From Simmondsia chinensis (taxonomy: Eukaryota > Streptophyta > Magnoliopsida > Caryophyllales > Simmondsiaceae), in the NCBI GenBank assembly GCA_018398585.1, contig JAGTTD010000015.1:7259001-7323000 (forward strand): a DNA stretch of 64,000 nucleotides. The letters run 5' to 3'. The position numbers were made by a program, and so were the translations under genes. The notes beneath the pieces were generated by a model. The model did no database searches, was not told where the DNA came from, and worked only from the letters and a program-made list of their open reading frames with translations. Positions 1-64,000 of this stretch are shown here, piece after piece. Numbering within the stretch: the stretch's first letter is position 1; each line of letters starts with the position of its first letter.

Positions 1-470
1 TCGAATATTGGACTTTCCGATTCGGTACAACTTTCTATAGCACCTAGTAATAAGTTATATACTCATTGATGTTCATTTCATTTAGGAAGGTCTTGAATAT
101 TATCTTTTTAACATTATTTTCAATTATATTAACTTACATTTAATAAACAGTGACATTTGGGAACTCCCTTGACCTCATAGATACTTCGCTTATCGTAACC
201 ATCACAAGTAAAATTTAGAATTAAGAGGTCGCAATTCTTCAATCTCTTCCTTAACCCCAACATTGCTCAAGTGAATTATGTATTTTAAAAGTCAACAATA
301 AAAAAAATTATATAAGGAAATTGATAGACAACTGAAAAGTTCACTCAAAAGAAGGGGGAAAAAAAAAAGAAATTAGGTATCCTTATTTCATGGGGTTTAT
401 AACGTGATGACCATCACATAAGAGGGTCTTTTGATGGAAAAAGTTGATATCTATAACATTTTGGTTTTTC
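1..470. other. AT-rich intergenic stretch, nothing recognised
   Basis: This stretch is AT-rich with short A and T runs. I see no coding pattern, RNA gene or paired repeat in it. Confidence 0.5.
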
Positions 471-940
471 TTTTTTTACTAAAAATCACCTAAATATTAT
501 GTGCGGTTTTAAAAATCACCTAGATCTTTTAATTTTCAAAGTCACAACTCGACTTTTCAAAACTATTCTATGTCACACCTTAATGTAACGTCATTAACAT
601 TTGTCAGTTTTTGTTGACAAGACACTTTAAAAAATAATTTTTAAAATATAAAAATTATCTTTTAAATATTTATAAATTTTTTAGATATTTAAAATTTATC
701 TTAAAAATAAATTCGAATTTTATAAAATTATTTTCTTAAAAAAAGTTAATTTTTAATTCATTAAGCACCAAAAAAGCAAAAACTTTTATTAAGAATAGTT
801 TAATAATTTCTTATTTATTTTAACGAAAAACTAACTGTGTCAACATTAGGTGCGACGTCAAAAAGTTTTGAAAAGTTAAAAAAGTTAGATACTTTTCTAA
901 AATCACATATAAAATATAAGTGATTTTCAGTAAAAAAAAA
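471..940. repeat. Fold-back MITE-like element
   Basis: The left end (about 471-600) and the reverse complement of the right end (about 840-940) read alike. Both begin with a T run, then ACTRAAAATCAC, an AT-rich stretch, and later CTTTTCAAAACT. The centre (600-800) is very AT-rich. No protein is encoded. The TSD is unclear because both edges are A/T homopolymers, so the exact ends and superfamily are uncertain. Confidence 0.55.
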
Positions 941-1898
941 ATTTTTCTAACATTCTTTTTATAACATACAAACATATAATAAAATGGTAAAGACCAATAG
1001 AATTTGTGCGTTGACCAGTTTGTGGGATAAGTGAAAGAGATCATGCGACGTTTAGCCTGCACTATTTTTTTAAATATTTTTTTATGTACAAAGTAATTTT
1101 CAGACCCATTTATTATTATTATTATTATTAATTTTTTTTTTTTGGGGACAAAACCCATTTTTTAATTTGGGATTGTTGGCGTGATCCCACACACTCAAGG
1201 CCACATCTCCCCTATATGTTGACCATTTTCTGCTCTTATATTATTTTATTTTTGATGTGGGCAGATTGTGTATATTTTAGTTATCAATTTATCAAATTAT
1301 GTTAGGAAAATAGTAATGAGTAAAGCAAAAAACTTATTTGAAGCACTAAATAGTCATTGCGTGAAGTTCGCCACTGCATTAAGTTATTTATGTCATTGTA
1401 CTGACACAATGGGACCAAATGGCACTCGGATTCTAAGTGTTAAGTCGCTGCCCATCACTTTGGTGTGCTATAGAGTAGAGGATTAGAATATACCCCAACT
1501 TAATAGTCAACTAAATGAACCAAAAAATATAGAACAGAACGCAGAAGAAAAGAGAGGAAAAAGAGCAATGAGTTTTTCAGTATGTCTTTCTCACAAGACA
1601 GGCCTTCGGTTTATAAAGAGAAAGTTCAATGGTTGGCTGTAACAGGTAATCGAAAAAGGGGCAAAACTGGGGACCAGAGGGTTGAAAATGGAGCGAAAAT
1701 AGCTGACATTGAGAGAATAATAGTTGGATTTCCGGCATTGCCATAACTAGTTTTTCGAAATGATTACATGCCTTAATGGAAAGAAAATGAGAGTTTAGGT
1801 TGTAAAAAGACCACATCAAACTACACTGGATCACACCTAGCCAGGTGCAATAGGGCGTGTTCACTTATGGTCCAACAGGCCAACTCTTGTTTCAGAAC
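941..1898. other. Intergenic stretch with a TTA microsatellite
   Basis: There is a short (TTA)n followed by a T run near 1109-1142. Short open frames on both strands have no recognisable domains. No other element was seen. Confidence 0.4.
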
Positions 1899-1950
1899 AC
1901 TTCACCAAGCACTTGCCAAAAAAAAAAAAAAAAAAAAACTTCACCAAGCA
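1899..1950 (+). mobile_element. Minimal poly-A insertion flanked by a 13-bp TSD
   Basis: The 13-mer ACTTCACCAAGCA occurs at 1899-1911 and again at 1938-1950. Between the two copies lie only CTTGCC and a run of about 20 A. This is what an extremely 5'-truncated target-primed retroposition (LINE or SINE tail) leaves behind. Confidence 0.65.
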
Positions 1951-2210
1951 TTGTAAAGGGGATGTGTATAGAATGACTTCCCCAATTTTCTATGTGGGAC
2001 AATGTCCCCAAGTAAAATTGAAGCGAAACTTACTAACATTGACCCCCAACATGATTTAAGTTTCAAAAAGAAAAGATTATTTTGCAAGAGAAACACACTT
2101 ATTATACGAAATATCTTTTGGATTGGAATGGATACCTAGTAAATATTCATGTCCTATAACCTTGTTGGTGAGCTAAGCCTTGAATCTAAAAGGTTATTAT
2201 AAATAGCATG
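1951..2210. other. Intergenic, nothing recognised
   Basis: AT-rich DNA without visible structure, ending at the copia insertion site TATAC (2211-2215). Confidence 0.4.
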
Positions 2211-2215
2211 TATAC

Positions 2216-2562
2216 TGTAAAAATTAAGAACACAAAAATAGGAATGGAAAATGATACTTTTATTTTCTATATCATATAAACATTACAACTACTAACTATT
2301 TATACTAAAGAAATCCTAACTAAGATGAACCAAATCCTTCTACTACCATTACATGATTTACACAAAGAAACAAAAGCCATTCAATTGGAATTGAAGTGGC
2401 CAGTTATGGAGAAAGGAAGAGAAAGGGATTAATGCACCTACCACCATCACCAATGCTACACGACTAATTACAATACTAAGTACTAGCCTATTAATTGTAA
2501 ATACAAGAATATGCTTAGAATCTTTACAAATATAAAGTATAATACAAGAATAGTATTCAACA
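2216..2562 (-). repeat. 3' LTR of the copia element at 2216-7426
   Basis: It has the same length and ends as the 5' LTR, lies directly next to the polypurine tract, and is flanked outside by TATAC. Confidence 0.95.
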
Positions 2563-2573
2563 CTCCCCCTCAA
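2563..2573 (-). promoter_or_regulatory. Polypurine tract
   Basis: The minus strand reads TTGAGGGGGAG immediately before the 3' LTR. This is the primer site for plus-strand DNA synthesis. Confidence 0.85.
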
Positions 2574-3520
2574 GTTGGAGCATGTAAGTTTACGATGCCC
2601 AACTTGCGAAGGAGAGTTGTAAACTCTGTTGAACCAAGCCCTTCGGTAAAGATGTCCGCTACTTGTCCCGTTGACCGAACAAAGGAGGTCGCAATCTGCT
2701 TGGACAATAACTTTTCTCGAACGAAATGGCAATCAATTTCAATATGCTTCGTCCTTTCATGGAAAACGGGATTGGAGGCGATATGAAGTGCTGCCTGATT
2801 ATCACAAAATAAGACAGAAGCATAGTCAATAGGAACAAGAAGGTCAGTCAACAAGTAACGTAACCACACAAGCTCACTCGTCATGGCTGCCATGGATCGA
2901 TACTCTGCCTCAGCCGAAGACCGTGAGACTACGGTCTGTTTCTTGGAACGCCAAGAAATTGGCGACCCACCCAAAAAGGTAATAAAACCTGTGGTGGAAC
3001 GTCTTGTGGTTGGACACCCCGCCCAATCTGCATCACAATATGCTCTCAAACGTAGATCATTCTCAAAAGGTAAAAAAATACCCTGTCTTGGCGTCCCTTT
3101 CAGATACCGCAAAACACGTGTAGCAGCCTCAAGATGTGGAACTCGAGGATCATGCATGAACTGACTCAAAATGCGAACGGCATAACTAATATCTGGTCTA
3201 TTTAAGGCCAAGTAGAGAAGTCGTCCTACTAGTCTTCTATACCGACCGTCATCCTCAACCTTGTCCCCCACCTGATCTGCTAATCCATGATTCTGTACTA
3301 TTGGAGTAGGAGCTAGTCTAGCCCCTAGCAAGCCAACCTCATTCAAAATATCCAACACATACTTTCGTTGACTCAAGACCATCCCTTTAGGGGACCGAGC
3401 AACCTCGATTCCTAAGAAGTATTTGATGGGTCCTAGGTCTTTAATTCCAAAAGTGGTATTCAAGGTTTCTTTCACGTTAGCAATATGTTCTTCATTGTTT
3501 GATAATGACATCATCAACAT
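2570..3520 (-). pseudogene. copia reverse transcriptase C-terminus and RNase H
   Basis: A 316-residue open frame. It starts just after the YVDD motif with the RT thumb (KDLGPIKYFLGIEVARS, GRLLYLALNRPDISYAV). RNase H follows, with YCDADWAGC, SSAEAEYRSMA, FCDNQAALHIASNP and the terminal LRKLGIVNLHAPT. The stop codon at 2570-2572 overlaps the polypurine tract, as in related elements. It is the least damaged segment of this element. Confidence 0.93.
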
Positions 3521-4940
3521 AAATTAATATCCCGGTAAAAATCCCATCACGATGAAACGTGAATAGTGAATAGTCGGCTCTGGACTGTGTGAATCCAATA
3601 TTAAGCAAGGTTGAAGTAAACTTATGATTCCAATTACGTGAAGCTTGTTTGAGTCCGTATAAAGATTTTCGCAAACGACATACTTTGCCCTTATGTTGTT
3701 GTTCAAACCCTTGTGGAAGTTTCATATAAACTTCCTCATCCAAGTCCCCATGTCAAAATGCGTTATTTACGTCTAATTGATATATTATCCAATTTCTTGC
3801 AATAGCAACAACTAAAATACATCGAGCATTCCCTAATTTGGCAACAAGGGCAAAAGTATCATGATAATCTATACCTTCGACTTGCGTGTAGCCTTTGGCT
3901 ACCAACCTTGCTTTGTGTCGTTCTATCGACCCGTCTGATTTGTACTTCACTTTGTATACCCACTTGGAGTCAATTGCCTTCTTTCCCAATGGCAAAGTTT
4001 CCAATGTCCATGTCTTATTCTCTTCTAAGGCTCGTATTTCCTTCTCCATCGCGTCCCTCCAATGTTTGTATTCTACTGCCTGTTTAAAATTTTTAGGCTC
4101 ATCACAAGATGTGATGGCACTCAAAAAATTACAGTAAGCGTTAGAAAAATGCACATTCGAAGTGAAATTTGAAATGGGATACACTATACCAGAATTCGCT
4201 GATGGAGTGGTAGCAGGAGCATGGGCTATAGAAGAAGGAGCGTCACAAATATAGTCTTGATATTTTGCCGGTGCAGAACGTAATCGGGTACTTCTCCTAA
4301 CTATCGGGGCTTCTTCTTCACGGTTTCGATTATCTGTAATACCCAAATCTTCTTCCGAAGCAGTAACAGGTGCTGCATCGAGGTCTTCCTCGGCTTCTGT
4401 CCAGCCAACCGACCCAGAAGCTCCTGGTTGCTGTTCGGTCGGCTGCCGTTCAGTGAGCTGCTGGTCAGCTGGCGGCTGTTCGGCCAGCAGCTGTGCTGGG
4501 GCCGGCATTTGATGGGCCAGCCCGACATCGTGAATGAACGTATCCGGGTCTTGATGTGTTTGTTTATTATTAGGATCCTGGGTTTGTAGAAACGGAAAAA
4601 TATCCTCATAAAAACAAACATCTTGTGAAATCACAATCCTTTTCTCTTCACGATTGTAAATTTTATAACCCTTTTTTCCATGTGGATTACCAATGAAAAC
4701 ACCCGAAGCAGCTCGAGTATCAAACTTATCACTTGTCCTATCCTTCGTGTGGTAATAACACAAACTCCCAAACACACGCAAATGACTATACTCAGGTATT
4801 TTGCCAAAAAGTAGCTCATACAGGCTTTTGTTTTGAAGAACTGAAGAAGGAGTCAAATTTATCAAATAGGCTGCGATTAAAACGCACTCACCCCAAAAAT
4901 TCCTAGGCAAACCTGCTTGGAACCTCAGTGCTCTCCCCAC
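3521..4940 (-). pseudogene. copia integrase C-terminus and reverse transcriptase (broken)
   Basis: This segment begins with the end of the integrase core ([16 protein letters not shown]), followed by the GKKGYKIY region and a low-complexity linker rich in Gln, Pro and Glu. The reverse transcriptase then starts at WRDAMEKEIRALEENKTW and includes [20 protein letters not shown] and [12 protein letters not shown] at 3753-3755 replaces the Leu before [16 protein letters not shown]; the frame resumes directly and contains the catalytic ILIYVDDVII. A frameshift near 3492-3520 separates this from the RNase H part. The enzyme would copy element RNA into DNA. Confidence 0.92.
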
Positions 4941-6145
4941 TCTAATAAGTGTTTGTGCTTTCGCTCGACCACCCCATTTTGTTGTGGTGTCCCAACTAAA
5001 GAAGTTTGGAACTGAATCCCGTGTTTAGCATAGAACTCCAAAAGCGGCCCGTATTTGAACTCTTGCCCGTTGTCACTCCTCATTTGCTTAACCTGAAACC
5101 CAAATTATGTTTTGACCATATGACAGAAATCCATGAGAATTGTATGCGCTTGGGATTTTTCTCTCATTAGATAAACCCAAGTACACCGACTAAAGTCATC
5201 AACAATAGTAAGAAAGTACCGAGCACCGGTTAAGGACATAATTCGATATGGACCCCAAATATCACAGTGTATTAAATCAAAACATTCACGAGTCTTAGTA
5301 ACAGATGAAGGGAAAGGTAAACGTGCCTGCTTGGCACAGTGACAAATATCACAAACGACATCAGTTTTTTTAACACTCAAATTCGGAAAAACACATAGCT
5401 TCTGAAATGAAACATGACCAAGACGTCGATGCCACAAAAGGGCATTTTTATTCACTTGGGCCGAAAGAGCAGCATGACCCGCGCACTGTGCTTGCAAGAA
5501 GTATAGCCCATCTCGTTGCTTACCCGCTCCAATCAGCCTCTTCGAGTGTAGGTCCTGTATATAACAAAAATTACGATGAAACGTTAATGTGCAATTTTCA
5601 TTTTGAGTTAGTTTGCTCACTGATAATAAGTTATAATGAAAACCAGGCACGTAGAGTACATCCCGAAGGATAAAATTATTTGAGATTTTGACCTTTCCCA
5701 TATGGGTGACTCTTAAAGAGGTCCCGTTAGGCAATTTAACGGGCCCAACAAAATTGTTTATTTCAACATCAAACATAACCGACAGTGAGGACACCATATG
5801 ATCGGTGGCACCTGTGTCTATTATCCAATCATCAAATGACAAAACTTGACCTGTCAGGTTAACACTAGGAGAAGCCGACACGGGACCAAGGAGGGACATG
5901 AGCTGATGATACTGCGCAGCGGATAAACCCAAAACGGGACTGTCACAATCCCCAAGAGGCTCAGTTTCTGTTTCTGTAGCAGCAGCAAGCGGGCCGCGAG
6001 CAACGCTTCCTTGTCCTTTGTTCCTCCAACCAGGCGGGTAACCTATTAATTCAAAACACCGGTCCTTGGAATGGCCCTGTTTCTTACAATGAGCACACGT
6101 AAACCGGTTAGTACGTCGGGCATTGTTGCCCGCCCCGGCAGCCAC
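4941..6145 (-). pseudogene. copia nucleocapsid-protease-integrase segment (broken)
   Basis: The frame opens with a CCHC zinc knuckle (CAHCKKQGHSKDRC), then the aspartic protease motif WIIDTGATDHM. The integrase follows with its HHCC zinc-binding part (WHRRLGHVSF ... CDICH) and the start of the catalytic core (CDIWGPYR, VDDFSRCTWVYL). The ORF stops at a TAA (5105-5107) where the family has Gln after MVKT. Reading continues in the same frame past the stop with SDNGQEF and [11 protein letters not shown], which supply the second Asp and the Glu of the DDE triad. A frameshift then occurs near 4940-4945. Confidence 0.9.
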
Positions 6146-6930
6146 GCCACCAACCGTGGCCTAGGCTACCAAAACCGTGGCATCTGGTGCCACGATAGAA
6201 CCCGCTGCTACACTTGCTTGCTTCTCCTCCTGACACAAAATCGAGTATGCACTACCAACAGATGTTAAGGGCTTAGTGTTCATAAGTTGAGAACGAACAG
6301 TTGCAAAGGAAGGATCGAGCCCCATTAAAAGATCCAACAATTTTTCCATATCGCGAATCTGCGAAAAAGCTTTGGCATGCCCACAAGTGCACGGTGGAAT
6401 CTCAACAAGAGTATATAATTAATCCCATAAGGACCTTAACTTAGTGAAATAAGTTGAGACGGACAAGTTTTCTTGCTTTAAATGCGTGATCGTGCGTTTT
6501 AACTCGTAAATACGAGGAACATTGCCTTGTGAGAACCTCTCATGCAAGTCTAGCCAAATATCATGCGCAGTTTCTAAATAGGTAATGCTCTCGTTAATTT
6601 CTTTTGACACAGAGTTAGAAAGCCAAGTAGCAACCATGGAGTCACAAGCACTCCAATTTTCGAAATCCGGTGAATTTTCATCCGGTTTTGTTATACTATC
6701 ATCAAGAAAACCAATTTTCCTCTTTGCTTTGAATACCTTAAGAATAGCCCTTCTCCAAGAAGGATAGTTGGGTCCTGTTAAATGTTTTGAACAAAAACTA
6801 GTCCTGGGTTACCCGAGGGATGTAGGTAAAATGGTGAGTTAACATCAATAACTCCCCCTATCGCGGGAGCTGGCATGATAACTTGGTTAACATTAGCTTG
6901 AGTGTTCTCGGTATTGTTAACATCCGCCAT
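6146..6930 (-). pseudogene. copia gag (capsid) pseudogene
   Basis: Gag packages element RNA into virus-like particles. The likely start codon is at 6928-6930, shortly after the primer-binding site. The early frame runs into a shift near 6780-6790; the rest continues in another frame, with a helical capsid region around 6419-6637 including SVSKEINESITYLETAHDIW. An in-frame TAA lies at 6419-6421 (after LWD, where the family has Glu) and a TAG at 6161-6163. The nucleocapsid zinc knuckle follows in the next segment. The N-terminal part before the frameshift resembles the usual plant copia gag start. Confidence 0.85.
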
Positions 6931-7067
6931 TTTACAAAATCAAAACACAAAACAAGCACAAAAAGCAAGAGGAAAAGAAGAAAGACTCACAAACTACACC
7001 TTTAATGGTGTTTCGGTAAAGCCCCAACAAGGAAGAAGGAAGCCGTTTCAATGCAAGATCGTAGCTT

Positions 7068-7079
7068 GCTCTAATACCA
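7068..7079 (-). promoter_or_regulatory. Primer-binding site, initiator tRNA-Met type
   Basis: The minus strand reads TGGTATTAGAGC directly after the 5' LTR. This is one base off the usual plant retrotransposon site TGGTATCAGAGC, complementary to the 3' end of initiator tRNA-Met. Confidence 0.85.
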
Positions 7080-7426
7080 TGTAAAAATTAAGAACACAAA
7101 AATAGGAATGGAAAATGTTACTTTTATTTTCTATATTATATAAACATTACAACTACTAACTATTTATACTAAAGAAATCCTAACTAAGATGAACCAAACC
7201 CTTCTACTACCATTACATGAGTTACACAAAAAAATAAAAGCCATTCAATTGGAATTGAAGTGGCCGGTTATGGAGAAAGGAAGAGAAAGGGATTAATGCA
7301 CCTACCACCATCACTAATGCTACACTACTAATTACAATACTAAGTACTAGCCTATTAATTGTAAATACAAGAATATGCTTATAATCTTTACAAATAAAAA
7401 GTATAATACAAGAATAGTATTCAACA
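7080..7426 (-). repeat. 5' LTR of the copia element at 2216-7426
   Basis: On the minus strand it starts TGTTGAATAC and ends TTTTTACA, next to the primer-binding site. It matches the LTR at 2216-2562 apart from about 11 substitutions and has the same length. Confidence 0.95.
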
Positions 7427-7431
7427 TATAC

Positions 7432-7784
7432 TAACTTCATGTAATTTCAACATTGAATCATATTCTACTAACAAGACTTATATGGTCCCTTATAACAACC
7501 TGAAAGCTAGCTTGGTAATCGGGAATGCTTTAGAAAGTAGAGTTCACACTCTCAACAGGAGATGATTATCATCCCTACATTCTCATAGGTGAAAGCATGA
7601 AGTTTATTGTTTCGTAGTAGCCATATTAGGCTATGCACTCATTGAGAGCTCTAAGCTGAGCCTCAACAACAGGACATATACAAAAATACATAAACCATAC
7701 CAAAAAAAAAAAAAAAAAATCATAAGCTATCATTATCTCAGAATGGTTCGGGTAGTAAATATAAATTTTCCAAATCCCTACCTT
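7432..7784. other. Intergenic, nothing recognised
   Basis: AT-rich DNA with an A run near 7701-7718. I see no gene or paired repeat. Confidence 0.4.
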
Positions 7785-7789
7785 CATTT

Positions 7790-8291
7790 TGTGAGAGTAT
7801 AAAACTATTTTTAGGCCTTTACTCATTTGCTTAAACTTTTGGGAAAGATGGTTCATGTGACATGGTATCAAAGCCTTGTTGACCAAGAGGTCATGAGTTC
7901 GAATCTCAAAAGCCCCCACTTCCCTCTAACGAGGAACCCGGTTACCTGGTAAACCCCAGCTCATGTGACAACCCACACACCACAGAAGCCAATTAAGTCA
8001 AGGATAAGTCAAGGAGAGGTTCAAGGGGGGAATCGAACTCCGGAAGTTTTGGCCTAAAGCAGTGCTCTATCCCCTCACTTGCCTCCAATCAATGAGGCAA
8101 GGCCCTGGTGGGTAACAGACCCCACTTTCAATACTAAAAAAAATTTAAGCACAAGGTTTGAGGTGGGCTTGTGCACTATTCATGCTTTAATCCCAATTGG
8201 CATTCGCGTGGGAGAGTATGTTAGAGTATGAAAACTATTCCTGGGCCTTCACTTACCAGCTTAAGATTTTAGGAAGGATGGGTCCTTGGCA
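7790..8291 (+). mobile_element. TRIM (miniature LTR retrotransposon) with a nested SINE
   Basis: Two 73-bp direct repeats (7790-7862 and 8219-8291) begin TGTKAGAGTAT and end in CA. The sequence TGGTATCAAAGCC follows the first repeat directly and matches a tRNA-Met primer-binding site with one change. A purine-rich tract (GTGGGAGAGTA) runs up to the second repeat. Without the nested insertion the element would be about 296 bp, with no coding capacity. Flanks CATTT/TATTT give a near-match 5-bp TSD. It must have moved using proteins from another LTR element. Confidence 0.78.
7922..8119 (-). mobile_element. tRNA-derived SINE nested in the TRIM
   Basis: About 198 bp lie between two copies of CCCCACTT (7914-7921 and 8120-8127). 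On the minus strand the insert has a tRNA-like head: TAGAGCACTGC at 8059-8069 (box A side) and GAGTTCGATTCC at 8029-8040 (box B). The TSD is short for a SINE, so a different insertion mechanism is possible. Confidence 0.55.
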
Positions 8292-8296
8292 TATTT

Positions 8297-9580
8297 GACC
8301 CATTGAACCCAAGAGTTTTCTTTGGGTTGGGTATCCATTAAGATTAGGACACACAAACGGGCTTAATTCTCATTTCCTTTGTTGTACCACATACTGCATA
8401 TTTAAAAAAGCCTTTAGTAAGTGGATATTCCAAGTTTCTCTCACTCCTCCTCTATCCAGTGTATCACAATACCATGTCTAAGGCGAGTATGCCTTCGCAT
8501 GCCATCATACACCTCACTTTTTGCTACTAAAATGGTCGTTCATGAGTCATAATGTAACTGAAGGTATGGTATATCCCTATAATGGAATGTCCCTCAATAC
8601 ATTCCAAAGCCACTAAGCTTCCAAACCTACCATTTTTTATGCAATGAATTCAAATTCCATAATTGATTTAGAAATACAAGTTTGCGTAGAAGATTTCCAA
8701 GAAGGGATGACAATTGGAACCAAAATCATTGGATATCCATTCAAGCCAATCCTATTACGATGAATTTGGATATAAAAGATGGGTTTTAAATGGATTTAGG
8801 TTTAGATGTTGATAAATGGGTTTTGGGTAGGGTTGAATCTAGATGACATTAAACTTAACCCAACCCAAACTTGGCCCAAATCAAACCCAAAATTATATTT
8901 AGTGTAGGATTATATTTAAAATTACTAAATTTTGAGTCTTCGCTTTACCAAACCGAATGTTGAAATTTTTTTATCATGGCAAGATTTTGGAGCTTACACT
9001 GGCACTATAATATTCTTTGTAAAAAACCACAATGTAATAACCTTTGTGCAATACTTGGGCTTGTCCCCTTCTCCGATTCTTCATTGTTAGTCCTTGTATT
9101 TTGCTTATTTTGTCAATTTGCTGGTCCCCATTTTGTCCCAATGGTTGGGACAATAGTTGGCAAAGCCCAGAATGCAGGCTCGTGGTACGAACCAAATCAA
9201 TAAGCCAACGAGTCAATCAATCAATATCAACAAAAGTAGTATATTTGTGTATAATTTGTTTTAAATCGTACAAAAGTATTGGATTTACAAGCAAAGATAT
9301 AGGTTAAGGGATGGGAGAGGGAGATAGAGAGAGAGAATTGAGAGATAGAGAGAAAGGGGAGGGAGAGATCGAGAGAGAGAGAGGGAGAGAGAAATACTCA
9401 ACAATTCATCCATGCTCCTCCTCTACGCTGAGGGCTCTTATTTATAGAGTAAGAGGGGGAGTATAATTGGTATTAAAGAACTTAAATAATTTTATTAATA
9501 AATAAACTACCCCTACCAACTATATTTTGGATTTTATCAATTTGAATCCATCCCGCTCCTTCAATCTTTACCATTTAAAA
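8297..9580. other. Intergenic DNA with a GA-rich tract
   Basis: No gene or complete element was seen. A (GA)n-rich stretch occupies about 9308-9397 and is followed by a TATA-like TTTATAGA near 9440. That combination resembles the promoter part of an LTR, but no partner repeat was found. Confidence 0.4.
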
Positions 9581-9584
9581 AAAA

Positions 9585-9858
9585 AATTGTCAATTTAATC
9601 TCCATACAATTGAAAGTGTTTCAATTAAGTCCATTGTTGAAATTAATTCTAACTTTGGGCTATAATTATACAATACATTCACTCTATATAAAGGTTCACC
9701 CCTTTGTAAAGACTCTCTGAATATGAAAAGCATATTCAATTAATGTTACAATTTTCACTAGAAATTAACATAAATTTTAACAATGGATTTGATTAAACAA
9801 TTTAAATTTTGCATGATGAATTTGACACAATTGAAAGTACAAAAACTAAATTGACAAG
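9585..9858. repeat. Fold-back MITE-like repeat
   Basis: The left arm TTGTCAATTTAAT...CAATTGAAAGTG pairs with the right arm (reverse complement TTGTCAATTTAGT...CTTTCAATTGTG). The arms are imperfect, and the centre is AT-rich without coding potential. The ends are approximate. Confidence 0.45.
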
Positions 9859-9874
9859 ATAAACTAGAAGGAGT

Positions 9875-10047
9875 ACAACAACAACAACAGACCCAGTGCC
9901 TCCAAGGGCTCCCGCAAAAGTAGGGTTTGGGGAGGGTAGGTGTACGCAGCCTTCCCCCTTCAGGGGGCTACCCTAAAGAGAGGCTGTTTCCGAGGACCCC
10001 CAGCCTAAAAAGATAGTCTACACCAATCAGCCAAAGACAAAGTGAAG
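9875..10047 (-). mobile_element. 5'-truncated RTE-LINE tail (or Au-like SINE tail)
   Basis: On the minus strand this carries the same 3' module as the RTE LINE at 20476-21162: GAGGACCCCC-type start, CAGCCTCTC, CTGCGTACA, a CCCCAAACCC stretch, GCACTGGG and a terminal (TTG)n seen here as ACAACAACAACAACAG. Possible 9-bp TSD AGAAGGAKT at 9866-9874 and 10048-10056. No 5S or tRNA-like head is visible, so a truncated LINE tail fits best. Confidence 0.65.
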
Positions 10048-10123
10048 AGAAGGATTAATAGTGTAAATACTATAATAAATTTAGTTATCACTTTGTTTTT
10101 CCTTTTCTCTAGATTCTCTCTTT

Positions 10124-10407
10124 GCTGGTTTTCATTCATGAGTTTTCTCCTAATATTTAAACTTTAAGATAGTTGGTTGTTTGATATGGTATATAAACTT
10201 TGTTGATAAGAGGTTGCATGTTCGAATTTCAAAAGCCTCCACTCTTAATGTGAATATAATTTCATCACAAGATTTGAAGTATGTTTATGCAATATCCATA
10301 CTTAATACCATATAGCTGTTTATATGAGGGGGCATGGTAGAGTATAAAATCATTCATGATTTGTCTCTCGATAGCTTAACCTTTTGAGATAGTTGGAGGA
10401 TGATGCA
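10124..10407 (+). mobile_element. Second, more decayed TRIM copy
   Basis: It shares the layout and much of the sequence of the TRIM at 7790-8291: a degenerate left repeat ending near 10196, a TGGTATATAAAC primer site remnant, GAGGTTGCATGTTCGAATTTC internal sequence, a GAGGGGGCA purine tract, and a 73-bp right repeat (10335-10407). The left boundary is approximate. Confidence 0.6.
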
Positions 10408-10424
10408 ATATGGATATAAGAGAG

Positions 10425-11381
10425 AGTTAAGGTTTTTGGTGAGTTAGCTTCAGTTAAACTTTATACCAGCCGCGAAAAGCAAAATGAATGAATTAAGGAC
10501 ACGAGATCTTGAAACGGGCGCAAGAATCAGTGAAGAACACCAAGGTTTATTGAGGTTCAAGCCCTAAAATTGGTCCTATGTCCTCCATTCCCTAATGTTA
10601 GAGAAATCTCCCATATTAAAGATGGTTATTACAAGTTATTGACTTATTACAACAAAGAACTGAACAAAAACAACTCAGGACTCAAGGTACAGACTCAATC
10701 TTGGCTTCTGAGACAGAAACCTAGAACATAAGCCTTAAATCTTGAAATGTCTTCTCACTAGTAGCAGCGATACTCCATGGATCTTGGTTCATGAGCTTGG
10801 AACTCCATGAAAATGGCCCAGAGAAGCTTTTTAGGTTGGGGTTTCGAAGAGAAGAGCAAGAAAGAGAAAACCAGGTGAGAGAATTAGGGGGAAAGCGAAG
10901 CTTTAAAATGAACTGCATCCGAAACCCTAATTTTCACCGGTTTATATATCTCCTACCTTAATCCGTGCTCTGCCCTTATGCTGTCGTCACATCCATTGAT
11001 TAATCTTCATCCAATGGCCAATATTGGCCAAAAGAAACACAAATTGCACAACCCAAGAAGCACCGCTTAAGGATAGATCAATAAAAGAGGTGCACACACG
11101 CGTCAGTCAAATAATGGAAAGATAGTACGGCGGGGCAACGGATAGCTTGGCAGGTAAATAATACACTTCGGTCAGGGCACTTTGGACAATACCCAAATGG
11201 GGACATTTCAAATTCCAGCTAATCAAAGTGCTCCGTTTCGAGTTGAATATTAAAACCAGACGATTCGTTTTACCATGTAATAATCACCTAATTATAGCTA
11301 ATCTCATTTTAGCTCATTTTACCTAATATTATCATCATTAGGCATGGTTTAGGCCATACACTAACCAATTAGGATACAACA
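10425..11381 (-). repeat. 3' LTR of the copia element at 10425-16630
   Basis: About 957 bp; the minus strand begins TGTTGTATCC after a purine-rich AAGGCAGAGAT. GAGAG lies outside. Confidence 0.9.
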
Positions 11382-12026
11382 ATCTCTGCCTTGGTATTTA
11401 AATGGACTAGCCACTAGATCCTCTCTAACAATATGGAGTATTTTCGTAAATCATTCAACCCCGAGTTCCAATCCATTTGGACTAGCTTAATAAAGTGTAT
11501 AAATGTTTCCGAAGGAAGGGACTTCATACCCATGTCTGCGAGGTTGTCCTCAGTATTAATTTTGAGCAATTCAGCTTGGTTTGCATCTAACTGGTCCATG
11601 ATAAAATACCTTCTATCAGCAAGGTGTTTTGTCATATCATGAAAAAGTATATTTCTATATAAAGCATTAGCTAATTGACTATTAGAGTATATTCTAGGTG
11701 GCCCTAATCGAGCTTGATTTCAGATAGCAAATCATTAATCCGTATTCTTTCTTTAACAGCATCAGAAATAGTCAAAAACTTAGATTCAATGGTTGAAAGT
11801 GAAGTTAACGATTATAACTTTGACCTCTAACTAATTGCTCCACCTGCTAAAGTAAAATATAAGCTGAGGTTGATTTCCTTCTATCTAAATCACCAACAAA
11901 ATCAACATTTATATGTCCCACCATTTTAAGAACCCCTTGGTCTCTTACAAAGGTTAAACCTAAATCTATGGTTCCTTTAATATACCTAAGCAACCATTTC
12001 ACACCATCCTAGTGTACTTTACCAAG

Positions 12027-12234
12027 CAATATTCCCAGAACCCCAAGGGCTCCCGTCTAAGTAAGGTCTGGGGAGGGTGGATGTATGCAGTCTTCCCCCT
12101 TCAGGGTCCGAAGGGAGGCTGTTTCCTAGAAACCCCAACTTGAGGGGTGCAACACGAGGACTTCTCAGGTGGTCAGCCATCTTGGTACTACTCTCCCCAA
12201 GCACGCTTAACTTCGTAGTTCTAATGGGATCCGT
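12027..12234 (-). mobile_element. 5S rRNA-headed SINE (SINE3-like) with RTE-type tail, copy 1
   Basis: A 208-bp insertion bounded by the 17-bp TSD TAGTGTACYTTACCAAG (12010-12026 and 12235-12251, one mismatch). Read on the minus strand, the first ~92 nt are 5S rRNA from about nucleotide 28 to its 3' end. The remainder matches the 3' end of the RTE LINE at 20476-21162 and finishes GGGAATATTG. The TSD and the uninterrupted copia frame on either side show one insertion event of a composite unit. The 5S part would supply an internal pol III promoter and the tail would be recognised by the LINE reverse transcriptase; this role is inferred from known SINE3 biology. Confidence 0.88.
12143..12234 (-). 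ncRNA. 5S rRNA-derived head of the SINE
   Basis: The minus strand follows plant 5S rRNA from CGGATCCCAT through GAAGTTAAGCGTGCTTGGG (box A region, intact) to the box C region GATGGCTGACCACCTG (two changes) and AAGTCCTCGTGTTGCA. I count about eight mismatches over ~91 nt. The first ~27 nt of 5S are absent, so it is not a working 5S gene. Confidence 0.9.
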
Positions 12235-13355
12235 TAGTGTACCTTACCAAGATTGGACATAAATCTTGACAGTACACTCATAGGAAAAGCTAAATCTGGT
12301 CTAGTACAAGCCATAGCATATATTAATGTTCCTATAACATTAGCAGAAAGTATACTAGACATTTTAAGCTTTTCTTGATCTGTTTATTCGCAATGTTTTG
12401 CTGAAAATTGATATTGAGATGCCATGGGCAGTTTTACAAACTTTGAATCATACATGTTAAACCTTTTTAACACTAATTAGATAATGGCTTTGACTTAAAT
12501 GAACAGTTTTAAGTGATATGTATCTTATGATAACCATATCCAATATTCTCTTAACATTACCCAAATCTTTCATATCAAATGAACTGTTCGACCTCTTTTA
12601 TAAATCTAGAATATGATCTTCGGACCTGCTAGCTAAGAGCATGTCATCAACATACATCAGTAGGAAAATAGCATTATCACAACTAACATTCTTAAAGTAA
12701 AAACAAGTATTATGCACAGATCTCACAAAACCGTTATCACTCATAAAGGCATCAAAGCTTTTGTACCACTGACGTGGTGATTATTTTAACCCATATAATG
12801 ATTTTTTTTAGTAGACATACCAAATTAGATTTATTTGGTTCAATGAAACCTTCAAGTTGAGCATGAGGATCTCCTCCTTAAGCTCACCATGTAAAAAAGA
12901 AGTAGCAACATCCATTTAATTAAGAAACATATCAAATTTAGCAGTCAAAAAAATAAACAAACAAATAGTAGTGTGTTTAACAATAGGGCTGAAAATTTCA
13001 GCGTAATCAACACCCTTTTTTTGGGTGAAACCTTTGGCTACTAACCTAACTTTAAACCTAGGTTTTCCTTCGGGGGTTTCAGATTCCTTAACCTTAAACA
13101 CCCACTTAGAACCACTAGTTCCTTACCCTTTGGCCTAGGTACAGGTACCCAAGTCTGATTCTTTCTCAAGCTTTCCACTTCTACATTAATGGCGTTCAGC
13201 CATTCTGTTGAATGCCTGCTGTTAATAGCTTAATTATAAGACATAGGCTCAGATTCTACATATTCTAAAGTAGTATTTAGAGCATAAGCAATACAGTAAG
13301 CAAAACCATACCTATAAAGAGCACTAATCTCTCTTCTTACTTTATCCCTAGCATG

Positions 13356-14573
13356 TTAACAATCATCTAGATTCTGTTCCGCACCAATGGGTTCAGTTTT
13401 AGGTCTGATCTGGACTAGTTGAGGTCTGTTTTCATCTGGGTTATTGTCATTTTCTTCTAAATTATCCTCTAAATTAGTCCTAAGGTTGATTGGGTTAGGT
13501 GGGTTCCCTTCAAACTCATAATAGTCAGGATCAAAGGTCCTAAAAGCAACTGGACTATTACCTATTTGTTCTTTTAGGTAAGACATCTCATCCTCATTAA
13601 AGGTGAGATCCCTAATAATAATGGTTATAGTCCCTTTTTTTCCCCTTTATACCTAACACATAACCTTTTGCCCCTGAAGGATAACAAAAGAAAATGCCTT
13701 TAATAGCCCTAGGTTCCAATTTCCCTACACTTTGGTGTGTGAAAGTAGAACAACCAAACACGCTTAGGTTATTGAAGCTAACTGATTTTCAATCCAACCA
13801 TTTACAGGTGCATTCATTTTTAAAGCAAAATTAGGGGATTTATTAATCAAATAAGCAACGGTATTTACAGCCTCTCCCCAAAACTGTTTTGGAAAACTAG
13901 ATGAAAAAAGCATACATCTCACTCTATTTAAAAGTGTTTTGTTCATCCTCTCAGCAGCACTATAATGTTGAGGGGTTTTTCTAACAATATTGTGTCTTTT
14001 AATATCATATTCGTTACATAAATCATCAAATTCTCTACTTATAAACTCTAGGCAATTGTCTGATCTAAGAACTTTGATTTTCCTATTTGTTTGGTTCTCA
14101 GTTGAAGTTTTCTACTTAACAAAGGTTTCAAATGCACCATCTTTATTTTTCAGCAAATAAACCTATACTTTCCGTGAGAAATCATCCATAATAGATAAGA
14201 AATAGCATGATCCACCCATTGTGGGTACCCTAGAAGGTCTCCACTGATCAAAATGTACATTATCTACAATGCCTTCAGTTATATGTATTCTAGTAGAGAA
14301 TGGAAGCCTATGATGCTTAGCATATATGTAATGATCACAAAAGTTAAGTTTGGACACAGAACTAGACTCAAACACACCCTGTTTATGTAATTACAACAGA
14401 CCCCTCTCTGATATGTGACCCAACCTTCTATGCCAAAGGTTAGTGGTGTCCTTAAGATCTTTCTTGGCAACATTACCTTCCCTAGAAATAACCTCTTACT
14501 TCAAGAAATACGAACCATTCTTGACTACCCTTTAAGCACTACTAAAGCTCCTCTCAGGATCTTCATTTCTCCC
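13356..14573 (-). pseudogene. copia integrase remnants
   Basis: Fragments include FCDHYIYAKHHRLPF, VDNVHFDQWRPSRVPTMGG and FLSIMDDFSRKV (14163-14375), then NKTLLNRVRCMLFSSSFPKQ with FWGEAVNTVAYLINKSPN (13764-13946). The acidic linker before RT is at 13356-13586. The core Asp of the first motif is retained, but the reading frame is broken several times. Confidence 0.85.
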
Positions 14574-15600
14574 TTACACCTTAAGGATAAAACTAGCTAA
14601 GTCAAGTTTTCCTAGATATATAAGTTTTCTTTTAAATTCTGGGACATGCCTCACACCCTTTAAGACAAAGTTAGTACTATCAATTAGTCTAACCCTAACT
14701 GACCCAACCCCCACTACCCTATAGGTATCACCTAATGTCACTTTTCCCCCATTCACACATTCATAATCAGTAAAATACGATTATTACTGGTCATATGAAA
14801 ACTACTCCCAAAGTCAAGAACCCATTCATGTGTTGTTATAGCAGAAGAAGAAACAAGCACTTCACTAGAGTCATAATCATAAAAAATAACATTATTAGGG
14901 CAGTAACATTTAATGCGTCCCATTTTACCACATTCGAAGCACTTAGTATTAGAAAAATCCTTCTTACCTCTAGACTGTGACCTATTCTTGCTTTTACTGC
15001 GTTTCTTTTTCTGGTTATCCCTAGTTTTAGTTCTTCATTTAGCTCTTAAACCCTCACCATTGCTGTTATTATTGTTATGGCTGCTAATAGTGTACTTACC
15101 CTCTTTTTTTAACTCTACAATCTGGGACCTGAGAGCATCCTCAACTTTTTTTAGGGATATAGTTTTTCTTCCATATCTTTGGTTATTTTAAAGTGACTTT
15201 AGGAACATAGGAAATGACCCTAACAATATTAGAGCCTCTACCTTATTTGGTATTTCAACTTTTAAGATTGTTAAGTTACCTAAAACCCTATGGAATTCAT
15301 CAATATTATCCTCAAGAAGTCTGTTCTCATCCATTTTAAACGTGTAGAATATTTCCATGTAAAGTACCCTATTAGCTAGTGATTTAGAAGCATATAGTTC
15401 TTCTAACTTATTCCAAATAGAAAAAGCATTTTTTTCACCCGAAACTTTAGAGAGAACAAAATTAGTTAAGGTATAGAAGGATATTACCATGCGCCACTGC
15501 CTCAATGTTAGACTCGTCTTTGTTAGCAAGATTAGCAGGCTTGTCTTTCTCTGACCTTCATCTTTTAAAGCTCAAAATCGTTCCTACTATTGAACTTCTC
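14574..15600 (-). pseudogene. copia gag and protease remnants
   Basis: A gag fragment at 15188-15529 contains FSIWNKLEELYASKSLANRV and an FHRVLGNLTIL stretch, matching the element at 52209 position by position. Further in, a fragment at 14574-14756 (KVTLGDTYRVVGVGSVRVRL, LKGVRHVPEFKRKLIYLGKL) is the region after the protease active site. Stops and shifts separate the pieces. Confidence 0.85.
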
Positions 15601-15650
15601 TATGTCGTGTTTAGCTGAGGCCATCTCACTAAGCCTAGTGTTAAACCGCG

Positions 15651-15662
15651 GCTCTGATACCA
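15651..15662 (-). promoter_or_regulatory. Primer-binding site, initiator tRNA-Met
   Basis: The minus strand reads TGGTATCAGAGC, a perfect match to the common plant retrotransposon site, two bases from the LTR end. Confidence 0.88.
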
Positions 15663-15664
15663 CT

Positions 15665-16630
15665 TGTTAACATTTTTAGTGAGTTAGCTTCAAATAAACT
15701 TTGTACAAGTCGCAAAAAGTAAAATGAACGAATCACAGACATTAGATCACGAAAATAACGCAAGAATCAACAAAGAACACCAAGATTTATCAAGGTTTAG
15801 ACCCTAAAATTGGTCCTACGTCCTCCACTCCCTAATCTTAGAGAGATCTCCATTACTAATGATGATCATTACAAGTTATTGACATAATACAATAAAAAAT
15901 CGAACAAAAACAACTCAAGACTCAAGATACAGACTCAATCTTGGTTTCTAAGACAGAAACCTAGCACATAAGCGCTAAATCTTGAAACGTCTTCTCACCA
16001 ATAGCAGCAATACTCCATGGATCTTGGCTCACGAGCTTGGAACCTCCATGAAAATGGCTCAGAGAAGCTTTATAGGGACAGGGTTTCATAGAGAAGAGCA
16101 AGATAGAGAAAACCAAGTGAGAGAATTAGGGGGAAAATGAAGCTCCAAAATGAACTGCCTCCAAAGCCCTAATTTTCACTTGTTTATATATCCGCTACCA
16201 CAATCCCTGTGCTGCCTTCATGCTGTCATCACAGCCGTTGATTATTCTTCATCCAATAGCCCATATTGGCCAAAAGAAACACAAATTGCATAGCCCAAGA
16301 AGCACCGCTTAAGGACAGATCAACGGAGGAGAGGCAGACGCACATCACTAGAATAATGGAAAGATAGTACAGCAGGACATTGGGCAGCATGGTAAGGCAG
16401 GTAAATAGTACACTTTGGTTAGGGGCACTTTGGAAAATACCCAAATGTGCACATTTCAAATTCCAGCTAATCAAAGTGTTGTGTTTCGAGTTGAATATTA
16501 AAACCAAACGATGCATTTTACCATGTAATAATTACCTAACTGTAGCTAATCTCATTTTTAGCTCAGTTTACCTAATATTATCATCATTAGGCATGGTTTA
16601 GGCCATATATATACCAATTAGGATACAATA
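15665..16630 (-). repeat. 5' LTR of the copia element at 10425-16630
   Basis: About 966 bp; on the minus strand it ends GTTAACA, two bases before the primer-binding site. The outer end reads TATTGTATCC (TG start changed to TA). It is similar throughout to 10425-11381, with many substitutions. Confidence 0.9.
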
Positions 16631-17053
16631 GAGAGCATATAGTTTTTGGGATCTTGGAGGTTTAATATGAGAGCTTATAAGTCTAGTAATGGTTTGTAAA
16701 CATGTTAGTGATACAGTTATATCATGTAGGCTCTGTTTGTTTTGACGGAAAAGTAGATTCTATGTTGTTTGTTGCGCATTTAGTGACGGAAAAGATTTTC
16801 TGGCGAAAAAGGTTTTCCTTCTATTGTGCGGAAAATGACTTCCCTTTTAAAATAGGGGAAGTCATTATTCTAGGTAACACAGAAACATTCGCAGTAATCA
16901 TTATGCGAATCTAGATCGAATTGAAATAAACAAGACTGGACCGTAGACATTTAACGTCACAACATTGGACAAAAATTAGACTGAACAATTGAACGTAGCT
17001 TGGATGTTGCTTTGTTATTATTAAAACAGAACAATTTTATAAAGTTGAATTGT

Positions 17054-17567
17054 TATATAATATTACAACAATTAATCTAATAGTAACCCAACTATATCTT
17101 AATATATCAAAACGTAAGCTTACTATATTCTCTAACTAAAAAATAAACCAACTCTAACTTTTCTTCCAAAAGATAACCAAACTCTAAAATTTCGATTTAA
17201 AAAAATACTAAATTGGTGGTTGAGTATGGCACATGATATAATGCTCCGACAATATATTTTTCTTCAACGTATTTTTGGTTTGGCTAAGTTTCTTTTCCCA
17301 TCTAGACAAACCAAAAATACGTAGAAGAAAAATATATTGTAAAAGCAACATACCACGTGGCACATTCACCCACCAATTCATTAGTTTTTTAAATCAAAAT
17401 TTTTAGAGTTTGGTTATTTTTTGGTAGAAATGTTAGACTTGGGTTATATTTTTGTTAGGAAATAGAGTTGGGTCATGTTTTAATAGAAAAGTTAGAGTTG
17501 GGATATCTTTTGATACCTTGAGATATAGTTGGTTACTTTTAGATTAATTGTTGTATAATATTATATA
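17054..17567. repeat. Long-hairpin MITE A
   Basis: Two ~230-bp arms (17054-17282 and 17307-17567) are inverted copies, from TATATAATATTA at the outer ends to CGTATTTTTGGTTTG at the inner ends, with a ~24-nt loop. If transcribed through, it would fold into a long double-stranded RNA. No coding capacity. Confidence 0.8.
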
Positions 17568-18078
17568 GGAAAAAGCTATCAAGGTGCCCTAAGATTTTAA
17601 CATTTATACATAGGTACCATGATGTTTTAGTAATATACAATGATGTACCTTGAAGTGTAAAAATTTTATCACTCAAGTACCCCGAAGTTTAATATTTTTA
17701 TGAATACGATATCTTTTGCCAAATTTAGTAGATTTTAAATAAAAACTATTGACGTAGAATATGAGTTGAACAATCTATATGTATCCTCTATTATAATACG
17801 GTAATTTTTTTTGTTCGAAAATCCTAACATGACACATTATTTTAATAATATATAAGTAACTTAACCTTTTGGTAATATAGTCATAGTATATATCACATCA
17901 GTTTTTGGCATAAATTATCTGAATTTTAATAAAAAGTCAGCAAATTCTAACAATGTGTATACGTAGATAATAAAATTTCTTATTTCTTATCTTAGAGTAC
18001 CTCATTGTATATATTAAAATGATAGAGTACTTAGGTGATAAATGCTCAAACTTTAGGATACCTAAGAGATAATTTTCC
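17568..18078. repeat. Fold-back MITE B, directly next to MITE A
   Basis: The left end GGAAAAAGCTATCAAGGTGC pairs with the reverse complement of the right end, GGAAAATTATCTCTTAGGTA. Further similarity covers ACAATGAKGTAC. The TSD is not clear. It abuts MITE A with no spacer. Confidence 0.6.
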
Positions 18079-18350
18079 TAATTTATAGAGCTCTGACAAT
18101 TAATTTATTTGATTTTTTTACTTTTTTATATGTTGTATTGTTACTTATATTGTCCTATAACATGAAGCAAAATGATTGGTGAATTTTTTTTTTTTTAAAA
18201 TATACAAGAAGACCATAACAATACGGAATTAAGCTTTCCTTTAAAACAAACAATGGAAAACCCCAATCAGATTTTATATTTCCTAGAAAAACCTTTTTGT
18301 AAGAAAAATCAATTCCTAAAATCTATTTTTCCACCAAAACAAAAGGAGCC

Positions 18351-18913
18351 ATAATTTTGAATTTTTAGGCTTTTTGTTGCTTGCTAATTAAATATAATGA
18401 TGCAGTTCAAGGCCGAATTGTTGGGCCAATGGTGAAGTCCAAGATGAGCCTATTAGTGGGCTGTGATTTTAAGTTCTGCGAATATAAGGCCCAATACCTG
18501 TCATTATCAAATTATGTGATCCAAGTAATTAACAGGCCCATTAATACGATTAGCCGAGAGCGCGTGTGGCCGGTGATGGGCTGCATTTCCCGTCAGGCCC
18601 GCAATTTTTTAAGTCAAATTTACTCGTTTTAGACTTAATAAGTTTTGAATTTTAATACTCTTATTAGTGAATGCTAGAGCTGTATTGGGTTTTTTGCTTG
18701 TTATCTATCACCTTATAAAGTGTAGATTAAGTATTCTATTTCATAATGAATGATAAATCCTTGCTATGATTGGTTCAAAGTCTAATGAGACATTGTTAAC
18801 CGCATGTCATTGTCATACTGAAAATCATGGAATCAAATCACGGTTCATAGTCTCATTGTAGGTTCACGGTCAATGTCGTAGAATAGGGTATCTTGAGATG
18901 GTCATGTAATATA
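18351..18913. other. Intergenic, nothing recognised
   Basis: An 83-residue frame at 18381-18632 has no recognisable domain and no support as a gene. No repeats were paired here. Confidence 0.4.
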
Positions 18914-18921
18914 GTGGCTAG

Positions 18922-19292
18922 CAGTGGCGGACGCATGTTAAGTGTACCAGGGTGCACGAACTTCACAGCTTTATAACTTGACCTTTACAAGTATGTATGT
19001 CTTAATATATTTAATAATGTGTAAACCCGTAGCCCTGCTAATTGGTTAGTCCAGTGGTAAATGCTCCATGCCCAACTTCTTGAGACTAAGAGGTTCGAAA
19101 CCTGGCGCCTACAAGCTTGATGTGTCTTTGCAAAATTTTTACTTCTTGCCACTAATATAAAACTAACCCTAAATTTTTTATACTGGGTATGTTTATATTT
19201 TAAATTGATTTTAAGTTATAATAAACATACTTTTTTTTTATTTTTTATTTAAATATGGATCTCGTATCATTAGAGTCTTAGACCCACCACTG
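18922..19292. mobile_element. hAT-type MITE with an internal tRNA-like segment
   Basis: The termini CAGTGGCGGAC and the reverse complement of the right end (CAGTGGTGGGT) pair. The 8-bp flanks GTGGCTAG (18914-18921) and GTTGCTAG (19293-19300) agree at seven of eight positions, the TSD size of hAT transposons. No transposase. A tRNA-like stretch lies inside (see next entry). Confidence 0.7.
19035..19110 (+). repeat. tRNA-like (box A/box B) segment inside the hAT MITE
   Basis: GGTTAGTCCAGTGGT (near 19044-19058) resembles a pol III box A, and GGTTCGAAACC (19092-19102) is a perfect box B. The spacing is like that in a tRNA or tRNA-SINE head. It does not form a full tRNA that I can fold by eye. 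Confidence 0.55.
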
Positions 19293-19371
19293 GTTGCTAG
19301 CTCGCAGTCCTTTGTATACGCTTTTATCCTACATAATGTTCTTTATTTGGTTTTATACCTCACCCCCCACT

Positions 19372-19500
19372 AAAAAGCAATAACAAATCCAGTGTCTCAA
19401 ATTCTCCCATTGAGGCAACGTCTAGGGAGGGTGAGATAATACGCAACCTTACTCCTAACCCTATAGGGAGGCTGTTTTTGAAGGCCCGTAACCCTAAATA
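19372..19500 (-). repeat. Degenerate RTE/Au-type tail fragment
   Basis: It carries the common tail module: CCAGTGTCTCAA, GTCTAGGGAGGGTGAGA, ACGCAACCTTA, GGGAGGCTGTTTTTGAAGG. No 5S head follows. The boundaries are approximate. Confidence 0.55.
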
Positions 19501-19888
19501 GCAAGAAAAGAAAGCCCAAAAAAAAAAAAAAAAAGACCCTGAGAGATTTTTTCTTTGTTTCCTAGTGGGCCTATTCAACTAAATTGTACAATGTTTTCTT
19601 CAGGAGTACCTTTTGCACAAACCCCTTTGTAAAAAGTGCTGCTGATAGCAATATTTCGAACAAAAAATTTTAAAGTTTTTGTTTTCATTTTTATTTTAAA
19701 TGGAAACATTATTTTCCTACTTGTGCTTAAAAGTAGAAAATAACTTCTGCTTCAATTAGAAGCAGTTATCGTTCAAGTCCAAGCACCTGTAAAATTTGAA
19801 AAAAATGCTTTCCCAAGGTAAAAAAAAAAAAAAAAATTTCTATAAAAGAAGTTTTGCCTCAAACAGGCAATTCAGCAAGTAGAAATAA

Positions 19889-20005
19889 AGGCTCCATTTA
19901 GTATAGGAAAATCCTTTTCCCCAGAAAACATTTTTCTTTGGGAAAGATTTTCCTAGGAAAATCAAATTCTACTTTAGGTTGTCTGCCATTTAAGTCAACG
20001 AAAAA
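19889..20005. repeat. TIR-like end, probable partner near 26340-26478
   Basis: GGCTCCATTTAGTATAGGAAA and the following TTTTCC/GGAAAA-rich sequence resemble the terminus at 16729. A matching inverted stretch (TTATTTAAGGGGAAAATTAG on the minus strand) lies near 26450-26473. This suggests an older TIR element split by the gypsy insertion. Confidence 0.4.
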
Positions 20006-20249
20006 TGTAATACCCAGTCAAATTAAATTAGACTAGGTATTATAATATGTGAAACTCGAGGTGATTAAATTGGGCTAGGCATTATAATATTTGAAATCCG
20101 ATCTAATTAAATTGAGCTAGATATTATTATAATTGGGCTAATAAATACAATAATGGGCTAATTTTAGAAAGGGCTCATTAATAATATTTGGGTTGTATAT
20201 ATGTATAGAAGAAGGGTTCAAACCATAGTTTCTCCTTCCCTTTTCCAAT

Positions 20250-20261
20250 CTCTCTCCCTCT

Positions 20262-20312
<51 letters not shown>
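20250..20312. repeat. (CT)n microsatellite in the gypsy LTR
   Basis: An almost pure CT dinucleotide run. The other LTR has a short version near 23486-23499, so it expanded in this copy or shrank in the other. Confidence 0.9.
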
Positions 20313-20315
<3 letters not shown>

Positions 20316-20475
20316 AATTGTCAATCCCGACTACTCTCCCTTTATAGACTTTCTAAGCTAATTCATAAAGAAGTTCGAATGTTGGATTAGAAGATAGTGA
20401 AGGTAAATATACCACTTCCCCTACTTGTTTGTGAAATATGAAAACTGTTTTACATGATTTGATGTATAAGACTTA

Positions 20476-20820
20476 AGGTGGCGGAGATGAGGATGCTGAA
20501 ATGGATGTATGGACACAGAAGGATGGATAAGATTAGAAATGAAGTTGTAAGAAGTAAATTGGGTGTGGCCCCAATTGAGGATAAGTTAAGGGAGTAATGT
20601 TTGCATTGGTAAGGGCATGTCAGGAGAAGACCGACTACTGCCCTTGTCAGGAGGTCCGAGCAACTCCATATTACAGAAGGGAAGAGGGGGAGTGGCCGGC
20701 CAACGAAGAGCAGGATGGAGGCAATTCGATAGGACCTCGCCTATCTCAACCTAATTGAGGAGATGGCCCTAGATAGAACTCAGTGGAGGATTAGTATAGG
20801 TGTAACCGACATAGTGGCTT
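20476..20820 (+). pseudogene. RTE LINE reverse transcriptase C-terminus
   Basis: The frame reads VAEMRMLKWMYGHRRMDKIR, then RSKLGVAPIEDKLRE, a GHVRRRP segment, GSGRPTKSRMEAIR and LDRTQWR. This is the typical C-terminal region of plant RTE-type LINE polymerases, after the catalytic domain. In-frame stops follow KLRE, HW and AIR. The polymerase core itself is absent because the copy is 5'-truncated. Confidence 0.85.
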
Positions 20821-21162
20821 AGGAGCGAGAAGCACTTCTAAGCTAGTACTAATTACCCGAGGTTGGGTGTTCATGTTTTTCATGCTTTTCACGCTTTTCA
20901 TGATTTTCGTAGTTTTCGTGTTTTTCATGCTTTTCATGCTTGGCTATTCATGCTTCTCATGATGCTTGGGTGATCATGCTTTTCATGCTTTTCGTGCATT
21001 TTGTGCTTTTCATGATTTGCAACTTTCTCAGGTTGGGGGTCCTCAAAAATAGCCTCTCGTCAAGGTATCACCCTGAAGGGGTAAGGCTGCGTACATCATA
21101 CCCTTCCCAGACCCTGCTTAGGCGGGATCCGTTGGGGCACTGAGTATATTGTTGTTGTTATT
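20476..21162 (+). mobile_element. 5'-truncated RTE-clade LINE
   Basis: A 687-bp insertion in the gypsy LTR, flanked by a 20-bp TSD (20456-20475 and 21163-21182, one mismatch). It holds the C-terminal end of the reverse transcriptase ORF, a 3' UTR with (TTTTCATGC)-like repeats at about 20871-21020, the conserved tail module, and a (TTG)n end. The long TSD and 5' truncation are the marks of target-primed reverse transcription. Confidence 0.9.
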
Positions 21163-22192
21163 GATTTGATATATAAGACTTATATTTTGAACGATTTATT
21201 AGTTTGTTAAAGTAAGTTCGGGCATATGTGTTCGATTGATTGAATGGTTTCTACTCTTACGATTTGAATTATATTGATTTATACGTTGATATGATGTCAG
21301 AATATGTGAATTTTCGGAGTAATTTGTAATTGTGATAATGTGAAAGAAATTATTGTGAACTTGTGATTTGAATTGAAAGGTTTTTATGGGAAGAGCTCAC
21401 AGATAAGTACGTGACGCCCAGGGGTCTATCAACGATAGAATATGAAATATGTGAAAGTCAATCTATGACCCTGTTGCGGGAATAATACCGGCACGTAGTC
21501 TCCAAATGATCTTTGAGTTCTTCTTAACTGATAGATACTACGTTGACCCTGATGGGTCTATTGACTATGGAATTGATTCGAATGTGAAATACGTGAATGT
21601 CGATATATGACCCTGTCATGGAAATAATATCGATCGTAGTCTTCGATTAATTTGTGAGTTTTACCAAGGAGCTCTTGTAAAATAAATTAAAGTATAAAGT
21701 GATGATTCGTGCTTCTTGTAACATGAATATTGAAGATAAAATGGTTTTGCTTATTTTCGTTGGGTATGTTTCCGTTTTAAATAATATGCCTGGTCCAGGG
21801 AGGGTATGTGGTGTACTTGCTGAGTATGTTGTTTGCTCACCCTTTTCCCTTACTTTTTAGATTAGCAGCTTATGGCAATTTCTGAGGGTCGAGGGAGGCA
21901 GAGCGGCAACCTGCTCCGAACAGTATTTTTAGTTTTGAAGTTTTAAATGATATTAGCAGCTTATGGGCATCCTGAACGGTGTTATTATGGACTACTTGAA
22001 AAGGTTGTAATCTTGACTTTTTATATTATTAGCTTTAATCATTAGTATTGATATTATTTGGGATTCGATCTATTGGAGACTTCTATGGAAATTTTAAAAT
22101 TTATGAATCAGAAATTTTCGGGTTTCGTGCTATTATGAGGGAATTCATGAAAGTACAACCATATAGCGCCTTTCGGGTTTAAGCCTATTTGG

Positions 22193-23222
22193 ATTATCTT
22201 TCCTTTTTGAGTTTGTACTGAAATATTTATTGTGGGTCTTTGTTTTATGAAGTGAATAAATGATATTAAGGGCTTGTTTGCTTATCATAAGAATTTAGTG
22301 CAAAGTGTTTTGATTGTTAAGATGATAGAAATAGAACTTTCTAAGGGTTAGGTAAAAATAGAGGAATTGGTTTTACCTAGGTGAGTTAAGATTGGGTTTC
22401 CTTTTCTGGGGCATGATGCGATTGCTGATCTTGTATTCAAAGATTGTGTAATTAAAATTGGTGACACGGAGTTCGTTGCAAATTTAGTGCTCCTAGACAT
22501 GAAGGGGTTAGAGATTAATTGGTTATTTTCTTATCTTGCACTTCGGAATTTTTGGAAAAAGGTAGCGTTTAGATTTCCAACCACCTAGAGTTTGTTTCTC
22601 ATGGAAAGGGGTTAGATTCTCCTACGGAGAGTAAAGACTCTGAGACTCCTCGTATAATGATTTCGTCTTTGATTGATAGAAGATCTTTGAAAAGAGATGT
22701 CGAGAATAATTGTGCATACTAGAGATTAAATTTTTCTATGAATTCCCCAATTTTGTGCATAATATAGATTGAATATGTAGCAATTTTGGATCACAAAGAT
22801 TTAAAGATAATTGTAGATAGCATAAATTAAATTGTTGATAAAGGTTGCTTGGAAGTTATTAAATGAGCAAGTTATATCTATAGCTATCCAGATACTTTGG
22901 TAAGTAGAATCCCAAAGTCTAATAGTTCTATTTGATATTAGAGTTGTGCAGTGAAAGCGGTGAATGGTGGATTAGAATTATTGATTCTAAGTTCAAGACC
23001 TCCTTAATGTTGGGTCAAAAAGTTTTCATGCTTTAAAGAGATTCTACAAAGACATTACTAAAATATAATTTGGTCGATAGTGAGCGAAAAGGATAGTAAT
23101 GCATATTAAATTCTCTTTATTTCAAAAATTGTGAGTTAGGTCTAATTTGAAATCGATACCCAGATTTATTTGAAAATGAAGCTAAGTTTTGAGGACGAAA
23201 CTTTTATTTAAGGGGATGAGGA
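22193..23222 (+). pseudogene. gypsy internal remnant with protease-like trace
   Basis: Around 22400-22525 the frame reads DCVIKIGDTEFVANLVLLDM, which matches the stretch upstream of the GMDWL motif in gypsy protease domains. Otherwise the region is AT-rich, full of stops, and lacks reverse transcriptase or integrase. Most of the polyprotein has been lost by deletion. Confidence 0.55.
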
Positions 23223-23663
23223 TATAATACCTAGTGAAATTAAACTAGACTAGGTATTATAATATGTGAAACCCGGGGTGATTCAATTAGGCTACCCATT
23301 ATAATATGTGAAATCCGATCTAATTAAAATAAGCTAGGTATTATTATAATTGGGCTAATAGATACAATAATTGGCTAATTTTAGAAAGGACTCGTTAATA
23401 ATATTTGGGTTATATATATATATATACACACACGCACACACAAAAGAAGAAGGGTTCAAACCCTAGTTTCTTCTCCCCTTCTAATCTCTCTCTCTCTCTA
23501 GCGTCAATTTTCAATCCCAACTACTCTCCCTTGATAGGTTTTAGAAGCTAATTCTTAATAAAAGCTCGAATATTGGATTAGAAGATAGTAAAAGTAAGTA
23601 TACCACTTCCCCTACTTGTTTGTGAATTATAAAAATTATTTTACATGATTTGATGTATAAGAC

Positions 23664-25215
23664 TGTTGGATTATGGTCCCATAAAATTTGATATCCACTA
23701 TAGAATGTAACTGAGTTACGTAAGTTCATCAGTAATAATAAGCTGGAGCGTCCTGACAAAATTAAAAGGGTAAAATTATCAGAGAATTTCTATTCGAAAA
23801 ATTAGGATGTCGTTTGCTGGTTTTAGCACCCTCCTTATTTAGGCTCGTTGGAGGTAAACTTGGATGATTATGTCCTAATTTGGGGAATAGAAATTATAAA
23901 CGATTTTATTGATTTGAACTCGGGTATTTGTTTAAAATGGGTAATTTGATTTGAAAAACATCTGGTATTATTTCTTGGTAAAATAATATCTGGTTTGTTA
24001 TTAACCAGTGGTTATTACCCAACCCGAATTCCCGATTCCCGTGCCCAGCTAGTTGTATTCTACGTCAGATCGTGCTGCGTGTCCATTTCTCAGCCATTGG
24101 ATCTCCCTGTTGCTTTATAACCCGTATGATAGGGTTTTACTGAGAAGGTGAAAATAAATAAGGGGTTATTTATATTTTACTACCCTGACCTTTTTGGTAA
24201 TTATAAAAGGACCTTGACATTTTTGAATTATTAAAAAGGACCCCAAAGTTTTATCATATTAATAAAAAGGACCCTCTCTAGCCATCTGACGTCATTTTAA
24301 AAGGTTTTTAGGCCATCTGGTTTATTTTGATTCGATCTAAATTTGCATTATAATCACTGTGAAGGTTTTTGGGCCACTTAAAATCATGATTTCCCCGTTT
24401 TGAAAGGGAAGTCATTTTCCCTTATTTGTTAGAGAAGGTCCTTTTTATTAATACGATAAAACATCGGGATCCTTTTTAATAATTCCAAAACGTCAGGGTT
24501 CTTTTTATAATTACCAAAAAGGTTAGGGTAGTAAAATATAAATAACCCTAATTCATAAGATGAAAATGAGTTTTTGCAGTGAGCATCAAATGAAGATTTT
24601 CATAGTGAGCAAGAAACCCATAGTTGGGGTTTCTCTGGTCAAAGACGAAATGCAGAGAGAGAAAGGAGAAAATATGGAGAAGAGAGAGATGGCTTTCTAG
24701 TGAGAGAAAGCTTGAAAAGAGAGAGAGCTTTTAGACCGGAGTTGGAGGCTGAAGACGAAGAAGACGGTGGTGAACCTTTGGAGCTCGAGATGCTCGGTTC
24801 AAGGCGATGCGTAGTCCTAGATGAGGTCTTCTTCAACGATAGCGCTAGGGTTTGGGGCTCTAGGTTGTTCTTCGTTCGTGTTGCTCGGCTATGGCTTTTC
24901 TCTTGTTCTTTCTCGTTTTCTTGCTTTAATCTCTATATTGGTTCTCGTTTTAAACTTGATGCTCAGTCTGTGTTTTTCATCCTAATTACTGATAATGGAT
25001 TTGACTCATTTGAAAACAGAGGCCCGTGGAGTAGGACCTCGCTGAGGTGCCGAACCATGTATATTGCGCGTTGTTCGTTGTTCTTCGTCGTTTTTTTAGT
25101 GTTGCTGGTTTATTTCCGCATTAGTTTCATTTATGGGTTTTCATTGCTTAGTGCTGGGACAAGATCTTGTTTTTGAGTTGTGTTCGGGTCTGATTTAGGG
25201 CTCGAATTCACAACA
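23664..25215 (+). mobile_element. Copia-type solo LTR nested in the gypsy 3' LTR
   Basis: It begins TGTTGGATTATGG and ends TTCACAACA, with the perfect TSD AAGAC at 23659-23663 and 25216-25220. There is no internal domain. The segment CCGTGGAGTAGG ... CCGAACCA near 25024-25056 resembles CCGTGGAGTAGG ... CTGAACCACG in the LTR of the copia element at 51177. Solo LTRs arise by recombination between the two LTRs of one element. Strand is inferred from that motif. A MITE sits at 24162-24549. Confidence 0.88.
24162..24549. repeat. MITE C, long inverted repeat, Mutator-like TSD
   Basis: The left arm GGGGTTATTTATATTTTACT and the reverse complement of the right arm (AGGGTTATTTATATTTTACT) stay similar for over 110 bp. 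The flanks AATAAATAA and AATTCATAA agree at seven of nine positions, suggesting a Mutator-type 9-bp TSD. No coding. Confidence 0.75.
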
Positions 25216-26184
25216 AAGACTTATATTTAGAACGATTTATTAGCTTGTTAAAGTAGTTTCAGGCATATGTGTTTGATTGATTGCATAATTACTAGTCTTA
25301 CGATTTGAATTATATTGATTTATACGTTGATTTGATGTCGGAATATGTGAATTTTAGAAGGAATTTGTACTTATAATAATGTGAAAGAAATTATTGTGAA
25401 CTTGTAATTTGAATTGAAAGGTTTTTATGCAAAAGAGCTCACAGATAACTACGTGACCCTTAGGGGTCCATTGACGATAGAATGTGAAATATGTGAAAAT
25501 CGATCTGTGACCTTATCACAGGAATAATACTGGCACGTTGTATCCGATTGATCTGTGAGTTCTTCTAAATTGACAGATATTACGTTGACCCTGATGGGTC
25601 TATCAAATATATAATTGATTCGAATGTGAAATATGTGAACGTCGATGTGTGACTTGTTGCGGGAATAATACTGGCGTTGTCTCTAATTGATCTGTAACAT
25701 GAATATTGAAGATAAATTGGGTTTACTTGTTTTCACTGGGTATTTTTTTTCATTTTGAATAATATGCATGGTTCGGATAGGATGTGTGGTATACTTGCTG
25801 AGCGTGTTGTTTGCTCACCCTTTTCCTTCGCTTTTCAGATTAGTTGCTTATGGATATTTCTAAGGGACGAGGAAGGCAAAGCGACATCCTGTTCCGAGCT
25901 GTATTTTTATTTTCGAGGTTTTAAATATTAAATAAATTCTATAGTGCGTTGTTATTATGGACTACTTGGAAAGGTTGTAATCTTAACTTTTCGTATTATT
26001 AGCTTTAATCGTTAGTATTGATGTTGTTTGGGATTTGATCTATTAGAGACTTCTATGTAAATTTCAAAATTTATGAATCAAAAATTTTCGGGTTCCATGC
26101 TATAATGAGGGAATTCATAATAGTATGGCCGTGTAGCGCCTTTCTGGTTTAAGCCTATTTGGTATAATATCTGGAGGCATTACG

Positions 26185-27176
26185 GAAAACGTGTTCCCAT
26201 CTTATGATATTCCTTTTTTATTTTGATAAAAATATTTTCCACCGATCATCCTTTACCTCTTTTATAGCCATCGTAAACTCGATCTAATCCAAACTTAGAC
26301 TATCAAATATCTTGAGACTTTGGAATGATGACTTCTGCCATTTTACAAGGGAAGTCATTTTCCATCCTTTGGAGGAAAACTATTTCTCTGGAAATCTTTT
26401 CCACTAAAGAATGCTTGTTACATAATGGAAAATGGAAAAACCAATACCTAGAATCTAATTTTCCCCTTAAATAAACATAACTAAAATGAATGACTAGTTC
26501 CGAGTCTAGTGTGATTGCATTTATTGGTTTTTTATGTTTATTTCCTTTGCATGTTTGATCTTAGATGAAGATGAGAATTAGCATCTTCATTTCAGAGGAT
26601 CAAAGCACATGGACGGTTGGCGATCTGGTTCTTAAATCAGTACGTTTCTGATCTTAGATGAAGATGAGAATTAGCATCTTCATCCTATTTGAATTCTTTT
26701 TGTCCTCTTTGTTTCCCGGAAAGCTTTCAGGTCGACAATGATGTCAAATTTCAGAACGAACTTTATAAATGTGTCATATTCATCCTAGTTTTGAACAAAT
26801 ATCTCGATATATTATACAGAAGTTCTCTCACTCAATACTCTTTAAACCCTATTTCTAACAATTCTAGAGGGGGTCTTTATTCATAAAAAATAAATTAAAA
26901 TTTAAAAATAAGTCATAAATTGCTACAAATCTCCCATAATAAATATAATAATTGTTATAGCGAATTGGCTTGGAATGGTCGAACATGGTTAGACCTATCC
27001 GCACAACGGGTCAAACTGGGTCAAGTCTAATAGGTCAAATGTATCAGATATAGCAGCAGCGGGTTTTGAGTTTGGGTCAGGGCAAGCTCGGTTCAAACAA
27101 AATAAGTTATTCACCTATTGACCCAACCTGCTATAGTGCCTGGGTAGCCCCAATTTTACCCACCAACCTAACTTGT
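26185..27176. other. Intergenic DNA with a duplicated 35-bp segment
   Basis: The 35-bp segment at 26556-26590 is repeated exactly at 26649-26683. It contains ATGAAGATG and its inverse CATCTTCAT, eight bases apart. The rest includes the TIR-like sequence near 26340-26478 and GGGTCAA-rich DNA near 27000. No gene. Confidence 0.5.
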
Positions 27177-27195
27177 CAACACTACAACAAAAAAG

Positions 27196-27345
27196 GGTAA
27201 TTCTCGGCGCATAATTATTAGCGTTTATACAAACATCGAGAAATCCCGGCGTTTAAATGCGTCGAGACAAAGCGTCGAAAATTCTCGGCGATTTTAAACG
27301 ACGCAAAAATTCTCGGCGCTTATAAGCGCCGAGAATCTCGTCGGG
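27196..27345. repeat. Left subterminal repeat array of the CACTA element
   Basis: Repeats of TTCTCGGCG and its inverse occur about every 20-40 bp. One pair forms a perfect 28-bp palindrome at 27309-27336. In En/Spm such arrays bind the TnpA protein. Confidence 0.85.
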
Positions 27346-27353
27346 TATATATA
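27346..27353 (+). promoter_or_regulatory. Probable TATA box of the CACTA promoter
   Basis: TATATATA sits between GGG and CCC just inside the left repeat array and upstream of a pyrimidine-rich leader (27360-27610) made of repeated CGTCTCTCACC units. The position suits the start of transcription of the transposase gene. Confidence 0.55.
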
Positions 27354-28222
27354 CCCCCAACAAACCCCAACCCTCATTCGTTCACGCTCGCCACCGTCGT
27401 CTCTCACCCTCACCTCCCTCAAACCCTAACCCTCGTCTCTCACTGTCGTCTCTCACCCTCGTCTCTCACCCTCACCCTCGCCGCCACATTCGTCTCTCAC
27501 CCTCACCTCCCGATTTCCAACCGCGTCGCCTGTTCGCCTCTCACCATCGCCGCCAGCGTTCGTCTCTCACCGTCGCCACCAGCGTTCGTCTCTCACCCTC
27601 ACCTTCCGATTTCACAGTTGCTCTTGCTTTGCTGTTAGTATGTGATGTCCTTGCCCTAGTTTCGGTTTTTATTTTTATTGGACTGCTTATTCTTCTACAA
27701 GTGTTATATCATTTGAGTTGGTTGAAGTAGTTGTATTATAGTTTTGTATTATCGTCGTTTCACACTTTCCCCTGCTTCATGCGCATTCTTAATGCTATGG
27801 TTGGAATGATTCTATTGTTGCATCTCATCATTTGAATTGATTAATACAAAAGATTGTTGTTTTGACGAAATTCTTGTATTACTGTGTTTGATTGATGTTT
27901 AAAATTATGTGTTGGTGGCGCTTGTGAGTTCAATTTGTTAATGTCAGGGAGATTAGATATCGATTTCATAATTTTTAAATTTGAAAAAATAAAACTTTGT
28001 TGCTATATCCCTTGTTTAGATGGATCCTTCACATTAGAGGATTAAAATTGATTATAAGGAACTCATGTATCTTACTTTAATTTCTAACTTCTCCTAAGTC
28101 CCATTAATTATTTGTTTTTGCATTTGTATATATTTTAATTGGTTGATTAAATATTTGTCTTATGAACTCTATCTTTTTTCAATTTTTAGGTAATTTGATT
28201 GCACTACTTAATATTTAGAGAT

Positions 28223-31200
28223 ATGGATATGAGTTGTATCATGCAACCAAGGATTAGTCAAGCTTATATTGATGGTGTCATTGAATTCATTAAGTTGGCT
28301 AAAGAAAACCTTATAGAAGGAAAAACTCGATGTCCATGTAATAAATGCAAAGTAGCCAAATGGTTCTCATTAGAAGATGTGGAATATCATATCCTTTTTA
28401 AGGGTTTTTGGCCAAAGTATAAGAAATGGATTTTTCATGGAAAAGAAGATATTGTTCAACAATTGAGATGCAATAGGCAAACATCTACCAATTATAATGA
28501 GGGAAGGGCCATAGGTCGAGATGATATTGGTGGATTACTACGAGAAAGTATCGGAGTTGATATTCCTCCCTCCACAAGTCAACCCCATTTGTCTGATGAA
28601 CATGATTGGTCGGACCAAGTTCCTCTTGAAGAACCCAACCAATCTCCTGAGGAGAAAGCCAAGTATAAGAAGATATTGGAAGCTTCTAATGAAGAACTAT
28701 ATTCAGGCTGTAGCGCATTCTCCAAATTGTCATTTCTTTTGCACTTGTTTCACTTGAAATGTATGCATAGTTGGTCTGCTGAGTCCTTCACGATGTTGCT
28801 AAGACTTCTTGTTGATGCGTTTCCCCAAATTATGGTATTTCCATCATCTTATTATGAAGCTCAGAAAATGATCAATGAGTTGGGTCTTGGATATGAAAAG
28901 ATTCATGCTTGTCCAAATAATTGTATGTTGTATTAGGGTGAAATGTCTGAAAAAGAGAGTTGTCATACATGCGGTACCTCAAGATGGAAGACAGTTAAGG
29001 GTAAGGAAGATGACAGTTGTAGTGATGAAACTATGTCAACCAAGAAAGGAGAGCCCGCTAAGGTTATGCGGTATTTTTCTTTGATTTCAAGGCTCAAAAG
29101 ATTATACATGTCATCTAAAATAGCCGAAGATATGAGACGGTATGAGATAGACCGTTTGAAGGTTGGGAAATTAAGGCATCCTGCAGATGGCTTAGCTTGG
29201 AGGGCATTTGATGCTCGGTATCCAGAGTTTTCTTCAAATCCTCGTAGTGTTAGGCTTGGTCTTGCTAGTGACGGCTTCAATCCGTACCGTCTTATGAATA
29301 CTACTTATAGTACATGGCCAGTAGTGTTGATCCCGTACTACTTGCCCCCATGGCTATGTATGAAGCAATCGTCATTCATTCTTTCTTCGATTAGTCCTGG
29401 GAAATCGGGCCCTGGACTTGACATTGATGTGTACCTACAACCATTGCTGCATGAGTTGAAATTGTTCTGGGAAGGTATTGATGCATATGATGCCTATAGT
29501 GGACAAAACTTTAGGATACAAGGGGCTATAATGTGGACTATCAATGACTTTCCTGCATATGCTATGTTGTCTGGTTGGAGTACAAAGGGCTACACAGCTT
29601 GTCCTTATTGCACTGAACATACACATTCTTATAAGTTTGGGGGCAGGATTTGCTATAATGGACACCGTAAATGGTTACCTAATAATCACCCTTTTCGATC
29701 TCAGAGTCAATTGTTTGATGGGACAATGGAGTATGCTTGTGCTCCTACTCCGGCATTAGGGACTGATATTTTGAAAGCACAAGAACAAGTTCGTTACAAG
29801 TACGAAAAAACCCAAAGAAGAAAAGAGAAAGGCACCACATAGACAGTTCAATAGAAAGAGTGGACAATGACGAAGTGCTTTGGAAGAAAAAAAGCATATT
29901 TTTTGACTTGCCATATTGGGAGTACAATCTCCTTCGACATAATCTAGATGTCATGCACATAGAGAAAAATGTGTGTGATAATGTTCTAGGGACGCTATTA
30001 CATATGGAGAGAAAGACTAGAGATGATGAAAAGGCAATAAGGGCCCTTGAAAAATGGAACATAAAGCCACATCTTTGGCTACAACCTCGTCCTAATAGAG
30101 ATCCGTACAGGCCTCCAGCTTCTTACTATATGTCTTCAAATGATAAAGAACAGTTTCTAAGAGTTCTACAGAAACTTAGGGTCCCAGATGGATATAGATC
30201 TAACATCTATAGATGTGTGAAGTTGAAATAAAGAAAACTCTTAAACCTTAAGAGTCATGACAACCATGTTCTTATGCAAGATATTCTTCCTGTAGCTTTA
30301 CGAGCATCCAATGCCACACAAGTCATTGAGTTGCTTTCAGACTTGTCTTCCTTTTTCAAATACTTGTGTTCTACGACCCTCGACCCAAATATGCTCGATC
30401 TTCAACAATCGAACATTATTCTTACACTTTGTGAGATAGAGATGGAATTTCTACCTACATTTTTCACAGTCATGGTTCATCTACTAATTCATTTAGTAGA
30501 GGAGGCTAAGCTTGGTGGGCCTGTTCACTATAGATGGATGTATCCGATTGAAAGGTTAGCCGATAATGCTTCATTTACTTTTATCTCTCATATTTGGCAT
30601 CCAGTAATTGATCTCACGTGTTATTTATATTTATGTAATAAAGGTATTTGTCCCATTTGAAAGCATACGTAACCAGGCGCGGCCAGAAGGGTCCATTGCT
30701 GAAGGCTACATCATGGAGGAGACTATTACATTTTGTTCTAGATACTTAGAAGGTGCTACGACCATTTTTAATAGACCTAAAAGAAATGATGATAATGGCT
30801 CAAGTATGGGTAAATACTTGTTAAACTCTGGGGGTCGTGCAATTGGAAAAGAGAAAATTGTTCACCTTGATATGAGAAGTAAGGAACAAGCGCATCGTTA
30901 TGTGCTACTTCAGCTAGATGAAATCAAGGAACTTCGTGAGTAAGTGTTAATAGAAGCAACTTTGTCAATATTAACTATTTTTGTTCAACCTACTAATAAT
31001 TTCCTTATTATAGTGAATTTTTAAGTGAAAAACGACGGGCATATTTTCATAGAGGTCGATCTAATGCAACATTAGAAAATCAGTGGATTGTTGAAGAGTT
31101 TTCTGAGTGGCTTCAAAACCAGGTTAATATATTTTATTCGATGTTGAAGTTAATATTATATATTCACCATTAATTTTGATACTACCTTTTATTCTATTAA

Positions 31201-31681
31201 GGTGCACAAAATTGATGCAACTACCGAAGAAGGCCGATTGAGAAGGGCTTTAGCTGGTGGGCTAAATCAGTATGCTAAAAGAATGAAGGGCTTTGTCCTT
31301 AATAGATACAAGTTTCATACAGAAGATCGTGAACGCTATATGAGGACACAAAATTCTGGGGTCATGGTCGTAGCTGATGGACAAGTTTACTATGGCAAAT
31401 TGACAGACATATATGAACTAGACTATTATGGGAGTTATAAAGTTGTCATTTTTTGTTGTGATTGGGTAGATATAAATAGGGGCTTAAGAACATTTAGAAA
31501 TGATGGTGCTTGTGTGAACTTCTCTAAGTTGATGCATACGGGTCGATTGTTGAAAGATGATCCATTTGTCATCTCATCTCAAGCAAAGCAAGTTTTCTAT
31601 ATTCAAGATGAGATGCAAAAGGGATGGTATCATGTCATTAAGACTAAACCTAGGGACTTGTATGATCTAGGCGAGATTTGA
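28223..31681 (+). pseudogene. CACTA transposase (TnpD-like), split gene, broken
   Basis: The start ATG at 28223 follows a 5' UTR. Domains in order: a transposase-associated N-terminus with CPCNKCK; the Transposase_21 catalytic region (about 28943-30060, including LGLASDGFNPY, FPAYAMLSGWSTKG and DVMHIEKNVCDNVLGT); a DUF4218-type region (LPTFFTVMVHLLIHL, EGSIAEGYIMEE); and a DUF4216-type C-terminus (YYGKLTDIYELDYYG, CDWVDINRGLRT). Introns are visible at 30555-30643, about 30937-31014 and 31124-31201. Lesions: TAG at 28934-28936 where the family has Trp, a frameshift near 29835, a stop at 30229-30231 and a 2-nt loss near 30670. The protein would cut the element ends. Confidence 0.9.
30555..30643 (+). 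other. 89-bp intron in the CACTA transposase gene
   Basis: Splicing from GAAAG to GTATTTG removes a GT...AG segment and joins YPIER to YLSHLKAY, giving the family's usual sequence. Without splicing the frame reads into unrelated residues. Confidence 0.75.
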
Positions 31682-31898
31682 TCTTTGTTTTTTTAGAGTT
31701 GTGAAATAATGTTACGTGTTGTTTCATTTTGTCCATGTATGTTAGTTTTCTTTTGTATGTGTTGTTTTATTTTGTCCATGATTTTTGTTTCATTATTGAT
31801 TATTTGTTTTACGGAACATATTTGCTTCTCATTTTATTTTTGTAAGTTCTATTATACATCTACTAATTCTTTTATTTTTGGAAAAGCGTGGATTCACA

Positions 31899-34499
31899 AT
31901 GAGGAGGTTTTTTAGAAGTGGCAAATCAGTGCAGTCCTCAACAGCAACACCAGAACATGAAGGAGGTAATGACAGTCAGCCAAGACCGTCAACATCTCAA
32001 GCAGAGGGACCAGTGAGGGAAGTTGGTGTTTGGTCCACTGACGTGCCATTTGATGAGAGGGAGCTACTTCAACTTATCGGTAAATATTTTCAATTTTATA
32101 GCATTAATTATGGTATTAATTTTTCAATCAATTAGAAAAGTAATGGTAAATCTTAATCGTTAATAGATGGCCAAGGTAACTTGAGTACCTTAAGGACGAT
32201 ACCAGTTAAGGAAGTATGGCATCTTCCTGAAGGTGTAAGAATTATTGTGCGGTTCAATGACCTACGCCAACCAATTAGAAAGGGTGGCGATTTGTTGATC
32301 CGGTTTATTGGAGAGGTTGCAAAAAGGGACGGTTTTGTCCGCTCGGAGTAAGAGATTTGCGTACGATGAATGACCAATTCAAAGCAGAAGCTATTGAGGT
32401 TATTCGAGTAAGTATTATTTATGTCTGAAGTTTACTTTATATATATGATATAATATATATGTATGAAGTTTTTGAACTTTATCATTGTATTAATTAAGGT
32501 TTTATACTCTTAATTATGTTAATTTAATTCAATAGTATAATTGGCAATAGGTTCTTCTATCAAATTTTACTGTTCGAGTGAAATTTGGATATAGCACTGA
32601 AATGTGGTTGCTCTCTTACTAGTACAACTACTGCTTCATGCCTTCTTACTATTCCCTTGCCTTTTTGTGACATTATTGTTGGATTTTATGTTTTAGGAGA
32701 AATTTTCAATGCCCAGTGATATATTGATTGATAAATCAAAACTACAGCATCTTGGCAAAATGTGGAGGGGTTATAAGACGAGTTTGAAAGCACAATATTG
32801 CCAAGGGAACAAAACTGAGGCTGAAGTTATTGCAACAGTGCCACGAGTAGTTAATCGTGACCAATGGATAACTTTGGTACATTTTTGGTTTTCTCCACAA
32901 GGCAAGGTAAAACAATTTCTTTTTAAGTAATTTTTGATTGGTCAAAAATGGGGAAGCAGATTGATATTGATTATGAATGTAAAGTTTTTCTTGGATTGAT
33001 ATTGATTTCCAATGTCAGGAGAAGAGTAAATGCGGCAAAGAAGCACGTGCCAGGCAGAATCAGTTTCACACGACTGGTTCAACAAGTTATGCGAATAAAA
33101 GAGATAGTTTTGTAAGGATTTCAGTATATGTTTAGTGTATTATTACTATCTACCTGTTAAATTAATTAAGACTTATATTGACGTGTTGATTGTAGGAAAT
33201 TAACAAAGGGAGTAAGCCCACCAGTATAGAGTTTTACCAGAAAACTCTTACCAGGAAAAGTGGTGGCTTTTTTGAGAACACGGTTTCACAAGAATTTATG
33301 GTGGGTTTTATTATTATCTCACATTTCTTTTAATTTAAATGTATTTAATGTCTTTTTCTCTTCTTTGTAGGATACAGCTAGAGAAATAGTTGAGGTTCGA
33401 CTTGGATCTTCTTCCAGACCTCGATCAGAAATCGAGGAGGAAGTATTTACAGAGCTAATGTATGAACAGGAAAATCCGGGCTATCGAGCGGCAGGCTATG
33501 GATTTGGCATGAAGAGGAGTAATATATACGGAGTCAGGAGTGAACTAAAGAAACAGGGACTCGACCGTACCGGTGATCATGTCGAATTACAAAATATGAA
33601 AATAGAATTGGCCAATGTAAAGCAGCAAATGAGAAGGCTCCTACCCATCTATGATGCTGTTTCTTCTAGCCAACTATCATATGAAATGATAGCAGAAGGT
33701 CGAGCAATTATTACTGCGGTTGCTGATCCGGTAAGATAATCTATTTAATTTGTATTTGTTTGTACTATAATGTAAATAATTGCCTTTCTAATCCTTTGTA
33801 AATAATGAAATTGATAATGTGAATGATTGAGACAAAAGGCGGCATTGGGGTTGGTACTTTTGGGAAACTATATGAATTTGCCACGTGAAGCAAAATTTTG
33901 GATCAGATATGCTTGTCTTGCTGCTTGATAAGATGGTTTGGTTTTTGGATGTTTTGACACTTCTTCTACTAAATCTTTTCTCTAATATCTTCATTGATAA
34001 TCCTCTTTCAATTTTTTCCATATGAGGAATAGCCTAACTTTAGACAACAAGATATAATTTGAATCATGTGTGTTGTGCTTTGCAAGATGTGGTAGAGAGT
34101 GGAATCTCATGTGCTATATTGTCGCCTTAAGATGTTGCAGACTCTTCATTTGCTTCAAGCACATACTAGATAGAAATGAGAATGGAGGGCAAGCTAAATA
34201 GGTGGCAATCACATGATATGGAAGTTATGATATGCAGCACAACCTCGGCCTCCCTCTATCTACTCCTACTTCCCTTCCAAAAGGGATTGTGGACACTTGA
34301 GGGTTAACGGGTTCCGATAAATGATTTCATGTGCTCATTGTTATTGATTTATGTGATAGTAAACTGGTAGATTGATATTTTGTACATAAGTAATGTTATT
34401 ATTGTGTTGTCTATACAGGGTAGAGATGAATCGGGATCAGGTGACCGTGAACCCTCAAATTTTTTTGCATCTCCAAGCACGCCAAGCTCATTCGGTTGA
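31899..34499 (+). pseudogene. CACTA second gene (Transposase_24/Ptta type), split, one frameshift
   Basis: Exons can be traced with GT...AG borders: 31899 to about 32080 (MRRFFRSGKSVQS), 32167-32407 (IPVKEVWHLPEGVRIIVRFN, FIGEVAKRDG), about 32698-32906 (LGKMWRGYKTSLKAQY, NRDQWITLVHFW), about 33019-33111, 33196-33300 (YQKTLTRKSGGFFEN), 33371-33732 (ENPGYRAAGYGFGMKR and a C-terminal helix) and 34420-34499 (ending TPSSFG). The single lesion I see is a frameshift near 32335, after RDGF. The plant family is known to pair with the large transposase and to bind element ends. The ATG at 31899 was chosen because upstream codons lack a start. Confidence 0.8.
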
Positions 34500-34732
34500 T
34501 TGATATATTTGTGAAGAATGTACTTGACTAAGTTAGCATTGTATTTTTTTTGTTTTTTTTTTTTTTTTGGTTATTAGATTAATTATGTTGATATTTGGAG
34601 TGGAAAAAATCTCAAATTTTGTATTGAACTATCAAAGTACATTGACAATGTTGTAATATTTTGATTGTCGAATTCGGAGTCTTATGAAAAATTTATCAGT
34701 TTAGTTGATATTTTTTTATTAAGTAATTTTGT

Positions 34733-34771
34733 ATATATATATATATATATGCATATATGTGTGTGTGTGTG
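34733..34771. repeat. (TA)n(TG)n microsatellite
   Basis: A TA run followed by ATGCATATATG and a TG run inside the CACTA 3' region. Confidence 0.85.
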
Positions 34772-34839
34772 GAAAATATGCACAAATAAATAGGCAATAC
34801 AGGCTGTTTGTAAAATATCCATGCTAAGAAGTGAAAATA

Positions 34840-35005
34840 GGGTATTTAAAAAACTCGAAAAATCTCGACATTAAAAAACGCCGAGAATGTTTCGGCGCTT
34901 TTATTTCTCGGCATTTTCTTTCTCGGCGCTTGTCCTAAGCGCCGATAATGAAATTCTGGGCGCTTTTTTGCGCCAAGAATTGCAAAAAAAAGCGCCGAGA
35001 ATCTA
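34840..35005. repeat. Right subterminal repeat array of the CACTA element
   Basis: GCCGAGAA and TTCTCGGCG-like motifs recur in both orientations next to the right TIR, mirroring the left array. Confidence 0.85.
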
Positions 35006-35025
35006 CCTTTTTTATTGTAGTGCAA

Positions 35026-35700
35026 GTCGGTTTGGATCATTTGCCGAGTCGAGCATGCTTAATAGTGTTTCACTTTCTGTGCATCGCACGGGATAACACT
35101 AGTTAGAAATAACTGCTGAGTTGATCAAGTATCGCATACATTTCAACACAAAGAAACGAAACTTGATTTTGACACGAATGCGACACAATTTATCACTCTC
35201 AGCAAATTAAATTAATTGACATGCTTGTTATGTTTTGTTTTTGTTAAAGTTTGGCGTAAACATGAATCAACATGATTAAGTTATCTAAATGAGATCACAC
35301 AACACGTACATGGTTTGTGTTGTGGACGTAGAGTATCGTATTATAGGGGGTTACGACAAAAGCATAAGGGTTTTTGGGTAAACATAATTAAACTCCTTTT
35401 ATGATGTATATTTGTAAACTTGGACAACCATATGATTGTTAAATTTTGTACTTTTACTTTTGATTGTATCTAATTAGTGCTATATAAGTTATATTATGTC
35501 AATTTAGTTTTACGGCAAAACTGAATTGATGATGTGATTTTTAACGGCATACTCATGTCAAATGCAAGCGATCTAGCACAAACTCATCCATTGATCCAAC
35601 TTAAACCCACCAATGACATGATCATTAAAAATTTCATCATCAACTTAACATTTACACGTGAGCTATCTCGACATAATATAAATTGTATAATGACTAAATT
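35026..35700. other. Intergenic, nothing recognised
   Basis: AT-rich DNA. The rightmost part may include the 3' UTR of the minus-strand L1 LINE that starts at about 35700. Confidence 0.4.
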
Positions 35701-35992
35701 GATGCGATTAGGAGTATAATTACAAAATGACAGAATGAATAAAGTACAAGAACCTATAATGTCAAATAACGTCAAATTAACACAGTAGTTACAACAAGAA
35801 TTCCTATAATTCTTAGCAAGAACATGAGCAATCATATTAATATTCCCTGGAATCTAACAAAAGAAATCCTATGGAAAGACCTGAAAGATCCTAAATGTCT
35901 CGCGTAACAGGTTGAACATCCTAGAAGCGTCTCGAGCTCTATTACAAATAGCCAAAATGACATCTTTAGAGTCGAACTCATAATGGACTTCC
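35700..35992 (-). pseudogene. L1 LINE-A fragment: RNase H C-terminus and 3' end
   Basis: On the minus strand the frames read FDSKDVILAICNRARDASRM and NMIAHVLAKNYRNSC, the end of an RNase H domain of the type found at the 3' end of plant L1 elements (the N-x-x-AH-x-LAK signature). The fragment continues at 39264 on the other side of the gypsy-like insertion. Several stops are present. Confidence 0.75.
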
Positions 35993-36685
35993 TGATGCAG
36001 CAGCCAAAAAGGCCTTGGTGGATCAAGCTGAGCAAACCGATAGAGTCAAAAATTAGCAAGAAGGTGATGCCAAGAATAGATGGGAAGAGACAGCCCCGGA
36101 TCAGAGATTGGGGGATTGCTTGGGATGATGCTAGGTTGGTGGATACATGGTTAGCAGCAATGATGATTCACGGCATGAGCATTGGCGGCAATGGCTAGTT
36201 GGCGAGCAAGGCAGGAGGTTTGGCTGGGTAGGTTAGGCGAGTTGTTGTTGCCTCACATCCTTGATTGGCAGCTAGTGTGGCTATAGGGGCTTAACAGCTG
36301 CAACGAAAGGAGCAGGAGGACAATCTTGGCGTCACCATCTTGGCGGCACCATGGTTGGCGAAACCATTGACGCTAGCTCACGAAGAATGCGGCTGATAGT
36401 TAGAGTTTAGATAGAGTTTGATTAGGATTAGCTTTAAATTTGATATTTATCTTTAGAGTTTGATTCCAATTAGGTTAGCTCCTATATATATACATGAGGA
36501 GATCTAGGGTTTAGTTAGTCAATTGTTTAGAAAAATTTTATGAGTCTTGGTTCTCCTATTTTGAAGTGTGAGATAGGATGAATTTTATCTTTCCCCTTAT
36601 AATTTTTATTAGATTTTAATAAAAGTAAAGGGAAGGCCTTTGACTCCTTCCCGTTCCCCACAATCCCACTTTACGTGCTGCATCA
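35993..36685 (+). repeat. 5' LTR of the gypsy-like element
   Basis: 693 bp, TG...CA, closely matching 38567-39263. A possible poly(A) region with TTTTTATTAGATTTTAATAAA lies near 36605-36625. Confidence 0.93.
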
Positions 36686-36687
36686 GT

Positions 36688-36699
36688 TGGTATCAGAGC
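36688..36699 (+). promoter_or_regulatory. Primer-binding site, initiator tRNA-Met
   Basis: TGGTATCAGAGC lies two bases after the 5' LTR. Confidence 0.9.
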
Positions 36700-37830
36700 T
36701 CCAAACGACTGTTGAGAGGGCCAGTGGACGATGGAGGTACGCCACCGTCAGAGATGTTCTTGATCGTGATGTTCAATGGCAGGATGAGAGGAGATTCGAG
36801 GAGGTGGAAGTTGAATTCCAGCGAAACAAGGGTTGCTTGATTCAACTAGGGGCAGATCTCAATTGGAAACAGGGAACCCAGCCCCAACGCCCATTAACAC
36901 CGAGTGCTAAAGAAAAGGTGAAGGACGAGATCCAAAATCCTATATTGGGTGCTGATCTACCGGATCCTGAGCCGAGGCAGGATCGGTTCCTTATCGGCGA
37001 TGCCGACGTTGAAGAACGGGAGGTGGAAGCCAATCTCTGTGATGAATTTTCAAAGTTGGAGGAAGAAGACACCATAGTGTTGGAAGAAGACCAGGACGAG
37101 TTGGCGTCACTCTAGAAGATAGAGGTAGCGGGTGACAAAGGCCGCGTGCTGTCAGACGAGTTGGCTTCGCTCCTGAAGAAGCAAAAGGGGACAATTGGCT
37201 ATGACACAACATATTCCAGACAACATGTACCAATGGAGCCAGGGTTTTTCGTCTAGTCATCGACTTCTGGAGTTGTGAGCACGCCATCTCCGAAGAAGCT
37301 GTTCAGAAGCTAGGGTTGAACACGGAGGATCATCCGAACCCTTACACTGTGTCATGGCTCAAGAAAGACGATCAAGTAACCATATCAAAACGTTGCTTGG
37401 TGAATTTCTGAATTGGTTCAAAGTTCAAGGATGGTGTGTGGTGTGATGTCGTCGCCATGGACGCTTGCCACCTATTATTGGGGCGGCCTTGGCAATACGA
37501 TGGGGGTGCAATCCATGATGGAAGGAAGAACACTTATAGCTTCATGTTCGAGGGAACGAGGATCATCTTGTTGCCCAAGAAGGTTGAGGCACCATGTGAA
37601 TCAAAGAACGAAGAACCAACGCCAGAAGAGGAAGTAGTGAACACTAATGAGATTGGCGAGGCCAAGTTAACGTCGACATTAGTAGGCGTTACCCAGGGAG
37701 GACCTATCTCTGATGAGACACCACACCTAGATTTATCCTCTCCACCCATATTTGATGAGCCCGCTTATGAGGAGTCCATCATCGACAAGGGGGAAGAATC
37801 AAATGAGGTAGCGAGTCAATCAAAGTAGGT
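36700..37830 (+). pseudogene. gypsy-like gag/aspartic-protease remnant
   Basis: An acidic first frame (to 37115) includes VRDVLDRDVQWQDERRFEEV and EEEDTIVLEEDQDELASL; a TAG ends it. After a shift, the protease region reads LVIDFWSCEHAISEEAVQKL, NPYTVSWLKKDDQV and, at about 37413-37560, DGVWCDVVAMDACHLLLGRP with WQYDGGAIHDGRKNTY. This order matches gag-asp protease proteins of plant gypsy elements, where the active site is normally DGGS; here the glycines are replaced (DFWS). One stop lies between the halves. The protein is not functional. Confidence 0.75.
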
Positions 37831-38566
37831 TTGTCCAGAAGGTTTGGCGTCTCATGTACCACCAACTAGCGAAGAACAATACCAGCTGGATTGGGAACGT
37901 AAGGATGCCTTACCGAAAGATAGGATGCCATACTGAACAGGCCTTGGGGAGCACGAGAACATCAGACACAAAATATGGAGATTACTTGTGATGATGTACA
38001 TACGGGTGAAGCCAAAAGGCGGATTTGTTATACTAACGCCAACCAAGGATGGGACTTGGCAGGACTACGGTAACAGAGAAACAACACAGATGAAAGAAGC
38101 GAAAGAATTACTGGGAGCTGTGATCGTGGTACGAACAAGGCCACAATGGGAGTGTCAAGTACCGAGAAGAGAGTTACCGGATTTGCTCCATCACCGACTA
38201 GAGTTCACGCCACCTTTTCCACCTATATAGGGCAAGCCATGGCAGAGATATAATGACAACAGGTCCACCATTGTGATCAGCATGTACCATGAGGCTCCTT
38301 TATCTTTGGTGAGTGCCCTAACTATGGCAAGAAGGATCCCAATGACTCATGGCAAATTCGAGGGCGAATTCTCTCCAACCAGGTGAGGATAGTGCAACCC
38401 CGCCTCCTTTGGCAGATAGCTTGGAGGCAACAGGGATTGTCAGGTAAGCATGTGCATTGGGATTCAAAAGGCTTGGAGGAAGGAGCTAGGCGGCTTTACT
38501 TGGCAAAGGCAACCCGAAAAATCCCCTGGCGAATTCGAGGACAAATTCTCTCCAAGCGGGAGAGGA
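37831..38566 (+). other. Remainder of the gypsy-like internal region
   Basis: Frames include VKPKGGFVILTPTKDGTWQD and EFTPPFPPI, of unknown meaning. The sequence AAATTCGAGGGCGAATTCTC at about 38352-38371 is repeated with changes just before the 3' LTR (38530-38550), so part of the 3' end is duplicated. No reverse transcriptase is visible. Confidence 0.5.
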
Positions 38567-39263
38567 TGATGCAGCTTCCAAAAAGGCCTTGGTGGATCAA
38601 GTTGAGCAAACCGATAGAGTCAAAAATTAGCAACGAAGGTGACGACAAGAATAGATGGGAAGAGACAGCCCCGGATCAGAGATTGGTGGATTGCTTGGGA
38701 TGATGCTAGGTTGGCGGATACATGGTTAGCGGCAATGATGATTCACGGCATGAGCATTGGCGGCAATGGCTGGTTGGTGCCAAGGCGTTGGGTAGGTCAG
38801 GCGAGTTGTTGTCGCCTCACATCTGTGATTGGCAGCTAGCGTGGCTATAGGGGCTTAACAACTACGACGAACGAGGCAGGAGGACAATCTTGGCGTCACC
38901 ATCTCGGCGGCACCATGGTTGGCAGAACCACTGACGCAAGCTGACGAAGAATGCGGCTGGTAGTTAGAGTTTAGATAGAGTTTGATTATGATTAGCTTTA
39001 AATTTCAGATTTAAATTTCATATTTATCTTTTAAAGTTTGATTCTAATTGGGTTAGCTCCTCTATATGTACATGAGGAGATCTAGGGTTTAGTTAGTCAA
39101 TTGTTTAGAAATATTTTATGAGTCTTGGTTCTCTTATTCTCAAGTGTGAGATTGGCTAAATTTTATCTTTTTTCTTGTAATTTTTATTAGAGTTTAATAA
39201 AATTAAAGAGAAGGCCTTTGATTCCTTCCCGCTCCCCAAAATCCTACTTTACGCGCTGCATCA
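38567..39263 (+). repeat. 3' LTR of the gypsy-like element
   Basis: 697 bp, preceded by the purine tract GGGAGAGGA (38558-38566) and followed by CTTCC. Confidence 0.93.
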
Positions 39264-39562
39264 CTTCCATTCTAGAGAACAACCCATGAAATAAGCTACA
39301 ATGATAGCAAGAGCCGACATGAACGTTGGAGATCGAGCAAAACACAGTGCACACAAACTGCTAATAAGTGAACCGGACGAATCACGAGCATCAAGTCCTA
39401 CAATAGCATTCTCATTGGTATTAGACCATGCGGAGTCACAATTAAGCTTGAAGGACCCATGATGCAAACTTCTTGAAACAGCATTGACGAGATAGAAGTT
39501 CTCAATTTTCAAGCAAGCTTGAAACACCATACTCCTTGGATTGATCCTTTTGCATTGAGAAA
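39264..39562 (-). pseudogene. L1 LINE-A fragment: RNase H N-terminal half
   Basis: The minus strand reads GSFKLNCDSAWSNTNENAIV and GLDARDSSGSLISS, the start of the RNase H domain (RVT_3 type). The gypsy-like element cuts it from its C-terminal half at 35700-35992. The copia element at 39563 cuts it from the reverse transcriptase part at 45036. Confidence 0.8.
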
Positions 39563-40243
39563 TGTTGAAAATATAATCATAATATTTTATATTTTCATGT
39601 ATTTTCTCATATTTTCTTTTAATTGTAAAAGCAACATACTCAGTACCTCAAGGGCTCCCACTTAACGAGAGTCTGGGGGGGGCGGATGTACGCAGCCTTC
39701 CCCATTCAGGGTATTACCCCTGAAGAGAGGCTGCTTCGGAGTGTCTCTAACCTAAAGGTGAGGACTTCCCAGGAGGTCACCCATCTTAGTACTGCTCTCA
39801 CCCAAACAGGCCTAACTTCAAAATTCTAATTTTTTTAATTGTACACTTAGTATTTTAGTTATTACATTTGACTAAGTCAATGGGTGTAATTAGTAGACGA
39901 GAGGAGGATTTTTGCTTTGCTTTTGTTTTCTTTGACTCTAGAAATTAATTTAGCTTGGGATTTCTTTTGTTAGTGTTCTAGGTTAGTCTTTTGGGTTTCT
40001 CTTCTATTTGTAGCCTGAGAATTGAAGGGGAGAGGGGGAGTTTTGCTTTGCTTTTATTTTCTTTGACTCTAGAAATTAATTTAGCTTAGGATTCCTTTTG
40101 TTAGTGTTCTAGGTTAGTCTTTTGAGTTTCTCTTGTATTTGTATAAATTGAGAAGATTACTATTGAATACATCATCCAATTTTCCCAATTATCTTAACTG
40201 TTCTTCAATTGTTTTGCTTATTTAGAGTTATCATATTTTTACA
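39563..40243 (+). repeat. 5' LTR with SINE insertion and internal duplication
   Basis: It starts TGTTGAAAATAT and ends TTTTTACA. A SINE (39628-39832) and a roughly 130-bp tandem duplication (about 39908-40143; both units contain TTTGACTCTAGAAATTAATT) explain its 681 bp against 312 bp in the other LTR. Confidence 0.9.
39628..39832 (-). mobile_element. 5S rRNA-headed SINE with RTE-type tail, copy 2
   Basis: A 205-bp insertion between two copies of TTTTAATTGTA (39617-39627 and 39833-39843). On the minus strand the head (39832 down to about 39757) follows 5S rRNA, with GAAGTTAGGCCTGTTTGGG and a perfect box C region ATGGGTGACCTCCTGGGAA. The tail follows with CAGCCTCTCTTCAGGGGTAA, CTGCGTACATC and an end GAGTATGTTGC. 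The layout matches copy 1 at 12027-12234. The sister LTR at 44724 has the site without the insert. Confidence 0.88.
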
Positions 40244-40255
40244 TGGTATCAAAGC
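40244..40255 (+). promoter_or_regulatory. Primer-binding site, initiator tRNA-Met type
   Basis: TGGTATCAAAGC directly follows the LTR, one base off the standard site. Confidence 0.85.
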
Positions 40256-40381
40256 AGACTTAAATCGGGAATTTGTGCCTTGCTTCGGTTGTCCTCCTTT
40301 GTAAGTCGTGCCCTCTCCCTTTTCTTTTACTTGTTTTACTTGTGGCTTTTTTTTTTTTTTTTTTTTTTTGCGTATTTCATA

Positions 40382-42300
40382 ATGGCCTAACTAAACACTA
40401 ACCAAACTGTTGTGCCAGTCATTGTTTCAGGGGGAGTTCCCAATATGAATTCCCCTTATTATTTGGATCCCTCGGATCATCCAGAGCTCATTTTTGTGCA
40501 AGAAGTTCTAACATGCTGCAACTTTCTGGCATGGAGGCATTCAATTTTGAAAGTTTCAAAGGCTAAAAGATAGATTGGATTCCTTGATGAAACCATTAAG
40601 AAACCGGACGAAGATTCACCGGATTTTGAAAACTAGAGCGCATGTAATTCCCTGGTTTCCTCATGGCTTACCGATTCCATCTCCAAGGAAATTAACGTTA
40701 GCATTGCTTATTTTGAAACCTCGCACGAGATTTGGCTAGATTTAAATGAGTGTTTTTCTCAAGGAAACGTTACTTGTGCTTTTGAAATCAAACGAGAAAT
40801 TTCACATTTAAAAGAAGAAAACATGACAATTTTTGTCTGCTTCACCAAATAGAGGGCTTTATGGGATGAACTCTATACCCTAGTAGCCATACCACTGTGT
40901 ACCTATGGCTTCGCTTAAGCATTTGCAGCTATACAGGACGTGGAAAGGTTGCTTATTTTTCAATGGGCTTAGACCCATCTTTTTCCACGATTCGATCTCA
41001 ATTGATGATCACTTCCCTTGGTTTCTAGTGCGTATTTAATATCAAGAGGAGAAACAACAGAGTGCTGCGTTGGGTAGCATCGTTATTACAGAAGCTACAG
41101 CCCTTGTTACTAAAAGAAATAGCTTGGATATAGGAGGTGGTTCATCGCTTTCCAATGGGCCACCTCACAAACGCAATAACTGCTTATTTTGCTCTTATTG
41201 TAAGAAATAGAGACATTCAAGAGAACACTGTTTTGAGTTGATCGGATACCCCGCCGGATGAAAGCAACGTAATGTAAACAGCAACAACATACAACAGCCG
41301 CAGCACGCATAGTTGCCGGCACCCAGTGGCACTGCAACCGGACAGCACGACGGGAGCCCCCTTGTTGGTCTTTCGGCTTCTCAATATCAACAATTGTTGG
41401 CACTTCTCAGCCCCGATAATAACGCCCCATGCGTAAATCTGTCAGGGGTCATTTTGTAATAATTTTTGGATTATTGACACGGGTGTAACAAATCATATGG
41501 CCTTGTCGGAGTTTGTCTTGCATGACGTTTGAGTTAACACTAGGATCAAGCCTATTAGACTGCCAAATGGCACTTGTCTACCCGTTTCACATATCAAACG
41601 TGCAAGGATTGCGAACGATATTGTCCTTTGTTTATTTTTTATTTAGATAATAAAATATAAAAAAAATAAACAAACAAAACTTGAAAATGAAAGTATTCCT
41701 TTTATCTGAAGAGGGATGAAAACGTGTTACAGATTCCGGGATTTTATTGCAATTTATTGTCCATAAGCAAATTGACTAGAAATATAAATTGTGCATTAAC
41801 ATTCTTTTCAAATTTTTGTGTCGTATAGGATCTTCCATTGAACATGCTGATTGGAGTGGGTAAAGAACGAGATGGGCTACACATGTTAGAGAGCTCTGTT
41901 GTTCCGAAGACTACTCACGTTGAAGGCACCACCGACACGGGGTTAGCATCGTAGGTTAGGGCATGTTCCATTTGCTAAACTATCTACTTTTACCAGTTTG
42001 GATGTTGGTACTGATTTTGATGTTGCTTGTGATTCGTGTCACCAGGCTAAACATACACGATTTCCCTTTTTAGTAGAACTACTACTTGTTTTGAGTTGAT
42101 TCATTATGACATTTGGAGTCCTTATCGTACTTTATCGATGATGGGAGCACTCTTTTCTCACTATTGTTGATGACTTTAGTAAGTGTACTTGGGTATACTT
42201 GATGTGAGACAAATCTCAGTGTCACAAAATTCTTATGGATTTCTGTGAATTGGTACAAACTCAATACAATTTGCGTGTTAAATAAGTTAGAAGTGATAAT
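40382..42300 (+). pseudogene. copia gag-protease-integrase remnants
   Basis: The frame starts at an ATG near 40383 and hits a stop after two codons. Recognisable pieces are SISKEINVSIAYFETSHEIW (gag), a zinc-knuckle trace with CSYCKK and HSREHCFELIGYP (41196-41265, with a stop inside), the altered protease site IIDTGVTNHMA near 41470, and DSCHQAKHTRF of the integrase. Stops are frequent. Confidence 0.8.
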
Positions 42301-44700
42301 GGTGCATAATTTCTCTTTGGGCCATTAGTTGATTTTTATGCAGGAAAAATGCATACAAGTACAGAATTCATGTAATGACACACCTCAACAAAATGGGGTT
42401 GTGGAAAGGAAGCATCATCACCTTCTTGAAGTTGCTCGAGCCATTCGATTTGAAGCTGGCCTCCCTATCCAGTTTTGGGGAGAATGTGTGTTGACAGCAG
42501 CATACTGGATTAATCTCATGCCTACACCTCGATACAAAACAAGAGTCCTTACAAAGTGTTACTCGGTAAAACCCCTTCATACAAACATTTACGTGTTTTT
42601 GGATCTTTATGTTATGTTATGTTCATAGTAAAGGTCGTAGTAGGGATAAATTTGGTGGCCGGGCAAGTCATTGTGTTTTCATTGGTTACCCTCATGGAAA
42701 GAAGGGGTAGAAGGTTTATGATTTAGATAACAAGAAGTTCTTTATCTCTCGTCATGTGATTTTTCATGAAAGTATATTTCCATACCTTGAAGGGAGGGAG
42801 CAAAGTAATTTTTGTAATGATGTTTTTGATTTAATACGCCATGTTGAGGATGGGGATGTTTTACAAGCTCGCGTGGCAAATTTGCCACAAAACGCCGCGG
42901 CACCGTGATGCTGTTCGGTCAGAACAATGACCAAACACTGTTCGGTCAGGGCAGTGAAGGAGAGAGATAGGGTCATACTAGGTCCGGGAGGCCGAGTCAT
43001 GTTCGTTCCATGCCTGCTAAGTATCAAGATTATGTGGTTGATGTTCCCTCTTCTATAGCTCATCCTCGTGATACCCCTTCGTCAGCTGACTCAGGTACGG
43101 TCTATGCTATGTCAAGTTACGTGTCTAATGCACGGTTTACTAACTTTCACTCGGATTTGCATCAAGCCATTACACCTAGTGATGAGCTGCGAAACTTTGC
43201 TCAGGCTGTAGGATCACAGCATTGGAGAGGAGCAATGAAGAAACAAATCTCAGCGTTGGAACAAAACAAGACATAGACACTAGAAGAATTACCACCGGGA
43301 AAGCGTGCTATTGAATCCAAATGGGTCTACAAGATCAAGTACAATTCAGATGGTACTATGGAATGGTACAAGGCAAGACTAGTTGCCAAACGCTATACTC
43401 AGGTTGAAGGTATAGATTATCATGATACCTTTGCTCCCATTGCTAAACTAGTGACAGCTCGTTGTATACTTGCAGTTGCGGCTGCCAGAAATTGGATAAT
43501 ACATCAGTTGGATGTAAATAACGCTTTTCTCCATAGAGATTTAGATAGGAGGTTTATATGAAATTGCCTCAAAGTTTTGAAAGAAAACATGTTGGTAAGG
43601 TCTGTTGTCTTTGTAAATCGCTTTGTGGACTTAAACAGGCCTCTCGTAACTGGAATCAAAAATTTACGCATTTTCTCATTTAGATGGGTTTTTCACAATC
43701 TAAGTCGGATTATTCATTGTTCACCTATAAAAGAGGGGCAGTGTACACTGCGGTTTTAGTATATGTTGATGACGTTGTTATCACCAGAAACAACTTAGAA
43801 CATATTCAGGAGGTGATATCTGGACTAAATGTCAGGTTTGGCATTAAAAATTTAGGCCCCCTTAAGTATTTCCTAGGATAGAAGTGCTTGTTTTCAAAAT
43901 GGATTGGCTTTAAAACAACGAAAATATGCTCTTGACATTCTAAGTGAAACCAGTCTCCTAGGAGCTAAATTAGTTTCTACACCCATTATTCAAAACCATC
44001 ATTTAAGAGATGAAGTCGGCGACCCGGTTGAGGACCAGGGTCAATACAGATGGCTCGTAGGAAGGCTACTTTACCTTACCATTACTTGTCCTGACATTCG
44101 CTACACAATTCGTATTCTCAATCAATTCATGCATAATCCACGGGTACCATATTTAGGAGCAGCTTTTCGTGTCCTTCGGTATATCAAACGGACACTGGAT
44201 CAAGGAATTGTTCTTCCACATAACTCTGATTTTAACCTTCTTGTCTATTGTGATGTTGACTGGGCAGTTTGTCCTACTAGTAGATGATCCACGATAGGGT
44301 TCTTCTTATTTTTTAGAGAAGCTCCAATCTCCTTGGCGTTCCAAGAAACAAGCAATCGTTTCTCCTTCCTTTGCAGAAGCGAAATATCATTCCATGGCTA
44401 CTGTTGCTAGCAAGCTAGTTTGGTTAAGACGATTGCAAGCTGATCTCGCTGTCGATGCGAAGAAACCAGCTATTTTATTTTGTGATAATCAAGCTGTTCT
44501 TCACATAGCCTCGAACCCGATCTTTCATGAGCGAACAAAGCATATAAAGATTGATTGCCATTTTGTCGGGAGAAATTGTTAGCTAAGGAGATATTGACCT
44601 CATTTTTGCGCTCCTCGTGACAAGTGGCCGATATTTTCACCAAAGCTCTCGCTTTACCATCATTTTCTTCTCTTCATAGCAAGTTGGGCAATGTAAATTT
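42301..44700 (+). pseudogene. copia integrase-RT-RNase H remnants
   Basis: Pieces in order: [20 protein letters not shown] (integrase Glu), GLPIQFWGECVLTAAYWINL, the RT start [65 protein letters not shown] (43758-43799, catalytic motif kept), LKQRKYALDILSE, YCDVDWAVCPTSR and FCDNQAVLHIASNPIFHE. Stops and shifts break the frame at least six times. Confidence 0.88.
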
Positions 44701-44723
44701 ACATGCTCCAACTTGAGGGGGAA

Positions 44724-45035
44724 TGTTGAAAATATGATCCTAATATTTTGTATTTTAATGTATTTTCTTGCATTTTTTTTAATTATACATTTAGTATTTT
44801 AGTTATTGCATTTGACTAAGTTAATGGGTGTAATTAGTAGCCTCCCCCTTCCTTGTAACTGTGAGAATTAATTTGGCTTAGGATTCCTTTGGCTAGTGTT
44901 CTAGGTTAGTCTTTTAGGTTTCTCTTATATTTGTATAAATTGAGAAGATTACTAGTGAATACACCATCCAATTTTCCCAATTATCTTAAGTGTTCTTCAA
45001 TTGTTGTGCTTATTTAGAGTTATCATACTTTTACA
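44724..45035 (+). repeat. 3' LTR, preserving the empty SINE site
   Basis: 312 bp. TTTTTTTTAATTATACATTT corresponds to the uninterrupted SINE target. Confidence 0.92.
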
Positions 45036-46983
45036 AGAAACTTCCAAACATCTTGATTTACAACACTGCTAGCAATGAAGAAATCGCCTTGAGACACCCT
45101 CTCCACAAGAAGAATTTAATTTTGGAAGGAACCCGCATTGCGAACGTGGACCGAAAGTCTCTAAACTACCACCATGGGCAAGATTAAAAAGACTCACAAA
45201 GCGTAGAATAGGGTTAAACCATATTATCATCGTGGTCAGGACTTAAGATTGGAATTCCTTTAATAATATTAGTCTCTTCTTTGGAGAATGGATTGTATAC
45301 TTTGTGAGAACCCCATATGCGGGAATTATGTACAAGCAAAGGTCGGTTGGAATATGATCTAGCTAATCTGATATAAAGTAGGGGGAGGGATCGATTTATC
45401 CTCCCACAAACGAATTGATTTTCATTGTTAATATTCCTTCTTAACCTCGAATTAAGGAAATCCATACCAGAAAGCACAATACAACACCAAGATGGTGAAG
45501 TTCCTATAAAGGTTTTGAGTAAGGAGGTTTTAGGAAAATGAGTCCCTTTAATGAATTAGACCCAGAAGGAATCCTGACAATGTAAGATTCTCCAAGCTTG
45601 TTTAGCCAAGAGTGAGACATTAAAGCCTTTTGTATCTCTAAACTCATGCCTCTTGGAACTGTTAAGCTTCAAAAGGGAAAGCCAATTGGTCCAGTGTATA
45701 TTCTTATTCCATCTCAAGCTGCCTTTCCACCAAAAAATTAGTGATAGGCCCATTAATTTCGCGGCAACAACTCGGCAATTTAAAATAATGCATAACATAA
45801 ACGAGGATAGCCGTCAAGATAGATTTAATTAAAACCTCATAGCTCACTTGTGAAAGAAGTTTAAATTTCCAACTTTGCACATTCCTTTTGATTTTATCAT
45901 ATATAGGAGGGAGAGGACTGCTTTTATAGATATCCCTAAATGGATTTGGAGACCTAACTTAAATGGATTTGGAGACCTAAGTACTCCTTCTCAAGACTAA
46001 TAGGACTAACTTTAAAGAATTCCAAATAACAGTGTCTGACTTTAGGACGAGTATTATATGAGAAAAAAGCACATGATTTATAGAAGTTGATCGATTACCT
46101 CGAAGCTTAACAAAACGGATCAATAATATTCATAACTTCATGTAACATTAACAGCTTAGCTGTAAGGAATAGCACACAATGATCAATAAAAAAATAAATG
46201 AGAAGGGGAGTGGTATGGTTGATACATTGAGGGCACCAATCATCTTTGTTAATCGACGTAGAATTCATCCTCGGAAAGGCATCCATGACAAATGAAAAGA
46301 TCCGAGGATAAGGGATCCCTTTGAATGAGGCCTTTGGCCATTAACATGGAAAATCCACTTGCATTAACAATCGGGCTCACGAGAGTTAAAGCAATGCACA
46401 TTATGATTCTTTTTTAACAAAATATCACAATCTCACCCGGTCGTGAGCTTTTCATAATCAAGTTTCATTGTTGCAGTATATTTCACTCCCCTCTTCGTAA
46501 GGTTTATAGCATGGAATATCTCATGGACCATGTTAATAGTATCTTGTAATATTCTACCTTCCGCAAAATCAATTGAAAAAGGGAGATCAAGCTAGCCATC
46601 CGTAATCACCTTTAGGGGATCAACTAGCACCTTTAAAATAGCTTCATTTCATACATAAAATGAATCAAACTATGGACCGAAAACGTTGCATCATTTCAGG
46701 GTTCGCAAATTTAGGCACTAAAGCAATGTTAGTGGTATCAAACTTCCTCAAAAGTTGCCTACTTTGGAGCAAGGTCTTAATAGCAGCCACCATGTCGAAA
46801 AAAAAAACTACATCCTAACATTTATTATGAAAATGCTTGAATAGCAATGGTCCCCGGGGGGGGGGGGGGGTTTGAGGCTACCAAATTGGAAGATCGCAAC
46901 TTTAATTTCAACCTCCTTGACTGACTCGCACAAAGAGAAGATCTCAATGAATTAGACACAAAGGAATGGAGAACATCAAGATC
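45036..46983 (-). pseudogene. L1 LINE-A reverse transcriptase fragment
   Basis: Reading the minus strand from 46983 down: AIFQFGSLK before a run of 15 G at 46856-46870 where the family has the PGPDG motif; DMVAAIKTLLQSRQLL and ALVPKFANPEMMQRFRSI (46690-46800); DFAEGRILQDTINMVHEIFH with KRGVKYTATMKLDYEKLT (46430-46570, RT motif region); FWWKGSLRWNKNIHWTNW and FNVSLLAKQAWRILH (45556-45798); and a zf-RVT-type region at 45214-45477. This is a plant L1 ORF2 with many stops. Confidence 0.85.
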
Positions 46984-47482
46984 TGATGCAGCGTATAGAT
47001 GGAAATTTGGGTAATGGGAAGGTTCAACGTCTTTCCCTTAATTTCTTATTACGAAAATAATAAAGAAAAACGAGGAAAAATAGTTTAAACTGATTCTTAC
47101 TTTCCAAGAATAGAGGAAAAACACGTAAAAGGAATAAATTCTTTAAACAATTAAGCCTAAGATCCTAACTAGCCCTCTCTTTAAATAAAGGAGTTTTTCT
47201 AACTAAACTCAAATTAATGCGAATTTTAAATTGAATCCCTAATTGAGATCAACGGTAGAGATTGCAATCCGTGTGCTTCATGTAGCAATCCGTGTGATCT
47301 TTCTAAAATAAAGACTAAAAAATACAGAATAAAATTAACTAATTAGATTTTAAATCTAAACTTTCCTAATTAAGATGAAACTCTATATTGTCCCGACTAT
47401 ACGCCTCTTTTCTCGCCATCTCGAGCAACTCGACAATGCCTCTTACCAAGCTATCCACCAATTAAAAGGCGGGGCTGCATCA
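46984..47482 (-). mobile_element. Solo LTR of a gypsy-like family
   Basis: 499 bp, TGATGCAGC...GCTGCATCA, with perfect TSD AGATC (46979-46983 and 47483-47487). Its terminal sequence resembles the LTRs at 35993-39263 when read on the minus strand (AAGGGAA block about 60 bp before the GCTGCATCA end). It interrupts L1 LINE-A. Confidence 0.88.
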
Positions 47483-47541
47483 AGATCTTCCTCCACTAAG
47501 GAGATTGGCCAGAAATAAGAGTGCACCACCCTATGATCATT
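47483..47541 (-). pseudogene. Short L1 LINE-A fragment between two insertions
   Basis: Reads ISLVEEDLDVLHS across the solo-LTR TSD and joins the RT upstream region at 50469-50700 on its other side. Confidence 0.65.
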
Positions 47542-48219
47542 TTCTTTTTCGATAATTGGAATTTCATTAATCAAAATTTGTCATACGACATCACAAGACA
47601 TCAAAAGACAACAAAACACAGGATTCCATTTTTACACAGTACAATCTATAACATCCATGATTCTAGCCAATGCTGAATTAATGCTGCGTTCTTTGCTAGA
47701 GAGTCAGCAAGATCTTAGCTTCGATACACTGATGGTTGAAGCTGCCCATCTCAGTACTTTTCTTATGTAGATTCAATTTGAAAGGGAATTTATCAACCAA
47801 TGTGCGTAGTTATTTTCATTCCTCCTACCTAAACAGCTTCGTAGAAATCCCTCCAATTCAACCCACCATCCAAGCTCCTACAAGGAATACCGGCAATACA
47901 AATGATCAATCAATCCCGCTGAATTCAATCCCTTTCCCAAAGTATATTTTCTGCCCATGAGAGGGAGATCAAGCAGCTCATTGCCTTCAACTCATGTTCT
48001 GAATTCCTTCAAATTCCTTACAATCTTTGATAATCCAAGTCGTTCATCCACTTCAATACCTTGTTCATGTTCCATTAATAAGAATGGGACATTCAAAGCT
48101 TCAGTACATTCCTTACTCATTAGATCATCTCTTCTTTGACATTGTATTTAATCCATACTCCATACTCACACTCATTCCATACAAGTATCCTTGTTGTTCT
48201 GTAGTTTTCTGAGCCCTCC
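47542..48219 (-). pseudogene. L1 LINE-B ORF2 scraps and 3' UTR
   Basis: The minus strand reads NELLDLPLMGRKYTLGKG (endonuclease domain, near 47930-47986) and, soon after, ADSLAKNAALIQHWLESWML (RNase H end, 47660-47712). The rest of the endonuclease and all of the RT that should lie between them are absent. Confidence 0.75.
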
Positions 48220-50184
48220 TCATTTCTTCCCTTTCCCTTTGGTATCCACTTGTTTCCGCCTCTTCTCTACTCTCTTGAGTCCCTTTACTTTTCTTAAATG
48301 CTCCTCAATAACATTCACACCACAATCATTCCTGTGAAGTCCTATCTCATTCCCTGCTTTCCAAATCTTCCTCGCTTCCTTCCTTGTAGAACTTTGTCTT
48401 TGCGAGTTGTCAGGTGTGCTTTCTTCAGCTTCAGTAAATTCTTCTCCACTACTGCAGCTCTCCTTATCCATATTTCTGTGTTGTTGGTGACTTGAATCAA
48501 CTTTGTCAGTTAGAGTTTCTGCCACAACGTTAACATCATACAAATTAACAAATCCAGGAGGGTAATCATCATCAGACTCATCGAGCTCTGTGGTTTGACC
48601 TTGAATGTGGAAGCTATTTGCTTGACCTGTGTACTGATAAGCACTTCCCACTCTATGCCCCCCACATAGCCATGGTGATTCCTTTTGTGGTGTGACTTCT
48701 ATTCCAATGCCTGTCCCTTCTTCCTTTATTTGTGAAACATCCATCTTTTTAGCTTCCCTTTGTTCCTTTGCTACTGTTGTTCCTTCAGCTTGCTTGTTTC
48801 CGTGAACTGTTGCCCTTTCCATCTCTACATCTTCATCATTTCCAATTTCATCTCTCTGGTTATTCATCCTCTCCAGCATGGACGTTTGTTGTGTGTCAGC
48901 AATTACCTCATTTTCTGTTCTCCTGCCCTGTTGTTTCCCAACCTCCCGACCTTCTTGACTTTCTTCTTGCTTCCTCTTCTCTCTTACCCAATCAACCACT
49001 TTCTCAGATTGTATCGGCCCTCCTTCAATCACTTGTATTATATGTCTGCCCTGTCCTACAATGTACTCTGCAGTCTCATCAATGAAGGATGGTTCAACGG
49101 TTTCTACAAGAATCCTACCCACTTCTAGGGATCCTTCCGCTTTGCAAGTGCTATCCACTGCTATAACTCTACCCCATAACATCCCTATCTCAATGAAATT
49201 ATGGACACTCCACGCATGGAGTGGTACACCATAGCAAGATAACCATACCTTCCTTTTCTTAGATATATCAAATTCAGACCATTTTTTCACCTTGATGAAC
49301 AGATCCCTCCGCCATTCCGGGTTGTTTCTTACCAGCAAATCTCTCTCTTCCATTGACTGAAATGCAATGACATACTCAGTGCCACCCATATGTTGTACAT
49401 GTGTTTCTTGTACTCCATTGTTCTGCAGCTTCTATTGTATTTCCTCTGTCTTTATATCATCCTGAGCTTCCACTATAATGCTTCTATTCAGCTTTTCCTT
49501 TTCGTAGTCATGCAAAATACCATATATAACTTTATGTTCTTCACTTGACCTATATTCAGTACAATGCTCCCCTTCCTTATTGCCATTTTTGCCTTCCCTC
49601 CCCCTGGAATTTTCCTTCCCCGGTCTCAGAGATTGCCTTTCACTTGTCAGTACTTGAGCCTATGATCTTTGGTCATTATGACTTTGTTGTGCTAAGTTAT
49701 GCTCTTCTCTGTTAGTTATTCCTCCTTCTCTATATTCTTTCTTTTCTCCCTTGTTGAATCTTGCAATTTGAACCCACAACTTGTACTCATTCACCCAACA
49801 TCCATTTGCTTCCCTAGCTGTGGCTTGCGCCTCCCTAATGGTTCTACAGCTAACAAAACCATATCTCAGTGTTCTGCTGCTTCTCATTGTCTCCGGTACA
49901 TGGGTATCAATGACAATTCCATGATTGTTGAATATCCTTTTCAACCAGTCCTTTGTCATGCTGCGAGGCAAGTTGTCAACGAAGAGGGTACATCCTTTGT
50001 TTGTCCCTCTGACAATGGTTTTTGCTATCACACTCTTTAACATCTTCCTTTTGTTAGGACACTGACATAAGTTTGGGTAGCTGAGGATCAGGTGTCCCCG
50101 GGTAGAGGGATGGCCGGTGACCCCGATCCTTTGAGAAACAGGGGTAGAGGGTAGAGGGACAGCCGGCAACCTGTACCGTGCCAC
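48220..50184 (-). pseudogene. L1 ORF1 protein (RRM + DUF4283-like), two in-frame stops
   Basis: One continuous frame of about 654 codons. The N-terminal part has an RNA recognition motif (CTLFVDNLPRSMTKDWLKRI, LRYGFVSCRT). After TAG codons at 49660-49662 and 49432-49434 comes a DUF4283-like region (YVIAFQSMEERDLLVR, WLSCYGVPLHAWSVHNF, WGRVIAVDS). The C-terminal part is charged and repetitive, ending near KGKGKK. ORF1 proteins of plant L1 elements bind element RNA. No frameshift is seen, so the copy is fairly young; the stops rule out a full protein. Confidence 0.85.
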
Positions 50185-50468
50185 TTCAGCGGCGGCGATG
50201 GCTTCCCGAGCCTACACACGCCGTTGGAAAGCGGGGTGTGAGGGCTTGAAGTGGGGTGTGGGGAAGTAACGAAACACTAACCTTGCTTGAGGACTCTGTA
50301 GCGTACAATTGATGGCGCAAATGAGTGCATTGGGGGCCGGAGGTTCGAAGAGTTTCCATCGTGGCCGCCCCACGTGCCGTCACGCGCGGCTGAGGCTGGG
50401 CGGTAGATGAGGGGTTTCAAATCGCCACTGTGAGTTAGTAGTGTTTTACGCCAAAGGTGCATACAATA

Positions 50469-50700
50469 CACCACCCTATGATCATTCTCATCACTTTCCA
50501 CCTAATTGCCGTGAAGGTCCTTCCATCTCAAGATGGTATTCACTTTCAAACGAGCAAGAGCAGCAACATGGAAAAATTTGTACTCTTATCCCCCAATTTT
50601 GGCAAATACACTCAGGATCGCTAATGCCGATGCCTTCCCTCCTGTCTCTAGAGCTTCCAATATCACTAAAGCCTAAAAAGTTTATGCATCATGACTAGTC
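50469..50700 (-). pseudogene. L1 LINE-A fragment upstream of the RT
   Basis: The minus strand reads FHVAALARLKVNTILRWKDL and a following VESDENDHRVV, which matches the FFH...RN-I-L-D-G segment between endonuclease and RT in plant L1 ORF2. The 5' end of LINE-A is lost near here. Confidence 0.7.
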
Positions 50701-51171
50701 GTTTGACATGATCGAGGTATCAATGCAAACCTAGATATATAGCTCTAGGCCCATAAAGTAGCTATTTGCCATATTATTCATGATTATTTTCAAATTAATA
50801 ATAGATAAAAATAAGAATTACTTTAATAATGTTCGGCGTTAAATGTAGAGTTTAGTACAAAACGAGATAGAAATGGAAACAACTTAAATTGCGCTTTCAG
50901 AAACTATAAGTAGAAAGAGATAATTTGATTATATTTATTCGAGCAATCTGAAATTCCTTGAAATATTTTTTCACAACCATATTACGGATATTTGACCAAT
51001 ATAAAGATGTCAACATTGATCATACTAATAAATTAGGAAGCCATACAAAATGTCATGCAACTAACATGGGTCATCCTTTTTTTTTCCCCTATAACTAGCG
51101 AGGAAAAACTCACGAAATAAAAGCCAGTGTCTCAAACAAAGAAAGGGAAAATAAGTAAGGAACCTGCAAAA
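50701..51171. other. Intergenic, nothing recognised
   Basis: AT-rich DNA up to the TSD GAAAC of the next copia element. Confidence 0.4.
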
Positions 51172-51176
51172 GAAAC

Positions 51177-52166
51177 TGTTGTAAAATTGGTCCCTATATG
51201 ACTTAACTAGGTCAAGAAAATTTAAGTCAAGAAGTGTTCAAATATTATAGATCAAATATTGTAATTTTTTTTTTTTAGTGGCACAAGTTGTATTTTTTTT
51301 AGGTAGAAAATATTATAGCAGCAGGTTATTAAATTTAGTTAAAAGTCATGTGGTAAAATGACACTGCTGCCCCTGCCCGTGTGCTCATTTTACCTGCCCG
51401 TGCCACTGCCCGCTGCCCGAAGCTTCTCAAGGAAGCTACCCAGAATCTGTTGTTGATGGTTGACACGCGTCAGCCATCCGGGACTACTATTTGTGTTTCT
51501 TGTGGGCTTTTATGGACCGTTGATCTGGATCGTACGAACGGCCGAGATTGAACCTGGAGCCTTGCCACGGATCGGGTATCTGTTGCCTATATATATGGAC
51601 CCTTTTTTAGGGTTTCCTGTACGAATTGCATTTCTCTTTGTTTTCATCACGCCACCGCCTATTCTCTCTTTTTCTCTGGCGATTTGAGGCGATCTTGAGA
51701 CGATTGAGGAAATCCGTGGGTGCTAAGGCTTGCTTGTTCAAATCTTAGTAGTTTGGAGCACGTATGAAGCCTTGTTGGCTTCGGTTGTGAGCTTTCTCTT
51801 CCCTTACTCTTTATTTCGTTCGTCTTTATGTTTCTGTCTTAGAAGCCTTAAGGATCTATTTGTATAAAGTTGTATATCGTTGAATTTTGGTCTGTAATAC
51901 TTGAACTCGACTTATAGTGGATAGACTTCCCTAGAAATAGGGAGCCGTGGAGTAGGTCCTTATTTAAAGACTGAACCACGTAAAAATCTTGTTGCTGTCG
52001 CTGTGTTTTTTGTGCATGTGTTTGGTGTTGGATGAATCTTGCTAAACTACAGTTACAGGTTTCTTGAACAAAATCTAAAGTGTTGAATGTTTGTTGTTAT
52101 TGTCAGTTTTTTCAAGATCTAAAGTTAATAAATTTAAACCCTAGGAATACGACCTAAAACTTAACA
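51177..52166 (+). repeat. 5' LTR of the copia element at 51177-57326
   Basis: TGTTGTAAAATT...ACTTAACA. TATATATA at about 51589 and the sequences after it suit a promoter. CCTGCCCGTG-type short repeats lie near 51370-51420. Confidence 0.95.
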
Positions 52167-52168
52167 AG

Positions 52169-52180
52169 TGGTATCAGAGC
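52169..52180 (+). promoter_or_regulatory. Primer-binding site, initiator tRNA-Met
   Basis: TGGTATCAGAGC lies two bases after the 5' LTR. Confidence 0.92.
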
Positions 52181-52208
52181 TTCAGGTTCTTTACCGTAAA
52201 GAAACAGT

Positions 52209-53363
52209 ATGGTGTCTGCTAGGGTTGATATTGAAAGGTTTGACGGTAGGAATGATTTCAATCTATGGAAACTAAAAATGAAAGCAATCCTTATGGCACA
52301 AGGTGCTGGAACTGCACTTTTGCCCGAAAAGGATCAACCAACTTATCTAACTGAAAAGGAGATTATAGAAATCGAACATAAAGCTTATGCTTCTTTATTA
52401 CTTAGTCTTGATAACTCGGTACTTAATCAGATCCGCTCTGAAAAGACCGTAGCAGATATATGGGCTAAGTTAGAGGAAATCTATAAGTCTGAGTCATTGT
52501 CCAATAGGATGCTGTGCATGGAATCCCTTTTCACCTTTAAGGTGAGTGAGACTAAACCCCTAGAGGACTCTATAGATGGGTTCCATAAAATCTGTCAAGA
52601 TCTAGAAAACGTTAATGTTACTGTTGCTGATAAATTGTTGTCTGTATTGTTGCTATGTGCCTTACCTAAATATCTTAGGTCCTTTACAGACACACTAAGA
52701 TATGGACGTGACACTGTAGCACTGAAAGACGTTACAAAGGCCCTAAGATCCAAGATCCTAGAACTTAGGAAGGAAGGGAAGTACCCACCAACCAGTAACA
52801 GTGGAGAAGGGCTGTCAGTCAGGGGTAGGACAAAGACTCGAGACAACCATAACAACCATAACAACCATAAAAATCATAACAACCATAATAACTACAACAA
52901 TAAAGATAGGAGAAGAAGTAAGAGTCGAAATAGATCTAGTTCAAGACCTAGAAGAGATAGTAGTAAAGTAAAATGCTATGAGTGTGGTAAACTAGGACAC
53001 ATTAAAAAATACTGTCCAGATTACCAAAGAAAGTTTAACGGCACAACTGACAACACTGAATTTAATGACGGATATGACTCCGCTGAAGTATTAGTAGTAT
53101 CCAGGGACCAAACTACACATGAGTGGGTTCTAGACTCAGGGTGTAGCTTCCATATGACTCCAGATAGATCCTTCTTTACTGAATACCGGACTGTAGCTGG
53201 GGGAAAGGTGCTGTTGGGAAATAACCATGGATGCCAAGTAGTTGGGATAGGGTCAGTTAGGGTTAAAGGGTCAAATGGGATTGACTTTACCCTAAAGGGA
53301 GTTAGGCATGTGCCTGAACTTAGAAGGAACCTAATTTCTCTATGACAATTAGACCAGGCTGGT
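52209..53363 (+). pseudogene. copia gag and protease
   Basis: The ATG at 52209 is the first after the primer site. Gag (UBN2-type) includes FDGRNDFNLWKLKMKAIL and SESLSNRMLCMESLFTF. A His/Asn-rich repeat (about residues 214-234) precedes a basic Arg/Ser region, and the zinc knuckle is CYECGKLGHIKKYC. The protease active site is WVLDSGCSFHMT. The frame is open until a TGA at 53343-53345, where the family has Gly after LISL; it continues in frame beyond. Gag forms the particle and the protease cuts the polyprotein. Confidence 0.93.
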
Positions 53364-54295
53364 ATGACCTTAAAGGCACAACAGGGGGTAATGAAGGTCC
53401 TTAAGGGTTCCCTTGTAATGCTAAGAGGAGAGGTCAAGAACGGTCTATATGTGCTTAGAGGTGACGTAGTTCCCGCTGGCTGCTCTATTGTAGAGAAAAC
53501 TGACCTAACCAACCTTTGGCACAAAAGATTAGGACATTTATCAGAGAGGGGCCTGAATGAGCTGAACAAGAGGGGGTTGTTGGGGGGTGGTTATGTGTCT
53601 AAACCTGATTTCTGTGAGTCATGCAGATTTGGAAAATATCATAAACTATCTTTTAAATCTGGAATCCATATAACTAAGTCACCGGTAGACTATATCCACT
53701 CTGACCTATGGGAACCAGCAAGGGTACCCACTTTAGGTGGAGCATACTACTTCCTATCTATGGTAGATGATTTCTCTAGGAAGGTTTGGGTTTACCTACT
53801 TAAAACAAAGGATGAATGTTTTAGTGCCTTTGTTAGGTGGAAGAACCTTATAGAAAATCAAACAGGTAGGAAGATTAAGGTACTTAGAACTGATAATGGA
53901 CTTGAATATATAAACACTGAATTTGATAGTTTATGTGCTCAAAATGGTATTAAAAGACACAACACTGTTAGGAAAACTCCCCAACAAAATGGACTAGTTG
54001 AAAGAATGAACCGTACGCTCCTAGACAGGGTAAGATGCATGTTATTTGCATCAGGACTTGGTAAAAACTTTTGGGGGGAGGTTGTTGCTACTGCATGTTA
54101 TCTAATTAATCGAACTCCCTCCTCTGTAATTGACTTTAAAACCCCTGAGGAAAAATGGACTGGAAAAACAAGCAACTATTCTATTTTAAAGGTTTTTGGA
54201 TGTGCTGCGTATGCACATCAATCTGAAGGAAAACTTAACCCGGGGCTGTAAAAGGTGTTTTTCTAGGCTATCCGGATGGTGTAAAGGGGTATAGG
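53364..54295 (+). pseudogene. copia integrase
   Basis: Contains the HHCC zinc-binding part (LWHKRLGHLSERG, FCESCRFGK) and the DDE core: HSDLWEPARVPTLGG (first Asp), LRTDNGLEYI (second Asp) and TPQQNGLVERMNRTLL (Glu). Then FWGEVVATACYLINRTPSS follows. A frameshift near 54240 (after KLNP) shifts the frame into GVFLGYPDGVKGYRV. All catalytic residues are present. The enzyme inserts the DNA copy into the genome. Confidence 0.93.
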
Positions 54296-55963
54296 GTGGG
54301 TGTTAGGGATGGAAACAGGACCAAAATCATAATTAGTAGGGATGTGACCTTTAATGAAGAGGAAATGCCTTACTTGGAGAAAACAGTGGCTGCTGGTACA
54401 GCAGCCACTTCCTCCAACGCTAGGAAGTTTGATCCTGAACTCTACGAGTTCGAGATCGGCCCACCAGAGCCTATATACCAGGAAAACCAGACCTTAAATC
54501 CTAAGGAAGAGGTGACCGACAGTGCTGAAGGGAGCACTGAACCTCAAGAAACAATTGAACAAATGGACCTATCAAGCTACCAACTAGCTAGGGATAGGGA
54601 GAGGAGAGAAATTAGGGCACCAGTCAGGTTTGGCAGTGCTGATTGTATTGCATTTGCCCTAAATACTGCCCTAGAGTATGTAGAATTAGAACCTCTCACT
54701 TATACTCAGGCTATTAGCGGGGCTACCTCTGAACAATGGCTCAAAGCCATGACAGAGGAAATGGAGAGCCTTAAAAGGAACAAAACTTGGGTTTTGGTTC
54801 CTAAACCAATGGATAGGAAGTTGGTAGGTTCTAAGTAGATTTATAAGGTAAAAGAACCCGATACATCATCTGGACAGCCAAGGTTCATGGCTAGACTAGT
54901 TGCAAAAGGTTTTTCATAAAAAGAAGGGGTAGTCTATAATGAGATTCTTTCTCCCGTTGTTAAGCACACAACTATAAGAATACTTATGGCACTAACGGCT
55001 AAGTTTAGCCTATTTCTGGAACAAATGGATGTTACAACAGCTTTCCTTCATGGTGAGCTGGATGAAGAAATCTTTATGGCCCAACCTGAGGGCTTTATTG
55101 AACCAAACCATGAGAATCATGTTTGTCTACTTAAGAGGTCTTTATATGGCTTAAAACAATCTCCTAGGCAATAGTACAAACATTTTGACCAATTTATAAG
55201 AAGTAGGGGCTTTAGTAGATCGATACATGACACTTGTTTTTATTATAAACATGCTGATATTGTTGATGCACTGTATTTGCTGATTTATGTGGATGATATG
55301 CTGCTAGCCAGTAAATCTATGAACCATATTAATGATTTGAAACTAACGCTTTGTGCTGAGTTCGATATGAAAGATCTAGGGAAGGCCAAGAAGATTCTTG
55401 GTATGGAAATTACCAGGGATCCAACAGCTAGAACAGTGCACTTATCTCAACAAAGGTATTTGGAAAAGGTATTGGTTAGATTCAACATGTCTGAATGTAA
55501 ACCTGTAAAATTGCCCTTAGCAAGTCAGTATAAGTATACAGTTCAACAGTGTCCCACGAATGAGATAGAAAAGAAACAAATGGAAAGAGTCCCCTATGCT
55601 AATGTTATAGGTTCCTTAATGTATGCTATGACTTGTACACGTCCAGACTTAGCTTTCCCTTTAAGTGTTTTGTCTAGGTTTATGAGTAACCCAAGAAAGG
55701 AACATTGGGATGGAGTTAAGTGGCTGTTAAGGTACATTAAACAAACCTATAAACTGGCACTTACTTTTGGCCGGACAAAAACGGACCTTAGATTGATAGG
55801 TTACACCGATTCTGACTTTGGGGGAGACGTAGATAAAAGGAGGTCCACTAGTGCTTACATTTACACTTTAAATGGTGGAGCTATTTGTTGGAAGTCTAAG
55901 TTGCAGCCTGTGACTGCGCTGTCGACCACTGGGGTAAATTTGAGGCCCTCACAGAAGCCATAA
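54296..55963 (+). pseudogene. copia reverse transcriptase
   Basis: After the integrase tail, RT starts with QWLKAMTEEMESLKRNKTWV. In-frame stops are TAG 54836-54838, TAA 54917-54919 and TAG 55172-55174, the first and third at conserved Trp positions. Key motifs: LEQMDVTTAFLHGELDEEIF, LKRSLYGLKQSPRQ and LLIYVDDMLLAS (55274-55309). The RNase H part starts with GYTDSDFGGDVDKRRSTSAY and reaches TALSTT, where a frameshift occurs near 55935. Confidence 0.93.
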
Positions 55964-56262
55964 AAGAGGCTATCTGGCTGAGAGGCTTACTGTCAGAAAT
56001 AAACCTCGATAACGGGCCTCCCGTATTGTTTTCGGACAGTCAATCAGCCCTTGCATTGTGTAAAAGCCCTGTGTTTCATGATAGGACTAAGCACTTAGCT
56101 GTCAAGAGGGATTTTGTAAACGACATGCTTGAAAGGAACACTGTTGAACTGCGAAAAATCTGTACGGCTGAAAATCCAGTGGATATGGGCACAAAAATTT
56201 TGACTTTGGATAAGTTACTTCAATGTATTAACTTTGTTCAAAGTAATTGGGATCATGGATGA
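55940..56262 (+). pseudogene. copia RNase H C-terminus
   Basis: Continues in the shifted frame with EALTEAIKEAIWLRGLL, FSDSQSALALCKSPVFHDR and HLAVKRDFVNDMLERNTVEL, and ends at a stop at 56260-56262, about 75 bp before the 3' LTR. This is the normal polyprotein end. Confidence 0.9.
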
Positions 56263-56337
56263 CGAACCCAATGTGTTTTGCTCCTATTACTAGGGAATGT
56301 CCAGTAGTTAACCCATATAGGTACCAATGTGGAGAAT

Positions 56338-57326
56338 TGTTGTAAAATTGGTCCCTATATGACTTAACTATGTCAAGAAAATTTAAGTCAAGAAGTGTTC
56401 AAATATTATAGATCAAATGTTGTAATTTTTTTTTTAGTGGCACAAGTTGTATTTTTTTTTAGGTAGAAAATATTATAGCAGCAAGTTATTAAATTCAGTT
56501 AAAAGTCATGTGGTAAAATGACACTGCTGCCCCTGCCCGTGTGCTCATTTTACCTGCCCGTGCCACTGCCCGCTGCCCGAAGCTTCTCAAGGAAGCTACC
56601 CAGAATCTGTTGTTGATGGCTGACACGCGTCAGCCATCCGGGACTACTATTTGTGTTTCTTGTGGGTTTTTATGGACCGTTGATCTGGATCGTACGAACG
56701 GCCGAGATTGAACCTGGAGCCTTGCCACGGATCGGGTATCTGTTGCCTATATATATGGACCCTTTTTTAGGGTTTCCCGTACGAATTGCATTTCTCTCTG
56801 TTTTCATCACGCCACCGCCTATTTGCTCTTTTTCTCTGGCGATTTGAGGCGATCTTGAGACGATTAAGGAAATCCGTGGGTGTTAAGGCTTGCTCGTTCA
56901 AATCTTGGTAGTTTGGAGCACGTATGAAGCCTTGTTGGCTTCGGTTGTGAGCTTTCTCTTCCCTTACTCTTTATTTCGTTCGTCTTTAGGTTTCTGTCTT
57001 AGAAGCCTTAAGGATCTGTTTGTATAAAGTTATACATCGTTGAATTTTGGTCTGTAATACTTGAACTCGACTTATAGTGGATAGACTTCCCTAGAAATAG
57101 GGAGCCATGGAGTAGGTCCTTATTTAAAGGCTGAACCACGTAAAAATCTTGTTGTTGTCGCTGTGTTTTTTGTGCATGTGTTCGGTGTTGGATGAATCTT
57201 GCTAACCTATAGTTACAGGTTTCTTGAACAAGATCTGAAGTGTTGAATGTTTGTTGTTATTGTCGGTTTTTTCAAGATCTAAAGTTAATAAGTTTAAACC
57301 CTAGGAATACGACCTAAAACTTAACA
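56338..57326 (+). repeat. 3' LTR of the copia element at 51177-57326
   Basis: 989 bp, almost identical to the 5' LTR. It is preceded by the purine-rich AATGTGGAGAA. Confidence 0.95.
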
Positions 57327-57331
57327 GAAAC

Positions 57332-57528
57332 TATTTTATATAATGGCGTTTTTTTTTTGGGGGGGTAGCCTTTCACCATGCACTGCATAACTTTCACATT
57401 TCATAACTGATTTTATATTGTGTAATTTTAATAATTTTTATTGTGTTTTTAATGCAATATTATTTTTATTGTTTTCCAAAAGACTTTAGTTTTTGTCTTA
57501 TTAAGAGATTATTAAGACTTGAGGATAG
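57332..57528. other. Intergenic, nothing recognised
   Basis: AT-rich DNA with T and G runs near 57347-57365. Confidence 0.4.
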
Positions 57529-57536
57529 TAGCAACT

Positions 57537-60408
57537 AGCCTAGTTGGGGGGCTTTGGCTCCCTCCGCCCCCCAACGCAACCAGCAGGCCAAACGGCTCTT
57601 TGAGCCATTGGGCATGTTAAAAAATATCTTTTTTTTATAAATACTAACTAAATTTTTTTATTTTACCATACAATAATCATCAATTCTCTTTCTCTACAAT
57701 CAATTCTTTGCTCTCAATTTCTCAAGTTCGAAGTTTCAATTGTGTTATACTCGTAGAAGCTTGTAGAAGTTCAAATTTTAGTTTTTGCTTTGGGAAAATT
57801 AGTATCAAAATTTCATTTATTTGTCATTTTTATTTACCTTACTTGTATTCTTGCTTGTATTTTATAATCATAAATTAATATAATGGTATATAATTCATCT
57901 TCATATGGAGTTACTCGATCTAATTCTAGCTCTTCTCGACCACCTCAAGCCCCTAGAATGGGTAGCAGTATTAGCCAATCTGGAGGAGTTGAGCTTAATA
58001 CCCTGGAACGTACTTTTTTAGAACCCGTCGGGTCACCTCCGTACACAGACACTTATGATTTGGAACATGAGCACCTCTAATAGTAGGGTTATCCTGAATC
58101 GGATGGTGCGGGATGTTCTCAACCCGAACCCACACCTACTAACGACGAAACTTAAAACCAGACCTCTACGAGCAGTAATAGACGTAGTACTAGCGATGTA
58201 TGGAAATGTTTTACTCTAGATCGTGAACATGATAAATCATATTGTACTATATGTGATCCTCCAAAAGCCTTCAAGCATCTACTTAATAGTGGAACTTGCA
58301 CTTTAAAAAGCAACCTAAAAAAAGGCCACCTTGAATTAAAGGCGGATAGAACCCAATAAACTCTCGTACAACAAGAGACTAATGCGCTTGCAAACTTTAA
58401 GTTACACAAGAAACTAATAGACACGACTTAACGAGACATGTCATTTCGGCTGAAAAGCCGTTTACCACTAGCAAAGACCCTAGATTTGTCCAGTACTGTA
58501 AATTCGCGTTAACCCTGCCGCTCAAAGGGTCCCCTGGAACACTTTCAAGTGGGACGCATTTAAAGAACTTGTAAATATGAAAACGAACTTGAAGAAATTT
58601 TAAAGACGATAGCATAATCTCGTTGACATCGAACATGTAGAAGACGAAATCCGACGTACCTTACATGTGGCAAATTGGATTGAGTCTTCCAATATTATGC
58701 AAAAAAAAAAAAAAAGAATAATTCTTTTTTTTCCTATTTGAATATGCCCACAATTCTCATGTAATCACGGGTGTCATTATGAACGCATGCCGTGAGTGAG
58801 GGATACAAAAAAAATTTTCAGCATTACTTTTGATAATATCACTAATAACACTTCATCTATTATACAATTAATTAGGTATATGAGGCCAATGTTAGATGAA
58901 AAGTGTTTTGATTTAAGTTGCATCTGTCATATATTGCATTTAATGGTAATGGTTAGTATGCAACTTATAGATTTTTCTCTGATGGTTTTAAGACATGTTA
59001 TCAAAGAAATTAAAACATCCAAAATTAGGCAAAAAAATTTGAAGAACTGTGTGACGCACACGACATTCCTTGGAAAACAATTTAAATTAGATATATGTAA
59101 TAGGTGGTCATCCACGATTTTAATTTTAGAAAGATGCAAACAATACAAAGACGTTTTAATTGAATTTGTATAGCAAAATCATGCAGATCCAAATTCTTTT
59201 AATTTAGAAAATATGGATTGGAATATAATTAATAAAATATGTAAATTTTTTGTTTTATTTAAAAAGGCTATCACATTTTTTAGGTAAACCATTCCACACA
59301 TAATATCCAGATTGGCAGATATTGCTGTATGAATAATGGAGAACCTTTCCAACATCATGTTGCAAGGCTCCATTACTACCATGATAGAAATTTTTTTTAA
59401 GTATTATACTAAATTACCAATGGCATATCGTATTGCCACATTTTTCTATCCATGTTGTAAACTTGCAGGTTTTCAATTATTTGCCAAAATATTTTACAAA
59501 AAAATGATACCAACTTTTGATATAAAGTCTTTTTTTTGCTAAAGTTGATGAAAGTTTACATAATTTATTTTCCGTGTATTCTAAAAAATTGTCATCTAAT
59601 ACAAATGTTTCTTCTACATCATCTTCGTCCTCTTCTTAAGGAAAATCATAAATGGGTGGGATATGTTTAACCGATTAAAGCCCAACAGTGGAAAGTCATC
59701 TTATACAAACAAAGTCCCGTGTCATATGATGAGCTTTCTTTGTACATGAGTTCACCTATGATCGAATTCTACCCAACAAAGGCTAATCCACATTTTGATA
59801 TTTTGCAATAGCGAAATTCAAATAAAACCAACATATCTGATGTCTACAGTAGCATCAAAGTCTGCATTTTAGTGCAGATGGTAGATTGCTTAGATCAAAA
59901 AGAGCGAAGTTAGCACCGACCACCTTAGAAATGTCAGTGCTCTTAAAGGACTGGATGGTTGCAGCAAATAAAGACCAAAACCGTCTGAAATTGGAATCAT
60001 CAAGAGATAAAGACGATGATGCTAGCTCTAGCACAAGTACTGCACTAACTATAGCAGGTTTAAATTTATTTATTTATATTATTATAATTCTATTTTTTAT
60101 AATCTATTTTCTTTTATAAAATATAATTATAATTTTATATGGCTCTATTATATTATTATATTTATATTTTTTAGCAAGTTATAATACATTTTATTTTATA
60201 AAATATATTTATAATTATGATTATATTATATTGTCTATTATATTATTTATCAATAAATTATAATTATTTTGGGTCAAAATGATTATATATATATATAAAT
60301 AAATATCCAAAAAAAAGGCCAGGCCGGGCCAGTCCCGCTAGGCCAAGGCCCGGCTCAGACAAGGGGATCGGGCCTAAGGGCCCAGGCCCGGCCCATGGCC
60401 ACCTCTAG
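57537..60408 (+). mobile_element. hAT transposon relic
   Basis: The right end reads, on the minus strand, CTAGAGGTGGCCATGGGCC, followed by GGGCC-rich subterminal DNA typical of plant hAT elements. The 8-bp flanks TAGCAACT (57529-57536) and TAGTAACT (60409-60416) agree at seven positions. The left end does not clearly pair with the right, so the left border is tentative. A degenerate transposase lies inside. Confidence 0.6.
58150..60060 (+). pseudogene. hAT transposase relic (BED finger, dimerisation region)
   Basis: Pieces in order: a BED-type zinc finger (VWKCFTLDREHDKSYCTIC ... GTCTLKSNLKKGH, about 58194-58330); the catalytic-region segment KKIFSITFDNITNNTSSIIQ with CICHILHLMVM (58796-58960); RCKQYKDVLIEF (59130-59170); and the C-terminal hAT dimerisation region with SADGRLLRSKRAKLAPTTLE and VLLKDWM (59865-59960). 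It resembles RICESLEEPER/DAYSLEEPER-type transposases. Many stops. Confidence 0.8.
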
Positions 60409-60596
60409 TAGTAACTATATGCCAACAATTTTTTTTCTTTTTTTTTCTTTTTGGTTTTTAACTTACTAGTGTTGTTTTGTTGCCTCTAAGTACGACACCG
60501 CGATGTCTTTTCTACCTTGTAGAATTACGTTGGTTTAGCAACATATGAACAATATTTTTTTAATAATTAGAATAGCAGTATTACAAATATCTAATT

Positions 60597-61511
60597 TGTT
60601 GTTTCGGGATAAATTAAGCAGTTTCCTTAGGATGAGAGGCGGACTCAAGCTCTCACTAGGAAGTCAACAGCACGTTTTATCTGGGGTTTCTAGCAAAACG
60701 AGCGAGGCTATTAGAGGGTCTAGCAGGTTTGCCCGCGGGAGACCCCTCCGATGCCAAAAGTGTGGGTCTTGATAATAAATAAGCGTAATGAAATACTTAG
60801 CCTGGGGCGAGTAAGAGGTAGCTCTTAGAGAGTTGGGGAGAGTGGGCCAACATGGGAGAGAGGGTTGGCAGGTAGCGTGGCTAGGAAAGTGGTGAAGGGT
60901 GAGATGGTGGGAGAGTAGTGTGTCGGGTTTTTGGAGAGAGAGGGGTAAGGGAGCCCCCGTTGAGTGAAGGGAATGGGGGTTGGTATTTATAGAAGAAGGA
61001 GAGATATTGGCGGTTGTGGGTTGGTGAAATGGAGGAGGGACTAAGTTGGAGCCATGAACCCCTTGTGGTAGATAAAGGCAGGTGGTGGGTGTGAATTGGT
61101 TAGGTGGGTGGTAGCTTTCCCTTGCGGCGGAGGAAGCAAAGTGCACTGGGAAACCTACGTATGGTGGCAAAGTAGGCGGGGCTGGATGCCGTGATCATAG
61201 GACGTTGGCGGAGTGGAACATGCCCCCTAGATTATACCGCCATAGACTCACCTGTGGATCTATCACCGAGTGTTCTGCTAAGAGTGCATGCCACTAAGGG
61301 TTCCGCCAGGTGTATGCCGCTATGCGTCTATCCGAGGGCTTGTTGCTGGGTGTTCTGCTTAGGACTCACTTGTGGCCCTTTAGGAGGATGTGCTGCCAAT
61401 GGCACATTCGTTGCCCTCCAGCTGAATAGCCACCCGGTAGCCAGGACATCATTATTGATGGATACACCGCCAAGGGTTTGCTCATTACTCCTAGTTGGGA
61501 ACCAACCAGGT
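60597..61511 (-). mobile_element. Possible solo LTR or LTR fragment
   Basis: This stretch is more GC-rich than its surroundings. On the minus strand it has a clear TATA box (TATAAATACC, about 60982-60991) with a pyrimidine-rich leader and ends CCCGAAACAACA. TAATT occurs at 60592-60596 and 61512-61516. The other terminus is not the usual TG, so the call is tentative. A 168-residue frame inside has no domain. Confidence 0.4.
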
Positions 61512-61647
61512 TAATTTATTTCGCCCACATTCTTGTATCTAATATGTGTGAAAGAAATAATAACATTATGAATTATTTTTGAAAACTTGTTAATTTTATA
61601 CCATATTACTGTGTAAACAAAATATATGCGAAATTAGATACATATAG

Positions 61648-61707
61648 GCTCTATTTGATAGTGGGGAAGTCCTTTTCCCTATAAAACTTTTTCTTTGGAA
61701 AAGGTTT
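61648..61707. repeat. TIR-like end split by the SIRE-like element
   Basis: GGCTCTATTTGATAGTGGGG and the following TTTTCC/GGAAAA pattern resemble the termini at 16729 and 19889. The partner end is outside the window or lost. Confidence 0.4.
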
Positions 61708-63214
61708 TGTTGGCCCTAAAGCCATTTATATTGTAATTTTGATGATAATAACCATTTAGTGAGTCATAGTGTTTAAATGGTTCTAATCTTGCATCTAAGT
61801 GACTCATAAGAAAGCTAGGAAAATCAAGGTTAATCATGTTGATAGAAACCTTTCTAAGATGATGAATCAAGAGGAAAAGAGATCAAAGTTGAAGAGAAGA
61901 TTCATCCAAATTGAAGAGAATGTGATCCAAGTCCAAGCATCCTAAAGTTATTTATTTTTATTGTCTAGGACTTAAGATCGGGATATATCAACTAAGTCAA
62001 AGTCTCAATATCGATATGTGATGCTCTTACAAAAATGTTTTTGAAATATTTTTGAAAATTGATTTTCAAATTTTATTTGAAAAATATTCAAGTCAAATTA
62101 AGCCAATCTAGCTTATCATGAAAATATTTTTCAAGATTGGTATTTTTGAAAAGCATGACCAAATCAAACAAGATAAATTTTAAATGGGTGATAATTTAGT
62201 TTGATTTATGCAATCAATTATCTTTATGATCAAAGCAAAGTAGGAAATTAATTCCAAAATTTAAGCTAATATGGCAATCAATTAATTAATCAATCAACTT
62301 AGCTAATATGGCAAAATTATCCCATCAATCAAGCTAAATGGTCAAAAAGTCAAAATTCACCCAGGTATGGTGAGTGTCGACACACAGAAGGTATGTGTCG
62401 GCACACAAACATGCAGTAGCCCTCTGGAGCTATTGTTTGTCGACACATAGAGGTTGTGTGTCGACACACAGCCTCCGACTGGCTCTAACGGCCACATTTT
62501 GGACCCAATTTCTTTCCAATTTTTTTTTAAAATGCTCCCAACGGCTCCTAGGCCTTTCTTGGCCTATATATCGAGGTCCAATGCTTTGGTTTTCAATCAA
62601 GAAACAATACTTCGAACACTCTCTAAGAAATCTCTCAAAAAGGGCTCTTACTCTTGCTCTTTAATGATTTGTTTTCGAATTCTTGTTTAAAGTTTTCTTG
62701 AGCATCACTAGTTCTCTTTATTGTTGATTATTGAGCTTTATTGGCATATCCTTAGCTTTGGTTAACCTTGATCAAGTGTCAATTCACTCTTTAAAGAGTG
62801 AAGAATTTGAGTGTTTTAATTCTTTCATTGCTTTATTCAAATTTGTTGTATTGTAAAGGTTGGATCCTAAGCCTACGGTTACAGAAGGATCGGTTGTAAA
62901 AGGTTGGTCTTGAGCCTATGTACAAAAATACTGGTTGTAAAGGTTGGATCCTGAGCCTATTTTTAAAAAGGATCATCGAGCTTAGTTAAAGGCTCAAGTG
63001 ACTAAGAGTAGTCACTTGAGAAGTGGACCAGCTTCCTGTTTGAAAGTGAACGAATAAAAATCTTTGTGCATCCCTTTTATTTTTGTCTTTATCTTTTTCA
63101 TTTAACATTTATTGTTTAGCTTTTAATTAAATTTTTGGTTCATAAATATAAAATTTTCATTTATCACTAAAGAACCTAATTCACCCCCCTCTTAGGTTGC
63201 TTTTTGGGCCTTCA
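61708..63214 (+). repeat. 5' LTR of the SIRE-like element
   Basis: About 1.5 kb. It contains several TGTGTCGACACAC-type palindromic units (62376-62474), a TATATA at about 62564 and repeats of AAAGGTTGGATCCT-like sequence near 62857-62975. Confidence 0.82.
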
Positions 63215-63216
63215 AT

Positions 63217-63228
63217 TGGTATCAGAGC
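63217..63228 (+). promoter_or_regulatory. Primer-binding site, initiator tRNA-Met
   Basis: TGGTATCAGAGC lies two bases after the LTR end. Confidence 0.9.
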
Positions 63229-63271
63229 TAGTACTCTTTTTTTTTGGTCTAACAACCTTAGAGTGATCCTT

Positions 63272-64000
63272 ATGGCAACCTTTGCACCTATTTTGGTCGA
63301 TGGTCAATCCACCGAGAAACCACCACTTTTTGACGGAAATGTTTTTTTTTCTATTGGAAACTGAAAATGAGAATTTTTATTAGCTCTATTGATTTCGATT
63401 TGTGGCTAATCACACAAAATGGTGATTTTGCTCCTTCAATGAATAAGGAAAATGCAATTCTTGATGATAAGCTCATTCAAAATGACAAAACAAAGCTTGA
63501 GAAAAATGCTAAAGCTCACTTCCAATTATTATGCGCTATTACTCCCAATATGTTTAATCATGTCAAAAGTTGCAAGAATGCAAAGGAGATTTGGGATAAA
63601 CTTGAAGCCATATTTGGAAGAGATTCCAATGAAGAGTCCCCTCATACAAGTGAAGAGGAGCAAGTAGATCCATGTCTTATGGCCATCGAATCTAAAGAAG
63701 AAGAAGAACATGAAGAAGATGAGGTAAATGATTTATCTTATAATGAGCTCATGGATAGTTTTTATGAATTATATAGTGCATTTGAAAAATTGAGAAACAA
63801 ATACCCTTCAAAGAAAAATGAGCTACAAAAAAGGTCAAAACAATGTTTAGTGTTTAAGCTTGAAAATGAATCTTTGAAAACAAAAATAGAGTCATTAAAT
63901 GATCAAGTTGAAACTTTGATAAACAAGAAGCAATTCTTGGAAGAAAAGCTCATTTCAGACGAAAGTAAAAATGAAGAATCTAAGGAAGATCAATTATTGG
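63272..64000 (+). pseudogene. SIRE-like gag, frameshifted and internally deleted (partial)
   Basis: The start ATG at 63272 gives MATFAPILVDGQSTEKPPLF. A shift in the T run near 63342-63350 moves the rest to another frame, which is open from 63367 to the window end: MRIFISSIDFDLWLITQNGD, KAHFQLLCAITPNMF and AKEIWDKLEAIF. It then jumps to an acidic coiled-coil (SYNELMDSFYELYSAFEKLR, KLENESLKTKIESLNDQ). The rest of the capsid domain and the zinc knuckle, normally between these parts, are missing. Confidence 0.8.

Follow-up and report, generated by a model that had tools for sequence, protein, structure and literature searches.

The locus described here raises the question of how a piece of 5S rRNA running directly into a LINE-type tail came to lie in a plant genome, and whether it belongs to a SINE family with a 5S head, given that plant SINEs are held in a review to derive from tRNAs (PMC9033089). 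A sequence-only reading of the window, by which we mean the whole 64-kb stretch of DNA analysed, had proposed that the piece is part of a retroposon, possibly of an undescribed plant SINE family. The retroposed composite stands, as does its position outside Cassandra elements; the family, with two copies in 64 kb, is not proven, and the evidence on either side of it is weighed below.

The first copy is an insert at 12027-12234 on the minus strand, in which 5S rRNA nucleotides 29-120 run without a spacer into a tail of 116 bp (Table 1). When compared by blastn with a plant 5S gene taken as the reference, the head was 90% identical with one gap (83 of 92 positions, E 1.2e-30), and it stops at nt 120, the mature 3' end of the reference gene. 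The Rfam 5S_rRNA model matches 12144-12260 on the same strand at 42.2 bits, which exceeds the gathering score of 38, and the first 26 bases of this match (12235-12260) are flanking DNA and not 5S. The insert is enclosed by target site duplications (TSDs) of 17 bp that agree at 16 positions; when 2991 random pairs of 40-bp stretches, 150-300 bp apart, were drawn from the window, one pair equalled this score. Rfam, blastn and the comparison of the TSDs therefore confirm the minus-strand composite as first described, including its 17-bp TSD with one mismatch, and the earlier estimate of the 5S part (nt 28 to the 3' end, about 91%) holds in substance, with nt 29-120 and 90% as the measured values. 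We take box A to lie within nt 47-66 and box C to span nt 80-97. The former stretch is unchanged relative to the reference gene, in keeping with the claim of an intact box A region, and the next base, nt 67, is missing; two changes had been claimed for box C, and the count within its presumed span is three (81, 87 and 93). Because of the missing base and eight changes in the head (39, 46, 79, 81, 87, 93, 98 and 116), copy 1 itself is probably not active. A search for TTTT, the Pol III stop, within copy 1 found none.

The surroundings of this copy are those of a decayed Ty1-copia element with LTRs at 10426-11379 and 15666-16628 (84.8% identical). To reconstruct the empty site, the insert and one TSD were removed and the flanks joined, and the joined flanks aligned as one piece to the copia element at 51.2-57.3 kb (66% over 1329 columns), with a tblastx match of 131 residues (60%) spanning the join. 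The ORF at the join has RVT_2 in its first part, and the join itself falls downstream of RVT_2. Since the joined flanks align across the join to a second copia element, copy 1 interrupts copia coding sequence rather than forming part of an LTR.

A second copy, to which the sequence-only reading had given no position, lies at 39628-39832 on the minus strand and consists of 5S nt 37-107 and a tail as in copy 1. Its Rfam 5S score of 33.5 bits is below gathering, and the two copies give a single local alignment running through head and tail (72%, E 1e-27). The TSD is a perfect 11 bp, the score of which was equalled by 8 of the 2991 random pairs. This copy contains one TTTT, in the head. As in SINE3 elements, the head of both copies takes in the internal promoter region of 5S, which is altered in each of them. 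The host is an LTR-type element, recognised as such by its likeness to the copia element at 2.2-7.4 kb, with two related LTR-like repeats, one of which holds copy 2. The partner repeat continues uninterrupted through the corresponding site with neither insert nor 5S; this is the strongest single result of the analysis, and it places the ends of copy 2 with an accuracy of a few bases. The occupied repeat also seems internally part-duplicated (39830-40243), and this duplication is absent from the partner at 44.8-45.0 kb. The pattern of retroposition, TSDs together with insertion into an empty site, is present in both copies, each in a different host. There is thus good support for a retroposed composite of 5S and tail that lies outside Cassandra LTRs, because there are two insertions with different TSDs and different hosts, one facing an empty partner repeat and the other at a copia-internal site.

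Table 1. Positions in the window of the two 5S-headed copies, their hosts and TSDs, and the tail-bearing inserts that have no 5S head.
Feature	Positions	Strand	Basis
Decayed Ty1-copia element, with copy 1 inserted in the coding region shortly downstream of RT	10426..16628	-	LTR pair, flank alignment, domain search
Copy 1, TSD at the 3' end of the element, TAGTGTACTTTACCAAG on the + strand	12010..12026		TSD search and flank joining
Copy 1, tail of 116 bp, with four homologues elsewhere in the window	12027..12142	-	Tail alignments
Copy 1, head, 5S rRNA nt 29-120, 83/92 identical	12143..12233	-	Rfam, blastn
Copy 1, TSD at the 5' end of the element, one mismatch, TAGTGTACCTTACCAAG on the + strand	12235..12251		TSD search and flank joining
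Copy 2, TSD, 3' side, TACAATTAAAA on the - strand	39617..39627		TSD search and flank joining
Copy 2, tail, a few bases after TTG	39628..39753	-	Tail alignments
Copy 2, head, 5S rRNA nt 37-107, 61/71 identical	39760..39830	-	Rfam, blastn
Copy 2, TSD, 5' side	39833..39843		TSD search and flank joining
Empty site of copy 2 in the partner repeat of the host LTR-type element, without insert	44691..44840	-	Repeat alignment
t3, tail-bearing insert (tail 9885-10006), head of about 45 nt of other sequence, ends (TTG)n; TSD 9/10, weak	9876..10047	-	Tail profile, TSD search
t4, tail-only insert (tail 21030-21151), ends (TTG)n; TSD 7/7, weak	21020..21161	+	Tail profile, TSD search
t5, tail-only insert, most diverged; TSD 11/14, weak	19381..19494	-	Tail profile, TSD search

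The tail is also found apart from 5S rRNA. A profile built from four tails recovered a fifth, giving five such tails in the window, and a 5S head was sought at the three further inserts (t3, t4 and t5) and found at none of them. The short or imperfect TSDs of these three could be due to chance, and a search by eye for an empty site of t4 at a related repeat near 25.1 kb showed none. For t3, Rfam was run on 9870-10070 at E <= 10 and gave six matches, none of which is a tRNA; ARAGORN, run in bacterial mode on the whole window, found no tRNAs, which is weak evidence where heads are degraded. In copies 1 and 2 the head is 5S, and not tRNA-derived like the heads of the TS SINE and other plant SINEs of that kind. 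When the five tails were folded together, 3 of 30 pairs in the consensus were changed on both sides, but five sequences are too few to rely on. SINEs of the Angio-domain superfamily have a conserved 3' Angio-domain of 37 bp, which the tail may resemble. Compared by description, the tails of t3 and t4, which are about 100 bp long and end in TTG repeats, are like those of Angio-domain SINEs (PMC9033089) and of the plant TS SINE, the partner LINE of which belongs to the RTE clade (PMC3747384). The tail may accordingly be called RTE-type, a name that is taken from literature descriptions of RTE LINE ends: TTG repeats close t3 and t4, all seven flowering-plant RTE LINE families of one published table end in (TTG)n or (TTGATG)n, and the TS SINE of tobacco has a 3' end of about 100 bases in common with an RTE LINE of potato (PMC3747384). 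A signature reported for plant RTE-clade insertions (Tn-TA) consists of a TSD beginning with T and then A, and a T stretch about 10 nt upstream (PMC13295347). Two of the five TSDs start with TA (copy 2 and t3), those of copy 1, t4 and t5 starting otherwise, and an upstream T stretch, sought by eye at copies 1 and 2 and t3, is present at copy 1 and t3 and not at copy 2.

On balance, we favour the explanation that these are retroposons with a 5S head that were inserted through target-primed reverse transcription of the LINE type, most likely members of one old, low-activity SINE3-like family. In the scheme that we infer, such a family would have arisen by a template switch between 5S rRNA and a LINE tail. 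Pol III would transcribe the element through its 5S head, and the reverse transcriptase of an RTE-type LINE would bind the transcript at its tail and prime on nicked target DNA, giving rise to the TSDs, with 5' truncation removing the first nucleotides of the head to leave truncated copies. The lack of TTTT in copy 1 speaks for this scheme, and the TTTT in the head of copy 2 against it. Citing Kapitonov and Jurka, the authors of PMC3272025 note that type 1 promoters rely on upstream signals and that 5S copies made by retroposition are presumably weak or silent, which fits an old family of low activity. The more specific proposal of a plant SINE3 lineage, an angiosperm SINE family in which a 5S head, joined to an RTE-type tail, takes the place of the tRNA head that is usual, we regard as evenly balanced.

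The alternative that survives best, which we consider unlikely and still a serious contender, is that the copies are independent chimeric retropseudogenes: a reverse transcriptase would finish the tail of an RTE-type LINE or SINE and jump to the 3' end of 5S rRNA, separately for each copy and with no reproducing family. That the 5S part of copy 1 extends exactly to the mature 3' end is what such a jump would produce. The heads start at 5S nt 29 (copy 1) and nt 37 (copy 2), so that the first 28 or 36 nt are absent and neither copy is complete; this 5' truncation, too, would suit chimeras. The tails point in the same direction, in that those of copies 1 and 2 are identical at 87 of 115 positions (75.7%), compared with 90-93 of 115-121 (76-80%) between either of them and t3 or t4, and 69/109 and 75/112 (63-67%) against t5. 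Because each tail is at least as close to t3 and t4, which have no 5S, the two appear to form no shared subfamily. The two copies have the same order of head and tail and nearly the same breakpoint, and differ by an 8-nt gap at the very end of the 5S part, adjoining the junction. This gap may reflect either a deletion or a different join, the latter as chimeras would have it. The sequence-only reading had named copies that never share the 5S-tail junction as the finding that would speak against a family; in the two copies compared, the junction is shared apart from this gap. If their weak TSDs are right, t4 and t5 begin near the same position in the tail, and the breakpoint may then be a place where the enzyme stops or jumps, again as expected of chimeras.

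Divergence was also compared. With tail divergence measured against the agreement of the other four tails, copy 1 differs at 8/91 positions in the head and 14/98 in the tail, and copy 2 at 10/71 and 15/103, so that in either copy the head has diverged about as much as the tail, which speaks for a family. Two same-base substitutions are common to both heads, which is not significant (P 0.078, by simulation with two thirds transitions assumed). A diverged source for copy 2, with more 5S divergence than the host repeat allows, was considered and rejected once CG and CHG sites were set aside. At the remaining sites copy 2 differs from 5S at 4/57, compared with 18/234 pairwise between the host repeats, a figure drawn from two of three aligned pieces, the third (183 bp, 76%) overlapping the internal duplication and being left out. 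Outside methylation contexts the divergence of the heads lies within that of the host elements' repeats and is compatible with insertion straight from 5S, which would again suit chimeras. Against them stands, if such events were rare, the improbability of two in 64 kb: with random placement in an assumed 1-Gb genome, and copy 1 taken as given since the window was chosen for it, the probability of a second copy in the same 64 kb by chance is about 0.0006 for 10 copies or events in the genome, 0.006 for 100 and 0.06 for 1000. The nearly identical tail breakpoint of the two copies is also more simply explained as inherited. Weighing these points, we hold a single family to be likelier than independent chimeras.

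A further possibility, that separate insertions placed a 5S pseudogene next to a fragment of a SINE or LINE with such a tail, can appeal to the tails without 5S in the window and is very improbable, given that the same head-tail order and a near-identical junction occur in two places, and that one TSD pair encloses the whole unit each time, at sites known in their empty form. Least probable of all is that the 5S piece belongs to the LTR of Cassandra or another TRIM. In its favour, 5S-derived sequence is known in plant retroelements from Cassandra LTRs (PMC10853983), and copy 2 does sit in an LTR-like repeat. Against it, the partner of that repeat holds no 5S or insert and therefore excludes Cassandra for copy 2, copy 1 lies within copia coding sequence, the TSDs of 11-17 bp compare with 5 bp reported for plant Helenus TRIMs (PMC10886601), and both copies end in a tail common to inserts without 5S. 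The empty sites thus refute a Cassandra or TRIM origin for both copies, in agreement with the earlier statement that an LTR setting of this kind is absent. The other finding that the sequence-only reading had named as a refutation, a unit lying inside Cassandra LTRs, was thus looked for and is not the case here.

The preferred reading, a SINE3-like family, has counterparts outside plants. HaSE3 of Helicoverpa has a 5S head with the box A/IE/C region and a 3' end shared with an RTE LINE; this 3' end is also common to the SINE HaSE1, and an origin by template switching has been proposed (PMC3272025). It differs in being an insect element that shares its body with HaSE1 and is known from 16 named H. 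armigera elements (HaSE3.1-3.16) and a consensus (PMC3272025), whereas the window holds two decayed copies with no body between head and tail. Ped-1 of the springhare likewise joins a 5S promoter to an RTE-clade tail, but is mammalian and has a BovB tail (PMC3747384). Vertebrate SINE3 elements and DeuSINEs have a 5S-derived Pol III head and a LINE-derived tail, which is of CR1 or RSg-1 type in contrast to the RTE-type tail seen in this plant (PMC3747384), and 5S-related SINEs have been reported in Aspergillus (PMC5063351). Among plant elements, the TS SINE differs in its tRNA head, and the Cassandra TRIM is alike in its 5S-derived promoter (PMC10853983) and unlike in being an LTR element, the window copies lying outside Cassandra LTRs and having a LINE-type tail. 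A 2010 paper places 5S sequences among SINE3 elements including plants, citing the Cassandra paper for that (PMC3095306), and the pipeline of AnnoSINE, a plant tool, has a 5S class, with no plant case among the results reported in the accessible text (PMC8825457). The 2024 Cassandra paper gives animal SINEs as an example of gaining new genic promoters and cites Seibt 2020 (plant SINEs) for reshuffling of promoter regions, its accessible text mentioning no 5S-headed plant SINE (PMC10853983). Among the matches listed in our search of titles and abstract openings in the open-licence literature, the 5S-headed SINEs are from animals and a fungus and none is from a plant. As far as that literature was searched, the present composite is therefore the first SINE3-like one in a plant.

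If a 5S-headed plant SINE is real, it would extend SINE3 to plants and offer a concrete candidate for the origin of the 5S in Cassandra LTRs, for which insertion of a SINE3 into the LTR is reported as speculation (PMC10886601). A plant SINE3 lineage, if true, would also mean that plant SINEs, like those of animals, have captured a type 1 Pol III promoter. For annotation, there is a warning that Rfam 5S matches in plant genomes can be retroposons.

Sequence collections were searched for relatives of the composite. The 5S-tail junction pattern and the tail patterns each gave 0 matches in viral contigs, and the junction pattern gave 3 in bacterial and archaeal contigs, none of them real homology (best E 0.60); these collections are uninformative on plants. 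The reading frame of copy 1 gave no candidate among predicted proteins. That of the fused 5S-plus-tail consensus gave 39 candidates, 12 of them at E <= 0.01, and inspection of these 12 by eye for a tail match found none, the 5S reading frame alone being matched; three were also aligned (P0005, P0008 and P0009), and the 90% coverage of P0009 comes from a second 5S stretch. These matches neither support nor refute a family.

The window as a whole is rich in transposable elements of flowering-plant type, with copia gag and RT, tnp2 transposase and DUF4283 domains. The named relatives of one copia gag ORF are from plants; none is close over the full ORF, the best-scoring being 43% identical over 99% (Trema), and a few shorter local matches reach 57-60% over about a quarter. 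A young-looking copia element has LTRs at 51174-52166 and 56335-57326 that are 96.8% identical, and the best match of its gag ORF is 43% identical. Another copia element, related to the host of copy 2, has short LTRs of 347 bp at 2216-2562 and 7080-7426, also 96.8% identical. A CACTA-type tnp2 transposase ORF lies at 28943-29842 (Transposase_21, E 3e-84), and a weak match to the MIR6297 hairpin at 27242-27336 (29.2 bits, gathering 114) is perhaps a MITE.
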